Assembly (NCBI GenBank): GCA_031271345.1
Contig: JAISVX010000003.1
Span: 563,223 to 627,222 of the forward strand
From: Lactobacillaceae bacterium
GTDB taxonomy: Bacteria > Pseudomonadota > Alphaproteobacteria > RF32 > CAG-239
DNA length: 64,000 nt
Direction of reading: 5' to 3'
How positions within the stretch are numbered: position 1 is the first letter of the stretch; each line of letters starts with the position of its first letter. Below the pieces are notes generated by a model. The model ran no database searches. It was given only the letters and a program-made list of their open reading frames with translations, and was not told the origin of the DNA. Shown piece after piece: positions 1 to 64,000 of the stretch. Position numbers and translations under genes: made by a program.

Positions 1-7
1 GAAGATT

Positions 8-721
8 TTACTCTTCAGTTTCAGGGTATAGTTTTTCAAAACCTTTTCTTATTTTCTCAATATAACTATTGTCCTTATCTCTCCAGTAACGAGGATCTTT
101 CATCATTTCTCTCAATGCCGTTTCATCAACTTTTTCTTTGGCGCCATTGTCTTTTGACAACAACGGTTCATTTGATGACATCATTTTATATAAAGTGACG
201 ACTCCTTCGTATGTCGAGCCTAAAACGTCATAAAGCTCCGAACTGATGTTTTGCTTTGCCCAGGCGGATATTTGTCTGGCAACTTCATCAAAACGTTCCT
301 TGCTTCCAAAATGAGAAATAAGTTTCTCAAACTGTTTTTCAGCTTCAAAATCCACCGTCAAATCGTTAAGTATCGGCAGAATTTTTTCTTGAGCCAAATC
401 ATATACCAGCTGGGCTTGTTCATTTGTAAAGCCGCTGTCGTGAAGTTTTTTTAGAACATCGTCATCCCTAACAAAAAAGTCGTTATCAATGCTGATGTCA
501 TATTTATCAAAACTCTCTGGTACATGACGCAGATTATCTTCAATTAGATTTTCATCCCTTTCAATTAAAGACAAATAATCTTCAATAAGCTCATTAATTC
601 TAATTGCATTTTTTTCCGCGTCCCAAAACTTTTCAGGCAGTCTTTCAGGCTTTCCCGAAGCAGTGTTGTCAGCGGAAGATTTATAGTTTTCAATAACATT
701 ATTTATATTATTGTTCTCCAT
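8..721 (-). CDS. Phage scaffolding/capsid assembly-like protein
   Basis: A 237-residue acidic, highly helical protein with no membrane segment or signal peptide. Its charged composition and its place directly after the portal gene are those of the scaffolding protein of T7-like podoviruses, which guides capsid assembly and is then released. I assign it mainly from gene order (connector, small protein, scaffold, then capsid); the sequence itself shows no diagnostic motif. The C-terminal part is rich in Lys, Arg and Glu, as scaffold C-termini that bind coat protein often are. The coat gene expected next would lie beyond the left edge of the window. The gene is complete, with its stop at bases 8-10. 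Confidence 0.55.
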   Translation of the reverse strand: MENNNINNVIENYKSSADNTASGKPERLPEKFWDAEKNAIRINELIEDYLSLIERDENLIEDNLRHVPESFDKYDISIDNDFFVRDDDVLKKLHDSGFTNEQAQLVYDLAQEKILPILNDLTVDFEAEKQFEKLISHFGSKERFDEVARQISAWAKQNISSELYDVLGSTYEGVVTLYKMMSSNEPLLSKDNGAKEKVDETALREMMKDPRYWRDKDNSYIEKIRKGFEKLYPETEE

Positions 722-742
722 TTTTTATCCTTTCACATATAG

Positions 743-967
743 TTATCTGTAACTGCTGAGAGATGCAATATAACCGACTAAATGCCTCTGTCCTTCAAGG
801 TGTCTTAACTCTCCTTCCGAACAATCAGGTCCTAAATATCTCTCCGTAGTTATTCTCCGTAAAAAAGAGAGGGCAACTTTGCCCTCTTTTGTACTAAAAC
901 ATTTTATAAACGCCTGTTTTATTTCTTTGTCAGACATTTTCTTTGTGTCATAGTATTCCATCATCAA
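743..967 (-). CDS. Small phage protein, Bbp19-like
   Basis: A 74-residue protein between the portal and scaffold genes. It overlaps the 3' end of the portal gene by 20 bases, which indicates translational coupling. The layout (an N-terminal helix, a KEGKVAL-type turn, then an EGQRHLVGYI segment near the C-terminus) resembles the small Bbp19 family found next to the head-tail connector of podoviruses. No enzymatic motif is visible. The start may be any of the first three Met codons (MMMEYY). The family call is from memory of the pattern and is moderate; membership of the structural operon is secure. Confidence 0.5.
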   Translation of the reverse strand: MMMEYYDTKKMSDKEIKQAFIKCFSTKEGKVALSFLRRITTERYLGPDCSEGELRHLEGQRHLVGYIASLSSYR

Positions 968-2447
968 TCGTCTCCGATTTTATTTCCTTAACAAGGTTAG
1001 ACGGTATATTCAGCGTCCTGCCCAGCCATTTTGCCACTTCAAAGCTGTTAACCGCAGACGTTCCTTCCGCGCCCAAACCTAAAATTAAATTCAGCCATTC
1101 GGATACATTTACAACATCTTTCCTTGCCTGCGATAGAGCCAACGGAGATTTATATTGTAAATCCACTATTTTTCCATCGAGGTCAAAGTTCATAATGTCG
1201 CCTCTTCTTCTTAAAATATGAAAAGCCCTTTTAAGAAGAGGAGTTAAAAGTTCCGACTGCAGCCTGCCAAATGTCGCGCCCAATATTCTGGCGACTTCCG
1301 CCGAACGTTCCAATATTTCTGTCGCCGTCATTGAAGGCGAAGAAATCTGCGCAAGCCTATCCGCGAGCATAGCATGATTTATACGCGCCCGCAAATCTTC
1401 CAAAATAATTTGCGAAATATCAAATTTTCCCGGCGCTTCCAAAGGCGTAAGCCCCTTTGAGCCGATAGCCTTAGGAATAATCGCGCCTGGAACAAGTTTT
1501 ATATTCGCCGGGTTTAGAACCCCGTCATCTTCAGCCTGCCAGATTCCAGTTACAGAAATTGACGCGTTCTTAAGTATAAGCTCAACAACTTTATTAACTG
1601 TTTTTATATCCGGCAGCGACTTCATCACCGGCGAACGTCCATAAACCTCGCCCGGCGCTTTCAGCCACCTAAAGTTAATAAAAGGAGATGTATCAAAATA
1701 TCCTTCTTTAATCAGAATATTCCGCTCATATCCAACGCTGTCATCCCACGCGAGGACAACATACTCATAACCGCCCTTTCCGTTAGTCCTAATTCGTGGA
1801 AAGACGGCTTCAAGAAGCTTAACTTTATATTCGTCTTCATTTTCATCTTTTTTGATAAAATCAAAAGGTATTTCCGCATCTGGAAACCTTGATTTTATAT
1901 TAGAGACTGTAACATCAGAACATCTGTAAGTAGTATCAATTCTGCCATCGCTTCCCTGCTCTAAAGCAATTTCATTAAGAGGAATTGCCGTAAACCTAAA
2001 AGCCGTGGCTTCGCCGACTGAAGCTTCTTCAAACAAAAGGCAGGCTGTTCCAGCCGTCACCAAATCTAAATAACATTGGTGTATCTCCACCGCAAAATTT
2101 GAGTGTTCAAAATTTTGCAGCAGAACATCCGATGTTTTTTCCAATATCGGCGCCGCCTGCTCCCGCTCGACATCAGTAAGTTCGCTGCCAGCCTTAAGAC
2201 CAAACCATTTCGCCCAGGGAGGCGTTAACTCCGCCAGCAGCGATGACGCAAGCTGATCAACCGCATCGGGAGCCGTGCCGTCAAAAAGATTTATTGTTTT
2301 TTTATTTGAACCAAAATCTTCCGAAACCGCGCTTTCTCTCTGCGGAAAAGCAAAAGCATAGCATTCCTGCCAAACAGGAACCCACTCGTTTTTTCTTTGC
2401 TCGGCTTTCTGATAAGAGCTGATTAAATTCTCCAAATTTTTTCCCAT
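948..2447 (-). CDS. Phage portal (head-to-tail connecting) protein
   Basis: A 499-residue protein of the size and pattern of the T7-type head-tail connector, the dodecameric portal through which DNA enters the capsid. Family-like features are the early aromatic stretch (WVPVWQECYAFAFPQR, about residues 22-37), the NLFDGTAPDAVDQLASSLLAELTPP-type region with the WAKWFGL motif near residue 80, and the C-terminal helical part with the SPSMTATEILERS motif. It follows a 64-residue basic protein with a 2-base gap and overlaps the next gene. No frameshift or truncation is visible, so the portal looks functional. Confidence 0.85.
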   Translation of the reverse strand: MGKNLENLISSYQKAEQRKNEWVPVWQECYAFAFPQRESAVSEDFGSNKKTINLFDGTAPDAVDQLASSLLAELTPPWAKWFGLKAGSELTDVEREQAAPILEKTSDVLLQNFEHSNFAVEIHQCYLDLVTAGTACLLFEEASVGEATAFRFTAIPLNEIALEQGSDGRIDTTYRCSDVTVSNIKSRFPDAEIPFDFIKKDENEDEYKVKLLEAVFPRIRTNGKGGYEYVVLAWDDSVGYERNILIKEGYFDTSPFINFRWLKAPGEVYGRSPVMKSLPDIKTVNKVVELILKNASISVTGIWQAEDDGVLNPANIKLVPGAIIPKAIGSKGLTPLEAPGKFDISQIILEDLRARINHAMLADRLAQISSPSMTATEILERSAEVARILGATFGRLQSELLTPLLKRAFHILRRRGDIMNFDLDGKIVDLQYKSPLALSQARKDVVNVSEWLNLILGLGAEGTSAVNSFEVAKWLGRTLNIPSNLVKEIKSETIDDGIL

Positions 2448-2449
2448 AA

Positions 2450-2644
2450 TTATTCCCCTAATAGGTTTTTTCGTCTTAACAAAGGTTCTTCTTTATCAAA
2501 ATCAAGTATTCCTCTGTAAGAAGTTTTTATCGTTCCAGCTATCCCCCTTCTGTGGCGTTCTATTGTTTTTTTTCGTTCCGCTTCGGCTTCTTTTTTTGCG
2601 CGAGCTTCAACGTCAATAGATTTTGGACTGCTTCTACCCCCCAT
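2450..2644 (-). CDS. Small basic phage protein upstream of portal
   Basis: A 64-residue, strongly charged protein. It starts with a Gly-rich MGGRSSPKS segment, continues with an Ala/Glu/Lys/Arg helix, and ends in RRKNLLGE. Podovirus genomes often carry a short protein of this form just before the connector gene, usually annotated as hypothetical or as a minor virion protein. The stop is 2 bases from the portal start, so the two are co-translated. Function unknown. Confidence 0.6.
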   Translation of the reverse strand: MGGRSSPKSIDVEARAKKEAEAERKKTIERHRRGIAGTIKTSYRGILDFDKEEPLLRRKNLLGE

Positions 2645-2670
2645 TTATTTATCCTTTCATTTTTAGCTAA

Positions 2671-2862
2671 TTAAAAAATTCCCCATACAATTTCCCACAA
2701 ATACTTTGTCTGGGAAAAAGCATTAAGTACGTTAGTTGCGTTATTTGTATCTTTTATCATTACATAGCTGACAGCAGCAACCACCAGAAGCCAGCCTGCC
2801 AAAACTACATAGCAAAAAATTATCCTATGTATTCCGACAATAATTTTTTTATTTTTTTTCAT
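2671..2862 (-). CDS. Holin candidate, single-span membrane protein
   Basis: A 63-residue protein with a basic N-terminus (MKKNKKIIVG) and one strong hydrophobic segment at about residues 13-36, followed by a short polar tail. It overlaps the end of the endolysin gene by 14 bases. Size, topology and position next to a cell-wall hydrolase fit a holin or pinholin that releases the endolysin at lysis. No holin family can be named from the sequence. A lysis accessory or superinfection-exclusion peptide is the alternative. Confidence 0.5.
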   Translation of the reverse strand: MKKNKKIIVGIHRIIFCYVVLAGWLLVVAAVSYVMIKDTNNATNVLNAFSQTKYLWEIVWGIF

Positions 2863-3280
2863 GCAAGGTCTCTATATTATTATAAAAGATATGGTCTCCT
2901 ATCTCTGCGCACGGTATCTTTCCTATTGTCCACGACGGCCTTGCTTTCTTTGTATGATAATGGGTGGCTCTGTTTGTGTTATCAGCCAGAAGCCCTGCGG
3001 CAGCTCTCTTGGAAATTCTTTTGCAGATACAAAAAATAGGGTTGTTTTCATCAACCCTATTAATTATTGCAAAATTTACGTCATTTTTATTCCAACAGGA
3101 AAACTGCTTTGACTTCAGGCATATTTCCTCAATCGTATTCCCCCACCAGTATTTCTTAAACCGCTTTGATATTTCCAAACGATTTAAAACTACAGAAGCT
3201 ACGGACTCCATCCCCAAAAGAGTTTCACCCCTAGCCTCTCCATATATTGTTTTTGCTAAAACATCTGTTTCAATATTCAA
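2849..3280 (-). CDS. SleB-type cell wall hydrolase (endolysin)
   Basis: A 143-residue Hydrolase_2 (SleB/CwlJ-like) domain protein. Visible motifs are IYGEARGE at residues 12-19, with the catalytic glutamate expected there, FSCW near residue 60, ATHYHT near 108 and GDHIFY near the C-terminus. The family cleaves peptidoglycan glycan strands. There is no signal peptide, as expected for a phage endolysin exported through a holin. The start codon overlaps the previous gene by 4 bases (ATGA), and the holin-like gene follows with a 14-base overlap, making a compact lysis cassette within the late operon. Confidence 0.85.
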   Translation of the reverse strand: MNIETDVLAKTIYGEARGETLLGMESVASVVLNRLEISKRFKKYWWGNTIEEICLKSKQFSCWNKNDVNFAIINRVDENNPIFCICKRISKRAAAGLLADNTNRATHYHTKKARPSWTIGKIPCAEIGDHIFYNNIETLHEKK

Positions 3281-3531
3281 CGCTTTATTCTCCCCACATC
3301 GTCCAGCTTCTTTTCAATTCTCAGAAGATGGTTTGTCAGCCTGTTTTCAACGTCCTTAAGGTAGGTCATTGAGGCATAGTTCCTTGCGACATGCAGTTTA
3401 AAATCTGACAACGCGTCCTTATACTCGGATGTCACAACGTCGACATCTTTTCTAATTCTCATCATCATTTTGAACAAAGCCATAAATACTGGTATCTCAA
3501 TCATTGTAATCCAATTAAATATCTCATTCAT
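3277..3531 (-). CDS. Small membrane-anchored coiled-coil phage protein
   Basis: An 84-residue protein with a hydrophobic N-terminal segment (about residues 5-25) followed by a charged helical region ending in a heptad-like pattern (VENRLTNHLLRIEKKLDDV). It lies between terminase and endolysin and overlaps the endolysin start by 4 bases. The layout could be an antiholin, a spanin-like inner-membrane protein or a holin; nothing decides between them. It belongs to the lysis module by position. Confidence 0.5.
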   Translation of the reverse strand: MNEIFNWITMIEIPVFMALFKMMMRIRKDVDVVTSEYKDALSDFKLHVARNYASMTYLKDVENRLTNHLLRIEKKLDDVGRIKR

Positions 3532-3542
3532 TTTTCTAGTCC

Positions 3543-5042
3543 TTATACATCAAAAAACGTCTTTGCTTTAAATTGCGTTTTCTCCCCTTGCCAGTTATAT
3601 TCTTTTAGTAGTGACAGTTGCTGCGATGTTTTTGACATTCTGACAGGCTGCGATAACAAACACCCAGCCACAGCATCCAAACCATCGTCTTTATTTTTGC
3701 CGTTAAACGACCACTCCCGCATTTCTTCAATAAAAGGAGTCTGCCAAATTTTGCTGTGGGCATATAAAGACCTGTTAGCAAGCAAAACATCAAAAGCTTC
3801 TATTATTCTAAGTTCCTTATTTTTATGAGAACTAGCTTCAATAACCGCGGTTTTAACTTTTTTCTTTGCCAAAACCTGCTTCAATATGCCCGGCAAAAAT
3901 TTGCCTATCCCGTTTGTTTCCACTCTCACCGACGGAATACAGTTTTTTATAACAAAATCGGCGACAATCTCGCATTGATATGTAGCAACATCCGTTACAT
4001 CTTTTTGAGTATCTATATATTTTATGTCATGAAGCCAAAACTTGCCGTCCTCGTCAGAAAAAACACAGGCTATCACGCTGTTGTCACCTTTTTCGCAAAA
4101 CGCAAAAGACGGATCCCACCAGCAAGATGCCGATAATAATTTATTTTCCCCAATTTTCAGAATCTGCTGACCGTTAGAATAAACAAGGTTCAGCTCTTCA
4201 TCATAAGAAACCAGTTTTTCTGGATTCAAAATACTGTCCGAAAGATTTACCGACTTAAGCATCATCTGCGACATAAATTTATTTTCGCCGGATCTTTGCC
4301 TTATCGACGCAATTTTTTCTTCAGAAAACCTTTCCGGCCAGCTGCTTTTTCCTTTCGAATTTAATATCGGTATCTCAAGTTTTTCAAACTCCAGCAGAAA
4401 AGGAACGTTCTCCGGATTATCCTTATCTCTTTTAACCTTATATATGGTATAAAAGCTATGAGGGGTCCCAATATATAAAAGCATTCCGCTGGGCGTTAAT
4501 ATGTAGTCCAGCTCGCTTAGTTTTTCCCGCATATCCGCTCTTTTTTCAGAAGAATCACAATTTTTCGGAACCTCGACGTCATCACAAATTATAATATCCG
4601 CGCGAAGCCCCGTAATATTTGCTCCAAGTCCTTTGGCCAGTACCGACGGGTCTCTAAGTTCAACATCCCTGTTTATCGTAAACTGATCCGCCGCCCACTG
4701 CTCAATTTTTTGCGGCTTTAAGTTTTTAGTAAGAGGGTGCTGTTCAATTATCTTTTTGACATTACGTACCATCTTCTTAGCCAAATCATAATCAGCGGCG
4801 ATAACCAGTATTCTTGCGGAATTATCATGATAAAGCGCCCAAGAACAAAAAAGCCCTACTATTGTCGACTTTCCAGAGTTTCGAAACGCCATCAGCAGCG
4901 CTTTCCTATTATCATCACCCAACCAAACATTATATAGCCATTCGGTCATTTTTTTCTGATGCTTCGGCATTTTTAGTCCCTGCAGTCTAAACCACAAATA
5001 TACAAACTCAAAAAAATCTATTTTAGTTCTCGTCTCCTTCAT
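3543..5042 (-). CDS. terL: Phage terminase large subunit
   Basis: A 499-residue DNA-packaging motor. Walker A is FRNSGKST at about residues 53-60 and Walker B is IIICDDVE at about 149-156, with the acidic pair used for ATP hydrolysis. The C-terminal nuclease half shows WWDPSFAFCEKGDNS (about residue 312 on) and DGLDAVAG near residue 463, the spaced acidic residues of the RNase-H-like metal site. Length and motifs fit terminases of podoviruses and related phages. The gene overlaps the preceding small gene by 20 bases, and the lysis genes follow after 11 bases. No disruption is seen. Confidence 0.9.
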   Translation of the reverse strand: MKETRTKIDFFEFVYLWFRLQGLKMPKHQKKMTEWLYNVWLGDDNRKALLMAFRNSGKSTIVGLFCSWALYHDNSARILVIAADYDLAKKMVRNVKKIIEQHPLTKNLKPQKIEQWAADQFTINRDVELRDPSVLAKGLGANITGLRADIIICDDVEVPKNCDSSEKRADMREKLSELDYILTPSGMLLYIGTPHSFYTIYKVKRDKDNPENVPFLLEFEKLEIPILNSKGKSSWPERFSEEKIASIRQRSGENKFMSQMMLKSVNLSDSILNPEKLVSYDEELNLVYSNGQQILKIGENKLLSASCWWDPSFAFCEKGDNSVIACVFSDEDGKFWLHDIKYIDTQKDVTDVATYQCEIVADFVIKNCIPSVRVETNGIGKFLPGILKQVLAKKKVKTAVIEASSHKNKELRIIEAFDVLLANRSLYAHSKIWQTPFIEEMREWSFNGKNKDDGLDAVAGCLLSQPVRMSKTSQQLSLLKEYNWQGEKTQFKAKTFFDV

Positions 5043-5337
5043 CTTTTTCTACTTTAGCCTCAGCAATTATTTTCCAAATATCATTTTCGCTTTCATCAAA
5101 AGCTCTGTCATCTTTGTTTTCATCAACCGTCCATCTGGCTAATTTCAACAATGTCTCAAGGTGCGTCACGGCAGATTTGCACGCCGCGTGATGAGCGCTG
5201 AACCCTTTCGCATCATCAGGCATATTTTTTTTCAAAAATTCCTCATAGCTGTCAATCACAATTGATATTTTTTCTGGCAATGTTTTTTTCAAACGTGTCT
5301 TTACAGCTTTTATTGTTTTCGCTTTTTTTTCCTTCAT
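5023..5337 (-). CDS. Probable terminase small subunit
   Basis: A 104-residue basic-then-acidic protein just before terL, overlapping it by 20 bases. The N-terminal third is Lys-rich (KEKKAKTIKAVKTRLKKTL), the middle is helical with an FSAHHAACKSAVTHLETLL segment, and the tail is acidic. Position and size suit the small terminase subunit that recognises phage DNA, but no HTH motif stands out, so the call rests on context. It is the first gene after the promoter-terminator element at 5401-5492. Confidence 0.5.
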   Translation of the reverse strand: MKEKKAKTIKAVKTRLKKTLPEKISIVIDSYEEFLKKNMPDDAKGFSAHHAACKSAVTHLETLLKLARWTVDENKDDRAFDESENDIWKIIAEAKVEKDEGDEN

Positions 5338-5400
5338 TGAATAAAACCTTATAAAAAACTCTTATTAAAAGTTTATGCCATTTTGTTATTTCGGGTTTAA

Positions 5401-5492
5401 AAAACAAAAAAAGCCTCACATTTTGTGAGGCTTTGGATACACTTCTCCCTAGTAACAATTCAGGGTATATCACAAAAAAAATCAAATGTCAA
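5401..5492 (-). promoter_or_regulatory. Late-type promoter running directly into a terminator (element A)
   Basis: On the minus strand a -35 box TTGACA (5492-5487, overlapping the stop codon of the upstream gene) is followed after exactly 17 bases by TATACC (5469-5464). About 25-30 bases downstream lies a perfect 9-bp hairpin (5411-5419 with 5425-5433, loop ATTTT) followed by a T-rich run. The product would be an RNA of roughly 55 bases unless polymerase reads through into the terminase and structural genes. This resembles the lambda pR'-tR' arrangement controlled by Q. Two conserved blocks, GTTACT (5456-5451) and GTATCC (5440-5435), recur in element B at 31801-31897 with identical spacing. 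Confidence 0.65.
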
Positions 5493-5899
5493 GACTTTTT
5501 TCCTACAACTTTAATTTTTTTATAAAGCTGGTACGGAGTAATTATAAATCTATCGTGAATACCCAGCATTCTTTTTGCCGCCTCTACGCAGGTAAACAAA
5601 GCTAGCGGCGCGGTTTTTACACCGACATCATTGACCTCAGCCTTATAAATAATTGCGTCAAGTTTTGATTTTAATAATCCTATATAATCATAAGAACAGA
5701 CGAATTTATAAAAATTTATAAACATTTTATTTGACATAGGATTTATTTCAACCCATGTCATGCCGTTATCAATCTCAATAATAATATAGCAATGCCGAAA
5801 ACCTTTTTTCAAAAACCTCAGCCACCACAGGCTAGTCTCATCAACAAAGACTACATAAACACTTTTAATATTCTCATATATAAAATCTTCCGCCCTCAT
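5489..5899 (-). CDS. Small phage-element protein, possible permuted papain-fold enzyme
   Basis: A 136-residue protein that starts within the stop codon of the preceding gene (ATGA overlap). A GFRHCYIIIE segment near residue 33 is followed by a WVEINPMSN segment and, later, an FTCVEAAKRMLGI helix near residue 103 and ITPYQLYKK. A His-bearing strand first and a Cys at the start of a helix later is the order seen in circularly permuted NlpC/P60-like (papain-fold) proteins. That comparison is inference; no database match was made. It sits between the Q-like candidate and the late promoter, so it may be an early or regulatory product. Confidence 0.45.
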   Translation of the reverse strand: MRAEDFIYENIKSVYVVFVDETSLWWLRFLKKGFRHCYIIIEIDNGMTWVEINPMSNKMFINFYKFVCSYDYIGLLKSKLDAIIYKAEVNDVGVKTAPLALFTCVEAAKRMLGIHDRFIITPYQLYKKIKVVGKKS

Positions 5900-6228
5900 A
5901 ATATTATCCCTTTTTCTCTAAAGTAAAACTCAAGAACTCCAATAGCCTCCGACCATAATCTAATCTCGCTTTTTTTCGCGCGTCTTTCATAATATGGCGG
6001 AACTGACATGCTTCCCCATTTAACCAGGACCCTTAAGTGCCTGTTGGATATATGTTTGCGCATTTTTATTCTTTTAATAATCCTATATATATCATTTATT
6101 TCGCAACACCTTTCTCTTCCACCATAGTCGCCCCTGGCACGCAACCCTGTATTTCGAGCAACCATACTGCTGCAAAACCAAAACCATACCTCCTCAGCGC
6201 TTTCAAAAGGTTCATAACAAGTCCCCAT
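5896..6228 (-). CDS. First gene of the prophage operon; antiterminator Q-like candidate
   Basis: A 110-residue, basic, helical protein. The middle contains a Cys-Cys pair followed by an IxDIYRIIKRI helix and an HLRVLVKWG helix, which loosely recalls phage antitermination Q proteins (a CC-x3-D pattern followed by two helices). The likeness is weak. Context supports it: the protein is the first gene after the repressor-controlled promoter and lies upstream of a promoter that runs into a terminator, where lambdoid phages place Q. AAAGGAG lies about 10 bases before the ATG. It may instead be an unnamed alphaproteobacterial family. Confidence 0.35.
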   Translation of the reverse strand: MGTCYEPFESAEEVWFWFCSSMVARNTGLRARGDYGGRERCCEINDIYRIIKRIKMRKHISNRHLRVLVKWGSMSVPPYYERRAKKSEIRLWSEAIGVLEFYFREKGIIL

Positions 6229-6284
6229 TTCCCTTTCTCCTTTTAGTTGATATATACAACTTAACGAATTATTAACGATATGAA

Positions 6285-6353
6285 TTTATACATAAGGTTG
6301 TAGGAATTTCAATCTAAAAAAGATTTGATTCCTATTTAAAAATATTTTATAAT
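6285..6353. promoter_or_regulatory. Divergent overlapping promoters with a 34-base operator-like dyad
   Basis: Rightward, TTGATT (6325-6330), a 17-base spacer and a perfect TATAAT (6348-6353) precede the repressor gene. Leftward, TTGAAA (6312-6307), a 16-base spacer and TATAAA (6290-6285) precede the phage operon. Both -35 boxes lie inside an imperfect palindrome at 6301-6334 with arms TAGGAAT/ATTCCTA and inner arms AATCT/AGATT. A protein bound there would block both promoters. Downstream on the phage side are a TTAACGA direct repeat (6261 and 6272) and an AGTTG-N7-CAACT dyad (6245-6261). The repressor at 6396 is the obvious ligand. Confidence 0.6.
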
Positions 6354-6395
6354 GATTACATACACAAAAGAATTCTTTATTTATAAGGAGGTAAG

Positions 6396-7019
6396 ATGAA
6401 GTATGAACAAGTTTGGGAAGCTGTTGATAAGTTGGCAAAGATTAATGGGCTGACCCCTTCTGGACTGGCAAAAAAAGCGGGACTTGACGCCACGACCTTT
6501 AACAAGAGCAAAAGAATCAGGACAGACGGCAAAAAGCGATTCCCTTCTCTTGAAAGCATAAATAAAATCATTGCCGCATGCAATATGTCTTTTGACAACT
6601 TTTGCAAACTTGCCGAAGTAGAAATTAATGATGATTATAAAAGCTCAATACCTTATACCAAACTTTCATTGCTGGAAGATAAGGGGACCCCGCCAAAAGA
6701 AGCATTTAGTTTAGCGCAGTGGAACAGAATAAAGTTCCCTGATATGAAGCACAATCTTTATGCTATAGAAATCGACTATGACACCGACATGCCTTATGAT
6801 GCGGGAACAACGCTAATCATAAGCGAAAACTCTGAAAAAAGAAGAGGAGACAAAGTGCTGGTCGTATGTAAAGATAAAACCGTATATATCGGAAAGTTTA
6901 TTAGAAGAACCGCCAGAAGCGTAGAGATTATCGGCGCAAACAAAACCAAAGACAATGACTTAACCATCCAAATAAACAATATCGAAAGAATAAATCGAAT
7001 ACTATGGATAAGCCAATAG
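6396..7019 (+). CDS. Phage-type repressor, HTH plus S24/LexA-like domain
   Basis: A 207-residue regulator. An XRE-like helix-turn-helix spans about residues 15-60 (LTPSGLAKKAGLDATTF is the recognition region). A C-terminal S24-like fold follows (LYAIEIDYDTDMPYDAGTTLIIS, then RRGDKVLVV and VYIGKFIRR). Lys167 aligns with the catalytic lysine of LexA/CI. At the usual GDSM serine position the sequence reads DTDM, so the nucleophile is Thr or Asp and self-cleavage is doubtful. The ATG follows a strong AAGGAGG at a normal distance. It is transcribed away from the phage operon and is expected to repress it and itself. Confidence 0.75.
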   Translation: MKYEQVWEAVDKLAKINGLTPSGLAKKAGLDATTFNKSKRIRTDGKKRFPSLESINKIIAACNMSFDNFCKLAEVEINDDYKSSIPYTKLSLLEDKGTPPKEAFSLAQWNRIKFPDMKHNLYAIEIDYDTDMPYDAGTTLIISENSEKRRGDKVLVVCKDKTVYIGKFIRRTARSVEIIGANKTKDNDLTIQINNIERINRILWISQ

Positions 7020-7030
7020 GCGGGAAAAAC

Positions 7031-7261
7031 ATGAATAATATTAAATTCTACATACAAAACGCCAATGAAGAGATATGCGAAAAAGAAAATAAATATAACA
7101 TGCTGAAAGAGCAAAAAACAAACAGCCATTCAGAACTCAACAAGCTGTGTTTAAAGCAGACGGTTGATATATCTTTATGCAGAAAGAAAAATACCGAGAC
7201 AAAAACTATGGAAAAAAATCTTTTTGACTATAGAGAATATGCGTTAAGCTCTAAAGACTAA
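7031..7261 (+). CDS. Small hypothetical protein after the repressor
   Basis: A 76-residue charged, helical protein (MNNIKFYIQNANEE...) 11 bases after the repressor stop. An in-frame ATG at 7004 would overlap the repressor end, but the ATG at 7031 follows an AGGCGGG sequence and is preferred. A coiled-coil-like Glu/Lys/Asn stretch fills residues 5-40. No family is recognised. It ends 2 bases before the stop of the convergent AsmA-like gene and marks the right-hand end of the phage-derived segment. Confidence 0.45.
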   Translation: MNNIKFYIQNANEEICEKENKYNMLKEQKTNSHSELNKLCLKQTVDISLCRKKNTETKTMEKNLFDYREYALSSKD

Positions 7262-7263
7262 AC

Positions 7264-10200
7264 CTATTTTTGACTTTCAGAAAACAGCTCTTTCAAAGAA
7301 TTAGGGCTTATCGCAGATAATGGATTAATATTTACGTCTGGATTAGAAACATTGCCCCGCGCCCTGTAATTTGCGGCAAAGATTGTTTTGTCTTCGCCGG
7401 ACAACAATCTTCCTATAACAGGAATACTGCCGAAAAATCTGTTGATACTGTAGGCGGGAGCAATCGTGCCTCTAAAGTTTAAGTCTCCGTTTTCATAGTT
7501 ATAATTGCCATCGGCAGTAATACCTAAAACCTTGCCAAAAGTCTTAGCGTCTTCCACCTCTAAAACGCCGCCTTTAAAAACAAACGGAGCATCAAAATGC
7601 GAGAAAACAATGCCGTCACCTCTCAGCATATCCAATATGCCGGTTAAAGAAGCAATACTCAGCAGACGTGATAAAATATTCGTCTGCATCAAACTAAAGT
7701 TTCTGATTTTTGCATGCCCGATTATTTTATCTTCAACATCCTTTTTGGCAGAAATAGAAAGATTTCCTCCTGCCATATAATCATAAAGGCGCAGAACTTT
7801 TAACGTGCTTCCGGCGTCATTACTTGCAATCTCAATAGAATATTCGCCGTTTACGCGTGGTAGATACTCAAATTTAAAAAATAAATCTTTTTTATAAGAA
7901 TAATTGCCGATAAGTTTTATTTCATTTATTCCGACATTATTTCTCAGGCTGACCGAGCCGGCAAAATTGGTTATAGGAACATCTTTGTTTGTCCATAAGC
8001 TGTTAACCGCAATATTAATATCCGTATCCGGCACATTTTTTAATCTTTCTTTTATACGCAGCCCATCATTATTTGAAGCTTTTTTCGTTTTCTTTTCATT
8101 ACTGTCTTCTTCAAACAACCCGGCTATATTATAACTGTCTCCAGAAATATTAACTTTCATCGGCTGGTTGTTATCTCCAATGTCAATTCTTGCCTTAGCG
8201 TCAGTTCTCTGACCTTTAATACTCGAAATATCGACTGATTTTACTTCGCTTTTTTTATCAAGATTTACTTTTCCTTTAATCTCAAAACCATCTTTTATCA
8301 GCGCTATATCGCTAATGGATGTAACGCTTCCGTTATTAAGATTGACAACAAAATCAGCTTTTCCTATCTCTCCTTTTTCTTTTGTATATCCCAGCAGATT
8401 ATAGTCTATCGCGCTTTCTGTTAAATCTATCGTCATATTAGCCGATATATCGTTATCAGCCTCATGAACGACTCCGACAACGCCTGCCTCGCCATGCCAA
8501 TAAGGATAATTCAAAAACGCGCTGTCAATGCCGAGCTTTTTCTTAATCTTGTCATTAAGATTAAACGACACTTTATAAATGTTTTTATACGGCGGAGAAA
8601 AAGCCCTGTTCCACTCCAGACTCATATCAATACCGTCAGCTTTAACGTCGCCTGAAAGAACAATGCCGTTATTGTTAACCAGCAAATCCAGTTCGTCAGA
8701 TTGAATTATTTTACCTTTGATAACATCTTTTATTTTTACATTTTTGACCTTTGATTTTACATTAACATTAACCTCTTCAGGCTGTAAATCTTTTTTCAGT
8801 TCAAACTTCAAATCCAAAACCGTGTCTGCGTCGCCTTCAATGCTGTCTGGGTTTATGCCTATTTCCCTCGCATAATTCAACGGCGGATTATCTATCAGCC
8901 TAAGGCTGTCGGTGACCGCGGAGTTAGCAATCAGCCTTATATCAATAAAATTGTCCACTTTGTTTAAGTCATATAAAATTACATGCCCGCCCGTAACATT
9001 ATTTCCGTTTGAAATGCCTTTATCTATATTTATATGGATTTTATCATTATAAAAATGCGCCGTGCCGTAAATATTGTTTACATGAGGCATTCCTTCCAAA
9101 TAATTAAGACTTGCATTATCAACATGAGCGACGCCGCTGAGTTTTGTAAAATCCATTCTCTTTTTCTTCTTATCATAAGCAAAATTAAACTCAAACTTCG
9201 CATCTTTGGCATAACCCGCATATATGCCGTCTCTAACCCACAGCCACGCATCCTCGGCAATATATCTAGGCCAGTATCTTGGAAGCTCTATAAAAGGAAG
9301 TTCGTCAATATTAGCTTTAAGCGATACTTTCAGGTCCTCCGCGGAACCAGATAAAATAAGCTTTCTGATACCCGAAATATCCAGCCCAAGCAATGTTTTC
9401 TTATCTCCAAGATTAAAATCTGCATTTTCTATTTTTATATTATTCAGTCCGCTGTCGAGGCTTCCTTTTAACAGGAATGAAGAAACATCGTAGTTTAAAT
9501 CTTCATTTTCTGAAAAAGCAATATTTCCTTCGCCGCCTTGAAACTCGAAATTAAATTTGGTTATTGCAGTATCCAGGCTTCTTGACACTTTATCTCTGTT
9601 CGCAAGAATTTCGTTAAAATCCACCGAAACATCCAAACTGCCGCTGACAGGCAGATTTATGCGGTAAAAATTGTTGTCGTCTTTATAAGACATAAAATTA
9701 TCAACAACATTCGAAGGCATTAAATCTTTGAAAGAAAAATCAACATCAATAACATTTGTTTTCGGAAAGAAATCGACATCAAGGTCTATCGGAACATAAA
9801 CATCCCCAAAATCCATAACCGCGGTGAGTCCTAATTCTATATAATTCGAGTGCCTGCTGAATTTATAATCAGCGTCCGTAAACACCAATTTTCTGCCATA
9901 GTCTGTTTCATTAAACTCAAGCTCCGCGTTTTTTATATATATGCCGTTAATATAATTTTCCGGATACGACATATCTGGAGAATTAAAACGCTCCATAAAT
10001 TCTTCAAAAATATTAAAATAAAACCCTATTTTCTTTTCATTAAGACTGTATTTTTCTTCCCTGCCATCGCTCTTGCCGCCGTTATAAGTTGTGCTGAGAG
10101 AAACCGACGGTTTATCTATCTCAATTGAGCTTGGAGAGATTATTCCTCTTATAAGCGCCCTCATGCTAAACGAAATTGATGTTCTCGGCGCTTTTACAAC

Positions 10201-10479
10201 TATGCTTTCATCTGTTTTTTTATAAACAACATCCTTCGCAATAATTTTAATCGGCTGGATGGAACGAACAAGCTCAAGGTTCACCGCATCGACAGTAACC
10301 TCATAGTCCGCATTATCGTGGTTTAACGCCTTAATTATGTATGGTTTTAAGAACGGAAGCGGCATTGGAGAACGGTACAACTGCCAAATAAACAATATAA
10401 CAAAAACCAGGATTAACGCGCCTAGATAATCCGTTATCCTTCTTATTATATATTTTTTTGACTTTGAGCTTTTTCCCAT
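7264..10479 (-). CDS. YhdP/AsmA-like envelope protein
   Basis: A 1071-residue protein anchored by one N-terminal membrane helix (about residues 17-36). A long beta-rich periplasmic region follows, of the DUF3971/AsmA-like type. The C-terminal AsmA_2-like part contains the LSRLLSIASLTGILDML and GVLEVEDAKTFGKVLGITADG signatures, then GSIPVIGRLLSG. Proteins of this TamB/YhdP group form long grooves thought to carry phospholipids from inner to outer membrane. Length is normal for the family. Its ATG lies 2 bases after the stop of the upstream hydrolase, so it is the last gene of the amidase-mrcA-prfB-hydrolase operon. Confidence 0.8.
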   Translation of the reverse strand: MGKSSKSKKYIIRRITDYLGALILVFVILFIWQLYRSPMPLPFLKPYIIKALNHDNADYEVTVDAVNLELVRSIQPIKIIAKDVVYKKTDESIVVKAPRTSISFSMRALIRGIISPSSIEIDKPSVSLSTTYNGGKSDGREEKYSLNEKKIGFYFNIFEEFMERFNSPDMSYPENYINGIYIKNAELEFNETDYGRKLVFTDADYKFSRHSNYIELGLTAVMDFGDVYVPIDLDVDFFPKTNVIDVDFSFKDLMPSNVVDNFMSYKDDNNFYRINLPVSGSLDVSVDFNEILANRDKVSRSLDTAITKFNFEFQGGEGNIAFSENEDLNYDVSSFLLKGSLDSGLNNIKIENADFNLGDKKTLLGLDISGIRKLILSGSAEDLKVSLKANIDELPFIELPRYWPRYIAEDAWLWVRDGIYAGYAKDAKFEFNFAYDKKKKRMDFTKLSGVAHVDNASLNYLEGMPHVNNIYGTAHFYNDKIHINIDKGISNGNNVTGGHVILYDLNKVDNFIDIRLIANSAVTDSLRLIDNPPLNYAREIGINPDSIEGDADTVLDLKFELKKDLQPEEVNVNVKSKVKNVKIKDVIKGKIIQSDELDLLVNNNGIVLSGDVKADGIDMSLEWNRAFSPPYKNIYKVSFNLNDKIKKKLGIDSAFLNYPYWHGEAGVVGVVHEADNDISANMTIDLTESAIDYNLLGYTKEKGEIGKADFVVNLNNGSVTSISDIALIKDGFEIKGKVNLDKKSEVKSVDISSIKGQRTDAKARIDIGDNNQPMKVNISGDSYNIAGLFEEDSNEKKTKKASNNDGLRIKERLKNVPDTDINIAVNSLWTNKDVPITNFAGSVSLRNNVGINEIKLIGNYSYKKDLFFKFEYLPRVNGEYSIEIASNDAGSTLKVLRLYDYMAGGNLSISAKKDVEDKIIGHAKIRNFSLMQTNILSRLLSIASLTGILDMLRGDGIVFSHFDAPFVFKGGVLEVEDAKTFGKVLGITADGNYNYENGDLNFRGTIAPAYSINRFFGSIPVIGRLLSGEDKTIFAANYRARGNVSNPDVNINPLSAISPNSLKELFSESQK

Positions 10480-10481
10480 TA

Positions 10482-11330
10482 TTATAAGTAATTACCTTCT
10501 AACCATTTTCGTATTACAACAAAGTTCTCGACGTCATACAAATCATTATGCCCTACCCCGGCATCATAAATTATAATATCCTTTGGTTCAACAGCATGAT
10601 TATACAAATCTTCCGCAAGATAATATGGAACAATGCCGTCATCTTTTGTCGCCATAATTAAAACTCTCGTATCCACATACGGAATAAGCGATATATTATC
10701 ATACTTATCTCTAATTAAAATATCAAAAGGCATATAAACTGGAAAAATTGCTTTTACAACGCTAGGCAAGGTGTTAAAAGGCACCTCAAGAACCAACGCT
10801 TCAAATTTTCCCTGCTCTTTTAAAGTATATACCGAGCTAACCGCCATGTGCGAACCTAAAGAAAACCCATAAACAATTATATCTTCATTCTTGTATCCGA
10901 GCTTATTTGCTTCTTTAACCGCCGCCAAGGCATCCATAACCAAATTCTTATCCGTAATCTTTCCTTTAATTCCGCCAAACCCTCTATATTCCGGCATAAA
11001 TGTGGCATAGCCGTACCTGTTAAAAGGCGAAACCTTGGGGAAAAACGCCTCAATATTAAGAGCGTTACCATGCATAAACACTATTATCTTGCCTTTATGA
11101 AGCCCCTCAGGCTCAGTATGCCACCCATATAAATCCGTTCCGTCTTCCGACTTATATTCGACCAGTTTCGCTGGATAGCCGTTTCTCCTTGCCATTTCAA
11201 TATTAGAAACCTCATTTGACGGAATATATAAAAACAACTGCGGAAAAAAATATAATAAAGTCATAAGCGCAATATATATGAGGATTAAATATATAATTAT
11301 GCTTTTTGCTAAATTTAAAAACTTTTTCAT
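10482..11330 (-). CDS. Membrane-anchored alpha/beta hydrolase
   Basis: A 282-residue protein with an N-terminal membrane segment (about residues 8-30) and an alpha/beta-hydrolase fold like the BEM46/ABHD13 group. FMHGNALN (85-92) forms the oxyanion region. The nucleophile elbow is GFSLGS with Ser157. An acid follows in ATKDDGIVP, and the histidine is in GVGHNDLYD near residue 263, completing a Ser-Asp-His triad. The substrate is unknown; serine esterase or peptidase activity is typical. The gene begins 4 bases after the prfB stop and is followed at once by the AsmA-like gene. Confidence 0.75.
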   Translation of the reverse strand: MKKFLNLAKSIIIYLILIYIALMTLLYFFPQLFLYIPSNEVSNIEMARRNGYPAKLVEYKSEDGTDLYGWHTEPEGLHKGKIIVFMHGNALNIEAFFPKVSPFNRYGYATFMPEYRGFGGIKGKITDKNLVMDALAAVKEANKLGYKNEDIIVYGFSLGSHMAVSSVYTLKEQGKFEALVLEVPFNTLPSVVKAIFPVYMPFDILIRDKYDNISLIPYVDTRVLIMATKDDGIVPYYLAEDLYNHAVEPKDIIIYDAGVGHNDLYDVENFVVIRKWLEGNYL

Positions 11331-11334
11331 GATA

Positions 11335-12433
11335 TTACCCTAATTTGCTTGCTAAATAAGATAATAAAAAGAGGTCAATATCCCCGTCAAGAACGGCTTT
11401 AGTATCGGATGTTTCCGCTTCTGTTCTAAGATCCTTAACCATTTTATACGGCTGCAAGACATAAGACCTTATCTGATGTCCCCAGCCAATGTCTGTTTGC
11501 GCGTCCCTTATGCCTTGCGCTTCAGCCTCTTTTTTCTTTAGTTCTAATTCATATAATCTCGCTTTTAACATTTTCCACGCGGTCTCGCGGTTTTTAAATT
11601 GCGACCTGTCGCTCTGGCTCTGCACAACAATCCCCGTAGGTATATGCGTAATCCTGACGGCGGAATCAGTTTTATTAATATGCTGCCCTCCGGCTCCAGA
11701 CGCGCGGTAAGTATCAATACGGCAGTCGCTTTCCTTTATTTCTATCTGTATTTCATCATCGACGACGGGATATACTCCGACCGAGGCAAAACTTGTATGC
11801 CGGCGGGCAGAACTGTCAAAAGGAGAGATACGAACCAGCCTGTGGACTCCGCTTTCCGCTTTTAGCCAGCCATAAGCATTTTTGCCGGTTATCTTAATCG
11901 TAACAGATTTAATGCCAGCGACATCGCCTTTTGTTTCTTCGATATATTCGCTTTTATAACCGTGAGACTCCGCCCACCTTGCATACATTCGCAAAAGCAT
12001 TTCCGCCCAATCTTGAGCTTCTGTGCCGCCGCTTCCGGCATGAACCTCCAAAAAAGCGTCATTAGCGTCAACTTCGCCAGAAAGCAAAGCCTCAAGCTCT
12101 TTCATCTTTATCTCGGATTTTAACGCGTGAAGCTGAGATATAATATCATTTACCATATCTTCGTCATTCTCGTCTTCAGCTATTTCGGCAAGCTCTGTTA
12201 AGTCTTTTAAGACCTGGCTGATTCTGTCATATTCGGATATATTTTCTTCCAACGAGTTTTTTTCGCTCATAAGCTTCTGCGCCTTTGAAGCGTCATCCCA
12301 CAGTTTAGGGTTTTCAGATAAAGAGTTCAGCTCTTCAAGCCTCAGGACTGCATTATCATAGTCAAAGAGACCTCCTTATAAGGTCTAACGAATTTTTTAC
12401 ATCCTCTATAGGAGACAATATTTCTGCTCTCAT
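11335..12433 (-). CDS. prfB: Peptide chain release factor 2, with programmed +1 frameshift
   Basis: RF2 terminates translation at UGA and UAA. The gene starts at ATG 12433-12431. The zero frame codes 23 residues ([16 protein letters not shown]...RRSL) and meets an in-frame UGA at 12364-12362. Skipping one base there joins it to the frame that runs [16 protein letters not shown] and on to the stop at 11335, giving about 365 residues, the normal RF2 length. Motifs seen are SPFDSSARR, the specificity region, and [14 protein letters not shown] with the catalytic GGQ. The downstream frame has an internal ATG (12270) that could be mistaken for the start. It lies between mrcA and the hydrolase gene. 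Confidence 0.93.
12361..12376 (-). promoter_or_regulatory. RF2 autoregulatory frameshift site
   Basis: On the minus strand an SD-like AGGAGG (12376-12371) is followed by TCT, the slippery CTT (12367-12365) and TGA C (12364-12361). The 3-base gap between the SD-like hexamer and CTT matches the classical AGGGGG-UAU-CUU-UGA-C site. Low RF2 lets the ribosome slip +1 and make more RF2. The hexamer differs from the usual AGGGGG but pairs at least as well with the consensus anti-SD. Confidence 0.92.
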
Positions 12434-12444
12434 AGTAAACTTCC

Positions 12445-14919
12445 TTAATATTCGGTTCCAAGCTGGAATAAATCATCCTCATCAGAGAAATATATCGCTT
12501 TCTCTTTATTCTCGTTAGCCGCCTCCGGCTCTTCTTCCACAGCCTCTTCCCCGCTGATAATTTTTTGGGTTTTCACACTATCAATATCAGGCTTTAAAGC
12601 TTCTAATATAACAACCTTGTCAAAAGGCGTCGCTGGCTTGCCTGTATCATAATTTATACGCACAAACTTAATGCCGGACGGCGTACGAAACGGTATATCC
12701 GGCTGCCCTTTTAAAGCTTCTTTCATAAAGTCGTTAAAAACAGGAAGAGCCGTCACCGCGCCTGTTTCAGACCTGCCAAGCGTTCTCGGCTCATCAAAGC
12801 CAAAATAAATGCCGACGACTAAATCCGGCGAAAAACCGATAAACCAAGAATCTTTATTATCATTAGTCGTTCCTGTTTTACCTGCCAGGTGTCTATTTAA
12901 TCCTCTTAACCCCGCGCCTGTACCGCGTGTCGCGACGCCCTCCAGCATATATGTCATTTGATATGCGCTTAACGGGTCAACAATCTGCTCTCTGTTGTCC
13001 TCAACATCTGGAATATCCTGACCGTTCCAATATTCGGAAACACAGTCAGCGCATTCTCTTCCATCTTCCTTAAATATGGTTTTTCCGTTTCTATCCTGAA
13101 CGCGTTCAATAAAATATGGCTTTATCTTTTTACCGCCGTTAACCATAACCGCATAAGCACTGGATATATCTATAAGCCTTGTATCTCCGGCTCCCAAAGA
13201 CATCGATAAAAAGCTTGGAAGATTGTCATTAACTCCCAATATTTTTGTCATGTTTGAAACTTTTGTCATCCCGACGTCGCGGGCTAATCTTACCGTCATT
13301 AAGTTTCTGGATTTTTCTAATCCCTGACGCAAAGTCATCAAGCCGTAAAATTTCTTTGAATAGTTTACTGGCTTCCATTTAGGCAGTCCCGGACCCTGAT
13401 CAAGAACAAACGGAGCATCCAAAATTAAGTCGGTTGGAGAATATCCGTTTTCAAGCGCAGTCAAATAAACAACCGGCTTAAATACCGAACCTGTTTGACG
13501 GCGCGCCTGCGTAGCTCTGTTAAACTGAGACTTTCTAAAATCATACCCGCCGACCGTTGCCAAAACTCTGCCCGTATGCGGATCCATAACAATCATTCCT
13601 CCTTCAACGTTTGGAATTTGCCTTAGTTCATAGCTGTTCTCTTTTAGCTTTTTGCTTGCTATCACGCTTTCAGAAGCCTTCTCAACAAGTATGACATCGC
13701 CTTTTTTTACAACCTGAGCCACAGAACCAGGAACGTTTCCGACAGCCTGTTTTAAAAGATTTGGTTTTGCCCATTGCAGCAAAGCAAGAGGAATCACGCC
13801 TTTTTCTCCGTCAACGGTCTCTATCTCCGCTTTTTCTTTTGCAGCTTCCAGTACTATTGCTTTTTTCCACCCTTTGTCAGCACCAGATTTAATATAAACA
13901 TTTTTCAATTGTTCGGCATAATCATCGCCGATTTCGATATTAGCTATTGCGCCTCTATATCCGTGTCTTTTATCGTATTCCTTGACATTTTCTCTAAAAA
14001 CTTTAGTCGCGATAGCCTGCAGCCCTGGATCCAGGGTTGTTCTGACCAAAAGACCGCCCTCATATAAAGCTTCTTCGCCAAAGTTTCCTTTAATTCTTCT
14101 TCTGACTTCTTCGCTGAAATAATCGGCGTCTTTTACAAACTCATCGGAACGCATAACAACTGCCAACGGCTTTTCTTTGGCAACCGCCGCATCTGTTTCA
14201 TTAACATAGCCCTCTATAACCATCCTGTCGATAACCCAGTTTCTTCTTGCCACAGCATAGTCGTATCTTGTTTTTGGGTTGTAGTTATTCGGACCTTTAG
14301 GCAGCGCAGCCAAATAAGCCGCTTCTTCCAACTCAAGCTCGTCCAGCGATTTGTTGAAATAGTTTAACGCCGCCGCGGCAACGCCGTAAGCTCTGTTGCC
14401 CAAATATATTTCATTTAAATACAGTTCTAAAATATGCTCTTTGGGAAAAGCTCTTTCGATTCGCAAAGCAAGAAGTATCTCTTTAAGCTTGCGGGAATAT
14501 GAAAGTTCTGATGACAATAAAAAGTTTTTCGCCACTTGCTGGGTTATTGTCGAAGCGCCCGTCGGTCTTCTGCCTCTGCCGATATTTTTAAGGTTTGCAA
14601 GAACAGCCCTGCCGATACCCATATAGTCTATGCCGCCATGATTATAAAATCTTTGGTCTTCAGCGGCAATAAAAGCTTTTTTTAATAAATCAGGAATTTT
14701 ATTCTCTGGAACGAAAATTCTTTTCTCATTTGCATATTCCATCAACAGCTGACCATCGCCGGCATAAAACCTTGTCGTAACCGGCGGCTCATAAGTCGAC
14801 AATTGCTTAATTTCTGGAAGCTCGCTTGTAAAGCGCCATAAAACAATAATGCCGACAAATATTGCGATTACCGCAAAAAAGCATAACGTGCTAAATAAAG
14901 ATGATAAAGTCTTTAGCAT
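12445..14919 (-). CDS. mrcA: Penicillin-binding protein 1A, bifunctional
   Basis: An 824-residue class A PBP that polymerises glycan strands and cross-links peptides in the periplasm. It has an N-terminal membrane helix (about residues 8-30) and a glycosyltransferase domain with EDQRFYNHGG (catalytic Glu near 87) and GASTITQQVAKNF. An OB-like insert follows. The transpeptidase domain has TGSVFKP (active serine), the KSRN motif and AGKTGTTND. The acidic C-terminal tail (EEPEAANENKEK) is typical of alphaproteobacterial forms. It follows the amidase gene and precedes prfB by 11 bases, a conserved alphaproteobacterial order. Confidence 0.93.
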   Translation of the reverse strand: MLKTLSSLFSTLCFFAVIAIFVGIIVLWRFTSELPEIKQLSTYEPPVTTRFYAGDGQLLMEYANEKRIFVPENKIPDLLKKAFIAAEDQRFYNHGGIDYMGIGRAVLANLKNIGRGRRPTGASTITQQVAKNFLLSSELSYSRKLKEILLALRIERAFPKEHILELYLNEIYLGNRAYGVAAAALNYFNKSLDELELEEAAYLAALPKGPNNYNPKTRYDYAVARRNWVIDRMVIEGYVNETDAAVAKEKPLAVVMRSDEFVKDADYFSEEVRRRIKGNFGEEALYEGGLLVRTTLDPGLQAIATKVFRENVKEYDKRHGYRGAIANIEIGDDYAEQLKNVYIKSGADKGWKKAIVLEAAKEKAEIETVDGEKGVIPLALLQWAKPNLLKQAVGNVPGSVAQVVKKGDVILVEKASESVIASKKLKENSYELRQIPNVEGGMIVMDPHTGRVLATVGGYDFRKSQFNRATQARRQTGSVFKPVVYLTALENGYSPTDLILDAPFVLDQGPGLPKWKPVNYSKKFYGLMTLRQGLEKSRNLMTVRLARDVGMTKVSNMTKILGVNDNLPSFLSMSLGAGDTRLIDISSAYAVMVNGGKKIKPYFIERVQDRNGKTIFKEDGRECADCVSEYWNGQDIPDVEDNREQIVDPLSAYQMTYMLEGVATRGTGAGLRGLNRHLAGKTGTTNDNKDSWFIGFSPDLVVGIYFGFDEPRTLGRSETGAVTALPVFNDFMKEALKGQPDIPFRTPSGIKFVRINYDTGKPATPFDKVVILEALKPDIDSVKTQKIISGEEAVEEEPEAANENKEKAIYFSDEDDLFQLGTEY

Positions 14920-15019
14920 AAATAAAAACCCAATTTAAAAATTAACGAATATTACTGTCAAAGCAGTTTATAACAAATTATTATAATTTAACAACTAAAT
15001 TTTGGATACTTTATTTATT

Positions 15020-16282
15020 TTAAAAAACAGACGCATGGTGCATATTGTCAAAATATTTATCAATTGCTTTTTTTGTCGCGTCTGCCAGCTTTGCTCTATA
15101 CCCTTTTTGCTTAAGCAGCCTTTCTTCCCCCCTGTTTGATAAATATCCCATTTCCAGCAGCACGGAAGGTACGTCTGGAGCTTTAAGCACTGCAAAACCC
15201 GCAAACCTGTGAGTATTTGAAACAAGCTTTACCGATTTTTTCATTTCTCCAACCATAAAAGTTGCAAATTCTGAAGAACGGTTCATTGTTTCTCTCTGTG
15301 CTAAGTTAATCAAAATATCCGAAACCTCTTTCGAATGTTCGACAAGATTCAAACCGGCGATAATATCCGCCTTATTTTCCCGCTCCGCCAGCGCCGCGGC
15401 TTCCTTATCCGAAGCGGTTTCGGAAAGAGTATAAACAGAAAGTCCGATGGCATTCCTGTTTTTTGCACTGTCCGCATGGACAGACAGGAACATATCCGCG
15501 TCATACTTGCGGGCAATATTAACTCTCTCCCTTAAGCTGATAAACACGTCGTTGTTTCTTGTCAGATAAACTTTATATCTCGGGTCTTTATCCAGCAGAG
15601 CTTTAAGCTCTCTTGCCATCGCCAGAGTTATATTCTTTTCATGTATCCCCGAGTAGCCGATGGCTCCGGGGTCTTTGCCGCCATGACCGGGGTCTAAAAC
15701 CACTATTCTTTTCTTTTTTCCCGCCTGATTCTTAGCATTTTCAGCCACTGTGGATTTTCGTGTGTTTTTTGCGCCGGAAATGCTTTCATTGCTTGAGAAA
15801 ACGCGGTCATTTCCAACGGATTCTTTAAATTGTTTATCGGAAGCGGCTTCAATGTCAATCACAAACCTCCAGCCAAAACTGCTTTGCGGAGGCAGCATAA
15901 ACACCTTTTTTATAAGAATGGATTTTTTAAGATCAAAAACAACTCTGGTTTCATCGCCGTTCAAAGAGCCGAGCCTTGTCGACGCTATCAAACTGTTATT
16001 AACATTGTCGCTGCTTTCAACCGCCGGATTTATCGACACATCTTGAAAATCAACCACCAGTCTTTTCGGAGAATCAAGCAAAAAAACCTTGTATTGAAAA
16101 TCGGTGACCGCGTCAAAAACAACACGTATACTGCCAACGCCGGAACCTATGCGCACATCCGCGACATCATATTTTGCTTCCGCGGCGCTGATTTTTAAAA
16201 ACAGGTATGCCGCAACAGCCAAGACTAAAACCGTCATGTTCCGATTAAGATACCGTTTTATAAATTCCAACTTATTACGCAT
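15020..16282 (-). CDS. amiC: N-acetylmuramoyl-L-alanine amidase with AMIN domain
   Basis: A 420-residue periplasmic amidase that cleaves the bond between muramic acid and the stem peptide during daughter-cell separation. It has an N-terminal signal or anchor segment (about residues 15-31), then an AMIN targeting domain (about 38-140) and a Lys/Ser-rich linker. The Amidase_3 catalytic domain follows, with zinc-site motifs DPGHGGKDPGA, the Glu in EKNITLAMARELK and SVHADSA, and the catalytic Glu in LLEMGYLSN. First gene of the amiC-mrcA-prfB operon, divergent from rne. Between it and mrcA is a 100-base AT-rich gap with no clear feature. Confidence 0.9.
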   Translation of the reverse strand: MRNKLEFIKRYLNRNMTVLVLAVAAYLFLKISAAEAKYDVADVRIGSGVGSIRVVFDAVTDFQYKVFLLDSPKRLVVDFQDVSINPAVESSDNVNNSLIASTRLGSLNGDETRVVFDLKKSILIKKVFMLPPQSSFGWRFVIDIEAASDKQFKESVGNDRVFSSNESISGAKNTRKSTVAENAKNQAGKKKRIVVLDPGHGGKDPGAIGYSGIHEKNITLAMARELKALLDKDPRYKVYLTRNNDVFISLRERVNIARKYDADMFLSVHADSAKNRNAIGLSVYTLSETASDKEAAALAERENKADIIAGLNLVEHSKEVSDILINLAQRETMNRSSEFATFMVGEMKKSVKLVSNTHRFAGFAVLKAPDVPSVLLEMGYLSNRGEERLLKQKGYRAKLADATKKAIDKYFDNMHHASVF

Positions 16283-16828
16283 AACCTCTGTTCTTCGTTA
16301 GTTTTCCCATAACCGATAAACAAATATAGATATTTTTATAATACTAAATAGTTATTACAAATATATTAAAAAATTATCAAAAAAGTTGCAATGCGGCAAA
16401 ATTTTCATGTTGTATTTTAAATCTAATTGTATATTCTATAAAAAAACTGGATGAGCTAAAACATATCAGCCTTAGGTCAACTTTATTGGCATAATTTTAC
16501 TTATATGACCTAACCGTTGATACCGCGTCCTTTCACAGCGATTGGAAGCAATCATGCGGTTTTTATAAAACGAGTTTTTGTTGAGATTGAGTTCAGCTTT
16601 TGGGTATAAGATAAGTAACTAATAATAAAAACGCCAAAAGAAAAAGATTTTTTATAAGGGCTTGCGCCCTTGTAGCATGGCTTAGAGCTAAATATATTTG
16701 CTGCGCCGACAATATACGGCGGCAATTTTATAGATACTGGGAATCTATCTTTTTATAACTCAAACAACAATTTTTTAGAAGTTTACACAACTGCATTAAA
16801 ATGCAGTTTATTAGTTGCGGAGTTTATA
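16283..16828 (+). promoter_or_regulatory. Structured leader region of rne (546 bases without a gene)
   Basis: The first 130 bases, next to amiC, are plain AT-rich promoter-like sequence. After that several stem-loops follow one another: TTAGGTCA with TGACCTAA (16472-16479/16506-16513); ACCGC with GCGGT followed by T5, with an inner GATTG/CAATC hairpin (16522-16564, terminator-like); AAGGGC/GCCCTT (16656-16671); CGCCG/CGGCG (16704-16721); ATAGAT/ATCTAT (16730-16748); and an 8-bp AACTGCAT/ATGCAGTT stem (16789-16808) ending 9 bases before the GCGGAG ribosome site. RNase E mRNAs in enterobacteria carry structured 5' UTRs through which the enzyme controls its own mRNA; the same role is inferred here. 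Confidence 0.5.
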
Positions 16829-19231
16829 ATGACAAAAAGAATGTTAATTGACGACACTCACCCGGAAGAAACGAGAGTTGTTGTTATCGATGGAAATAAA
16901 TTAGAAGACGTTGAATTTGAATCAAGCGCAAAAAAGCAAATCAAAGGCAACGTATATTTAGCAAAAATCATGAGAATAGAGCCATCCCTCCAGGCGGCAT
17001 TCGTCGATTATGGCGGAAACAAGCATGGTTTCTTGGCTTTTGGAGAAATTCACCCAGATTATTACAATGTATCTGAGAAAGAAATCGCGGAAATTGAAAA
17101 AGACGTAGATGACATTATCGACGCAAAAAAACAAAGCATTAAAGACCGCGAACATGAAAGAGAACGCCAAAGAGAAGCAAAAGCGGCTATTGCCGAAGAA
17201 AAGAGATTAGCCGAAGAAGCTCTAAAAGCAAAAGAAAATGACGAGAGCAAGGATAACGATACTGCCGAAAACTCGGAAACCGAAGCAACTTCTGCCGAAG
17301 CTCCGGCGGAAGAAAAGAGAAGAGGCAAAGGAAGAAGGTATCTAAGAAGAGGCAATAAAAAAAGCTTCAAAGAAAACAACAATGAAGAAAAAGCTTCCGA
17401 ACCCGTATCTGATAATGCAGGCAATAGTTCTGACGAGAATAAAAAAGACGCTTCTAACGAAAAGAAAAAAATAAAAAAACCGGCTTCAGGCAGAAAACAA
17501 AAAAATGAGCTAAAAGTTTTGGCGGAAAATTCTGGAACAAGAGAAGATACGGTTCGTGAAAATGTAAACTATCCAAAAACATCAAAAAGAATTGACGATG
17601 ACGCATACGATGTGTCAGACGACGACATTGACGATGATGACGAGCAGGATTTTAACTTTGAGCTTCAAAGAAAACTTCTGGTTTCGCGCAAATTGTTTCA
17701 CAAAAGCAAAATACAAGATGTGATTAAGGAAGGACAAGTTGTTCTTGTTCAGGTTGTGAAAGAAGAAAGAGGAAACAAAGGCGCCGCTCTGACAACATAT
17801 CTGTCTCTTGCGGGAAGATATTGCGTTTTAATGCCAAACAGAATAAAAAGCGGCGGCGTTTCCAGAAAAATAACAAACGCTTCCGACCGAAAAAGACTGA
17901 AATCAATATTAAAAGAGCTTCCTCTTAACAGCGATATGTCAATGATTGTCAGAACTGCCGGAGAAGATAAAACCAAAATCGACATTACCCGCGACTACAA
18001 TTATTTGATAAGAACATGGAACCAAATAAAAACCGACGCATTAAAAAGCAAAGCTCCAAAACTAATCCACGAAGAAGCTAACCTGATAAAAAGGGCGTTG
18101 CGAGACATGTATACCAAGGATATTTCCGAAGTTATCGTTGACGGCGCAAATGCGTATAAGACAGCAAAAGACTTTATAAGAATACTGTCTCCGCAAAGCA
18201 TGAAAAAAATTAAGACCTGCAGGGAAAACGATGCTCCGTTGTTCCAGCGCTTTCAGGTCGAAGGGCAGCTTGAAAAACTTCATGACACAACCGTTCAGCT
18301 GGAGTCAGGCGGATATTTGGTTATAAACCCAACCGAAGCGTTGGTCGCTATCGATGTTAACTCCGGCAGAGCCACCAAAGAAAAAGATTTGGAAGAAACC
18401 GCTCTTAAAACAAACCTTGAAGCAGTTGATGAAATTGCCCGCCAGTTAAGATTAAGAAACCTTGCCGGCCTGGTTGTCGTCGACTTTATTGATATGGAAG
18501 ACAGCTCCAACGATAATGCGGTTGAAAAACGTATGAGAGAAGCTCTAAAGAAAGACCGCTCCCGCGTGCAGGTTGGCAAAATGAGCTGTTTCGGGCTGAT
18601 TGAAATTTCTCGTCAGAGAATGCACCCTTCTTTCTTTGAAACCAGCTATGAAGTATGTCCTCACTGCCTTGGAAAAGGAATGGTCAGAACTACCGAGTCA
18701 TGCTCTGTGTCCATTCTTCGCGAAATTGAAGGCGAAGGAGTTAAAGGACGTTATTCAAGCATAAACGTTTATGTTCCATGCAATATCGCAATATATCTTT
18801 TGAACCAAAAAAGAACCGTTCTGTCCGCTCTTGAAGCAAAATATAACATGGGCATTATAATCAGTGCTGACGACAATGTTAAAAACATATCCAACTTCAG
18901 GATAGAACGCACAAAAACTACAAAAGGCATGGAAGAAACAAGCGCAAAAGATTATGCTGAGAATAATGAAGAAGCGCAAGCGCATGACGAGGATATATAT
19001 TGGGAAAGCAATGCCGCTGAACAGAATAATAACGGCAGAAACAACAATTTTAACCGTCACGGCAAAAACAACGGCCGCTTCGATAAAAGAAGAAACCATG
19101 ACCGAAGAAATGATAATGGTTATAACGACAGAAGAAAATCTTACGATAATAATCAGGAAGAAAAGAGACACGCTTCCAAAGATGATAAAAAGGAAAAATC
19201 TAGTTGGTGGAAAAAACTAATAGGCGGTTAG
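16829..19231 (+). CDS. rne: Ribonuclease E/G
   Basis: An 800-residue endoribonuclease of mRNA decay and rRNA processing. The S1 domain begins at about residue 37 (GNVYLAKIMRIEPSLQAAFVDYG) and is split by a charged low-complexity insert from about 85 to 270. The catalytic domain has the metal-binding aspartates in AIDVNSG (about 508) and VVDFIDM (about 551), and the Zn-link CPHCLGKG (about 609). The C-terminal tail of about 120 residues is Asn/Arg/Asp/Lys-rich and disordered-looking, a short degradosome scaffold. The long S1 insert is typical of alphaproteobacterial enzymes. It is preceded by a hairpin-rich leader and overlaps the next gene if that gene's first ATG is used. Confidence 0.92.
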   Translation: MTKRMLIDDTHPEETRVVVIDGNKLEDVEFESSAKKQIKGNVYLAKIMRIEPSLQAAFVDYGGNKHGFLAFGEIHPDYYNVSEKEIAEIEKDVDDIIDAKKQSIKDREHERERQREAKAAIAEEKRLAEEALKAKENDESKDNDTAENSETEATSAEAPAEEKRRGKGRRYLRRGNKKSFKENNNEEKASEPVSDNAGNSSDENKKDASNEKKKIKKPASGRKQKNELKVLAENSGTREDTVRENVNYPKTSKRIDDDAYDVSDDDIDDDDEQDFNFELQRKLLVSRKLFHKSKIQDVIKEGQVVLVQVVKEERGNKGAALTTYLSLAGRYCVLMPNRIKSGGVSRKITNASDRKRLKSILKELPLNSDMSMIVRTAGEDKTKIDITRDYNYLIRTWNQIKTDALKSKAPKLIHEEANLIKRALRDMYTKDISEVIVDGANAYKTAKDFIRILSPQSMKKIKTCRENDAPLFQRFQVEGQLEKLHDTTVQLESGGYLVINPTEALVAIDVNSGRATKEKDLEETALKTNLEAVDEIARQLRLRNLAGLVVVDFIDMEDSSNDNAVEKRMREALKKDRSRVQVGKMSCFGLIEISRQRMHPSFFETSYEVCPHCLGKGMVRTTESCSVSILREIEGEGVKGRYSSINVYVPCNIAIYLLNQKRTVLSALEAKYNMGIIISADDNVKNISNFRIERTKTTKGMEETSAKDYAENNEEAQAHDEDIYWESNAAEQNNNGRNNNFNRHGKNNGRFDKRRNHDRRNDNGYNDRRKSYDNNQEEKRHASKDDKKEKSSWWKKLIGG

Positions 19232-20565
19232 GTTTTAAACTTGAACAGATAAAGACAAAGCTCATAGGCGGCATAATGCTGCTTATGAGTTTTTTTCTTT
19301 GCAAAAACACTTTCTCTCTCAATATTATATATGACGAAGAAGCCGAATTATACCTTCAAAATTTAGCGCGTCCCATATTTAGAGCAGCAAACCAGCCTTT
19401 CAACCGCAACAACTTTTTTATCGTCAATGACGACGGTCTAAACGCCTTTGTCGCCGACGGCAACGCCTTATTTATAAACACAGGAACCATAATCAGCTCG
19501 GATAATGACGATGAAATTGCGGGGGTTATCGCCCATGAGGTCGGACATATACAAGGCGGACATATCTTAAGAGGAAAACTAAGGCAGCAGGAATTATCAG
19601 AAGTTGGTTTAGCCTCCATGCTGCTGGCTGGAGCCGCCGCCGTAATGAGCGGACGCGGCGATGTCGGAATGGCGATTATGCTCGGCTCGCAGTCATCCAT
19701 CCTAAATTCATACCTCAGCTATATGGTCGAAGAAGAAAGAAGCGCCGATGAAGCCGGCATAAAATTTTTAAAAGAAACTCAAACTTCTCCAGAGGGTATG
19801 AGAAACTTTATGAAAAAAATTGCCCAGCAAAATATTGCCGAAGGAATTGAAGAAACATCTTATTTTCGCACGCACCCTGTAACTAAAGAACGTCTTGGCT
19901 TTTTGGACAATGCCGTTAAGAACTCCCATTACACGGGAAGAAATAAAACCAGCGAAGAGTTTTTGAGAGTAAAAGCAAAGCTTATAGCTTTTCTTTATAC
20001 TCCTGATACGGCATTAAAATACTACCCTAAAAACAATACTATTCCAGAAAAATACGCTCATACGATTATCTATTTTAAACAAATGAAAAAGCAAGAAGCC
20101 ATAAATAATATTAACGAGCTTATTGGGCTGGAGCCGAATAATCCGTTCTTTAGAGAGCTAAAAGCCCAGATATTTATGGAAACCGGCGATGTTAAAACCG
20201 CAAAAAAAGAATATAAAAAAGCGTTAGATTTGCTTCCAAACTCTACCCTTCTAAAAGTAAGTTATGCTCAGGCGACAATTGAAGACGAGCCGACTTCGCA
20301 AGAATTAAAAGAATTAGAAACAATGTTAAACCAAGCCGTTTTTGTCAGACCAAGTTATGAAGCGTGGATACTTCTTGCAAGAACCTACGGCATGCAGAAT
20401 AAACTCCCCGAGGCAAATTATGCCTCGGCGGAAGGAAGTTTTAGGCTTGGTCTGTTTGACGTTGCAAAAAAACAGGCGAATGACGCGCTTAAAGGCAATT
20501 CTTCGCCAAAATTAACCCTGAAAATAAACGACCTCATAAACAGAATAGATGAATATAAAAGATAG
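19204..20565 (+). CDS. Periplasmic M48 metallopeptidase with TPR region (BepA-like)
   Basis: A 453-residue zinc protease. The HEVGH motif is near residue 111 (IAHEVGHIQGGH) and the third ligand is in EERSADEAG near 177. TPR-like helices fill the C-terminal half (about 285-440). The BepA/YfgC group handles outer-membrane protein assembly and degrades misfolded forms. An N-terminal hydrophobic stretch (IGGIMLLMSFFLCKNTFS) is a signal sequence. The ATG at 19204 would overlap rne by 28 bases; the in-frame ATG at 19276 is an alternative that gives a short signal peptide. Co-transcription with rne is likely. Confidence 0.85.
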   Translation: MVEKTNRRLGFKLEQIKTKLIGGIMLLMSFFLCKNTFSLNIIYDEEAELYLQNLARPIFRAANQPFNRNNFFIVNDDGLNAFVADGNALFINTGTIISSDNDDEIAGVIAHEVGHIQGGHILRGKLRQQELSEVGLASMLLAGAAAVMSGRGDVGMAIMLGSQSSILNSYLSYMVEEERSADEAGIKFLKETQTSPEGMRNFMKKIAQQNIAEGIEETSYFRTHPVTKERLGFLDNAVKNSHYTGRNKTSEEFLRVKAKLIAFLYTPDTALKYYPKNNTIPEKYAHTIIYFKQMKKQEAINNINELIGLEPNNPFFRELKAQIFMETGDVKTAKKEYKKALDLLPNSTLLKVSYAQATIEDEPTSQELKELETMLNQAVFVRPSYEAWILLARTYGMQNKLPEANYASAEGSFRLGLFDVAKKQANDALKGNSSPKLTLKINDLINRIDEYKR

Positions 20566-20566
20566 C

Positions 20567-21565
20567 TTATTTTAACTCTTTCAGTAATTCCTTCGCAATA
20601 TTTTCATAAGCAATGCTGTGCGGACTGTCGGGGCTGGAGAAAACAACAGGCATCCCGTTATCAGAAGTTTCTCTGATTTCTATATGCAGAGGAATCTCGC
20701 CCAAAAATTTTACTTTAAGCTTTTCTGAAGTTTCTTTTGCGCCTTCGTGACCAAAAATCTCGGCTCTTGTTCCACAGTTTTCACATATATAATAGCTCAT
20801 GTTTTCAACAATCCCCAATATAGGAATCCCAACTTTCTGAAACATATTCACCCCTTTTACCGCATCAATCAGCGCAATATCCTGAGGAGTGGAAACTATC
20901 ACAATCCCATTAAGGTCTAATTTCTGAGAAAGAGACAACTGAATATCCCCGGTTCCCGGAGGCATATCAATTATCATAACATCGACATCATGCCAGTTTG
21001 TATCGGTGATAAGCTGCTGAATTGCTCCGACAGCTTTTGAGCCGCGCCATATTAACGCTGTGTTTCTATCAATCAGCGCGCCGATAGACATCGACTGAAT
21101 ATTCGCATGCATAAAAGGCTCAAATGTACTGCCGTCAAACGACCTCACCGGCTCGCCCTCATATCCAAGCATTGTTGGAATAGACGGACCATATATGTCC
21201 GCGTCAAACAAAGCGACGTTCATGCCTTGGTTCGCTAATGCCAAGGCAATATTAACAGAAGTTGTAGACTTTCCTACCCCACCTTTTCCCGAAGCAACGC
21301 CGATTATTTTTTTCACACCTTTAACATTCCACTTATCATCAAAAGAAGCGGGTGACGGCTTTGAAACATTTTTAGAAACCGTATGGACGACAGAGACTTT
21401 TTTTACATTATCCAAGCTTTTGACCCGCACCGTAATTTCGCTGTCCGCATTTTCCAGTTCAGATCCCACCAATGTGATAATGACCTTACTATTAAAAACT
21501 TTTATACTTTCTATCTGCTCGGTTTTATAAAAATTAGAAACTATCTCTTTTATTTTATTTTCCAT
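20567..21565 (-). CDS. mrp: Mrp/ApbC-type Fe-S cluster carrier ATPase
   Basis: A 332-residue P-loop ATPase that carries and delivers Fe-S clusters. A compact N-terminal domain (1-65) is followed by the deviant Walker A SGKGGVGKST (92-101), the IIDMPPGTGD switch, and the cluster-binding CENC pair near residue 232 (YYICENCGTR). The N-terminal domain is shorter and more divergent than the usual MIP18-like (DUF59) domain. The gene is convergent with the M48 protease gene, whose stop is 1 base away, and lies 16 bases downstream of a small gene that duplicates its N-terminal domain. Confidence 0.92.
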   Translation of the reverse strand: MENKIKEIVSNFYKTEQIESIKVFNSKVIITLVGSELENADSEITVRVKSLDNVKKVSVVHTVSKNVSKPSPASFDDKWNVKGVKKIIGVASGKGGVGKSTTSVNIALALANQGMNVALFDADIYGPSIPTMLGYEGEPVRSFDGSTFEPFMHANIQSMSIGALIDRNTALIWRGSKAVGAIQQLITDTNWHDVDVMIIDMPPGTGDIQLSLSQKLDLNGIVIVSTPQDIALIDAVKGVNMFQKVGIPILGIVENMSYYICENCGTRAEIFGHEGAKETSEKLKVKFLGEIPLHIEIRETSDNGMPVVFSSPDSPHSIAYENIAKELLKELK

Positions 21566-21581
21566 ACTAGTCCAGTCTTTT

Positions 21582-21773
21582 TTATTTTTTTACGTGTTCG
21601 ATTGATACTTTTTCAATACCAACGTTATACATCTCTTTTTTCATTTTTTCATCAATATTTTTCGCATCTTCGCCGATTAGCTGGATTCTAACAATATTGC
21701 TTGCTATCTCAAGCTTTTTTACCTGGTCCTTTTTATAATATTTTGAAATAATATCGTCAATTTTCTTTTTCAT
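21582..21773 (-). CDS. Stand-alone paralogue of the Mrp N-terminal domain
   Basis: A 63-residue protein directly upstream of mrp. It can be aligned over its length with residues 1-65 of the neighbouring Mrp. Both start with a Lys-rich helix of the form KIxxIxSxxYKxxQ, continue with an xxxxIVRIQLIG / xxKVIITLVG strand, a short acidic loop, and end in a VEKVSIEHVKK / VKKVSVVHTVSK strand. This indicates a tandem duplication of the domain. It may regulate or partner Mrp. It is probably translated from the same mRNA, starting from the region shared with hflK. Confidence 0.7.
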   Translation of the reverse strand: MKKKIDDIISKYYKKDQVKKLEIASNIVRIQLIGEDAKNIDEKMKKEMYNVGIEKVSIEHVKK

Positions 21774-21889
21774 GGCTTTGTTCCTTAATCCTGTTGTTAA
21801 TTTGTTAATATAATTTCATCATAGATTGTATTTCCATGATATTTATATTATATAATATTGGAATGTTAAATAACTAGAGGAAGTGATAA

Positions 21890-22978
21890 ATGGCAGATAA
21901 TAAAAATCCATGGGAAGACGATACTCCTTATGAAAGACCTCAAAAAGAAGGAACAAACCCCAAGGTAACAAAAATCTCGGATATAAAAAGAAAAAACAAT
22001 GTTTTCTTTGAGTTTGAGTGGAAAATCAGATGGTTGATTTTTGCCCTGGCTGCAATCTGGCTGGCTTCAGGATTTTATCAAATCGAACCAAACGAACAAG
22101 GCATTGTTTTACGTTTTGGCGCATATCAAAACACGACCGACGCCGGTTTGCAGTATCACCTTCCTTATCCGATTGAAACCGTTATTAAAGTAAACCAAAC
22201 TCAGGAAAGAAGCTTTACTCTCGGCGTATCAAGCAGCAATAGTTATGGCAGCAGCAACTACAGCGGAAACGGCTTCCCTGCAAAAAACAGATACGGCTCG
22301 GCACAAAGCTCTGGTTCTTATGATAACTTTACCGAAAGCCACATGCTGACCGGCGACGAAAGCATTGTCGATATAAACTTAACAATCGTTTGGAAAATTA
22401 AAAATTCAAAAGATTATCTTTTCTCTCTAAGAGAACCAGACCAAACCGTATATGTTGCGGCTCAGTCTGTTCTCCGCGAGATTGTCGGTCAGTCGCAAAT
22501 GATGGAGATTATCACCGGAGATCGTGGCAAAGTTGAAGAAGAAACCAAAAAAGAACTTCAGTCTGTTCTTGACGAATATGGCTCGGGAATTGAAATAACC
22601 CGCGTTCAGCTTCAAAAAGCGGATCCTCCGCAACAAGTTGTCGACGCTTTCAACGAAGTTCAGCGCGCCAGAAACGATAAAGAAAAATATCAGGAGCAAG
22701 CTCTGGCTTATTACAACAACGTTGTTCCAAAAGCGGAAGGACAAGCCATTCAAATGCTTAACAATGCAAAAGCATATAAAAATAAAGTTGTAAACGACGC
22801 TATCGGCGAAAGCGAAAGATATAAAAGCATTTATAGTGCGTACAAGCAGGGAAAAGACGTAACGTCGACAAGAATGTATTTCGAAACTATGGAAGAAGTG
22901 CTTAACAAGTCCAACACCGTTATCGTAGACCCTTCCGCAAAAGGTCAAAATGTATTACCTCTTCTGCAAGTGAAATAA
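21890..22978 (+). CDS. hflK: FtsH modulator HflK
   Basis: A 362-residue SPFH/Band-7 inner-membrane protein that forms a cage with HflC around the FtsH protease. There is an N-terminal cytoplasmic polar segment, a membrane helix at about residues 45-63, the SPFH domain and a long C-terminal coiled coil with the REIVGQSQMMEIITGDR signature. A Ser/Gly/Asn/Tyr-rich stretch (about residues 107-140, SSSNSYGSSNYSGNG) interrupts the first part of the SPFH domain. The ATG follows AGAGGAAG. hflC follows after 13 bases. The divergent intergenic region to the mrp leader is about 115 bases. Confidence 0.93.
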   Translation: MADNKNPWEDDTPYERPQKEGTNPKVTKISDIKRKNNVFFEFEWKIRWLIFALAAIWLASGFYQIEPNEQGIVLRFGAYQNTTDAGLQYHLPYPIETVIKVNQTQERSFTLGVSSSNSYGSSNYSGNGFPAKNRYGSAQSSGSYDNFTESHMLTGDESIVDINLTIVWKIKNSKDYLFSLREPDQTVYVAAQSVLREIVGQSQMMEIITGDRGKVEEETKKELQSVLDEYGSGIEITRVQLQKADPPQQVVDAFNEVQRARNDKEKYQEQALAYYNNVVPKAEGQAIQMLNNAKAYKNKVVNDAIGESERYKSIYSAYKQGKDVTSTRMYFETMEEVLNKSNTVIVDPSAKGQNVLPLLQVK

Positions 22979-22991
22979 TGGAGTAAAGAAA

Positions 22992-23867
22992 ATGATTAGT
23001 AAGACAAAAATTTCAGCATTCATTGCTCTGGCAGTCGCGGCATTTATAGCTTTCAACTCTCTTTATGTTGTGGGACAGACAGAACAAGCCATAGTCTTGC
23101 AGTTTGGCGAGCCTATGCGCGAAGAAACGACACCCGGCTTGAAAGCCAAGGTGCCGTTTATTCAAAATGTCGTATTTTATGACAACAGGCTTTTAAGGCT
23201 TGATCCTTCGGCTCAAAGTATGCTTCTAAACGACAAAAAACGCTTGGAAGTCGACAGCTTTACAAGATATAAAATTGTTGACCCGTTAAAATTTTATAAA
23301 ACAGTACGTATGGAAAGACAAGCCGAAAGCAAACTTCAGGAAATCGTGAACTCGTCTGTTCGTAAAGTTTTGGGTAAAATCACCCTTCAGGAGCTGTTGT
23401 CTGAAAAAAGAAACCAAATTATGAAAGACATCAGCGAAGCGGTTAAGGGCGAAGCAAAACAAATCGGCGTCAGCATTGCGGATGTTAGAATCAGAAGAGC
23501 CGATCTTCCTCTTGAAGTCTTAAAATCCATGAACGAAAGAATGATTGCCGACCGTGAAAAAGAAGCTACATTTGAAAGGGCGCAAGGTGAAAAAGCTGCG
23601 ATAGAAATCAAAGCAAAAGCCGATATGGAAAGCGTAATCATTGTTGCCGAAGCAAGAAAAAAAGCGGAGATTCTTAAAGGCGAAGGAGATCAGGAAGCCA
23701 TATCAATTTTAACCAAAATTGCCAACAGCGACTCTAAATTCTATGCTTTCTACCGCTCATTGGAAGCTTATAGAAAATCTTTGGCATCTTCGGACACTTC
23801 TTTGATTATTTCCCCTGAGTCTGAGTTTTTTGAGTTTTTTAAGAAATCAATAAAGACTGGAAAATAA
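22992..23867 (+). CDS. hflC: FtsH modulator HflC
   Basis: A 291-residue SPFH-domain partner of HflK. A single N-terminal membrane helix (about residues 7-26) is followed by GQTEQAIVLQFGEP, the typical start of the SPFH domain, and by a C-terminal coiled coil with the FERAQGEKAAIEIKAKADMESVIIVAEARKKAE run. It controls quality-control proteolysis by FtsH. The stop is 5 bases before the degP-like ATG, so hflK, hflC and the protease form one operon. Confidence 0.94.
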   Translation: MISKTKISAFIALAVAAFIAFNSLYVVGQTEQAIVLQFGEPMREETTPGLKAKVPFIQNVVFYDNRLLRLDPSAQSMLLNDKKRLEVDSFTRYKIVDPLKFYKTVRMERQAESKLQEIVNSSVRKVLGKITLQELLSEKRNQIMKDISEAVKGEAKQIGVSIADVRIRRADLPLEVLKSMNERMIADREKEATFERAQGEKAAIEIKAKADMESVIIVAEARKKAEILKGEGDQEAISILTKIANSDSKFYAFYRSLEAYRKSLASSDTSLIISPESEFFEFFKKSIKTGK

Positions 23868-23872
23868 TGTAA

Positions 23873-25234
23873 ATGAGAACAAGAACCGTAATATTGGGAA
23901 TTTTATTGAGCTTTTACTGCGTCAGCGCGGCAAACGCTCAATGCTCGCTGCCGGATTTTACTGTTCTTGCGGAAAAACTTATGCCTACGGTGGTTAATAT
24001 AACTATTGAGCTTGATACCGACAGCCCGGAATATGAAGACGAGGAACTTACCGCGCCGAAAATATCTTCCGGCTCCGGCTTCATAATCTCGCCCAACGGC
24101 TACATTGTCACCAACAAACACGTTGTTGACAACGCAAAAACCATTCATATAACAACGGGCAGCAGAACATACAAAGCAGACATTATCGGCATTGATAATG
24201 AAACCGATATTGCTTTGTTGATACCGCATGTAAAAACAGAATGGAAAGCCGTCGAGTTTGGAGATTCTGACAAAATAAAAGTCGGCGAATGGATACTTGC
24301 CATCGGAAACCCTTTCGGTTTGGGCAATACCGTAACCAAAGGAATTGTTTCCGCAAAATCAAGAGACATCGAAAGCGGCAACTACGACAGTTTTATACAG
24401 ACAGACGCTTCCATAAACAGAGGCAATTCCGGCGGACCGATGTTCAATATGCAAGGCGAGCTAATCGGCATAAACAACGCAATTTTCTCAACGACTGGAA
24501 GCAGCATGGGAATTGGCTTTGCAATCCCTATAAACCATGTTAAATGGGTTGTCAACGAGCTTAAAACCAAAAGAAAAGTCGAACGCGGCTGGGTCGGCAT
24601 CGGAATTCAGTCAACAACATTTAAAACTCCGGGAAAGGTTGCCATTGGTCCAAATAATGAAGAGCGCGATGTTTTTTTTGAAGAACATGGAGCGATTATA
24701 TCTGTTCTGACCGATAATGCGCCCGCGCAAAAATCAGGGATGGAAGTCGGAGACATTATAATAGAATATAACGATACAAGAATTGATGACACCAAGAACC
24801 TATCGCGCATGATTGCGGAAACGCCAATAGGCGGTAAAACAAAATTCAAAATCCTAAGACAGGGAAAAGAGATTGTTCTTGATGTTATCATTGAGAAAAT
24901 GCCTGAGAAAACCAGTTCCGCCGCAAAACCTGACGCTGCGCCGGCGGTTGTTGAAGTTCCGATATATCATGAAATTTCCGAGCTTGGCATAACTGTCGTT
25001 GAAAATCCGCTGGGTTTAATTATCGCGGAAATAAAGCCAAATTCTGACGCTGCAAACAAAGGTCTGAAAAAAGATGATTTGATTACAAGAATTGACAATA
25101 AAACAATTTTCAATGTCAGCAATGCCAAATCATACGTAAATGACGCAAAGCTTGATAACAACAGAGCCGTACAGCTGCATATCTTAAGCCAGGATAAGAA
25201 CTATTTTGCAACAATCGAGTTGGGAAGAGAATGA
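23873..25234 (+). CDS. degP: Periplasmic serine protease, DegP/HtrA family
   Basis: A 453-residue protease-chaperone with a signal peptide (residues 1-22, cleaved after ANA or nearby). The catalytic triad is His in NKHVVDN, Asp in ETDIALL and Ser in RGNSGGPMFN. Two PDZ domains follow (about 240-340 and 365-450, the first with SGMEVGDIIIEYN). It removes or refolds damaged envelope proteins. Coupling with hflKC is a common alphaproteobacterial arrangement. The next gene, holC, overlaps the stop by 4 bases (ATGA). Confidence 0.93.
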   Translation: MRTRTVILGILLSFYCVSAANAQCSLPDFTVLAEKLMPTVVNITIELDTDSPEYEDEELTAPKISSGSGFIISPNGYIVTNKHVVDNAKTIHITTGSRTYKADIIGIDNETDIALLIPHVKTEWKAVEFGDSDKIKVGEWILAIGNPFGLGNTVTKGIVSAKSRDIESGNYDSFIQTDASINRGNSGGPMFNMQGELIGINNAIFSTTGSSMGIGFAIPINHVKWVVNELKTKRKVERGWVGIGIQSTTFKTPGKVAIGPNNEERDVFFEEHGAIISVLTDNAPAQKSGMEVGDIIIEYNDTRIDDTKNLSRMIAETPIGGKTKFKILRQGKEIVLDVIIEKMPEKTSSAAKPDAAPAVVEVPIYHEISELGITVVENPLGLIIAEIKPNSDAANKGLKKDDLITRIDNKTIFNVSNAKSYVNDAKLDNNRAVQLHILSQDKNYFATIELGRE

Positions 25235-25680
25235 ACAGAATAGATTTTTACCATTTACAAACGCAAGGATTAGACAATGTGCTTCCAAAGCTCATTGAAA
25301 AAGCATATAATTCAGGCAAAAACATCAAAATTAAGGTCGGAACGGAAGAAAGGGTCGAGTTCATAAATTCGCTGCTCTGGACATACAGCGAAACCTCATT
25401 CATTCCTCACGGCTCAAAAAAAGACGGGTTCGCGGAGCTTCAGCCTATTTGGCTGTCTTCAGATGACGACAATCCCAACAACGCTCAAATGCTGTTTCTA
25501 GTTGACGGCGCAAAAGCGAGTTTAGGCGAAACGCTTAAATATGAAAGAGTCTTAAATATTTTTGACGGAAACGATGCCGTATCTCTTGAGAATGCCAGAA
25601 ACTATTGGAAAGAGCTAAAGGGAAATGCCGAGACATACTATTGGCAGCAGGATAATTCTGGAAAATGGCTCCAAAAATAA
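25231..25680 (+). CDS. holC: DNA polymerase III chi subunit
   Basis: A 149-residue HolC-like protein. The N-terminal RIDFYHL strand, the SLLWTYSETSFIPHG segment near residue 45 and the QPIWLS strand match chi, the clamp-loader subunit that contacts SSB at the replication fork. Length is normal. It overlaps the protease gene by 4 bases and is probably translated by coupling. About 100 bases of AT-rich sequence separate it from nifJ. Confidence 0.85.
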   Translation: MNRIDFYHLQTQGLDNVLPKLIEKAYNSGKNIKIKVGTEERVEFINSLLWTYSETSFIPHGSKKDGFAELQPIWLSSDDDNPNNAQMLFLVDGAKASLGETLKYERVLNIFDGNDAVSLENARNYWKELKGNAETYYWQQDNSGKWLQK

Positions 25681-25783
25681 AATCTAAAATAATAAACTAC
25701 TGAAAACAAATAAATTACCTAGCATTTTCTATAAAAGTGTTATACAAATTATATTATTTTACTTAATTATAAGAGGAAAAAAC

Positions 25784-28700
25784 ATGTCTGACAAAAAAAA
25801 TATAAAAATGATGGACGGCAACGAAGCTACAGCTTCTGTTGCACATCGCTTGAACGAAGTTATTGTAATCTACCCAATCACGCCTTCTTCTAATATGGGA
25901 GAGTGGGCTGACGCATGGAGTGCGGCGGAACAAAAGAACATTTGGGGAGAAGTTCCTCAGGTTCAGGAAATGCAGTCCGAAGGCGGCGCGGCAGGCGCTT
26001 GCCACGGTTCGATTCAAGCAGGTTCATTAACAACCACTTTCACAGCTTCTCAGGGCTTGTTATTGATGATTCCCAACATGTATAAAATAGCCGGCGAATT
26101 ATCTCCTTTTGTTATCCATGTTGCTGCGCGCTCGCTTTCTTACAGCGCTTTATCAATCTTTGGCGACCATTCGGACGTAATGTCTGCCCGTCAAACCGGT
26201 TTTGCAATGCTTTGTTCAAACTCCGTTCAAGAAGCAGGCGACTTTGCTGCAATCGCTCAGACTTCATCTTTACGCTCGCGCGTACCATTCTTACATTTCT
26301 TTGACGGCTTCAGAACATCTCATGAAATTAAGAAAATAAATCTCCTTACCGATGACGAATTAAAAGCGATGATGGAAGGCGTAAACCGCAATTTTGTCGC
26401 TCAAAGCGCGCTGCGTCCAGAAGCTCCTTTCATCCGCGGCACAGCTCAAAACCCGGACGTATATTTCCAAGGTCGCGAAGCATCAAACACTTATTACAAC
26501 AAGTGCGAAAGAATTGTCCAGGAAGAAATGGATAAAATGGCGAAAATCACCGGACGTAAATATAACGTTGTCGAATATATCGGCGCAAAAGACGCCGACA
26601 GCGTAATCGTCGCTATGGGTTCCGGCGCTGAAACAGTTGAAGAAACAGTTGAATACTTAAATAAAAACGGTTCAAAAGTCGGCTTGCTGAAAGTAAGGCT
26701 TTATCGCCCGTTCCCATCTGAAACATTTGTAAAATTAATGCCTGCAACTGTAAAACATGTTTCCGTATTAGACAGGACAAAAGAGTCCGGCTCTGTCGGC
26801 GAACCATTATACCTTGATGTGGTTACAACTCTGACTGAAGCATATAACAGCGGAAAAATCAAAACTCTTCCAACCATTGTCGGCGGACGCTACGGTTTGT
26901 CTTCAAAAGAATTTACTCCGGGAATAGTCAGAGCGGTTTATGACAATATAAAGGCAAAAGCGCCTGTAAACGGTTTTACTGTCGGTATTGAAGACGACGT
27001 AACCAATTTGTCATTAAAATATGACAACGCGACAATAGACACAGAAAACGCAGATGTCGTCCGTTCCGTATTCTATGGATTGGGCGCAGACGGCACGGTT
27101 GGCGCAAACAAAAACTCAATTAAAATTATTGCGGAAGACGCTGGAAAATATGGTCAGGGATACTTCGTATACGACTCAAAAAAATCTGGCGCAATGACAA
27201 CTTCACACCTGAGGTTTTCTGACAAACCAATTCGTCAGGCATATTTAATTGACAAAGCGGACTTTGTTGCCTGCCACCAATTTTCGTTTATGGCAAAAAT
27301 CGATGTTTTGAAAATTGCCAAAGTTGGCGCAACTTTCTTATTAAACGCTCCTTATGAAGGCAATGAAGTATGGAACCATCTGCCAAACGAAGTTCAAAGA
27401 GAAATTATCAAGAAAAAGCTCAACTTTTATACAATTAATGCTGTCGATGTTGCAAGAAAAACCGGCATGGGCATGCGTATTAATACAATTATGCAGACAT
27501 GTTTCTTTGCAATTTCAAACGTTATTCCTAAAGCTGAAGCTATCAAAGCTATTAAGGACGCCATTAAGAAAACTTACGGCAAAAAAGGTCAAAGCATTGT
27601 TGAACAAAACTTTGCCGCTGTTGACGAAACTCTTAAACACCTTCATAAAGTTGAAATCCCTGCGGAAGCAACATCTAAAACCTGCTGCTTGGCGCCGGTT
27701 CCTCCTCACTCTCCAAAATTTATTCAGGATGTGACTGGAGAAATAATTGCCGGCCGCGGCGACGCTCTTCCCGTAAGCGCTTTCGGAACTACGGTAGACG
27801 GAACATGGCCAAGCGCTACAACCCAATATGAAAAACGCAGAATTGCGACCGAAATCCCCGAATGGGACCCAGTTTCATGTATCCAATGCGGCAAATGTTC
27901 TTTGGTATGTCCTCATGCCGTTATTCGTATGAAAATTGCAAATAAAGCGGAACTTGCGGAAGCTCCAAAATCATTCCGTTCCACATTATACAAAGGCAAA
28001 GAATTTGAAGGAAAAGAATTTATCCTGCAAATTTCTCCCGAAGACTGTACCGGCTGCGGAATGTGCGTAAGCGCATGCCCTGCAAAGAGCAAAGAAAATC
28101 CTGAATTAAAAGCAATTAATCTTAAACATGCCGAAGATAATATGGATGCGGAAATCAAAAACTGGAAATTCTTTGAAAAACTCCCTTATGTTAAGAGAAC
28201 AGAAGTTGCCAAAAACCTTCCAAAAACCACTCAGTTAATCCAGCCGTTGTTTGAGTTCTCAGGAGCTTGCGCAGGCTGCGGCGAAACTCCATATTTGAAG
28301 CTGTTGACACAATTGTTTGGAGACAGAATGGTTGTTGCAAACGCGACCGGATGTTCGTCAATCTATAGCGCAAACCTGCCGACAACTCCTTACTCCAAAG
28401 ATGAAAAAGGTCATGGACCAGCTTGGGCAAACTCATTGTTTGAAGACAATGCCGAGTTTGGTTTAGGCATGAGATTTTCTATCGACCAGCAGGAAAAATC
28501 CGCTTATGACCTGCTTGAAAAGCTAGGAGAAAAAGTCGGCGCCGAACTTGCCGGAGAGATTATGAAAGCTCCACAAACTAATGACGCGGAAATTGACGCT
28601 CAGAGAAGCAGGGTTAAGACTCTAAAAGAAAAATTGTCTAAGCTCAAAGGAAACGATATTGACCAGCTTTCAGCCATCGCTGATTATCTTGTTAAAAAAT

Positions 28701-29359
28701 CGGTATGGATTATCGGCGGCGACGGCTGGGCTTATGATATTGGCTTCGGAGGTCTCGACCATGCCATCGCAAGCGGAAGAAACATCAACATACTTGTTAT
28801 GGACACCGGCGTATATTCCAACACCGGCGGTCAACAGTCAAAAGCTACTCCTATGGGCGCTTCTGCAAAATTTGCAATCTCCGGCAAAGAATTGCCGAAG
28901 AAGGATTTAGGTTTGATTGCAATGAGCTATGGCAATGTTTATGTAGCACAGATTGCATTTGGCGCAAACGATTTGCAGACAATTAAAGCTCTTAACGAAG
29001 CCGAAGCTTTTAATGGTCCGTCAATTGTAATTGCATATTCTCACTGTATCGCGCATGGCTTTGAGTTAATCCATGGTCTAACTCACCAAAAGCTTGCCGT
29101 TGACAGCGGAGCATGGCCGTTATACAGACATAATCCAGAAAATACCGAACAAGGAAAACCGGCTTTGATGTTAGATTCAAAAGCTCCATCTGTTCCGCTT
29201 TCTGATTATATGGATTTAGAAACCAGATTCCAAATGGTCAAAAAACAAAATCCAGAACATTATCAAAACCTGGTAAACAAAGCTCAGGCGGGCGTTAAAA
29301 CTAAACGCTCTTATTTGGAACACTTAGCGAATTATGCTCCCAAAGACAGCGAAGCATAA
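25784..29359 (+). CDS. nifJ: Pyruvate:ferredoxin/flavodoxin oxidoreductase
   Basis: A 1191-residue single-chain PFOR that converts pyruvate and CoA to acetyl-CoA, CO2 and reduced ferredoxin or flavodoxin. Domain order is complete: the pyruvate-binding domain with VIYPITPSSNMGEW at the N-terminus, the gamma domain, and two 4Fe-4S motifs, CIQCGKCSLVCPHAV (about 700) and CTGCGMCVSACP (about 754). The TPP domain follows, with CAGCGETPY and GGDGWAYDIGFGGLDHA. The enzyme is oxygen sensitive and points to fermentative metabolism. AAGAGG precedes the ATG. It is a stand-alone gene ending in a strong terminator. Confidence 0.95.
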   Translation: MSDKKNIKMMDGNEATASVAHRLNEVIVIYPITPSSNMGEWADAWSAAEQKNIWGEVPQVQEMQSEGGAAGACHGSIQAGSLTTTFTASQGLLLMIPNMYKIAGELSPFVIHVAARSLSYSALSIFGDHSDVMSARQTGFAMLCSNSVQEAGDFAAIAQTSSLRSRVPFLHFFDGFRTSHEIKKINLLTDDELKAMMEGVNRNFVAQSALRPEAPFIRGTAQNPDVYFQGREASNTYYNKCERIVQEEMDKMAKITGRKYNVVEYIGAKDADSVIVAMGSGAETVEETVEYLNKNGSKVGLLKVRLYRPFPSETFVKLMPATVKHVSVLDRTKESGSVGEPLYLDVVTTLTEAYNSGKIKTLPTIVGGRYGLSSKEFTPGIVRAVYDNIKAKAPVNGFTVGIEDDVTNLSLKYDNATIDTENADVVRSVFYGLGADGTVGANKNSIKIIAEDAGKYGQGYFVYDSKKSGAMTTSHLRFSDKPIRQAYLIDKADFVACHQFSFMAKIDVLKIAKVGATFLLNAPYEGNEVWNHLPNEVQREIIKKKLNFYTINAVDVARKTGMGMRINTIMQTCFFAISNVIPKAEAIKAIKDAIKKTYGKKGQSIVEQNFAAVDETLKHLHKVEIPAEATSKTCCLAPVPPHSPKFIQDVTGEIIAGRGDALPVSAFGTTVDGTWPSATTQYEKRRIATEIPEWDPVSCIQCGKCSLVCPHAVIRMKIANKAELAEAPKSFRSTLYKGKEFEGKEFILQISPEDCTGCGMCVSACPAKSKENPELKAINLKHAEDNMDAEIKNWKFFEKLPYVKRTEVAKNLPKTTQLIQPLFEFSGACAGCGETPYLKLLTQLFGDRMVVANATGCSSIYSANLPTTPYSKDEKGHGPAWANSLFEDNAEFGLGMRFSIDQQEKSAYDLLEKLGEKVGAELAGEIMKAPQTNDAEIDAQRSRVKTLKEKLSKLKGNDIDQLSAIADYLVKKSVWIIGGDGWAYDIGFGGLDHAIASGRNINILVMDTGVYSNTGGQQSKATPMGASAKFAISGKELPKKDLGLIAMSYGNVYVAQIAFGANDLQTIKALNEAEAFNGPSIVIAYSHCIAHGFELIHGLTHQKLAVDSGAWPLYRHNPENTEQGKPALMLDSKAPSVPLSDYMDLETRFQMVKKQNPEHYQNLVNKAQAGVKTKRSYLEHLANYAPKDSEA

Positions 29360-29372
29360 ATAAAACCAACTT

Positions 29373-29402
29373 AAAGCCCTGCTTAGAAAAGCAGGGCTTT
29401 TT
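29373..29402 (+). terminator. Rho-independent terminator of nifJ
   Basis: A perfect 12-bp stem (29373-29384 with 29389-29400, loop AGAA). A T run ends the plus strand, and an A-rich start allows use by the convergent gene at 29417 as well. Confidence 0.92.
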
Positions 29403-29416
29403 ACATTCTCTAATCA

Positions 29417-31054
29417 TTACTTAATCTGCTTATAGTAGTTTTCAGGTTTTGCATAGTATCCAAATAAAGAGGTTTTTATCTGTTCTTCATTATTATCTTT
29501 AAGCTCGTTAAACGCTTGTGTTGTCTTATCTCCAATATCATTATCGACCTTTAATGGCGTAAAACCGGCAGTGCTTTCTCCTATTTTATTCAAGCTTGTT
29601 TGCAAAAACTCCCCGCCTTTATCTTTATCCAGTCCCCATACGTTTTTTTGCAAATCGGTCTTCTCAACAGGTTTGCCATGATTATCTTCCAGCAAACCGC
29701 TAAACGCCCCCATATTAGCTTTCTGGTTTATCTCGCTAACGCCATATAAAGACGCTGCTTGTTTTATCCTGCTTGTGGTTTTTGGTCCTATCACATTATC
29801 TTCTTTAAGCTTAGGCTCAAGACCAAACATATTTAACCCTTTTTGCATTGACCTCACTCCAACTTCATTCATCTTTTCGGCAGCCTTTTGAAAAACGCCA
29901 GATTTTACCATATCGTCCTTACTTTTCAATTCGCTTGGCTTCAGCAATGTATCTTTTACAGTGTCTTGGCTTATAACCCTGCCGGTCGCGTCATGCTTGA
30001 GAGTATCTTTGCCATAATTTTTCTGATACCAAGAATAAACCTTATCATCTAATTTATTCTTTAAATCTTTATCATTGACATTGAACAATGCTTTTTGCGC
30101 TTCTTTAACTTCTGCCGCAGAAATATCTTTCAGGTCTTTGTATAAAATATCTTCCGTACGATTATCATACTTTTGCAGCTCTTGAAAAAAGTTGTTCTTT
30201 TTAGACTCAATCGGAGTTTGTTTAATGATTTCCGCTTTTTTTCGCTGCATTAACAAACTTTCCTCAGGGTCTGGCAAAATAGGCTTTACATCTGGCAGCA
30301 ACGTTTGCTCCTTGCTTAAATTTTTCACTCCTTGCTTATGATTATTGTTATACTCAATCAACTCTTCAGCCGTTAAGCCATATTTTTCGGCAACGCCAAC
30401 CATGTCTTCGCCGCCTTTGGCTCTATATCTTCGGTCAGCAAGAATGCTCTTTTCATAGCTGCGAAGTTTATCCTTATTAGCTATTATCTCATTGCGAAAA
30501 TCATCAATTGACATTTCTTTGCCCTGAGCTTCATAATTATCATAAAGTGCCATACCAATTTTAACCATGGGATCATCCTTTTTATCTTCTTTATCAGCTT
30601 TAAAAGATTGCCAAATATCATCTATTTTCGCTCCATACTCAATATCCCAATCATGGAATCCTGCCTTTTTCAATAAATATCCGTAGGAAATATTTCCCCA
30701 TACATCATGATCAAGAATTTGTTTATCATCGCCTGACATAGAAGTGCCAAAAACAGCGGCGGGCTTGCCTAAAGTATTCTTTTCTTCCTTATGATAAAAC
30801 TGATCAACAATCTTTTTTGCAGGAACTTTATGATCCCTCTTTCCATCTTTGAAATCATTGTAGATTTTAGGATATGCCCCTGCCCTTTTTAATCCTTCAT
30901 ATAGTAATATCTTATAAGGGTTTATGCTGTTGCTTTTACTTGTATATATATTTTTTATCTGCTCAAAATCTCTGTCATTATCAAGATTTTTAATGTCATT
31001 ATACACAAGTTTCAACATTTCCTCAAATGCGTCATATTCTTTATTATTAGTCAT
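29417..31054 (-). CDS. Type-44 toxin-like protein with LysM-like and PG-binding-like regions
   Basis: A 545-residue protein without a signal peptide. Residues 90-190 match the layout of the polymorphic toxin type 44 domain: DHDVWGNISYGYLLKKAGF (115-133), then DDPMVKIGMALYDNY and MSIDDFRNEI. Residues 205-250 look like a degenerate LysM (MVGVAEKYGLTAEELIEYN). Two C-terminal segments (about 405-450 and 480-520) look like PG_binding repeats, with the D-N-x-IG-x-KT signature in each. It could be a lysin-like or antibacterial effector; the family likeness is from memory. The start has AGAAAGGA and lies in the 133-bp repeat. Upstream is a copy of the prophage late promoter-terminator. Confidence 0.55.
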   Translation of the reverse strand: MTNNKEYDAFEEMLKLVYNDIKNLDNDRDFEQIKNIYTSKSNSINPYKILLYEGLKRAGAYPKIYNDFKDGKRDHKVPAKKIVDQFYHKEEKNTLGKPAAVFGTSMSGDDKQILDHDVWGNISYGYLLKKAGFHDWDIEYGAKIDDIWQSFKADKEDKKDDPMVKIGMALYDNYEAQGKEMSIDDFRNEIIANKDKLRSYEKSILADRRYRAKGGEDMVGVAEKYGLTAEELIEYNNNHKQGVKNLSKEQTLLPDVKPILPDPEESLLMQRKKAEIIKQTPIESKKNNFFQELQKYDNRTEDILYKDLKDISAAEVKEAQKALFNVNDKDLKNKLDDKVYSWYQKNYGKDTLKHDATGRVISQDTVKDTLLKPSELKSKDDMVKSGVFQKAAEKMNEVGVRSMQKGLNMFGLEPKLKEDNVIGPKTTSRIKQAASLYGVSEINQKANMGAFSGLLEDNHGKPVEKTDLQKNVWGLDKDKGGEFLQTSLNKIGESTAGFTPLKVDNDIGDKTTQAFNELKDNNEEQIKTSLFGYYAKPENYYKQIK

Positions 31055-31183
31055 ATTTTTTCCTTTCTATTAAATTTAAAAATAAAAAAACTCAAGGTTA
31101 AGCCTTGAATTTTTTGTTCTTGATTTGTTCTTTTTTCTTGATATTATATTTTTTTAATATAATATAAAATCATGACAGAACAT
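31051..31183. repeat. 133-bp direct repeat, copy 1
   Basis: Identical to 31667-31799 at 127 of 133 positions with no gap. It contains the start codon and ribosome site of the minus-strand 545-residue gene at one end and the first four codons (MTEH) of the plus-strand membrane gene at the other. It is therefore a complete divergent control region. Inside is a hairpin TCAAGG/CCTTGA (31092-31108) with T runs on both strands, so it can terminate in either direction. Confidence 0.95.
31120..31147 (+). promoter_or_regulatory. Promoter of the AT-rich membrane gene
   Basis: TTGATT (31120-31125), a 16-base spacer and TATTAT (31142-31147), 24 bases before the ATG at 31172. No Shine-Dalgarno sequence is visible before that ATG. 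The same boxes are kept in repeat copy 2. Confidence 0.5.
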
Positions 31184-31642
31184 AAAATTGAAAATAATTG
31201 GTATAATAATATCGCCCACCTGCTCTTACAATTCTCTGTAAGCTGGATTTTTGTTGGTTATATTAGAATTCATATTCTAAATATCCCATACACTATTTAT
31301 AACGACCATTCATACAATTTTATTGCAAGTTTTATTTGCACCGCTTTGCTTTATTTTTTTGTATATAAAAGATATTTAGTAAAAATTAGTTTAGATATAC
31401 TATTTCTAGGAATTTTCATTAGTATTCTTAGTGGAAAATCATACTTTATGTATTCTATTAATGTTTTTGAACATTTTGGTATTAATATGGATTATTATAA
31501 CGAGAAACTCTTTTCACCATATACATATATATCGAAAACTCTACCTATGGCTGCATATTTATTATCTTTTATTAATAAAAAAGCTTTTATAATATTTATG
31601 ACAATAAACTTTGTTGTAGAAATATCCTATTTTTACATATAA
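31172..31642 (+). CDS. AT-rich multi-pass membrane protein, possible immunity protein
   Basis: A 156-residue protein with about four hydrophobic segments (roughly residues 14-34, 47-65, 70-88 and 124-155) and many Tyr, Phe, Ile and Asn residues. No family is recognised. The base composition is clearly poorer in G and C than the neighbours, a sign of recent acquisition. It is transcribed divergently from the toxin-like gene and enclosed by two copies of the shared control region. An immunity or holin-like role is a guess from that pairing; immunity genes normally follow their toxin on the same strand. Confidence 0.5.
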   Translation: MTEHKIENNWYNNIAHLLLQFSVSWIFVGYIRIHILNIPYTIYNDHSYNFIASFICTALLYFFVYKRYLVKISLDILFLGIFISILSGKSYFMYSINVFEHFGINMDYYNEKLFSPYTYISKTLPMAAYLLSFINKKAFIIFMTINFVVEISYFYI

Positions 31643-31666
31643 AAAACAAAACTCTAATCTCATTCT

Positions 31667-31799
31667 TCATATTTTTTCCTTTCTATTAAATTTAAAAACA
31701 AAAAAACTCAAGGTTAAGCCTTGAATTTTTTGCTCTTGATTTGTTCTTTTTTCTTTATATTATATTTTTTTAATATAACATCAAATCATGACAGAGCAT
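31667..31799. repeat. 133-bp direct repeat, copy 2
   Basis: The second copy of the divergent control region, six substitutions from copy 1. It keeps the promoter boxes, the bidirectional hairpin and both start codons. However, the plus-strand reading frame stops after MTEH (31788-31802) and the minus-strand frame gives only 24 codons. It looks like the scar of a tandem duplication from which the second gene pair was lost. Confidence 0.93.
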
Positions 31800-31800
31800 T

Positions 31801-31897
31801 AATAAAAAAACAAAAAAGAGCTTAAGGATTTTTAAGCTCTGGACACACTTGTTCTAAGTAACTCAATTTATGTAACATAAATAAAGCAAATTGTCAA
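31801..31897 (-). promoter_or_regulatory. Promoter running into a terminator (element B), related to prophage element A
   Basis: On the minus strand TTGACA (31897-31892), a 17-base spacer and TACATA (31874-31869) are followed by GTTACT (31862-31857), GTGTCC (31846-31841) and a perfect 8-bp hairpin (31818-31825/31832-31839) with a T6 run. The order and spacings match element A at 5401-5492: 16 bases between the two conserved blocks in both, and 35 versus 36 bases from GTTACT to the -35 box. It would make a short RNA or, with antitermination, transcribe towards the toxin-like gene through the two repeat copies. Confidence 0.6.
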
Positions 31898-31911
31898 GGA
31901 TTTTGTTCCTA

Positions 31912-32469
31912 TTATTTTGTTTTAAACTGACAGCCGGCAATATGGTCATCAATTATCCCGACAGCCTGCAGAAACGAATATATAATTGTTGTGCCGACAA
32001 AGCTAAAACCGCGCTTCTTTAAATCTTTGCTGATTTTATCTGAAAGCTCCGTTTTTGCCGGAACATCATATATGCTCTTCCAGTTGTTCACTATCTGCTT
32101 ATTCCCGACAAAGCCCCAAATATATTTGTCAAAAGACCCGAATTCTTTCTGAATGTCTATAAATGCAATCGCATTTTTTCTTACCGTAAAAATCTTCAGA
32201 CGGTTTCTTATTATCCCCGAATCCTGCATTAATGATTCCAGTTTCTCATCAGAATACCCTGCAATTTTTTTATAATCAAAATTATCAAAAGCCTTCTTAA
32301 AATTATCCCGTTTGTTTAAAATTGTACTCCAGCTCAGTCCCGCCTGAAACCCTTCAAGAATAAGCATTTCAAAAAGATATTTGTCATCATGGTCGGGCTT
32401 GCCCCACTCGTTGTCATGATACTTAATGTCCGCTTCGCTCTTTGCCCATTCACATCTTTTAATATTCAT
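31912..32469 (-). CDS. tag: DNA-3-methyladenine glycosylase I
   Basis: A 185-residue TagA-type glycosylase that removes 3-methyladenine from alkylated DNA. The family N-terminus RCEWAKSEADIKYHDNEWG is followed by FEMLILEGFQAGLSWSTIL, with the base-pocket glutamate, and ends in KRGFSFVGTTIIYSFLQAVGIIDDH. The zinc-site Cys and His residues are at the N-terminal RCEW and the C-terminal H and C (DHIAGC). The start is the ATG at 32469, with GGAGAA upstream. A longer in-frame ORF from 32514 begins with unrelated residues and is not favoured. Confidence 0.92.
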   Translation of the reverse strand: MNIKRCEWAKSEADIKYHDNEWGKPDHDDKYLFEMLILEGFQAGLSWSTILNKRDNFKKAFDNFDYKKIAGYSDEKLESLMQDSGIIRNRLKIFTVRKNAIAFIDIQKEFGSFDKYIWGFVGNKQIVNNWKSIYDVPAKTELSDKISKDLKKRGFSFVGTTIIYSFLQAVGIIDDHIAGCQFKTK

Positions 32470-32557
32470 CAAAATTCTCCAGATTGTAATAAGATTTAAC
32501 TTGACGATTAGCATAGGTAATACTAAAAATCAATGAAGTTACAATAATAAGGGTATA

Positions 32558-33517
32558 ATGATGGAAAATTTATCATACTATTTGTCACACTTATCAAATG
32601 AGTGGATGTGGACAATTTTTGGGTTTATCGTTTTATTTTTGCTTTTTATAGATTTATTCGTATTTAACCGCAAAAATGAAGTCCCAAAATTCGCTCATAC
32701 TTTTTGGATTTGCGTGTTCTATATTGCCGCCGCACTATTGTTTGGCGTTTTTGTCTGGTATGAAAAAGGCGCGGATTTGGGAATGAAATATTTCACAGGG
32801 TTTCTGGTCGAAAAAAGCTTGTCTATGGACAACATATTCGTTATGTCATTAATTTTTACGGGTTTGCGCGTGCCAAGACAATATCAGCACAGGGTTTTGT
32901 TCTGGGGCATTTTGGGCGCAATCATCATGAGAGCCATATTAATCCTTGTCGGCGAAGCGCTAATCAGCAACTTCGAGTGGGTGCTATACGTCTTCTCATT
33001 CTTCTTAATATATACCGGCATTAAGATGTTCAAACACGACGACGCGGAAGAAACCTCAATCGAAAACAGCAAAATATACAATATAATGTCAAAGATTTTC
33101 CATGTTACACACGAGATTCACGGCGATAAATTCTTTGTAAGAAAAAACAACGGCAAATTGTTCATGACACCGCTGCTCTTCGCTCTGCTCCTTATTGAAA
33201 CTATGGACGTCATCTTCGCGCTGGACAGCATACCTGCGATTTTCTTGATTACGACGGACCTGTTTGTTGTATATACTAGCAACATTTTTGCCATTCTCGG
33301 TTTAAGAGCATTATACTTTCTGCTGGAAGCGGCTGTTCATAAATTCAAGTATTTAAAGCCTGCGTTAGCGATAATTTTAATATTTATCGGTATCAAGATA
33401 TTCCTTCCGCATATAGGAATAAAAATTGAATCATGGCATTCGCTGACAATAACATTCGGATTGCTCTTCGGAGGCATACTTGTTTCGTTAATAAAAGACA
33501 GAAAACAAAAAGCATAA
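32558..33517 (+). CDS. TerC-family membrane protein
   Basis: A 319-residue integral membrane protein with about nine hydrophobic segments. The hallmark motifs are LVEKSLSMDNIFVMSLIF (about residues 87-104) and LLIETMDVIFALDSIPAIF (about 220-238), whose acidic residues in the membrane are conserved. TerC/Alx proteins export manganese and are linked to metal or alkaline stress. The first codons are ATGATGGAA. Only about 40 bases lie upstream, so no yybP-ykoY manganese riboswitch fits there. A bidirectional terminator follows. Confidence 0.85.
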   Translation: MMENLSYYLSHLSNEWMWTIFGFIVLFLLFIDLFVFNRKNEVPKFAHTFWICVFYIAAALLFGVFVWYEKGADLGMKYFTGFLVEKSLSMDNIFVMSLIFTGLRVPRQYQHRVLFWGILGAIIMRAILILVGEALISNFEWVLYVFSFFLIYTGIKMFKHDDAEETSIENSKIYNIMSKIFHVTHEIHGDKFFVRKNNGKLFMTPLLFALLLIETMDVIFALDSIPAIFLITTDLFVVYTSNIFAILGLRALYFLLEAAVHKFKYLKPALAIILIFIGIKIFLPHIGIKIESWHSLTITFGLLFGGILVSLIKDRKQKA

Positions 33518-33522
33518 GACAT

Positions 33523-33552
33523 AAAAAAGCCTCTCGATTGAGAGGCTTTTTT
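33523..33552. terminator. Bidirectional terminator
   Basis: A perfect 13-bp stem (33523-33535 with 33540-33552, loop GATT) with A6 and T6 at the ends. It serves the terC-like gene and the convergent transporter. Confidence 0.92.
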
Positions 33553-33553
33553 C

Positions 33554-34927
33554 TTACATTGGCAAAGGCATGTGAGTATAAGCCGGGTATCTGAAATACA
33601 AATATATGCTTGAGATAACAATGCTTACAAATGTTACGGGAAGCCCCCATGCCATAAAACGGAAGAACTTAATATGATGTCCTTCTTTCATCGAAATACC
33701 TGCGACAACCACGTTTGCCGAAGACGCGATAAGAGTGCCGTTACCGCCGTAGCACGCTCCCATCATCAACGCCCACCAAATCGGCATAACAGCGTCGCGC
33801 CCGCCCATATCGGCTTCAATTGATTTGATAATCGGTATCATTGTAGCTACAAACGGAATATTATCAATCACACAGGAAAATACTGACCCGACCCACAAGA
33901 AAAGAAATATAAGTTTTTGAACAACACCGCCGGCAGCTTCAACAAAAATATGTCCGATTAACGTTAAAACGCCCGTACTCTCAATACCGAAAACAACGAC
34001 AAACAAACCCATAAAGAAGAAAATTGTTGTCCAGTCCACAAGATTAAATACCTCCTCAACCTTATGGTCTCTGTCTTGCTGCTTAAAATCCATGCTGTAT
34101 AAAATGAGCATTATAGAAGCTCCAAACATGGCAATCGTGCCGGTCTCAAGATGAATATAATGCGCGAACATAAATGTTATAATTACGCCGATTAGAACAG
34201 ACAAAGACTGCTTCAAAAGCCTTTTATCGGTTATCGAATCTTTTTCGTTCATTTGCATAACAAGCTCTCTGGCATCTGGAGTTGCCGCCAGCTTCCTTCC
34301 CCAGATAAAGTCAAAAACAATTATCAAAACAATAACCAGCACATAGGATAAAGGCATCATATTAACGACAAAATCCATAAAGTTTAAGTTCAGAGTTGAA
34401 CCGACCAAAATATTTGGGGGGTCTCCGATTAACGTTGCCGCACCGCCGATATTGCACGAAAAGATTGAAAGCATTAAATAAGGATACGGTCTGACGCCCA
34501 GCCTTTTAGTTATCTGAAATATAATCGGCGTCATCAATAAAACCGTGGTAACGCTGTCAATATAACCAGATAAGAGAGCTGTTACCGCGGTTAAAACGGC
34601 AAGCAGCCCCCGCGGATTTGCCCTGACCTTTTTAGCCGACCAAATCGCGATATACTGAAAAATACCGGTTTTTTCCGTAACCGACACTATTATCATCATA
34701 CCGACCAAAAGCGCCAGAGTATTAAAATCAATTGCCCTTATAGCCTCTGCCTGAGACAAAACTCCCAAAATAACCATGAGTCCGCCGCAAAAAAGCGCGA
34801 TAACAGCCCGATTAAGTCTTTCAGTAAAAATAACCAGATAACAAATTATCATTATCGTTACAGCTACCAATGTTTGGTTCATTCCAAACAGCATACCTTT
34901 CTGAACTACCGCGGCCGCATCATGCAT
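33554..34927 (-). CDS. ArsB/NhaD-type anion or ion transporter
   Basis: A 457-residue protein with about 11-12 membrane segments of the ion-transporter superfamily (ArsB/NhaD/SLC13-like). Characteristic are SGYIDSVTTVLLMTPI and IGDPPNILVGSTLNLNFMDFV in the first half and SCVIDNIPFVATMIPI and GACYGGNGTLIASSANVV in the second half, the paired re-entrant loops. The substrate cannot be decided; arsenite, Na+/H+ exchange and organic anions are all possible. The start is set at ATG 34927, with AAGGAG 7 bases upstream. Confidence 0.8.
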   Translation of the reverse strand: MHDAAAVVQKGMLFGMNQTLVAVTIMIICYLVIFTERLNRAVIALFCGGLMVILGVLSQAEAIRAIDFNTLALLVGMMIIVSVTEKTGIFQYIAIWSAKKVRANPRGLLAVLTAVTALLSGYIDSVTTVLLMTPIIFQITKRLGVRPYPYLMLSIFSCNIGGAATLIGDPPNILVGSTLNLNFMDFVVNMMPLSYVLVIVLIIVFDFIWGRKLAATPDARELVMQMNEKDSITDKRLLKQSLSVLIGVIITFMFAHYIHLETGTIAMFGASIMLILYSMDFKQQDRDHKVEEVFNLVDWTTIFFFMGLFVVVFGIESTGVLTLIGHIFVEAAGGVVQKLIFLFLWVGSVFSCVIDNIPFVATMIPIIKSIEADMGGRDAVMPIWWALMMGACYGGNGTLIASSANVVVAGISMKEGHHIKFFRFMAWGLPVTFVSIVISSIYLYFRYPAYTHMPLPM

Positions 34928-35045
34928 ATAAGAACTCCTTGACATAAAATTTATAGTTATTTATAGCAAAAAAACATTATAAAAACGTTAAATAAATATA
35001 ATATTGCAGATTAAACCTTACAACCTAAAACCATTAAAAAGTTTC

Positions 35046-35978
35046 TTAATCTAAAAAGTTTTTTATCTCTTCTTTTATAACCATTGAAAGTCCTTTGCCA
35101 TAGTGTCCCATGTATGGAGCGATAACAAGCCTGGATTTTGGAAGAGCTTTATGCAGTTCATAGGCGTTCCGCAAAGGACAAACCATGTCCAGCCTGTTAT
35201 GAACTATAAGAGTTTTAATGTTTTTTATTTTTTCAATATCGTTCATAATTTGATTTTTTTTGAGAGTAAACTCCTCAGCCGTATAATTGATGAATATCTT
35301 CATGCTCCCGATTACATCAGCGTCAAGCTCCGAGAACCCAAGCTTTGGGTTTAGAGAACCCAAAACATTCTCATAACTCCCATAAAGCTCAATAGCTCTT
35401 ACCTGCTCGACAAGATTATTTGAGTTTATTAAATCCGCATAATATTTTTTCATATCCGCAGAGCCTTTAGCTCCTTCTTTTAGTCTTTCCAGCATATCGG
35501 GATAAAACAAACCAGAGGTCTCCGCCTGCCATTTTTCATCGGAAGCATTCGCAAGAAAAATCTTGCTCACAATAAGTTTCTCAATTTTTTCAGGATACGT
35601 TTCCGCAAAAAGCAAAGCTAAAGTCGACCCCCACGAACCGCCGTTGACAATAACTTTTCTCTTAATTTTTAGATAATCCAAAAGCCTTTTTGCATCACTC
35701 GCAGCTTTCGCGGCAGTATTGTTTTTCATTTCGCCGTAAGGGATTGACCTGCCGCAGCCTCTTTGGTCGAAAAGTATTACCCTGTATTTTTTAAGATTAA
35801 AAGTTTTTGAGGAGTTTGCCCGCGAGCGGTATCCGGGACCGCCATGAAAACTTATAACGGGTTTGCCGTCAGGATTCCCAATTTCCATAAAAAATATTTT
35901 ATGCCCGTCCTCTTCGGGAAGATACCCCTGATTAAACGGTTTCGCGTCAAAGAATCTTTTAAATATCTTAAAAAACAT
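35046..35978 (-). CDS. pip: Proline iminopeptidase-type S33 peptidase
   Basis: A 310-residue alpha/beta hydrolase. HGGPG at 45-49 is the oxyanion motif of the family and is followed by DQRGCGRS (71-78). The nucleophile elbow is GGSWGS with Ser115; the Asp is in HNRLDMVCP and the His in GHYGKGLS near residue 293. These enzymes release N-terminal proline from peptides. Length is normal. It is a single gene, divergent from nagA, with 93 bases between them. Confidence 0.85.
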   Translation of the reverse strand: MFFKIFKRFFDAKPFNQGYLPEEDGHKIFFMEIGNPDGKPVISFHGGPGYRSRANSSKTFNLKKYRVILFDQRGCGRSIPYGEMKNNTAAKAASDAKRLLDYLKIKRKVIVNGGSWGSTLALLFAETYPEKIEKLIVSKIFLANASDEKWQAETSGLFYPDMLERLKEGAKGSADMKKYYADLINSNNLVEQVRAIELYGSYENVLGSLNPKLGFSELDADVIGSMKIFINYTAEEFTLKKNQIMNDIEKIKNIKTLIVHNRLDMVCPLRNAYELHKALPKSRLVIAPYMGHYGKGLSMVIKEEIKNFLD

Positions 35979-36071
35979 ATTCTATCTCCTTTTATATAAC
36001 TTTTAATTTGCAATATTTATTAAACTTTGACAATATATAAATATCAAAAAAAATTTTTATGGAGTTGAATA

Positions 36072-37241
36072 ATGAAAAGCGCTATCTGCATACATAACGC
36101 AACTGTTCTTACAGGGTTTTCCATAATGGAAGAATGCGCTGTTTATATTGAAGACAAAAAAATAGTCGACGTATTTAGCGAAAGCAGGTTCAACAAAAAG
36201 TCTTTTGACAACAATGTCAAGTTCATAAACGCTTATGGTTCTTATGTCGCGCCGGGATTTATTGACACCCACCTGCACGGCATCGGCGGGTACGGCACCG
36301 AAGACATGGATAAAAACTCCATACTCAAAATGTCGGAGATACTGCCTAAATACGGCGTAACCTCTTTCATCCCAACTATATATTCAATGCCGGAACCAGA
36401 ATTGATAAAGTCAATAAAAAGCGTTGTCGATGCAATGGGAAAAGAAAAAGGCGCCCATATTCTGGGAATGCACCTTGAGGGACCTTTTATCTCAAAAGAG
36501 CGTCTTGGCGTCCAAAAAGAAGACTCAATATCTCCCGTTGATATAGAACTGATGAAAAGACTTATAAAAGCCTCAAAAAACCATATAATAAATATGACAG
36601 TCGCTCCAGAATTAAAGGACATGAGAAAACTCGCGCTCTTTTGTCTGGCGCAGGGGATAGTGCTTCAGGCAGGACATACAAACGCTACATACGAACAAAT
36701 GCTTGAGGGCATGCAGGCGAGAATACTGCATACGACCCACATCTTCAACGCAATGAGCAGAATGCACCACAGAGACCCGGGCGCGGTCGGAGCGATACTT
36801 ATCCATCCAGAAATGTCATGCGAAATTATTGCCGACGGCGTTCATATAAATCCCAATTTAATAAAACTTCTGTTCAAATCAAAACCATTAGACAGATTAG
36901 TCTTGATTACAGACTCACTAAAGCCGACCAAACAAAAAGGCAGCCGCTTATTTGCCAACGGCGAAGAAGTTTTCTTCGACAATGTATTTTACAGAAAATC
37001 GGATAAAGTAATAGCCGGCTCTGCAATGACCATGATTGAAGGCATAAAAAATCTTGTAAGTTACGGAATAAAGCTTGAAAAAGCCGTAAAAACAGCAACG
37101 GCAAACCCGGCTAGTATATTGAAAATTCAAAATAAAGGATTAATTGTTCCAGAATATGATGCAGATTTAGTAATTTTTAACCAAAACTTTGAGATAATAA
37201 ATACTATAATTGACGGGCAAATCTACCAGGAGAAAAAATAA
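36072..37241 (+). CDS. nagA: N-acetylglucosamine-6-phosphate deacetylase
   Basis: A 389-residue amidohydrolase that converts GlcNAc-6-P to glucosamine-6-P and acetate. The metal site shows DTHLHGIGGYG (His67, His69), a Glu in LEGPFIS, His in LQAGHTNATY, HTTHIFNAM, and the catalytic Asp in LITDSL near residue 281. GGAGTT precedes the ATG. nagB follows with no gap (stop 37241, start 37242). Together they feed amino sugars from wall recycling or host glycans into glycolysis. No NagC-like regulator or PTS is present in the window. Confidence 0.92.
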   Translation: MKSAICIHNATVLTGFSIMEECAVYIEDKKIVDVFSESRFNKKSFDNNVKFINAYGSYVAPGFIDTHLHGIGGYGTEDMDKNSILKMSEILPKYGVTSFIPTIYSMPEPELIKSIKSVVDAMGKEKGAHILGMHLEGPFISKERLGVQKEDSISPVDIELMKRLIKASKNHIINMTVAPELKDMRKLALFCLAQGIVLQAGHTNATYEQMLEGMQARILHTTHIFNAMSRMHHRDPGAVGAILIHPEMSCEIIADGVHINPNLIKLLFKSKPLDRLVLITDSLKPTKQKGSRLFANGEEVFFDNVFYRKSDKVIAGSAMTMIEGIKNLVSYGIKLEKAVKTATANPASILKIQNKGLIVPEYDADLVIFNQNFEIINTIIDGQIYQEKK

Positions 37242-38042
37242 ATGAGAGTTATTATTCAGAAAGATTATGACAAATGTGCAAAATGGGCGGCTAACTATAT
37301 AGCAAACAAAATTAAAGTTGCCCGCCCTACAGCCGCAAAACCTTTTGTTTTGGGTCTGCCTACGGGTTCGACGCCAATGGGTGTTTACAAAGAATTAGTC
37401 AACATGTTTAAAAGCGGAAAGCTATCTTTCCAACATGTTGTTACTTTCAGCATGGACGAATATATCGGGCTGGACCTAGACCATCCTCAAAGCTATGCTC
37501 ACTTCATGTTCGAAAATTTATATAACCATATTGATATAAAAAAAGAAAACATCAACATACTAAACGGCATGACAAAAGACTATGCCAAAGAATGCGCGAC
37601 TTATGAAAGCAAAATGAGACATTACGGCGGCGTCAACCTCTTCTTTGGAGGAATTGGAACAGACGGACACATTGCCTTTAATGAACCAGGCTCTTCTTTA
37701 ACATCAAGAACAAGGGTAAAAACTTTGACCCAGGAAACTAGAGAAGATAATTCAAGGTTCTTCGGCAACAACATAAACAAAGTTCCTAAAACTGTTTTAA
37801 CCGTCGGAGTAGGAACGATTATGGACGCCGAAGAAGTATTGATTATGGCGTCTGGAGCAAGCAAAGCTCAGGCAATTCACGACACTATCGAAGAAGGCGT
37901 CAACCACATGTGCGCTGCCAGCGCTCTTCAAATGCATCAGCATGGAATAATTGTATGCGATGACGCGGCATGTTCAAAATTATTGCCGAAAACCGTTGAC
38001 TACTTCAAGCAGATAGAAAATCTAAAATTTGAAGGCGTATAA
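37242..38042 (+). CDS. nagB: Glucosamine-6-phosphate deaminase
   Basis: A 266-residue deaminase-isomerase making fructose-6-P and ammonia. The [16 protein letters not shown] loop (about 38-53) binds phosphate, SMDEYIGL carries the catalytic Asp, and [17 protein letters not shown] holds the active-site Asp-His pair. Length fits the bacterial hexameric enzyme. Translationally linked to nagA; a terminator follows. Confidence 0.94.
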
Positions 38043-38047
38043 AACTT

Positions 38048-38076
38048 CAGCCCCTCAAAAGAGGGGCTGTTTTTTA
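38048..38076 (+). terminator. Rho-independent terminator of nagAB
   Basis: A 9-bp stem CAGCCCCTC/GAGGGGCTG with loop AAAA (38048-38069), followed by T6. Confidence 0.93.
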
Positions 38077-38096
38077 TTCTTAATACGAAAATTTTG

Positions 38097-38837
38097 TCAG
38101 CTGACATATTGAAAATCCACATCTTTCCAATAATCAGCATGGCTTTTCTTTTTTATATAAAGCAAAGCCTTCCCGACCGCAAATTTTAAAAACAGAATAA
38201 CCAATAAAGATATTATCATGCTGACAACATTATGAGAAATAAAATGCTCTCCCCTCATCATTTGATAAGTGCCTGTGATATTTCCCAATACAAAAGAAAA
38301 TAAAAACGCCATGATTTTATTTCGCCTATCCCTAAAAATCAAATAGAGCGAAAGCAGCGAAAAAGCCCCGGTAACATGTCCCGCCGGAAAACATCTGCCG
38401 TTCTTTTCGTTTGCGCTGCCTTCCTCAAATATCCTGCTTAGAAATTTTTCGTATTTATATTTTGAATTATATATCTCAAGCTTATTCGGACAATGTATGT
38501 TTGTAACGTCTTTCAGCTTGCTCACTGTTAACGACACAGTCATGGTTGAAAGCAAAACGACAAGAACCGCCGCAGCGTTATATCGATATTTTTTTATCTT
38601 TATCGACAAAAGCATATAAATTACGCAGGAAGTTCCGATTAAAGTAACAAACTGTTTTGAACCTCTATAAAAAATGAAGCTGAGCTGCTGGTGTTCCGCG
38701 GGAGTAATGAACCATTCACGCTTCTGAAAATCATAAAAATCGTTTAGTAAGACAACATCAATTTCAGTCAGACTCTCAATAATAATAACAATTAAAAGAG
38801 CCGTAAACAGAAGCAGAACTTTAGCCGATGTTTTCAT
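38097..38837 (-). CDS. PAP2-family membrane phosphatase
   Basis: A 246-residue protein with about six membrane segments. The three PAP2 phosphatase motifs are visible: KLKDVTNIHCP (a divergent KxxxxxxRP), CFPAGHVTGAF (PSGH-like, about residues 153-163), and MMRGEHFISHNVVSM (SRxxxxxHxxxD-like with the His kept). Likely substrates are lipid-linked phosphates such as undecaprenyl diphosphate, lipid A or phosphatidic acid. The first and third motifs depart from consensus, which is also seen in the lipid A phosphatase group. Divergent from the next gene across a strong dyad. Confidence 0.75.
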   Translation of the reverse strand: MKTSAKVLLLFTALLIVIIIESLTEIDVVLLNDFYDFQKREWFITPAEHQQLSFIFYRGSKQFVTLIGTSCVIYMLLSIKIKKYRYNAAAVLVVLLSTMTVSLTVSKLKDVTNIHCPNKLEIYNSKYKYEKFLSRIFEEGSANEKNGRCFPAGHVTGAFSLLSLYLIFRDRRNKIMAFLFSFVLGNITGTYQMMRGEHFISHNVVSMIISLLVILFLKFAVGKALLYIKKKSHADYWKDVDFQYVS

Positions 38838-38881
38838 GATTGCCTTAATCTATGGTTAAATTTCATTTTCTTATAGACAAG

Positions 38882-38945
38882 CAAACTAAAAATAGTCTGA
38901 AAAGACAATTTTTAGTTTGAAAAAGAGGCAATTATTATATATAAT
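38882..38945 (+). promoter_or_regulatory. Promoter overlapped by a 38-base palindrome
   Basis: A perfect 12-bp inverted repeat (38882-38893 with 38908-38919, CAAACTAAAAAT/ATTTTTAGTTTG) has an extra GTCT/AGAC pairing in its middle. Its right arm overlaps the -35 box TTGAAA (38917-38922). A 17-base spacer leads to a perfect TATAAT (38940-38945), only 9 bases before the ATG at 38955, so the mRNA would be almost leaderless. The dyad is placed as an operator, possibly also for the divergent PAP2 gene. Confidence 0.6.
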
Positions 38946-38954
38946 TCAGACATT

Positions 38955-39260
38955 ATGAAGAAAGTTAGTGCAATATTAATAATCATATCTCTACTTGTTT
39001 CTGCGTTTGACATCATAGATACGAGCGATATTTTAGTTAATGGAAAAGCCGCTTTTTCATCAACAAACGAACTTGACCAGGATGCAGAAGACAGCATAAA
39101 TGTTAAAGTTGTTTCAAGTTATAATATTTTAATATTTAATTTAGTTGAGAGTCAGCAAGACTTTATTCCGACTGAGAAAACCATCGCATTTTTATCTATA
39201 ATCGACCAAAAACTCCATCAGGACTTCATACAAACCATCAACGAGCCTCCAATTGCATAG
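38955..39260 (+). CDS. Small secreted hypothetical protein
   Basis: A 101-residue protein with a signal peptide (MKKVSAILIIISLLVSAFD, residues 1-19). The mature part is acidic, with an ELDQDAEDSINVKVVSSYNILIFNLVE stretch and no cysteines or known motif. No Shine-Dalgarno sequence precedes the ATG, and the predicted transcript starts within a few bases of it. Function unknown. Its promoter lies under a strong palindrome, so its expression is probably tightly controlled. Confidence 0.5.
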   Translation: MKKVSAILIIISLLVSAFDIIDTSDILVNGKAAFSSTNELDQDAEDSINVKVVSSYNILIFNLVESQQDFIPTEKTIAFLSIIDQKLHQDFIQTINEPPIA

Positions 39261-39329
39261 TTAATGTGGACTAAAAATTTGAAGCCGCCGCTTTAAATTT
39301 CTGCACTATTAAAATTTTGGAGAAGCTTT

Positions 39330-39902
39330 GTGAAAAAAGAACTACATTTATTTATAGTTTGGCATAATGCCCGATATAAAGAAAAAGAAATTCTAAACGA
39401 TATTTCTTTAAAGTTTGATATTGTCCAAATTTTTAGCATTAATTGGTCAAAAAATTCATTCACGCATAATATTTCAAGATTTTACGGCAAAAAACTCCTA
39501 AAAGCACAGAAGAAAACCAGACAAGTGGGAGCAGAAGAATTTTTATTAATAGCCGCTTATGACAATAGTCCGTATCATAAGTCGGGAAAAAACATAAATA
39601 TATTATCAGCCAAATACAAGTATAGAGAGATAACTGGCGGAGGACATTTAGTCCATGCCTCCGACAATCCTGAAGAAACCGAAGAAAACCTGCTCTTTTT
39701 ACTTGGATTAACCTCCAAGGAGTTTGAAAACAAATTTCAAGCTCCTTGGAGGGGAAATGTTATTTCCATTAATAAAGACCCCGTTGCAGCGCAAGGCTGG
39801 AAAGATGAAAATCTACTAATCAATTTAGCTGGTAAAATAGAAAACTGCATAATGAATTTATATAATGTTCACATACAAGGGGCGAGAAAACTGTTAAAAT
39901 AA
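39330..39902 (+). CDS. Conserved hypothetical protein
   Basis: A 190-residue soluble protein starting at GTG 39330 after TTTTGGAGAAG. Notable segments are LFIVWHNARYKEKEILNDI at the N-terminus, INWSKNSFTHNISRFYG near residue 45, FLLIAAYDNSPYH near 75, and ITGGGHLVHASDNPEET near 105. The pattern recalls uncharacterised proteins I associate with surface-polysaccharide loci, but I cannot name a family or activity. It is followed by a terminator. Confidence 0.55.
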   Translation: MKKELHLFIVWHNARYKEKEILNDISLKFDIVQIFSINWSKNSFTHNISRFYGKKLLKAQKKTRQVGAEEFLLIAAYDNSPYHKSGKNINILSAKYKYREITGGGHLVHASDNPEETEENLLFLLGLTSKEFENKFQAPWRGNVISINKDPVAAQGWKDENLLINLAGKIENCIMNLYNVHIQGARKLLK

Positions 39903-39920
39903 AAAACAATATCTTATTAT

Positions 39921-39950
39921 AAACAAAGCCTCCTTTCAGAGGCTTTGTTT
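39921..39950. terminator. Bidirectional terminator
   Basis: A perfect 12-bp stem (39921-39932 with 39939-39950, AAACAAAGCCTC/GAGGCTTTGTTT) between two convergent genes. Confidence 0.9.
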
Positions 39951-41749
39951 TACTTTCTTGAAAGTTCTTCTAATCTTTTCTTTATCAGCTCTTCATCAAA
40001 AGGCGGAACCTCTTCGGAAGCCAAACCATTTTCCAGCTTTTGCTTCACCGTCTCAACGTTCACTTCTTCAATATCCTGCTTTAGAACAAGAGCATGACGC
40101 CACTGAAAAGCCGCCTCAATTTTTCTTCCCGCCATCCAGTACGCGTCTCCCAAATGGTCGCTGATGAGAGCGTTTGCAGACTCAATCTCCGACGCGTTTT
40201 CTAAATATTCGACGGCCTTATCATACAGCCCCAACTTATACAAAGCCCAGCCCAGACTGTCTATTATATGCCCGTCATTGGGAGCCTGACTGTAGGCGTT
40301 TACAATCAGAGAAAAAGCCTCTTCAATATTAGTTCCGCGAATAATCCAGCAATAGCCGATATAATTGGTCGGAACATAATGGTTGTTGCTTAGCTCTATT
40401 GCCTTTTTTAAACTTTCCTCCGCTTTTTCCCATTCGCCGTTTCTTTCATACGCGACGCCCAAAGCATAGAAAGCCACCCAGTTTCTTGGCTGAACTTCTT
40501 TAATATTACCAATCGCTTTATTATAAAAATATATCGCTTCATCAAACTTTTTAAGCATTCTCAAATTATCCGCCAAGTCCAAAGAAACCTGATAATCATC
40601 AGAATTATCCTTAATCAAATCTCTCAACACTTTTTCAGCTTTTCCATATTCTTTCATTATTGTGTAAGCTGTGGCTTTTTTAATCTGGGCTGTATAATAT
40701 GTTTCTTTTTCCGAACCGATTTCATCATAAACTCTGACAGCGTCATCATACATTCCTCTAGCTTCCAGTATATCTGCCAAAAGCAGTTTAGCCAAATCAT
40801 AATCCTGGTTGCTGTATATTGAAAGACAGATAAATATGTGGGCTAAGTCCATGCCAATCGGACCCTGACGCAGAGTTGCGGCAATACTGAACAACGCCTC
40901 CGCCAAACCATCGTCAGCATTGGCTAAAATCTTTTTTGTATTGTCCGGGTCGGCATTTTCAACATTTATGCAAAGCCGTTGAAGCATGTCCACCATGTTT
41001 TTATCATCAGTATATCTCTTGATAAGCTCAATAGCTTTATACTGCTCGCCGTGCCTTATATAAAAATTAGAAATCAGCTGCAAAGCTCTGTACGACATAT
41101 CCATCTTTGCTTCGTCCATCAAATAGCGATAGTGTTTTTCCGCCTCTTCCTTATTATCAAAATAATCATTTATCATGCCTGCATGAAAATTATATAAAGC
41201 TGCCAGCCCTGGCTCGTTCTTTATTTTTTCCAGCTGTTTTAAAGCTTCTTCTCTTTTTCCTTCGCCAGTTTTTACCCAGGCAATCATTAAAGGGGCAATA
41301 AATTCATCATAAACAGGACCTTTAAGGTTGGAAATAGTCTTCACAGCGTCCTCATACTGCTGTTTTTTCATCTCATCCACGGCAATAATGATATAGGTAA
41401 AATTGTTATCATCCCCGGCTTTGAGTGATTCTCTGGCATATATTGCGGCTTCGGAAATTCTGCTTTCGGACGCCAATATAACATAAACTCTGCCGATAAG
41501 GTCTGCATTTGCCGGATCGTTTTTCAAGACCTCGACATAGTAATCAGCCGCAGAATTAAAATCTCTGCGCAAATGAGCCACCCTGCCGGCTAAATAATAG
41601 CCATATTTTTCATTTTTAAATGTTTCGTTTACAGCCGTAACCGAAGCGTCGCCTTTTTTGCAGTTATCATTAAAACAATCGCAGCCCGACACAGCAATAA
41701 CCGCGCATATAACGGCGGCGAACACCAAATTTATTTTAACCTTAAACAT
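39950..41749 (-). CDS. TPR-repeat lipoprotein
   Basis: A 599-residue protein with a lipoprotein signal (AVIAVSGC, Cys near residue 23) and a second Cys pair just after it (CDCFNDNC). The rest is a chain of tetratricopeptide-like helices from about residue 45 to 585, for example AGRVAHLRRDFNSAADYYVEVLKNDPANADL and ALGVAYERNGEWEKAEESLKKAIEL. Such alphaproteobacterial lipoproteins are thought to scaffold envelope complexes; no specific role can be read here. Divergent from the uracil-DNA glycosylase gene. Confidence 0.8.
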   Translation of the reverse strand: MFKVKINLVFAAVICAVIAVSGCDCFNDNCKKGDASVTAVNETFKNEKYGYYLAGRVAHLRRDFNSAADYYVEVLKNDPANADLIGRVYVILASESRISEAAIYARESLKAGDDNNFTYIIIAVDEMKKQQYEDAVKTISNLKGPVYDEFIAPLMIAWVKTGEGKREEALKQLEKIKNEPGLAALYNFHAGMINDYFDNKEEAEKHYRYLMDEAKMDMSYRALQLISNFYIRHGEQYKAIELIKRYTDDKNMVDMLQRLCINVENADPDNTKKILANADDGLAEALFSIAATLRQGPIGMDLAHIFICLSIYSNQDYDLAKLLLADILEARGMYDDAVRVYDEIGSEKETYYTAQIKKATAYTIMKEYGKAEKVLRDLIKDNSDDYQVSLDLADNLRMLKKFDEAIYFYNKAIGNIKEVQPRNWVAFYALGVAYERNGEWEKAEESLKKAIELSNNHYVPTNYIGYCWIIRGTNIEEAFSLIVNAYSQAPNDGHIIDSLGWALYKLGLYDKAVEYLENASEIESANALISDHLGDAYWMAGRKIEAAFQWRHALVLKQDIEEVNVETVKQKLENGLASEEVPPFDEELIKKRLEELSRK

Positions 41750-41871
41750 TCTGACTTAAAACCCTAACTATTTTATTTAGAACCTTTTTCAAATATAATA
41801 TAATAACTCCTTTGTGTAAATAAATGATTATTAAGCTTGCAAATAATTAGATTTAGTTTAGCTTAGAAAAC

Positions 41872-42639
41872 ATGATAAACAGCTTAGAAAACATTCTCGA
41901 ATGGTATATAGAATCCGGCGTTGATGAAACTGTCGGAGATATTCCTTTTTCTCTTGAAAAAAAAGCTGTTGAACCACAGGCAGGCGCGCCTGTGACGGCA
42001 TCTTCAAGACAAGCGACCACCAATCTTGCGCAAGCGACCATCGCGGCGCGGCAAAGCTCCCGGGAAACCGCCGAAAAAGCAAGAAACCTTGACGAATTAA
42101 AAGAATTGGTAAAATCTTTTGACGGCTGTTCGCTAAAGCTTACGGCAACCAACACTGTCTTTGGGTATGGAAGCGAAAAAGCAAAAATCATGTTTATAGG
42201 CGAAGCTCCCGGAGCAGACGAGGACAGAATTGGCAAACCATTTGTCGGACGAAGCGGGCAGCTTCTTGACAAAATGCTTGCGGCAATAGGCATAAAAAGA
42301 GAAGACTGTTTTATCAGCAATGTCTTGCCATGGAGACCGCCGGGCAACAGAACTCCTACAGACAGCGAAAAAGCCGTCTGCCTTCCTTTCTTAAAGAAGC
42401 AAATTGAACTTGTATCGCCGGAATATATCTTTATTTTAGGCGGAAGCGCGGCAAACTCGCTGTTTGATAACATGGAGCCAATATCAAAGCTGAGAGGAAG
42501 ATGGCTTGAATATAAAACGGAAAATGGAAAAATAATAAAGGTGCTGGCTAGCTTCCATCCCGCATATTTATTGAGGAACGCAGGACAAAAAGCAAAAGCT
42601 TGGTCAGATTTTTTAAGGTTGAAAAAAAATATTTGCTAA
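41872..42639 (+). CDS. Uracil-DNA glycosylase, family 4/5 type
   Basis: A 255-residue protein whose C-terminal 180 residues form a UDG domain. [24 protein letters not shown] is motif A of the family 4/5 enzymes, then [24 protein letters not shown], and the C-terminal FHPAYLLRN motif B. It excises uracil from DNA. The N-terminal 80 residues are a low-complexity Ala/Thr/Ser region typical of alphaproteobacterial members. The [4Fe-4S] cysteine pattern is not obvious beyond Cys in DGCSLK. No ribosome site is clear at the ATG. Confidence 0.88.
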
Positions 42640-42664
42640 ATTTTATCTTTTTGTTCATTATTTA

Positions 42665-42694
42665 TTGGTAAAATGCAACAAATTAGATTATTAT
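42665..42694 (+). promoter_or_regulatory. Candidate promoter for the secreted-protein/transglycosylase operon
   Basis: TTGGTA (42665-42670), an 18-base spacer and TATTAT (42689-42694), 41 bases before the ATG at 42735, which has a TAAGGA ribosome site. Confidence 0.4.
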
Positions 42695-42734
42695 CTATTT
42701 AAAACATTTAACTAACATTATGTAAGGAAATAAC

Positions 42735-43430
42735 ATGATCAATAATAAAAAAGTTTTTGTTGGAGCATTGGGACTAATTTTAGCTGCCGGTATCAACACA
42801 GCTAAAGCAGCAGATGACAGCGCTAAAGCCGCTGTTGTAGAAAACCCAGCTATTTTATTCAAGATTCATGACATTAAACCTGTTACCAACAGTGATGGTC
42901 AGACAACATCTTGCGACTTTGCCGTAACTTTCTTTAACCGTTCAAACGAAAATATCAATGGCGCGTCTATTGATTTAACATGGGATGACGACACTGTAAA
43001 AATTCTTTTGGATGAAGAAAAAAACAACGATAGAAGAGCTTCCTCTTCAAGAAATGCAAGTTCAACCGTAACTGCAAACATTGAGGTTCCTGCCGTGCAG
43101 GCAATGAAACAAGCTGTTGTAAGAACCAGACTTCAGTCTGACCGTTGTTTCCTGCTTATGGATGATGTAAAATTAAGAGTTAGATCATGCAACATTGCTT
43201 CTCAATCAAGAAGCGGTTCAAGAAGCGCTACAGTATGCGCAAACCTGTTCAAATTTGTTTCTCCAAACAATCAGGAATATTATCGCGAGTTTAAACCTGT
43301 TACTTTGGAAGAAGAAGCGGCTATAAAACTTCAAGAAAAAGAAAACATTAAAAAAGACATTAACGAAGAATATTCAAAAACTGTTGCCGAGTTTGAAAGA
43401 GCATCTCAATTATTAAAAGAGATTAAATAA
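42735..43430 (+). CDS. Secreted four-cysteine protein, paralogue 1
   Basis: A 231-residue protein with a signal peptide (cleavage after AKA near residue 25). The mature domain (about 38-175) has cysteines at 60, 138, 152 and 168 and strand-like stretches such as CDFAVTFFNRSNENINGASIDLTW. A Ser/Arg/Asn-rich loop lies between the first two cysteines, and the C-terminal 55 residues form a charged helix. It aligns with the next gene's product around the cysteines. No family recognised; a disulfide-bonded beta-sandwich in the periplasm is the inference. First gene of a run leading to the transglycosylase. Confidence 0.6.
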   Translation: MINNKKVFVGALGLILAAGINTAKAADDSAKAAVVENPAILFKIHDIKPVTNSDGQTTSCDFAVTFFNRSNENINGASIDLTWDDDTVKILLDEEKNNDRRASSSRNASSTVTANIEVPAVQAMKQAVVRTRLQSDRCFLLMDDVKLRVRSCNIASQSRSGSRSATVCANLFKFVSPNNQEYYREFKPVTLEEEAAIKLQEKENIKKDINEEYSKTVAEFERASQLLKEIK

Positions 43431-43440
43431 GGGATTTAAG

Positions 43441-44172
43441 ATGAAAAGGTGTTGCTTATTACTAGTATCTTTATTAGCGTTTACTTCTTTGTTTCAAGTA
43501 AAGGGCATAAATGCTCAAGTCTTTGCTGAACCTGTTTCAAACCAGCAAAATACGACAGATACAAATGCAGCGCCTTCAACATCTTCACAAACAAATCCTG
43601 GCTGGAGTACGGCAACACGCCCAACGACCAGAACTACTGTTAGAAGAAGCTCTCAAAACCTTCCCAAAGAACGCACTCCAGAACAAATAGAACAGGAAAG
43701 ACTCGATAAAATCCAAGATGCTCTTGAGAAAGAGCTTAAAATTCCTCAAACAGAACGCCCAACTTTAGACGGCGTTGTCAGAGGACACATATCTATGGAG
43801 CCAATACTTGAAGAACCTGAAGACGATAAAAAAGAAGACAGATACATATTTATCTATCTAGACAATTTCAGCGTTAGAACAACGATGTCTGGAAAAATCC
43901 TGTGCAATGTCCGCTTTATCGTGCTGTCTACCCTTGACCGCAAAATCAATAATGTAAGCGTAAGATTAAAATGGCCGGAGCTTGAAACGCCTATCAGCTT
44001 CAGCGATATTACTCCCAATGTTAACACCTATGTTAACTACACCCTGATAGGCGACGGATGCTACTCTCTTGACAAAGCTCCAAACATTATTGTCAATAGA
44101 TGCAGAGTCCGCGATTTTACTCAGAAAGAATGTGCAGACAAAATCAGATGGCTACGCAAAGCCGCTGGATAA
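43441..44172 (+). CDS. Secreted four-cysteine protein, paralogue 2
   Basis: A 243-residue protein with a signal peptide (about residues 1-25), a Ser/Thr/Asn-rich linker (30-75), a charged helix (80-100) and a C-terminal domain with cysteines at 155, 207, 221 and 231. It matches the preceding gene's product: LCNVRFIVLSTLDRKINNVSVRLKW pairs with the CDFAVTFF... stretch, and both have exactly 14 residues between the second and third cysteine. The domain order is inverted, with linker and helix before the domain here and the helix after it in paralogue 1. It lies 10 bases from the previous gene and 6 from the next. Confidence 0.6.
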   Translation: MKRCCLLLVSLLAFTSLFQVKGINAQVFAEPVSNQQNTTDTNAAPSTSSQTNPGWSTATRPTTRTTVRRSSQNLPKERTPEQIEQERLDKIQDALEKELKIPQTERPTLDGVVRGHISMEPILEEPEDDKKEDRYIFIYLDNFSVRTTMSGKILCNVRFIVLSTLDRKINNVSVRLKWPELETPISFSDITPNVNTYVNYTLIGDGCYSLDKAPNIIVNRCRVRDFTQKECADKIRWLRKAAG

Positions 44173-44178
44173 AATTCT

Positions 44179-45936
44179 GTGTTTAAGAAAAAATCATCTA
44201 GTATAGCAATTGTTGTCGCAGCCCTTATCTTAGGAACATTTAACAACGCTTATGCGGATGTTAAAAAATTAGAAATAATCGATAAAAAAGCATATAGCAA
44301 AATTCTTGATAACCTTGAAATCAGCAATAAAGATTTAAGTATATATAAAGAATTGTTTGCGGCCGTAGAAGAGGAAAGATGGGATAAAGAAGAAAAAAGG
44401 CGCGGAAAAATAGAAAACGACATTCTGCTTGGTCATGTTTTAGCGCAAAAATACATGTCGCGCTCTTATGATTCTTCGTATGAAGAATTGTTGGAATGGC
44501 TGGAAAAATATAACGATTACCCCCAATACAGCAAAATATACAGACTGGCGGTCATAAAAGGCAGCTCGGAAGAACTTCAAGAGTCTTTGTCATATTCAAA
44601 TGCAATCCCCGAAGGAACGCCCGGATATAACTGGAACTTTGAATATTTTTCCAATTTATCAAAAGAAAATCAAAAATATGTTCTAAATCTTGTAAAAAAA
44701 TTTCGCGGATACATAAATTCAGGAAAATCAAAATCGGCAAAATATATTCTTGAAAACCCAAAATTTAGAAAACTCGTGCCAAACAGAACCTGGGATTCAA
44801 TGGCGGCAACGCTTACAACCCTATATTTTACAGACAATTATGATAAATTAGCGCTCGAGTGGTCCGCAAAACCGAGAAGAAGAAGCAATGATGTAACAGC
44901 AATCTGGTTTGGAGGGCTTGCCGCATGGAGGCTCGGAGATTATAAAAAGTCCGCCGAACTTTTTGACAAGCTTGCAAGACTTGACATAAACGATGACTGG
45001 ATGATGTCCGCCGGCGGATATTGGGCATACAGGGCATATATGAAACTTAATAAGCCGGCTCTCGCTAAAGACGCTCTGGAAGAAGCGGCAAAACATAAAA
45101 GAACATTTTATGGAATTTTAGCTAATTATAAGCTGGGAATAAAATGCGATTACAATTGGGATTTTTACTCCTTCTCAGCCGACTTTTCCAATTATGAATA
45201 TATAAACCACATTTTGGCGTCTCCCGCTCTTCAAAGAGCCGTACTTCTTGCATCGATAGGGCAAGACAGACTCGCCGCGGACGAAATATACAAAGAATAC
45301 AAATCATTAGACAACATACAAAAAGAAATAACCATGTTCATTGCCGAGCAGTATGAAATGCATGGGGTCGCAATACATATTTCCAACAATCTTAAAGATG
45401 ATGACAACGACATATATTATGACTGTATAACATATCCTGTTCCAGACTGGGACAGCGGCGTCTGGCAATCCGACCAGGCTTTGGTCTTAGCCTTGGTCAA
45501 GCAAGAATCTGTTTTTCATCCGAAAGCCGTAAGCAAAAGCGGCGCTTTAGGTTTAATGCAGATAATGCCCAACACGGCTCTCTATATAAGCAACGATAAA
45601 AATATCAAACAAAATGCCGCGGCTTTATTTGATACGGAGTATAACCTCGGTATCGGACAAAAATATGTAAACTATCTCTTTGAAAAACCATACATTGAAG
45701 GGAATTTGTTTTATATGATGACGGCATACAACGCAGGACCTGGAAACTTGTTAAAATGGAAAAAGAAAACAAGGTATAAAAACGACCCTTTAATGTATAT
45801 TGAGGCAATTCCTTCCCGCGAGACACGCATATATATTGAAAGAGTTATGGCAAACTACTGGATGTATGGCTTTAGACTCGGAAAAAAAATGCCAAGTTTG
45901 GAGCAGCTTTCCAAAGACGAATGGCCGACGCTATAA
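44179..45936 (+). CDS. slt: Soluble lytic murein transglycosylase
   Basis: A 585-residue Slt-type enzyme that cuts glycan strands to form anhydromuropeptides. A signal peptide (about 1-27) is followed by a superhelical alpha domain (about 40-420). The catalytic domain has Glu443 in KQESVFHPKAVSKSG, then ALGLMQIMPNTA, and AYNAGPGN near residue 517. It starts at GTG 44179, 6 bases after the preceding stop, so the two secreted four-cysteine proteins and Slt are one operon. That coupling suggests the small proteins act on or with peptidoglycan. Confidence 0.9.
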   Translation: MFKKKSSSIAIVVAALILGTFNNAYADVKKLEIIDKKAYSKILDNLEISNKDLSIYKELFAAVEEERWDKEEKRRGKIENDILLGHVLAQKYMSRSYDSSYEELLEWLEKYNDYPQYSKIYRLAVIKGSSEELQESLSYSNAIPEGTPGYNWNFEYFSNLSKENQKYVLNLVKKFRGYINSGKSKSAKYILENPKFRKLVPNRTWDSMAATLTTLYFTDNYDKLALEWSAKPRRRSNDVTAIWFGGLAAWRLGDYKKSAELFDKLARLDINDDWMMSAGGYWAYRAYMKLNKPALAKDALEEAAKHKRTFYGILANYKLGIKCDYNWDFYSFSADFSNYEYINHILASPALQRAVLLASIGQDRLAADEIYKEYKSLDNIQKEITMFIAEQYEMHGVAIHISNNLKDDDNDIYYDCITYPVPDWDSGVWQSDQALVLALVKQESVFHPKAVSKSGALGLMQIMPNTALYISNDKNIKQNAAALFDTEYNLGIGQKYVNYLFEKPYIEGNLFYMMTAYNAGPGNLLKWKKKTRYKNDPLMYIEAIPSRETRIYIERVMANYWMYGFRLGKKMPSLEQLSKDEWPTL

Positions 45937-46004
45937 TTTTTGTCCAACTAAAATCCCTTATAATCTGCCAACAATCAATTATAAAAGATATTTGATTTTA
46001 TCTA

Positions 46005-46087
46005 TTGTACAAAAAAAATATTTGTGCTATCATAAGGGTACTTACAATTTTTTTAGTGAACATTATGCGAAACCGTACCTCTGGTAC
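46005..46087 (+). promoter_or_regulatory. Promoter and leader hairpin of the 150-residue membrane gene
   Basis: TTGTAC (46005-46010), a 17-base spacer and TATCAT (46028-46033). The leader carries a small GTACC/GGTAC hairpin (46075-46087). No Shine-Dalgarno sequence precedes the ATG at 46105. Confidence 0.5.
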
Positions 46088-46104
46088 ATTTAAATATTTT
46101 TAAT

Positions 46105-46557
46105 ATGGAAGAATTATTGAAATACGGATGTTGGGCGTTCTGCGCTATTTTTGCGATAGTTTTTATATATTATACTATTTTCCAAGGTGGAATGACCGGT
46201 ATTATCAGATTTGTTGTAAAAAACTTCTGGTGGGTTATCGGTATCATTGCAGCTTGCATTGTTTTTAGTTTCTTTCTTGGAACTTTTGACAGTGGCAAAT
46301 GGTATAATGTTGACAGCTTTGGTTTCGAAACCTTTTTCTTATGGTTTGGTCTCATCGCTGGCTTAATTATCAGCTTAGTAGTCGCCCTTTTTGGTCACAT
46401 CGTAGGTTTTCTTTTCTATTTGTTTGGAATCATTATCGTTCCAATCGCCGCTCTGTTCGGAGTGCATATTCAAATAGGAAAATTCCTCGTGTTCAGACCG
46501 AGAGTAAAGAGCTACAAGAAAGTCGATTTGTCAAGTAATTGGCTTCGATTTGCCTAA
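46105..46557 (+). CDS. Membrane protein of unknown function
   Basis: A 150-residue hydrophobic protein with about four membrane segments (roughly 8-27, 37-60, 77-97 and 100-122) and a basic C-terminal tail (VFRPRVKSYKKVDLSSNWLRFA). Trp, Phe and Gly are frequent, and no polar catalytic motif is present. No family recognised. It is a stand-alone gene with its own promoter and a following hairpin. Confidence 0.5.
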   Translation: MEELLKYGCWAFCAIFAIVFIYYTIFQGGMTGIIRFVVKNFWWVIGIIAACIVFSFFLGTFDSGKWYNVDSFGFETFFLWFGLIAGLIISLVVALFGHIVGFLFYLFGIIIVPIAALFGVHIQIGKFLVFRPRVKSYKKVDLSSNWLRFA

Positions 46558-46563
46558 CAAGGG

Positions 46564-46604
46564 AGCTGGCTAGATGTAAAAATCTAGTCGGCTTTCGACT
46601 TTTA
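46564..46604 (+). terminator. Hairpin, probable terminator
   Basis: A 12-bp stem with two G-T pairs (46564-46575 with 46582-46593, loop GTAAAA), followed by a TTTCGACTTTT run. A second hairpin without a T run, GGGCGGTT/AACCGCCC, follows at 46623-46642 just before the pheT stop. Confidence 0.5.
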
Positions 46605-46664
46605 AACCGCAATAAACACAATGGGCGGTTATAAAACCGCCCCCTTGTTAAATATAAACAAAAA

Positions 46665-49052
46665 CTATGCTCTGATTACGCCCCCGGTTTTCTGACCAAC
46701 CGCCACAATAACTTTGTTCATTAATGTTTCAATTTCCTGATCAGTATAAGTTTTTTCCTTAGGCTGAAATGTTACCGATATAGCGAGAGATTTCTTGCCC
46801 GCCGAAAGGTTCGCCCCCTCGTAAAGGTCAAACACTCTAACATCGGCAATACTCTCTTTATCCGCCCCTTTCGCAGCCATAATAACATTAGCCGCGGGAA
46901 CATCTTTATCAACAACAAAAGCAAAATCCTTATCAACCGGCTGGAACTGAGAAAGCTCCAGTTTTTTCTTGGCTTTTGACGCTGCGCCGCGCGGAACCGG
47001 GATATTATCCATATAAACCTCAAAAGCTGCAACTCTTTGCTTCACTCCAAGCTTCTTCAAAATAGAAGGATGAAGCTCGCCAAAGTAAGCCAATACGTTC
47101 TTTCCTAAGCGCAAAACGCCGCTTCTGCCCGGATGATAATATTGGGGAGCGTCAGCAGTAATCTGCGCATTGTCATAAGGACCGTTTGCCGCGGCAATAA
47201 CCGCCATCGCATCCGCCTTGGCGTCAAACACATCATATTCTCTTACATCGCCAATCCAGCTTTTCTTTGAGGTCTTGCCGCTTCTAATGCCTGCGGTAAC
47301 AGTTTTCTGCTCCAAAGGCTTGCGACCGTAAAACTCCGGACCAACTTCAAAGATTGAAACATCCGAATAACCGCGGGCAATATTGTTTCTCACGCCGATT
47401 AATAAGTTTGGAAGAATTGACTGGCGCATTTCATCCAAATCTGCCGCAATAGGGTTTGACAGCAAAATTTCGTCTTGAGATTTGCGAAAATATTTGCCAA
47501 TACTTGAGTCTGTAAAGCTCCAGGTAACGGTTTCATACATTCCCCTGCCTGCAAGCTCGTGTTTGGCTGTGACAACTCTTCTTTGCTCAACTGTCAAAGT
47601 CTGCGTTGGAAACTTTTCTGTCGGCAGAGAAAGCGCCGGAATATTATCCAAACCATACATTCTCACAACCTCTTCAATAATATCGCTTTCAATGGCAACA
47701 TCATTGCGCCACGAAGGAATTACGGCTTTAATTTTATCTCCCTCGACACTTACCTTAAATTCTAAGTGAGACAAAATCTCAACCACCTGCTCTTTTGTCA
47801 CATCTATACCCGCAAAAGATTTTATCTTTTCAATAGTAGTATAAGCGGCTCTTTCTTCCGCTTTATCCAAGCCTTCAATCATTATATCGGAAGCTTCGCC
47901 GCCGCAGATTTCAAGAATAAGCCCAGCAGCATAATCCGAGCCAAGTTTATTTGAGCTTGGGTCGATACCTCTTTCATAACGATACCTTGAATCGGATTCA
48001 ATATTATACTTGCGTCCTGTACGCGAAATAACCTCGGGGTTAAATGTCGCGCATTCCAAAAGAACGCTTGTCGTTTCAGCAGAGCAGCTTTTCTCAAGCC
48101 CGCCCATAATACCGCCCAGACACTCAACTCCGTCATCATCGCAAATACCAAGGCATTTATTGTCCAGCTCATAAAGTTTGCCTTCCAAAGACGTAAACTT
48201 CTCGCCCTCTTTAGCCATTCTGACAACAATATTTCCTTTAAGCTTATCAGCATCAAAAACGTGCAGCGGGCGGCATAAGTCATAATTAATATAATTAGTG
48301 ACATCTACCAATGGAGAAATTGATTTCAGACCGATTGCAATAAGCCTGTCCTTCATCCATTTTGGAGTTTCCACTTTATTATTAACGCCTTTGATACAAC
48401 GACCGACATAAGTCGGACAAGCGGCAAAATCTTCAACCTTGATTCTAACGGGACTGGTAAATTTTGCCGGAGTTTCTTTTACAGCCAAAGGTTTTACTTT
48501 GCCTAACCCAGCGGCTGCCAAATCACGGGCAATACCCCTTACACCCAAACAGTCTCCGCGATTCGGCGTAATGGATATTTCGATTACGGGATCAATTGCT
48601 AAAACTTCGGAAGCTTTAATGCCGACTTTCGTATCTTGAGGAAGCTCAATAATACCGCTGTGGTCGTCTCCAAGACAAAGCTCTTTTTCCGAACACATCA
48701 TGCCAAAACTTTCAATGCCTCTGATGTTTCCAACTTTAAGAGCTTCGTTATAAACAGGAATAACCGTTCCGGCTTTTGCAAAAACGCCTTTTAAGCCTTC
48801 ATAACAGTTGGGCGCCCCGCAAACTACCTGATATGTCTCTTTGCCGTCATTTACTGTCAGGAGATTAAGTCTGTCGGCATCCGGATGCTTGTCTTTTTTA
48901 ATAATTTCAGCGGTTATAAAACCTTCAAGCTTTGCCGCCGGATTATATACTTCTTCAACTTCCAAACCAACCTTTGTAAGCGCTTCAGCTATTTCCTCAA
49001 CATTTGCCGAGGTATCTAAATGTTCTTTTAACCAAGATATAGTGAATTTCAT
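46665..49052 (-). CDS. pheT: Phenylalanyl-tRNA synthetase beta subunit
   Basis: A 795-residue beta chain. It has an N-terminal tRNA-binding (EMAP-like) domain (about 40-150, with [10 protein letters not shown] and VVCGAPN), then B3/B4 editing and B5 domains (about 210-480), and a C-terminal anticodon-binding FDX-ACB domain (about 700-795, [17 protein letters not shown]). With PheS it forms the heterotetramer that charges tRNA-Phe. The start overlaps the pheS stop by 4 bases. Length is normal. Confidence 0.96.
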
Positions 49053-50260
49053 CGTGTAATACCTCCATTGTTGCTTAAACCGCCTGTCATAGAACTCTCG
49101 TCCAATGGAGCAAAACCATAATTTTTGAGCCAGCGGACATCCGATTCGAAGAAAGTTCGTAAATCTGGAATACCATATTTAAGCATTGCAAGCCTGTCCA
49201 TGCCAACGCCAAAAGCAAAACCTTGATATTCGTCAGGGTCAATTCCGCCCGCTCTTAACACGTTTGGATGCACCATACCGCAGCCAAGAATTTCCAGCCA
49301 GTCATCGCCGCCGCCGATTTTAATTTCATTTTTAGTCTTAAGACACCCTATATCCATTTCCGCGGACGGCTCCGTAAACGGAAAGAAACTTGGACGATAA
49401 CGAACGGGAATCTCATCAAGCTCAAAAAATGCTTTAACAAAGTCATACAAACATCCCTTAAGATGAGCCATGGTTATATTTTTATCAATAACCAAGCCCT
49501 CAACCTGATGGAACATTGGGGTATGCGTCGCATCATAATCCGAACGATATGTTCTTCCAGGAGCAATAATCCTTATCGGCGGCTGCCCTTTTTCCATTGT
49601 TCTTATCTGCACCGGCGAAGTATGAGTTCTAATCACATAGCTGTCATCAATTTCTTTGCCGCCGTCCTTTTCTTTCGGAAGATAGAAAGTGTCGTGCATT
49701 TGACGCGCCGGGTGATTTGCCGGAATGTTCAAGGCGGTAAAGTTATAAAAATCCTCTTCAATATCTGGACCTTCGGCAACAGAGAAACCCATTTGACCAA
49801 AGATTGCGACAACTTCTTCATAAATTTTTGAAACGGGATGAATTCTTCCCTGATTTTCTGGTCTGACCGGCAGAGTAACATCAATTCTTTCTTCTATCAG
49901 CTTTGCGTCTAATTCTGATTCTTCTAAAACGCTTTTCTGTTCTTCTAAAACCTTCTCGACCTCAGATTTCAAAATATTTAAGTTTTTTCCCATCTCCTTC
50001 TTCTCTTCAACAGAGAGAGAGCCAAGATTTTTCATCATTTCCGTAATCGTGCCTTTTTTACCCAACACAGAAACTCTAATATCTTCTAAAGACTTTGAAT
50101 CGCGAATAGCCTGGATTGCTTTTTGAAAAGCCTTTATTTCTGGAGAATTATAGATATTCTCTACTACTTTCTTAGCAGATTCTCTATAAACCTCTAAAGC
50201 TCTTAATGCCTTATCCAAATTTTCCTCGTTTCCTGTAATATCCAACTTTTTATTTTCCAT
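49049..50260 (-). CDS. pheS: Phenylalanyl-tRNA synthetase alpha subunit
   Basis: A 403-residue class II synthetase alpha chain, longer than the usual 340-360 because of an extra N-terminal segment. An N-terminal coiled coil (about 70-120) is followed by motif 2 ([22 protein letters not shown]) and motif 3 ([18 protein letters not shown]). The start is set at ATG 50260, with GAGGA upstream; an ATG 12 bases further up lacks a ribosome site. The inverted-repeat GIY-YIG cassette begins 15 bases upstream of this start and separates the gene from rplT. Confidence 0.95.
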
Positions 50261-50274
50261 ATCATTCCTCACAC

Positions 50275-50628
50275 GTCATCCTCGCGTAGCGGGGATCCAA
50301 TCACAACAATCCCTCATATAAATCTTCCCAATCAGGATTCATTCTCTCTATCAATTCAAGTTTTTCTTTCCTGTAAAACTTCTTTATTATCTTCTCTCTT
50401 TTTATGGCATTTTCTAAATCATTGTAAACTTCATAGTATCCTAACTTATCAACACCATACTTTTCAGTAAAGCCCTTAATTATTTTATTCTTATGTTCAT
50501 ACACTCTTTTGATAAGGTCAACCGTAACTCCTGCGTATAAAGTTCCGTTTTTCTTGCTAAACATGATATAAACATAACTATTGTCCATCTATATTCCTTT
50601 TTCTGGATCCCCGCTACGCGAGGATGAC
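50275..50628. mobile_element. 354-bp GIY-YIG cassette bounded by a perfect 25-bp inverted repeat
   Basis: The left end 50275-50299 (GTCATCCTCGCGTAGCGGGG then ATCCA) is the exact reverse complement of the right end 50604-50628. Between them is a single GIY-YIG gene. The unit lies in the normally tight rpmI-rplT-pheS-pheT operon. The repeat has the form of dispersed palindromic repeats often found beside GIY-YIG genes in alphaproteobacteria. No target duplication is visible. Confidence 0.75.
50301..50588 (-). CDS. GIY-YIG nuclease domain protein
   Basis: A 95-residue single-domain protein of the UPF0213/YhbQ-like group. The VYIMFSKKNGTLYAGVTVDLIKRVYEHK segment carries the GIY...YIG equivalents (VYI and YAG) and the catalytic Arg. 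YYEVYNDLENAIKREKIIKKFYRKEKLELIERMNPDW is the typical C-terminal half, with the conserved Glu in AIKRE. These small proteins are predicted endonucleases of unknown role. The gene sits inside a 25-bp inverted repeat and is probably mobile or selfish. Confidence 0.85.
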   Translation of the reverse strand: MDNSYVYIMFSKKNGTLYAGVTVDLIKRVYEHKNKIIKGFTEKYGVDKLGYYEVYNDLENAIKREKIIKKFYRKEKLELIERMNPDWEDLYEGLL

Positions 50629-50652
50629 GGCTTTGCCATATTATTAAAACAT

Positions 50653-50688
50653 AAAAAGAGTTATCTCCGCTAAGAGACAACTCTTTTT
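50653..50688. terminator. Terminator downstream of rplT
   Basis: A 10-bp outer stem AAAAAGAGTT/AACTCTTTTT with an inner CTC/GAG pair (50653-50688) and T/A runs. It ends the rpmI-rplT unit on the minus strand, so the GIY-YIG gene and pheST need their own promoter or read-through. Confidence 0.75.
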
Positions 50689-50713
50689 ATTTTTTTTATT
50701 TTATATATAAAAC

Positions 50714-51070
50714 TTACTTAAGAGCAGCCTTAGCGCTATCTACAAGCTTGGCAAACGCCTTAGGCTCAGTGTAAGCAATATCTGCAAGAACTTTTCTGTC
50801 AAGCTCGATACCGGCTTTAGCGAGCCCGTTAATAAATCGAGAGTAAGTTAAATCATAACTGCGGGTTGCCGCATTAATTCTTTGAATCCAAAGAGAACGA
50901 AAACTTCTCTTTTTATTTCTTCTATCACGGTAAGCATATTGTAATGCTTTTTCTACTTTTTCAACAGCAACTCTGAATACGTTTTTATTGCGTCCTCTAT
51001 AGCCTTTAGCCATAGACAATATTTTTTTATGACGAGCGCGGGCTGTTACACCTCTTTTAACACGAGACAT
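50714..51070 (-). CDS. rplT: Ribosomal protein bL20
   Basis: A 118-residue 50S protein needed for early large-subunit assembly. The family N-terminus [18 protein letters not shown] and the [33 protein letters not shown] segment are clear. It follows rpmI by 12 bases. infC, which usually precedes rpmI, is not here. Confidence 0.97.
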
Positions 51071-51082
51071 CTATTTATCCTC

Positions 51083-51280
51083 CTATATATATGGCAAAAA
51101 TTTCTTAACGATTTGAACATCGGCTTCAGATACCAAAGTTGTACCTCTAGCCTGTCTTTTCATTTTTTGAGATTTAGCAAATAAACAGTGTCTCTTATTA
51201 GCGAAATTTCTCTTTAATTTTCCAGTTCCTGTAACGCTAAAGCGCTTCGCTGCGGAACTATTAGTTTTCAATTTTGGCAT
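51083..51280 (-). CDS. rpmI: Ribosomal protein bL35
   Basis: A 65-residue 50S protein, MPKLKTNSSAAKRFSVTG at the N-terminus and a Lys/Arg-rich body. The ATG at 51280 has AGGAAG upstream; an in-frame extension to 51340 adds residues unlike the family and is the leader. A TATAAT-like -10 box lies about 100 bases upstream on the minus strand (near 51388). Confidence 0.96.
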   Translation of the reverse strand: MPKLKTNSSAAKRFSVTGTGKLKRNFANKRHCLFAKSQKMKRQARGTTLVSEADVQIVKKFLPYI

Positions 51281-51405
51281 TTTGCTTCCTTTCTTAAATG
51301 TAACCAAATTGGATGCTTTTTGAGTAATAAGGCATGCCATAATTAAGCCTTAAATACTCTGAACTTGGTTGTTATACATTAAACATTATAACAATGCAAG
51401 CACTT

Positions 51406-51768
51406 TTAATAAAAATTTCTTCCTTTATCGCGAAGCCCTCTGATATAGTTTGACAGTTCTTCCTGGTCAACATATCCGTCTTTGTTTGTGTCAATCGCGT
51501 CAAATCTTTGCTTGTCTGGAAGAAAAACTCCGTCTTTTTCATCCCTTCTCATATTTCTTCTGTCCTCGCGGGTAAGAGGGCGTCTCATATAATCATCAAA
51601 AGACATCTCCAACTTCCCGTCGCGCTTCTCGCCAAATTTGCTCATATACCTTGAGGCGATAATATCAGATCTCGTAGTAGTAACATCCGCAGGGGGATTA
51701 TATTTTGCTTCCGCCGCCTGACTAAAACCAAACAACGCGAATAAAGCTATTAAAACAACCTTTTTCAT
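51406..51768 (-). CDS. Secreted EF-hand protein
   Basis: A 120-residue exported protein with a signal peptide (MKKVVLIALFALFGFSQAAEA). The mature part has one clear calcium-binding loop, DTNKDGYVDQEEL, near the C-terminus and a degenerate earlier one (FGEKRDGKLEMSFDDYM). It is very basic between them (RRPLTREDRRNMRRDEK). The ATG at 51768 follows AAAGGAGAAG. It lies 14 bases after lolD, so it is probably co-transcribed with lolCD. Confidence 0.75.
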   Translation of the reverse strand: MKKVVLIALFALFGFSQAAEAKYNPPADVTTTRSDIIASRYMSKFGEKRDGKLEMSFDDYMRRPLTREDRRNMRRDEKDGVFLPDKQRFDAIDTNKDGYVDQEELSNYIRGLRDKGRNFY

Positions 51769-51782
51769 TTTCTTCTCCTTTA

Positions 51783-52463
51783 TCAAATATCAAGAAGCCT
51801 GCCTTCTTTAATTTGAATTTTTCTATCCATTTTACCCGCCAAATCAAAATTATGAGTAGCGATAAGCGCTGATAGTCCTGTTTCTCTCACAATAGAAACC
51901 AACTCTGAAAAAACTATTTCCGCGGTTTTAGGGTCAAGATTGCCTGTAGGTTCATCAGCCAGCAGCAACTTCGGCTCATTCGCCAAAGCTCTCGCAATCG
52001 CGACTCTTTGCTGCTCGCCGCCGGACATTGCCGACGGACGATGGTTAAACCTATGCTCCAAGCCAAGTCTCGCAAGAAGAGCTTTCGCCTGCTCTTCGGC
52101 TTTTTTATATTTCTTCCCCGCAATAATTTGAGGAAGAACAACATTTTCAACAGCATCAAAATCAGATAAAAGATTATGATATTGGTACACAAAACCAAGA
52201 TAATCTCTGCGCAGCGAAGTTCTTGCATTGTCGCCCAGCCTGCTGCTTTTTACGCCGTTTAACACAATTTCGCCTTTTGTCGGTCTGTCGAGCAAACCGG
52301 CAATTTGCAGCATTGTTGTTTTACCTGAGCCGGACTGTCCGATAAGAGCGACTATTTCCCCTGGCTTAATCTCCAAATCAACAGATTTTAACACCTCAAG
52401 CTTATGACCGCCCTGAACATAAGTTTTAGTTATATCTTTTAATGATAATGTCACATTATTCAT
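51783..52463 (-). CDS. lolD: Lipoprotein-releasing ABC transporter ATPase
   Basis: A 226-residue ABC ATPase. Walker A is GQSGSGKTT, the signature is MSGGEQQRVAIARAL, and Walker B is LLLADEPTGNLD. With its membrane partner it extracts lipoproteins from the inner membrane for transfer by LolA. It overlaps the permease gene by 8 bases. MacB-type transporters share this ATPase type, but the neighbour decides for Lol. Confidence 0.92.
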   Translation of the reverse strand: MNNVTLSLKDITKTYVQGGHKLEVLKSVDLEIKPGEIVALIGQSGSGKTTMLQIAGLLDRPTKGEIVLNGVKSSRLGDNARTSLRRDYLGFVYQYHNLLSDFDAVENVVLPQIIAGKKYKKAEEQAKALLARLGLEHRFNHRPSAMSGGEQQRVAIARALANEPKLLLADEPTGNLDPKTAEIVFSELVSIVRETGLSALIATHNFDLAGKMDRKIQIKEGRLLDI

Positions 52464-53703
52464 ATCTCAAAGCCTCCACCGGGTCATATCTTGCGGCTCT
52501 GAAAGACGGATACAATGTCGCCATAAATGACAGAAGAACAGAAAAAGACATTACCGCGGCAATTTCCGCAGCGTCCATTTTTGCAGGCAGCTTAGATAAG
52601 AAATACATTTCCGCGGAAAACAAATCCCTTCCGGTTAAATATTCCATAAAGTGCCTGATACTTTCTATATTATCGCAAAACAACACGCCCAAAATTCCGC
52701 CCAAAATTGTTCCCACAACGCCGATTAAAGCACCGTCAATAAAGAATATTCTCATAATCATGCCTTTTGTCGCGCCCATAGTGCGCAATACGGCAATATC
52801 CCTTCCTTTGTCTTTTACCAGCATTATCATGCTCGCGATAATATTAAATGTCGCGACGATTATAATCAAGCTCAGGATTAGAAACATAACGTTTCTTTCA
52901 ACTTCCAAAGTGTTGAAAAATGTTGCGTTCGATTGTTTCCAATCATATATAAACAAACCCGCGCCAAGTCTTTCCATAATTCCGAACTTGGTTTCTTTCA
53001 ATAAATTTTCGTCTTTCAGCGTAACATCGATATTGGTAATGGTTTCTTTCATACCAAAAAATGTTTTAGCTGTTTCCAGCGGCATAAAAATATAACTGCC
53101 GTCATATAGAGACATTCCAAAATCAAAATCTCCGATGATTTTATATGATTTTATTCTTGGGACAGTTCCAAAAGCCGTAACTTTTCCGTCAGGAGAAATT
53201 AATGTTATTTCCTGACCTTCAACCAATCCAAGTTTCCTAGCCATTCTATATCCGACTACAACCACATTGCCGTCATACTCGTCAATATTAACTCTTGCGA
53301 ATGCGTTCTTAAATAAATCTCTGCCAAGTATATCTTCTTTGGATATGCCTCTTACCATTGCGCCTTCTGAGCTTCTGCCGTTGCTGACCAACACCTGCTT
53401 TTCAATCATTGGAACGACTGCCGCGACATTCTCGTCGATTTTTATATTTTTTATCACTTCATCATAATCTTCAATCGGATATCCGACTGAAGATACGATG
53501 CCGATATGACCGTTTATGCCTAAAATCTTTGATAACAACTCGTCTCTAAAACCGTTAAGCACGGACATGACGATAATCAATGTCGCCACGCCTAAAGCTA
53601 TTCCCGTAAATGCAAATCCCGTAATAACAGATATAAAACCCTCTTTTCTCTTTGACCGAAGGTATCTGCTTGCGACAAGTCTTTCAAACTTAGAAAAAAT
53701 CAT
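52456..53703 (-). CDS. lolC: Lipoprotein-releasing permease, LolC/E type
   Basis: A 415-residue membrane protein with one N-terminal and three C-terminal membrane segments around a large periplasmic domain. SKFERLVASRYLRSKRKEGFISVIT is the family N-terminus, and KDKGRDIAVLRTMGATKGMIMRIFFIDG is the conserved cytoplasmic loop. Only one permease is present, so it may act as a homodimer, as in many alphaproteobacteria. The start is ATG 53703, preceded by AAAGGAG; the longer frame to 53769 is non-coding leader. Confidence 0.92.
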   Translation of the reverse strand: MIFSKFERLVASRYLRSKRKEGFISVITGFAFTGIALGVATLIIVMSVLNGFRDELLSKILGINGHIGIVSSVGYPIEDYDEVIKNIKIDENVAAVVPMIEKQVLVSNGRSSEGAMVRGISKEDILGRDLFKNAFARVNIDEYDGNVVVVGYRMARKLGLVEGQEITLISPDGKVTAFGTVPRIKSYKIIGDFDFGMSLYDGSYIFMPLETAKTFFGMKETITNIDVTLKDENLLKETKFGIMERLGAGLFIYDWKQSNATFFNTLEVERNVMFLILSLIIIVATFNIIASMIMLVKDKGRDIAVLRTMGATKGMIMRIFFIDGALIGVVGTILGGILGVLFCDNIESIRHFMEYLTGRDLFSAEMYFLSKLPAKMDAAEIAAVMSFSVLLSFMATLYPSFRAARYDPVEALRYE

Positions 53704-53775
53704 TAATAAAACTCCTTTAACACTTGAATTTATAAGCAATAAAGAATACTTTGGCAATATAAATATCATAAGGAA

Positions 53776-55200
53776 GTGAATAAAAAAGAAACATCAGGCA
53801 TGATAAAAAGAGCGGCGATTTTAGTTTTATTGGTTTTAACCAGCGCGTGCGGGACCTCGCACCGCATGAAAGCCGCTGAAATTAATGCTTATATGGAAAC
53901 CGGCGATTATAAATCCATAATAAAGAAAACAACGGGAACAAGCATTGGCGAAAAAATAAAAACTGACAAACTGGATACGTTAGATTCTTTAAATGCCGGA
54001 AACGCATTATTCTTTACAGAAAAATATAAAACATCAATAAACATTTTTGATAATGCCGACATAAAAATCGACGATTATTTTCGCGAAGCTTTTATAAAAT
54101 CTTCCGCAAGAGAAGCCGCAGCCGCCATAAACAACGCCAGTATATTTGACTACGAGCCGATGGTTATGGACAACATATATTTAAGCTCGTATAAAATCTT
54201 GTCTTATCTTGCTCTTAATGATACGGAGGGCGCAAGGATTGAAGTAAACAAAGCATATACGAAACAGCAGTCGGCAGCGGAATATTTCGGCAAACAGATT
54301 GAAAAAGCAAACAACGACGCTCAAAGCCAGCTCAATGACTTAGATACCAAAAACCAAACATTATGGAATAACAATAAAGACGGCGCCATAAATAAAAATT
54401 TTGCAGACTTAAAAAAATGGAGCGGGTATCAAGATTATATGAACCCGTATACCACCTATTTAAGCGGGTTATATTTTATAATCAGCGGGCAAAACAGAAG
54501 CGATTATGAAAACGCGGCGACTTATATGAAAAGAGTCGCGGGAATGGTTCCCCTTAACAGCTTTGTTATAAAAGATTTGATTCAGGCTGAAAATCTTGCC
54601 AACTTCAAACCTACCGGCAAAGAAAAAAATGTATGGATTATATATGAAAACGGCATGGTTGCCGATTTTGAAGAAATAAGAATAGATATACCGGCATTTC
54701 TCTTTTCAAACAATTTATCTTTTATCAGCTTTTCCATGCCAAAACCAAAATTGCGCTCTCAAGCATTTCAAAACATAATAATAAATTCTGACGGCAGCCC
54801 AGGCATAAAAACGGAGATTCTTGCCGATGTTGACAGCATGTTTATAGCCGAATATAACCGCAAATTGCCAGCCCTTATAGGCAGAGCCGCGGCGCAAGCC
54901 ATTACAAAAGCAATTATGCAGTATACCGCGTATAACAATGACGAAACCGGGTTAGCGGGGCTTGCCGCAACTATCTACAACCTCTCGACATCTCCCGCGG
55001 ATATTAGGAGCTGGCATACGCTGCCTAAAAATGTGCAGATAGCGAAAATAAAAAACAATAAATCCGACACCTTAAACATCTATACAAGCGAGATGGTGTT
55101 CTTGGAACAAATAAAAGTGCAGCCTGATAGAAATACTATTGTCTATATAAGAATCCCGAGTATAATGTCTAAACCTGTTATTTCTGTAATAACGTTGTAA
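53776..55200 (+). CDS. Lipoprotein of the COG3014-like group
   Basis: A 474-residue lipoprotein. The signal ends in LTSACG, with the lipid Cys near residue 25. Helical, TPR-like segments fill residues 45-280, and a beta-rich C-terminal part has WIIYENGMVADFEEIRIDIPAF. I link it to COG3014-type lipoproteins because of the pattern and because an LpoB-like and a CsgG-like gene follow. A GTG at 53776, next to AAGGA, is the start given; ATG 53800 is possible. Divergent from lolC across 72 bases. Confidence 0.6.
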   Translation: MNKKETSGMIKRAAILVLLVLTSACGTSHRMKAAEINAYMETGDYKSIIKKTTGTSIGEKIKTDKLDTLDSLNAGNALFFTEKYKTSINIFDNADIKIDDYFREAFIKSSAREAAAAINNASIFDYEPMVMDNIYLSSYKILSYLALNDTEGARIEVNKAYTKQQSAAEYFGKQIEKANNDAQSQLNDLDTKNQTLWNNNKDGAINKNFADLKKWSGYQDYMNPYTTYLSGLYFIISGQNRSDYENAATYMKRVAGMVPLNSFVIKDLIQAENLANFKPTGKEKNVWIIYENGMVADFEEIRIDIPAFLFSNNLSFISFSMPKPKLRSQAFQNIIINSDGSPGIKTEILADVDSMFIAEYNRKLPALIGRAAAQAITKAIMQYTAYNNDETGLAGLAATIYNLSTSPADIRSWHTLPKNVQIAKIKNNKSDTLNIYTSEMVFLEQIKVQPDRNTIVYIRIPSIMSKPVISVITL

Positions 55201-55215
55201 ACAAGGAGAATTAAC

Positions 55216-55839
55216 GTGAAGAACATAGTTAAAATATTTGCCGCAGCCGCCGTTTTGGCGGGATGCGCAAGTACAAAAGTAATTGATACCAATGACCAGT
55301 CGCAGGTCGAAGGGATGAGTCATGTAATGCAGTTAGAATTCCGCGACTGGGAAAGAGCCGCTGATGAAGCCGTGGCAGACATGCTTTCTTCAGGCGCCGT
55401 TAATAATCCTAATGGCGGCAGATATGTTTTGGTCGTATCAAGAATCACCAACAATACAATGCAAAGACTTGATACCGATGAGCTGGTTAAAAAAATCAGG
55501 ACACAACTGCTCAGAAGCGGAAAAGTAGTGGTAACAACAGCTGTAGGTTTGGATGGCGGCGAAGACCCAATGGTTATCGCGGCAAGACAACTGCGCGATT
55601 CTACCGAAGTCAACCAGGCGAACGTGGCGAAAAAAGGAACGATTGTTGCTCCAGATTTAAGCTTGTCTGGCAAATTAATCCAAAAAAACTTAAAGCTTGA
55701 TAAAAGTTTTCTTAGCAGCAGCAAAGAAAGAGTCGAATACTACATACAGCTTTCTTTGACAGACCTTAACACAGGACTTGCTTTATGGGAGAATGAAACT
55801 CCGATAATCAAAGAAGGCAAGAAAGCTCCAACTTGGTAA
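55216..55839 (+). CDS. LpoB-like lipoprotein
   Basis: A 207-residue lipoprotein (AAAVLAGC, Cys near 17). The body resembles LpoB, the outer-membrane activator of class A PBPs: YVLVVSRITNNTMQRLDTDELVKKIRTQLLRSGKVVVTTA and the C-terminal VEYYIQLSLTDLNTGLALWENE match the family layout. Starts at GTG 55216 after AGGAG. A PBP1B partner is not seen; PBP1A is encoded at 12445. It lies between the COG3014-like and CsgG-like genes. Confidence 0.75.
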   Translation: MKNIVKIFAAAAVLAGCASTKVIDTNDQSQVEGMSHVMQLEFRDWERAADEAVADMLSSGAVNNPNGGRYVLVVSRITNNTMQRLDTDELVKKIRTQLLRSGKVVVTTAVGLDGGEDPMVIAARQLRDSTEVNQANVAKKGTIVAPDLSLSGKLIQKNLKLDKSFLSSSKERVEYYIQLSLTDLNTGLALWENETPIIKEGKKAPTW

Positions 55840-55858
55840 TAATAATGAGGGACAAAAA

Positions 55859-56983
55859 ATGAAAAGTTATAAATATATTTTAACAGCACTTTTATCTTTG
55901 GCTTTTTCTATTACGGCAAATGCCAAAGAAACTAATATTGAAACAACCGGCGTCGGCGACGATTATGACTGGGCGGTTTTAAACGGTCTTGAAAATGCTG
56001 TAAGGCAATCAAACGGCGCATATATCAATCAGACAGCTTCAATTGTAAAAGAACTCCAAAAAGATTTTGTCGATATAAAAATCGAAGATGGAAAAGTTTT
56101 TACAAATGCCGAAACCAATAACCTAAACGGCAATATCTCGACACAAATTAAAACCATAGAAAACCATTATCAAGGCAGGATAAAATCTTATAAGGTTAAG
56201 GGTATGGAAGAGAAAAACAATAAGGTTTATGTAACTCTTGATACTGTTGTCGATGTTGCGGAAAATATGAAAACCGAAGAACCTAAAGTTCCAGAAGTTG
56301 TTCAAACCACAGTAGTTGTCAAAGAGGAATATAAATCTCCCGAGATTGTTCAGAAGCCAGAACATACAATCGCGGTAATGCCGTTTAAAGGTCTTAGAAC
56401 ATACAGCTGCGGCAAAAACAGCATTCCTTTAAGCACTGTAAACCACAATATTGCAGCCAGCTTAAATAAAGGCGTTTCAAGAACTAAATTATTCTCCGTT
56501 TTAAGCAGGGATGATTTATACGAATACAGCAGCGAGATGGAACTCTCCGCGTCTGATTTGGCAAGAAGCAAAGACAAACTTAAACTTGGCAATCTTGCTA
56601 CCGCAGACTATATGATTATCGGCACAATCAACGAGTTTCAAAGCTTTACAAACACAAAGAAAATTGAGCCTACTGGAGAAACCTACTCAAAAAGTTTTGC
56701 AAAAATGGTTGTAAACTATAATCTGGTTGAAACAGCGACAACTGAAATAATATTTACAGATGTTGCTTCAGCATCAATTGATACTGAATCTGAAGCTTTA
56801 TCCTGCGAAAAACTTCTCAGAGAGCTTACTGACAAACTCAGCGCTTCTGTAGTTAATGACACAATGAAAGCGGTTTTTCCAAATTATCAGCCCGCTGAAA
56901 CAAAGAAATCTGAAGATTCTGTAAGCAAAACAATTACAACAACCCAGACAAGGGAAGTTATAAAACTGCCTTACGATAAATAA
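55859..56983 (+). CDS. CsgG/FlgT-like exported protein
   Basis: A 374-residue protein with a signal peptide (about 1-21, cleaved after ANA). The N-terminal part (about 25-125) resembles the FlgT-N/LPP20-like fold (ETTGVGDDYDWAVLNGLENAVRQ). The second part (about 168-345) is CsgG-like, with IAVMPFKGLRTYSCG and ADYMIIGTINEFQSF. There is no lipobox. The pair of domains suggests an outer-membrane assembly role rather than curli export, as no curli genes are near. Last gene of the three-gene run, followed by a terminator. Confidence 0.65.
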   Translation: MKSYKYILTALLSLAFSITANAKETNIETTGVGDDYDWAVLNGLENAVRQSNGAYINQTASIVKELQKDFVDIKIEDGKVFTNAETNNLNGNISTQIKTIENHYQGRIKSYKVKGMEEKNNKVYVTLDTVVDVAENMKTEEPKVPEVVQTTVVVKEEYKSPEIVQKPEHTIAVMPFKGLRTYSCGKNSIPLSTVNHNIAASLNKGVSRTKLFSVLSRDDLYEYSSEMELSASDLARSKDKLKLGNLATADYMIIGTINEFQSFTNTKKIEPTGETYSKSFAKMVVNYNLVETATTEIIFTDVASASIDTESEALSCEKLLRELTDKLSASVVNDTMKAVFPNYQPAETKKSEDSVSKTITTTQTREVIKLPYDK

Positions 56984-57003
56984 AGAAACCTTTGTATTGT
57001 CAA

Positions 57004-57037
57004 ACAGCCTCCGCAAAAACTGCGAGGCTGTTTTTTT
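57004..57037 (+). terminator. Rho-independent terminator
   Basis: ACAGCCT/AGGCTGT outer stem with an inner CGCA/TGCG pair (57004-57030), followed by T7. Confidence 0.88.
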
Positions 57038-57151
57038 CTGTTTGTTTCTGCAAAAATTTTTGACAGAACATATTTTCCGGCGCTATAATAAAACTGCTTT
57101 TTATTATCAATGACCGTATAATTTTTTAACAAAATAATAAATCCTTTTAAC

Positions 57152-57700
57152 ATGAATAAAGCATTTTATTATGAGTATCTGAATCAAGGAGATTTAGACC
57201 TCGCAAGAAACCTGGCTTCAGAGCTTAGTTCAGATTTGAGACTTCCCGTCTACCCCGCCCTCGGTTTATCAAACGGTTCCGTATGCCGCGTCGGCATATA
57301 TTTTGAAGCTGACATCGACTGCGAAGAAAGGGAAAAAGAACTTGAACAGCTCGTGAGCAAAAAAATGACAGGACGTATTTCTACAGGCATACCAAGACCT
57401 GCCGCCGAAAGCTATAACGCGTATCCTCTCACAATATACAACATGAGAATAGAAGACGTCGGCGACACCTGGTATAAACTCAACCAAACCTCGAAAGCAA
57501 ACATCGACTGCAAAGCGTTGTTCTCGAGCTTTTTGTATGAGAAGAACGGAAACGTCGAGGTCGGAGGGACATTTAAGATGAGCGGAGAAGGCACTCAAAG
57601 CCTGCTTGTAAACGAAGCGCGCAAGGCGTATGTGTACAAGCTTCACAAAGAATTTCCGAACAGTAAAGTCCACTTCGAACATCCGAGGTACAACTGGTAG
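57152..57700 (+). CDS. Hypothetical protein
   Basis: A 182-residue soluble protein without a signal peptide, starting MNKAFYYEYLNQGDLDLARNL. It has a mixed alpha/beta look, with a conserved-looking GVGT-free core (LGLSNGSVCRVGIYFEADIDCEEREKELE) and a C-terminal NEARKAYVYKLHKEFPNSKVHFEH stretch. No motif or family recognised. It has its own terminator. Confidence 0.5.
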   Translation: MNKAFYYEYLNQGDLDLARNLASELSSDLRLPVYPALGLSNGSVCRVGIYFEADIDCEEREKELEQLVSKKMTGRISTGIPRPAAESYNAYPLTIYNMRIEDVGDTWYKLNQTSKANIDCKALFSSFLYEKNGNVEVGGTFKMSGEGTQSLLVNEARKAYVYKLHKEFPNSKVHFEHPRYNW

Positions 57701-57720
57701 AAAACGGATTTTCATTTTCA

Positions 57721-57786
57721 AAAGAGAGGGTATCTTAGATACTCTCTTTTTTTTGACATAGACAAACATATTTTTTGTGCCATAAT
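57721..57786 (+). promoter_or_regulatory. Terminator followed directly by a promoter
   Basis: An AAAGAGAG.GTATC/GATAC.TCTCTTT stem with a long T run (57721-57754) ends the upstream gene. TAGACA (57759-57764), a 16-base spacer and CATAAT (57781-57786) then form a promoter for the gene at 57840. Confidence 0.7.
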
Positions 57787-57839
57787 ACCAATATTCAAAA
57801 TTACATGCTTTTATTTTACAAATCAAAAATCCTCAGACA

Positions 57840-58340
57840 ATGGAAAACACAATGCAAGACCTGATTTTCTTCTATGCGGTAGAAAATCTTTCAAAATCTG
57901 TTGGTACAGACAATATCAAACAGGTGATGACAAACGTGGAAGAGTCCCACAACGAAATTTTGGCTTTCTTTGCGGGTAAAAACGCTGACGTTAAGATACA
58001 CAAAGCTGTGTCGATATATACCAGCGGCGGCGAATGCAACCTTGCTGTTCCGATGACGGTCATAACAGGAAAAGACGCGTTTGCCGCAGAAGAATGCCGC
58101 GGCGGCGAAGTCATCTTTAACAAGGAAAAGTATTCTTCTTTCAACCCCCGCCTCTCTCTCGCTGAAAGAGATTTCGCAGATATCGTCGAACAAACTATTG
58201 AAACATGCGATAGACATCAAACCAATTTCTCATCGCAAGTAATTGTTTTCGAGAAAGACGCGGCGGTAAAGATTCTGGTAAAGACTGGAGAAGACGGACA
58301 AAAACTCGTTTTTGACTTTTTGGAAAAACACTTCGACTAG
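57840..58340 (+). CDS. Hypothetical protein
   Basis: A 166-residue acidic soluble protein. The start may be 57840 (MENTMQDL) or the in-frame ATG at 57852; neither has a clear ribosome site. The sequence has alternating strand and helix features (LAVPMTVITGKDAFAAEEC, SQVIVFEKDAAVKILVKTGEDGQKLVFDFLEKHFD) but no known motif. It stands alone between its promoter and the terminator shared with the Mla operon. Confidence 0.5.
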   Translation: MENTMQDLIFFYAVENLSKSVGTDNIKQVMTNVEESHNEILAFFAGKNADVKIHKAVSIYTSGGECNLAVPMTVITGKDAFAAEECRGGEVIFNKEKYSSFNPRLSLAERDFADIVEQTIETCDRHQTNFSSQVIVFEKDAAVKILVKTGEDGQKLVFDFLEKHFD

Positions 58341-58362
58341 CATTTCGGATGCGGATTATTGT

Positions 58363-58393
58363 AAAAAGGGAAGCTTTGAAAGCTTCCCTTTTT
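58363..58393. terminator. Bidirectional terminator
   Basis: A 14-bp stem (58363-58376 with 58380-58393, loop TGA) with A5 and T5 at the ends, between the convergent hypothetical gene and the Mla operon. Confidence 0.92.
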
Positions 58394-58395
58394 CT

Positions 58396-58962
58396 TTATT
58401 TAAGCCTGCCAATCCGCTTTGCTATATCAACAGAGAGTTTGCTGACAAGTTCGCTTTGTTTTTCGACCAATTCATCATAGTTATCTCCTAAAGGAGCTTC
58501 ATATCTGCTTGTTTCGTTTACAACAATTCTTCCATTATTATCAACCACAGTCCACCATGCTTCCAGCAAAACTTTGTCATTGAACCTGCCGTCCAGCTTA
58601 TTAAACTCCACGGAGACAATATAATTAAACGAACGCCTGTTTACGCTTGCGGGCTTTACCATGGCATTTTTCATAACAGACGACATATTAGACGCGATAA
58701 TTCTTTGCAAAGCATTTGAGATTGGCTCAGCCCACCTGTCAAACTCCGCCAAATTAAGCTCGCTGTTATTCTTAATTGTCACAATCTGCGGACGTTCCAA
58801 ATACCCAGGAACAGACACCGTATCAATTCCGACAAGGAGTTTCTTTGTCACAACATCCGCGCCGGCTGGCTCATTAGACGCCAGACTATAAAATCTGTTT
58901 GGTTTGCTTGAAACACACGCCGTAACCAAAACCAACAAAAAACAAATTAAAACTTTTCTCAT
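58396..58962 (-). CDS. ABC-type transport auxiliary lipoprotein (PqiC-like)
   Basis: A 188-residue lipoprotein with the signal LVLVTAC (Cys near residue 16) and the RFYSL start of the ABC_trans_aux domain. Later parts are VSVPGYLERPQIVTIKNNSELNLAEFDRWAEPI and a C-terminal helix. It is the outer-membrane-side partner of MCE lipid transport systems. Starts one base after the MlaD-like stop; last gene of the operon. Confidence 0.85.
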   Translation of the reverse strand: MRKVLICFLLVLVTACVSSKPNRFYSLASNEPAGADVVTKKLLVGIDTVSVPGYLERPQIVTIKNNSELNLAEFDRWAEPISNALQRIIASNMSSVMKNAMVKPASVNRRSFNYIVSVEFNKLDGRFNDKVLLEAWWTVVDNNGRIVVNETSRYEAPLGDNYDELVEKQSELVSKLSVDIAKRIGRLK

Positions 58963-59745
58963 CTAATATCCTCCTTTTCCTCTTAATAATGCCTCGGGAT
59001 GTCTTTCTATATAATCGGCAAAACTTCTCAGCGCCTGCGCCGCTTCTCCGACATCTTTAATTGTTTTATTCAAATTATCAATTGCCGACACCCTATCGGC
59101 ATCAGAGTTATCCGCCAGTCTATTAATACTTTTTACCGCCTCTCCCAACTCGTCTAAAACAACCGGCAGCTTATTGTTTGTATTTGTTATGAGGTTATTA
59201 AAGTTTTCCAACACAGATTTTATCGGCAAATCCTGAAACCCTTTTGACAACTCGCCCATTGGCGATAGAACCGTAGGAATTTCGACAACCTTCCCCACAC
59301 CGCCGCGATATACAATCGGATGGTCGGGCATAATTTCCAACTCAATCATCAACTGCCCGGTCAGAATATTTTGAGATGTGAGCCGTCCTTTTAATCCCCT
59401 GTCGACCATTTGTGTTACAAACCTTTTCTTATTTCCAATTTCACTATGCCCATATTTTTTTAATATCGATTGGTTGATATTGATATAAACAGGAAGCCTA
59501 AAGCTCATATCATCTAAATCCGCGACAATATCTATTTTTGCGATTTTGCCGATTTCCACCCCTCTAAACACAACAGGAGAACCGACCCTCAAACCTTTTA
59601 GGGATTCGCTAAAATAAAGTACGGCGAGGTCTTTATCTTTAACAAAGATTTTATCACCGACAAATATAAACATTACGGCAATAAACAACGCTGCTCCCGA
59701 TAATGCAAAAAAACCTATAAGTTTTTTATTTGGCTGCTTCTTCAT
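58963..59745 (-). CDS. MCE-domain lipid transport protein (MlaD-like)
   Basis: A 260-residue protein with one N-terminal membrane helix (about 10-28) and an MCE domain (about 38-120) carrying LRVGSPVVFRGVEIGKIAKIDI. A helical C-terminal region (about 165-255) is longer than in E. coli MlaD and looks like the tail that forms a helical tunnel in MCE proteins. It overlaps the ATPase gene by 20 bases. Confidence 0.88.
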   Translation of the reverse strand: MKKQPNKKLIGFFALSGAALFIAVMFIFVGDKIFVKDKDLAVLYFSESLKGLRVGSPVVFRGVEIGKIAKIDIVADLDDMSFRLPVYININQSILKKYGHSEIGNKKRFVTQMVDRGLKGRLTSQNILTGQLMIELEIMPDHPIVYRGGVGKVVEIPTVLSPMGELSKGFQDLPIKSVLENFNNLITNTNNKLPVVLDELGEAVKSINRLADNSDADRVSAIDNLNKTIKDVGEAAQALRSFADYIERHPEALLRGKGGY

Positions 59746-60499
59746 TTCCTTTAATTCCTCTGGTTAAAAATCTTAAAACTGTATTATTAGGCGGGCTGCT
59801 CAATAATTCCTTAGGGTTTCCTTTTGCTGTAATCGTTCTGGTTTCATTATCAAGGAAAATAGAGTTTGTGCCGATTGCAAAAATTGACGCAAGCTCATGC
59901 GTAACAACAACAATCGTTGTTCCCAAACTTTTGTTTATTTCAATAATTAAATCATCTAAAAGCTTCGCGCTTACGGGGTCTAAACCAGCCGAAGGCTCAT
60001 CAAAATAAACTATTTTCGGATCAAGCGCCAAAGCTCTTGCAAGACCGGCTCTTTTTTTCATACCGCCGCTTATTTCTGACGGATAAAAATCCTCAAACCC
60101 TGCCAAACCGACCAATGCAAGTTTCAAAGAAACTATTTCGCCAATCTCGTCATCAGAATAATTTGTATACTGCTGCAAAGGCATGGCGACATTTTCCGCT
60201 AAAGTCATAGAGCTAAACAACGCCCCGCTCTGATAAAGAATACCGTTTTTCCGCATTATCTTGTTTTGAACATTTTTATCGGATTTCCAAAAATCCACAT
60301 CTCCGATATATACAACTCCTTTTGTCGGCTCTTTCAGCCCGGTAAGAACGCGGAGAAGCGTGCTTTTGCCGCTGCCGCTGGCACCCATTATGATAAATAT
60401 ATCGCCTTTATTTATGGTAAAATTGACATCTTTCATAAGAACAAAATCGCCGTAAGCAACCGTCAGATTTTCAACTTTTATTTCCGCTGACTTACTCAT
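59726..60499 (-). CDS. Lipid transport ABC ATPase (MlaF-like)
   Basis: A 257-residue ATPase with Walker A MGASGSGKST, signature ISGGMKKRAGLARALA and Walker B IVYFDEPSAGLD. The SGGMKKR form is typical of MCE-system ATPases. It powers movement of phospholipids between the inner membrane and the MCE ring. The start is ATG 60499, overlapping the permease stop by 4 bases; the upstream extension to 60553 lies inside the permease gene. Confidence 0.92.
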   Translation of the reverse strand: MSKSAEIKVENLTVAYGDFVLMKDVNFTINKGDIFIIMGASGSGKSTLLRVLTGLKEPTKGVVYIGDVDFWKSDKNVQNKIMRKNGILYQSGALFSSMTLAENVAMPLQQYTNYSDDEIGEIVSLKLALVGLAGFEDFYPSEISGGMKKRAGLARALALDPKIVYFDEPSAGLDPVSAKLLDDLIIEINKSLGTTIVVVTHELASIFAIGTNSIFLDNETRTITAKGNPKELLSSPPNNTVLRFLTRGIKGNEEAAK

Positions 60500-61617
60500 A
60501 TTCCAAACACCTGACAAAACACCGTTATTACCGCCGTAGCGATTATTATCCACACAATGGAATAAACCACCGCGTTTGTTGTCGCTTTACCAACACTGTC
60601 CGCGTCTTTGCCGCTTTTTATTCCGTAGTAGCATCCGCACAAGGCGATTATGCAGCCGAAGACAAAACCATGAAAAACGCCTATCAGAAAATCTTTCATT
60701 CTCATGGCATCAATGGTTGCATTCCAATATTCCTGAAGAGGCAAATCAAGCATTAATACTCCGACCATGCCGCCGCCTAATATTCCGACAATATCGGAAA
60801 AAACCGTTAAAAGAGGCATCATGAGCATCAGAGCCATAACCCTTGGCAGAAGCAAAAAATCGACAACAGGAATACCCATCGTCCTCATTGCGTCAATCTC
60901 TTCATTGACCTGCATTGTGCCAATTGTAGCGGCATAAGCTGAACCTGTGCGCCCAGCCATTATAATTCCCGTCATCATCGCGCCCATAACCCTAAGCATT
61001 GCTATAGCGACCAAACTTGCGACAAAAATCTGCGCTCCAAAAATTTTTAACTGCATTGCCCCGACAAAACCGAGTATTAAACCAACCATAAAACTTATCA
61101 GCGTCACAATAGGAAACGCCTTATAACCGCAGTCTTCCAAAGCGAATAAAAAATCTATCTTTCTCATTGTTGCCGATGAAACAATAAACCTGCCTATAGA
61201 CTTAAAAGAAGAACTGACAAAATCAATGCCGGACATAAAGGAGTTGAAGATGTTTATAGTCTTCTCTCCGACGCAGATTAAAATATCTGTTTTGTTTTTA
61301 CGATTTGCCGTTTTGTGTTCGGGAACAGAAAACGCAAGATTTAACAATCTTTTCAAGCTTTCCTGAAGATTCGAAGTATCAACATTTATAGATTTATTTT
61401 TTGCGGTTTTTACTATGTCATACAACAAGACAACTAAAACAGTATCCCATCTGCCTAAATTTCTTGTATCAAATTTTATATTTTTTAAAGTTTTATGCCT
61501 AATTTGTTTATAGAGGTCGTCTTTTTGGGCTTTCTTATCAAAAGAAACATAATCTCCAGAGATTTTTATCTCCAGAGTATCGCCACTAATCCAATTATAA
61601 TCCAGTTCAGGACTCAT
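60496..61617 (-). CDS. MlaE-family permease with N-terminal STAS-like domain
   Basis: A 373-residue protein. The first 115 residues form a STAS/MlaB-like domain (LDYNWISGDTLEIKISGDY...), here fused to the permease rather than encoded separately. The MlaE part has about five membrane segments, with ELGRxG-equivalent region AGRTGSAYAATIGTMQVNEEIDAMRTMGI and a C-terminal CGCYYGIKSGKDADSVGKATTNAVV. First gene of a four-gene operon that keeps the outer-membrane lipid asymmetry. Confidence 0.9.
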   Translation of the reverse strand: MSPELDYNWISGDTLEIKISGDYVSFDKKAQKDDLYKQIRHKTLKNIKFDTRNLGRWDTVLVVLLYDIVKTAKNKSINVDTSNLQESLKRLLNLAFSVPEHKTANRKNKTDILICVGEKTINIFNSFMSGIDFVSSSFKSIGRFIVSSATMRKIDFLFALEDCGYKAFPIVTLISFMVGLILGFVGAMQLKIFGAQIFVASLVAIAMLRVMGAMMTGIIMAGRTGSAYAATIGTMQVNEEIDAMRTMGIPVVDFLLLPRVMALMLMMPLLTVFSDIVGILGGGMVGVLMLDLPLQEYWNATIDAMRMKDFLIGVFHGFVFGCIIALCGCYYGIKSGKDADSVGKATTNAVVYSIVWIIIATAVITVFCQVFGI

Positions 61618-61703
61618 GCCTTAATCCCATAAATACTTTAACATAAAGAAAATATAGCAAAAGAACCCCTATATTTCCAGCAAATATTAGCTATAAGTAA
61701 CAT

Positions 61704-62609
61704 TTAAGCATTGAAATCTAAATTCCAATCTTCATAACGAGACGCGTCATTCATCCAGTTTTCTCTTACTTTAACAAACAAGAACAGATGCACCCGGTCT
61801 TCTAAAAGCTCCTCAAGTTCTTTTCTTGAGGCAAGACCTATCCTTTTTATCATAGTTCCGCCCTTGCCCAATATAATTTTTTTCTGGCTGTCTCTTTCAA
61901 CATATATTGTCTGCTCGGCTCTGACCGAACCATCTTCTCTTCTTTCCCATAGTTCTGTCTCAACGGTTAACGAATATGGTATTTCTTCGTGAACATATAA
62001 AAACAATTTTTCTCTTGTTATCTCTGCCGCCAAAAGCTTCAAAGGCATATCGGATATTTGGTCTTCAGGATAAAACCATGGGCTTAAAGGAAGATTATCG
62101 GCCAAATATTTATAAAAATCATCTATATGCCTGCCAGTAAGGGCCGAGACCATAAACGTTTCTTTAAAATTTCCCGCCTGATTTATTTCTAATGTCAGAC
62201 TCAAAAGCTTTTCTTTTTTAATAACATCTATTTTATTCAAAAGAAGTATTGCTTCTATCTTCTGTTCATTAAGTTTTTTTACTATCTCTTTTGTTTCATT
62301 ATCAAAACCGCGTTTCGCATCAACAACCAAAACGACTATATCCGCGTCATTTGCGCCGTTCCACGCGGAAGAAACCATTGCCCTGTCCAAACGTCTTTTC
62401 GGCTTAAATATTCCCGGAGTATCAATAAATACAATCTGGGTGTTTTCAAAGATATTAATGCCCCTGACCATGGTTCTTGTTGTCTGAACCTTTGGCGAAA
62501 CAATTGATACTTTGGAGCCGACAAAATTATTTGTTATTGTTGATTTTCCAGCATTTGTAGCCCCGATTAACGCCACAAAGCCGCACCTTGTCTGAGCATC
62601 ATTTTCCAT
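61704..62609 (-). CDS. era: GTPase Era
   Basis: A 301-residue GTPase for 16S rRNA maturation and 30S assembly. G1 is GATNAGKST, G3 DTPGIF, G4 NKID and G5 SAL; a C-terminal KH domain has KIILGKGGTMIKRIGLASRKELEELLEDRVHLFLFVKVRENW. The ATG at 62609 has AGGGG at a proper distance; a TTG 6 bases upstream is less likely. It overlaps the rnc stop by 11 bases. Confidence 0.95.
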   Translation of the reverse strand: MENDAQTRCGFVALIGATNAGKSTITNNFVGSKVSIVSPKVQTTRTMVRGINIFENTQIVFIDTPGIFKPKRRLDRAMVSSAWNGANDADIVVLVVDAKRGFDNETKEIVKKLNEQKIEAILLLNKIDVIKKEKLLSLTLEINQAGNFKETFMVSALTGRHIDDFYKYLADNLPLSPWFYPEDQISDMPLKLLAAEITREKLFLYVHEEIPYSLTVETELWERREDGSVRAEQTIYVERDSQKKIILGKGGTMIKRIGLASRKELEELLEDRVHLFLFVKVRENWMNDASRYEDWNLDFNA

Positions 62610-63258
62610 GCCCAACCCCTAAGTAGTCCAACATTTTCTCAGCCGCTTCCTGCTCCGCAATTTTTTTGCTTTTTCCATGACCAAACTGAGGTTTAACATT
62701 ATCAAAAGAAACCGACATATAAAATGTTGGCTCATGTTCGCTCCCTTCCCGATTAACAAGATTATATACGGGAACTCCCAATGATTTTACATGGGCTATT
62801 TCCTGTAAAGCAGTTTTTGCATCTTTGGGAGGCTGCGTATTTTTTTCTATTAATTCTGCCCAGTGAGATTTAATAAAACTGCGGGCTTTTTCAAAACCGC
62901 CGTCAATAAATATCGCTCCGATTAGCGCTTCGCAGACATCGCACAAAACGCTGTCATTTACGCGCAATTCTTCATTCGCAACAACAATATGTCTGTCAAG
63001 CTCCAGACTGCGGGCAACATCAGCCACAGTTTCCTGACAGACTAAACCCATATATCTTTGAGAAAGGTTTCCTTCAACATCATTTGGAAAAATATCATAA
63101 AGCATTTTCGCAACGCAAAGACCTAAAACCCTGTCTCCAAGAAACTCCAGCCTCTCATAGTTTTCATCAAACTTGGAAGTGTGGCTGCTATGGGTCAAAG
63201 CCTGCTCAAGAAGCTTAACGTCATTAAATTTGTAGCTAATTTTTTTTTCCAAATTCAT
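62599..63258 (-). CDS. rnc: Ribonuclease III
   Basis: A 219-residue dsRNA endonuclease. The signature ERLEFLGDRVLGL carries the metal-binding acidic residues (about 40-52), a second acidic pair is in DVCEALIGAIFIDGG, and the C-terminal dsRNA-binding domain ends in HGKSKKIAEQEAAEKML. It processes rRNA precursors. The start is ATG 63258 (MNLEKKISYKF); the extension to 63318 overlaps lepB and is not family-like. It lies 5 bases after the lepB stop. Confidence 0.95.
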   Translation of the reverse strand: MNLEKKISYKFNDVKLLEQALTHSSHTSKFDENYERLEFLGDRVLGLCVAKMLYDIFPNDVEGNLSQRYMGLVCQETVADVARSLELDRHIVVANEELRVNDSVLCDVCEALIGAIFIDGGFEKARSFIKSHWAELIEKNTQPPKDAKTALQEIAHVKSLGVPVYNLVNREGSEHEPTFYMSVSFDNVKPQFGHGKSKKIAEQEAAEKMLDYLGVGHGK

Positions 63259-63263
63259 GCTTA

Positions 63264-63989
63264 TTACTTTATTATGCTGAACAATCTGCGCCAGCGGATA
63301 ATTCTCGGCCATGTCCAAGGTTTATACCAGGCACCTTCATTATTGTGAGAGAAAAACAGCACTCTTGCCTTTCCAACAATATTTTCCATTGGAACCATCC
63401 CGACAATTCTTCTGCTGTCATCAGATCTGTCTCTGTTATCGCCCATCGCAAAAAATTTGCCTTCTGGAACGGTTATCTCTTCAAAATCATCAAAAGTTTC
63501 ATTGTCTGATATTTCAAAAATATTATGTTTAACGCCTTCCAAATCTTCAATATACTGCTTATATCTTGTCGGGTTCCCCGCGTCGTCTCTATCAACGTAA
63601 TCCTCAATTTGCTCGCGCTCAATCATCTTATCATTAATAAACAAACGTCCTTTAATAAGCTTAACCTTATCTCCGGGAAGAGCCACAACTCTTTTTATAA
63701 AATCTATTCTTTCGTCGCTGGGAAGCTTAAATACCACGACATCGCCGCGTTTTAATTCGCCTTTCCAGACCCTGCCTTCCCAAAGCGGAATGCTTAAAGG
63801 AAGCGAATGTTTTGAATATCCATAAGTATATTTTGACACAAAGAGATAGTCGCCGATATATAATGTCGGATACATTGACGAAGATGGTATTTTAAAAGGC
63901 TCAAATGCTAAAGTTCTAATTAATACCGCTATTACAATAGCATATATAACTGTTTTTATCGTATCCATAACACTGTTTGGTTTTTCCAT
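63264..63989 (-). CDS. lepB: Signal peptidase I
   Basis: A 241-residue membrane peptidase that removes signal peptides. An N-terminal membrane helix (about 8-26) precedes the catalytic Ser in PSSSMYPTL (about 35-43) and the catalytic Lys in FIKRVVALPGD (about 92-102). The box E motif GDNRDRSDDSR is near residue 195. It is the first gene of lepB-rnc-era, a common alphaproteobacterial order. Only 11 bases of the window lie upstream, so its promoter is not visible. Confidence 0.95.
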   Translation of the reverse strand: MEKPNSVMDTIKTVIYAIVIAVLIRTLAFEPFKIPSSSMYPTLYIGDYLFVSKYTYGYSKHSLPLSIPLWEGRVWKGELKRGDVVVFKLPSDERIDFIKRVVALPGDKVKLIKGRLFINDKMIEREQIEDYVDRDDAGNPTRYKQYIEDLEGVKHNIFEISDNETFDDFEEITVPEGKFFAMGDNRDRSDDSRRIVGMVPMENIVGKARVLFFSHNNEGAWYKPWTWPRIIRWRRLFSIIK

Positions 63990-64000
63990 TTTTTCTCTCT

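Follow-up and report, generated by a model that had tools for sequence, protein, structure and literature searches.

Two adjacent genes in the window (the whole 64,000-nucleotide stretch of DNA that was analyzed), here called A and B, encode proteins that are, judging from profile comparisons, true paralogs; both are predicted to be exported and to adopt the same Ig/FN3-like sandwich. Together with slt, the gene of a putative Slt-type lytic transglycosylase, they form one operon. The A/B pair is near-universal in its order of small-genome Alphaproteobacteria, which we take to be RF32 of GTDB, and the linkage between B and slt is old and predates that order. However, the pair does not belong to Slt exclusively: it has a role that persists where this enzyme has been lost. 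Lytic transglycosylases need aiming and restraint, and to our knowledge few dedicated partners of these enzymes have been described.

Organization of the Locus

Gene A (42735..43430, + strand) encodes, on the basis of predicted fold and export, a secreted four-cysteine Ig/FN3-like protein of 231 aa, and gene B (43441..44172, + strand) a putative paralog of the same kind, of 243 aa. In both cases, a signal peptide is predicted at the N-terminus, read by eye. The gene slt (44179..45936, + strand) begins with a GTG codon and encodes a protein of 585 aa (PF01464, E 4.3e-24). The gaps of 10 bases between A and B and 6 bases between B and slt, which the initial annotation had given, are borne out by the mapped gene coordinates. 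Terminator-like sites are more frequent than in shuffled sequences (9 observed vs 3.3), and none of the nine falls in the gaps between A, B, and slt; promoter-like sites are at the shuffle level (9 observed vs 10.9). Two conserved neighbors lie outside the pair and provide its context. Directly upstream of A is a gene of the uracil-DNA glycosylase (UDG) family (41872..42639, + strand), assigned by PF03167 and gene order, and beyond it, in divergent orientation, is a gene for a TPR protein (39950..41749, - strand), assigned by gene order and a profile match. The genome that contains the window measures 1.50 Mb in 5 contigs, and the GC content of the window is 39%.

The SLT domain of the third gene product extends over residues 429-535 (45463..45783, + strand) and scores 84.8 bits against PF01464, for a cut-off of 21.3. 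The Glu of its ES motif is residue 443, presumably the catalytic Glu, and 47 of the 48 slt frames contain an [RK]QES motif; two frames are pieces of a single broken gene. By domain and motif, this protein would thus belong to the SLT family of lytic transglycosylases. It has the SLT domain and the ES-motif Glu in common with Slt-type enzymes such as E. coli Slt and Caulobacter SdpA, but differs from the E. coli type in that its score remains under the NCBIfam equivalog cut-off (99.3 vs 536 bits). A second SLT-domain protein, of 216 aa and also above cut-off, is encoded in the same genome.

Paralogy of A and B

The four cysteines that had been pointed out in each protein are invariant in aligned relatives. 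In A they are residues 60, 138, 152, and 168 (codons 42912, 43146, 43188, and 43236, within 42912..43238, + strand), conserved in 52/52 relatives; in B they are residues 155, 207, 221, and 231 (codons 43903, 44059, 44101, and 44131, within 43903..44133, + strand), conserved in 50/50. B has two additional cysteines, Cys 4 and Cys 5, in its N-terminal hydrophobic stretch. The distance between the second and third cysteines has to be corrected: the offset is 14 positions in A and B alike, which leaves 13 intervening residues and not 14. Four cysteines per protein could, if presumably oxidized, give two disulfides. However, DsbB was not found in the window's genome by profile search at E up to 1, which makes the disulfides uncertain.

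The two sequences are distant. BLASTP finds no match between A and B, and whole-protein hhalign gives an E-value of 0.0011 with a probability of only 20.8; these pairwise comparisons are too weak, taken alone, to serve as proof of paralogy. When the domains only are aligned, hhalign gives a score of 25.4, which was reached by 0/200 column shuffles and by 1/200 shuffles in which the Cys columns were fixed. In addition, a one-way HMM search was carried out with a profile of 16 B domains, which included no A sequence, against the 1,875 ORFs of 68 loci. At E<1e-3, this profile matched 68 B proteins and 42 of 56 A proteins, among them the window's A at 4.4e-8, and no unrelated ORF. The reverse search was weaker, as the A-domain profile matched 5/68 B proteins at E<1e-3 and the others only below that level. 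Because the one-way search matches A proteins and the shuffle controls agree with it, we consider the paralogy settled at the level of sequence profiles. The initial annotation had proposed it, and the predicted folds point the same way: the two models are related, in agreement with the shuffle and HMM results.

Predicted Fold and Structural Likeness

AlphaFold2 models were built from alignments of 43 relatives for A (mean pLDDT 83.8, pTM 0.67) and 48 relatives for B (mean pLDDT 82.1, pTM 0.62), with the sandwich mostly >90 in both. In A, the predicted beta-sandwich domain comprises residues 40-174 (42852..43256, + strand; VIA-align matches span 37-177) and is followed by a predicted C-terminal helix, residues 191-230 (43305..43424, + strand). 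In B, a predicted N-terminal helix, residues 80-100 (43678..43740, + strand), precedes the predicted sandwich, residues 136-238 (43846..44154, + strand; VIA-align matches span 129-242). The reversed placement of the helical segment suggested earlier is therefore found in the models, as is the common strand pattern. The elements occur in the same order in both, namely five strands, a short helix with Cys2, a strand, a short helix with Cys4, and a short strand, and the only departure is an extra helix (86-97) in A. The cysteines occupy matching sites: the first lies near the start of strand 2, the second in the short helix that follows strand 5, the third toward the end of strand 6, and the fourth in the final short helix.

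In Foldseek, the best-matching solved structure for the A model is that of E. coli IrmA (PDB 5ek5; E 5.3e-4, probability 1.00); for B, nothing was found at E 1e-3, and IrmA ranks 19 (E 0.038, probability 0.95). IrmA is also the top row in VIA-align for A (Z 9.1, rmsd 3.6, 110 residues aligned; next row 6.8) and for B (Z 7.9, rmsd 4.0, 104 residues aligned; next row 6.2), with the caution that a Z below 8 may reflect merely a common arrangement. According to two reports, IrmA has an FN3-like fold, is secreted, forms a domain-swapped dimer, and binds interleukins; it contains two cysteines, which make one disulfide (PMC5810482, PMC10269718). A and B would share with it the FN3-like sandwich and, by their predicted signal peptides, export. 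They differ from IrmA by four invariant cysteines in each protein against two cysteines and one disulfide, and also by the extra helices and the adjacency to slt. No IrmA chain appeared in profile searches of solved structures, to E 10, for either protein. Among the next structure matches is the sandwich of SadB of Salmonella (PDB 4c47; Z 6.7 for A, 5.7 for B), reported as a trimeric lipoprotein helping an autotransporter; this match is weak, level with unrelated rows. Carbohydrate-binding domains and glycosidase N-terminal domains are also present, at Z about 5-6, a level that VIA-align calls common. Lysozyme-inhibitor folds are absent from the structure matches listed, which rules out nothing. 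More generally, the Ig-like fold is common and indicates no function.

Searches of family databases gave no model above cut-off in Pfam (43 A proteins, 16 B domains) or NCBIfam for A or B, and no match in PHROGs at E 0.01. Matches that were considered and rejected comprise sub-threshold Pfam hits, for A to ubinuclein and to models of the origin recognition complex and for B to New_glue and two further models, and PDB sequence matches at E 0.085 or worse (caspase-6, FAM155A, calreticulin, ATP synthase b, mL45, and chitinase). A description of the A/B pair was looked for in open-licence papers and not found, which is weak evidence of novelty. That lytic transglycosylases can have accessory proteins is established; as far as we have seen, the A/B fold and its pairing at this site are apparently new.

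Distribution within the Order

Of the 153 genomes of the order, profile searches found A in 145 and B in 143; B was also looked for on plasmids and not found there. The window-type Slt was matched in 91 genomes, and in 89 after two had been left out, G131 (its SLT domain is in another frame, of 626 aa) and G059 (a short partial match). The counts of linkage and of slt and A/B retention were made by hand from the profile-search tables. In 87 of the 89 genomes with slt, B lies directly upstream of it on the same contig and strand. The exceptions are G114, which has no B and in which slt is near a contig start, and G120, where B and slt are on separate contigs. Among the 68 loci that were mapped (56 of the order, 12 outside), A and B are together in 56/56 order loci, with short spacing. 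UDG is upstream in 55/56, the contig ending at that point in the remaining locus (L224), and slt follows B in 36/56, the other 20 being loci from five genera without slt. Named records with a relative of A (10 loci) belong to uncultured proteobacteria, mostly titled Alphaproteobacteria, and some of them come from ruminants.

In these five genera (g3, g4, g5, g6, and g14), the window-type slt occurs in 0/60 genomes; outside them, it occurs in 89/93 order genomes. Nevertheless, 54 of the 60 retain both A and B, and 56 retain A. This retention, along with the outside genomes tested that lack a detectable A (see below), shows that the pair is not private to Slt. It follows from the five genera that A and B must also serve one or more other clients or tasks, perhaps another murein enzyme. 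The Pfam SLT domain is present in 146/153 order genomes. Among the 60 without slt, 7 lack it, G131 gives a single strong match (E 1.3e-23), and the matches in the others are weak (E 1.8e-5 to 4e-11). Our guess is that a second SLT-type protein may be the client of A and B where slt has been lost.

In a tree of TPR and UDG, the genera without slt branch off stepwise at the base, which would correspond to up to three losses of slt, or to one if the root is misplaced. Branch lengths on a fixed tree were used to compare the 5 slt-less with the 10 slt-bearing genera. The B/A branch ratio differs (p 0.007, with genera that are non-independent), whereas no difference is seen for A/UDG (p 0.18) or B/UDG (p 0.76). 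There is no sign of a general relaxation of B after the loss of slt, B/A being the only ratio that differs, and because the genera are non-independent this ratio was not taken as support. In g3, g5, g6, and g14, which lack slt, the conserved stretch 202-222 of B is for the most part preserved, so this stretch need not be Slt-facing. In g4, 8 of the 25 positions of B that are conserved in slt-bearing genomes are replaced in all six sequences, including W178 and D211; the four cysteines stay.

Age of the Linkage

Outside the order, an earlier whole-protein B profile had matched 9/289 genomes. The B-domain profile has matches in 19/385 genomes of the class, 5 in the window's family and 14 outside. 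One of the latter (G463; E 9e-4, internal stops) was dropped as spurious, leaving 13 credible genes. In 12 of these 13, from families f4, f23, f51, f70, f74, and f91, slt is directly downstream of B; in the other (G434), no slt is present in the 11 kb fetched. Upstream, f4 and f51 have uracil-DNA glycosylase. In the loci looked at from f23, f74, and f91, the neighbors are homologs of murC or of muramoyltetrapeptide carboxypeptidase, identified partly by eye; of the four for which scores were obtained, the murC of f74 alone exceeds its cut-off, the other three being below theirs.

The A profile was run against six selected genomes; it matched in G152 alone and did not detect A in the five outside genomes tested. 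In G201 (f51), the gene of a 536-aa protein that by eye resembles A separates UDG from B; the A profile does not match this protein, and its E-value with the B profile is no better than 0.016. Since outside B genes adjoin slt while no A was detected in those tested, B with slt is the more ancient arrangement, and A probably arose afterwards as a paralog and joined in the line leading to the order, perhaps shared with f51. The linkage to slt in other genomes, on which the initial annotation had staked its proposal, thus exists both in the order and outside it, but five genera keep A and B without slt. Similarly, the idea of a two-protein module at the enzyme agrees with the related folds and with this linkage, and is weakened by the retention of the pair where slt is absent and by the failure to detect A in the five outside genomes tested.

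Possible Functions

The explanation that we favor, tentatively and at somewhat less than even chances, is that A and B act as a pair in the periplasm, serving as an adaptor by which lytic transglycosylases are recruited or tuned, with B facing the enzyme. After export to the periplasm, B, as the older subunit, would contact Slt. A, a paralog of the same domain, would add a C-terminal helix for oligomerization or anchoring, and the two would probably pair via their related sandwiches. The complex may then hold or stimulate Slt at sites of glycan cutting, and where Slt has been lost the pair may serve something else, perhaps another murein enzyme. In favor of an adaptor are the near-universal presence of A and B in the order, the adjacency of B and slt in the order and in six outside families with different upstream genes, the paralogy, the shared predicted fold, the short A-B spacing, and the murC or carboxypeptidase neighbors in place of UDG. 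Against it are the five genera that keep the pair without slt, the G434 B with no slt in 11 kb, a B that is not generally relaxed, the stretch 202-222 kept without slt, and the uncertain disulfides. Such a partner has a precedent: DipM of Caulobacter is reported to bind and stimulate SdpA, an alphaproteobacterial soluble lytic transglycosylase (PMC10336132). The likeness, by analogy with that account, would concern the possible role only, that of a non-enzymatic Slt partner; DipM has a LytM domain, whereas A and B have a predicted Ig-like sandwich, and no LytM/M23 domain of the DipM or EnvC type was matched in either protein in Pfam or NCBIfam at E up to 1.

The retention of the pair in 54/60 genomes without slt also fits another explanation, in which the two are envelope proteins with a structural or glycan-binding role; they would share an operon with Slt because all work in the same layer, with no contact to the enzyme. 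The carbohydrate-binding and glycosidase N-terminal domains among the structure matches would agree with it, at their common level of Z about 5-6, but no known sugar-binding family was matched in Pfam, and a loose functional theme would not call for a B-slt linkage as tight as the one seen across eight or more families; we regard this explanation as unlikely. It is quite improbable, in our estimation, that the linkage reflects only the inertia of small, slowly rearranged genomes and that A and B are unrelated to murein. The whole TPR-UDG-A-B stretch is indeed conserved in the order, including genes without a murein role; however, B stays with slt in f23, f74, and f91, where the upstream gene differs.

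Ivy and MliC are periplasmic lysozyme inhibitors, and B, with or without A, might by comparison inhibit lytic transglycosylases as a safety catch. This sign-reversed form of the adaptor explanation is suggested by a small, predicted-exported, cysteine-rich protein encoded just upstream of an enzyme; no inhibitor family was matched in Pfam, though, and the pair is kept without slt, even if most such genomes have another SLT-domain protein. We give it little credence. Release of A and B to act on a host or on competitors, in the manner of IrmA, seems very improbable. IrmA heads the VIA-align matches for A as well as B, and some relatives come from ruminant metagenomes according to record titles, but a shared Ig-like fold says little on function, neither protein showed a sequence match to IrmA among solved structures, and the two cysteines of IrmA contrast with four in A and B. 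Near-universality in an order and a tie to a murein enzyme are, in addition, unlike a typical host-interaction gene.

Significance

If A and B are adaptors of lytic transglycosylases, a bolder and rather doubtful extension is that they would form an Ig-fold heterodimer and represent a new class of murein-hydrolase regulator, one that fills the role of LytM-type activators in these small-genome Alphaproteobacteria, that arose through duplication of an older partner of Slt with a single subunit, and that was retained for other clients where Slt was lost. The pair is a candidate new protein family. Natural experiments are at hand, both in genomes that have B and slt but no detected A and in genera with A and B but no window-type slt, and with them the pair can be used to ask whether Ig-fold partners are needed by murein cutters.

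Sequence variation and possible cysteine oxidation

The residue preceding the second cysteine of A, one of the two paralogous secreted four-cysteine proteins, is an arginine (Arg137, encoded at window 43143-43145) in 33 of 36 genomes of the order that carry slt, the lytic transglycosylase gene, and in none of the 20 that do not. This residue may be a clade marker only. In genus g9 (loci L198, L199, and L200), A ranges from 412 to 460 aa, with a long, low-complexity C-terminal tail. Outside the order, a 536-aa protein is encoded between uracil-DNA glycosylase and B in genome G201 of family f51 (L149:935-2545). It contains four cysteines, its C-terminal part is long and charged, and it scores no better than E 0.016 with the B profile; its resemblance to A was judged by eye only.

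DsbB had no match up to an E-value of 1 in the genome under study (G000), in a search that detected it in 7 of 14 known genomes used as a control, yet G000 encodes two exported proteins with four invariant cysteines each.

Gene neighborhoods

Upstream of A, a divergent pair formed by a TPR gene and uracil-DNA glycosylase (window 39950-42639) is conserved across the order, and in family f4 the same divergent pair precedes B-slt. The gene after slt (window 46105-46557) encodes a 150-aa hydrophobic protein with no Pfam match at E 0.01. In two genera without this slt, B is likewise followed by a small membrane protein and then by tolQ and a tolR-like gene: at L145 of g6, where tolQ scored above its cut-off and the tolR-like gene below, and at L140 of g4, where the arrangement was judged by eye.

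In family f91 (L231, genome G351), slt is divided between two frames that overlap, one of 156 aa and the other of 414 aa; either the gene is broken or the sequence contains an error. In family f74, B is present in genome G434 and slt is absent from the 11 kb fetched (L227), so that B standing without slt has an additional instance beyond the order.
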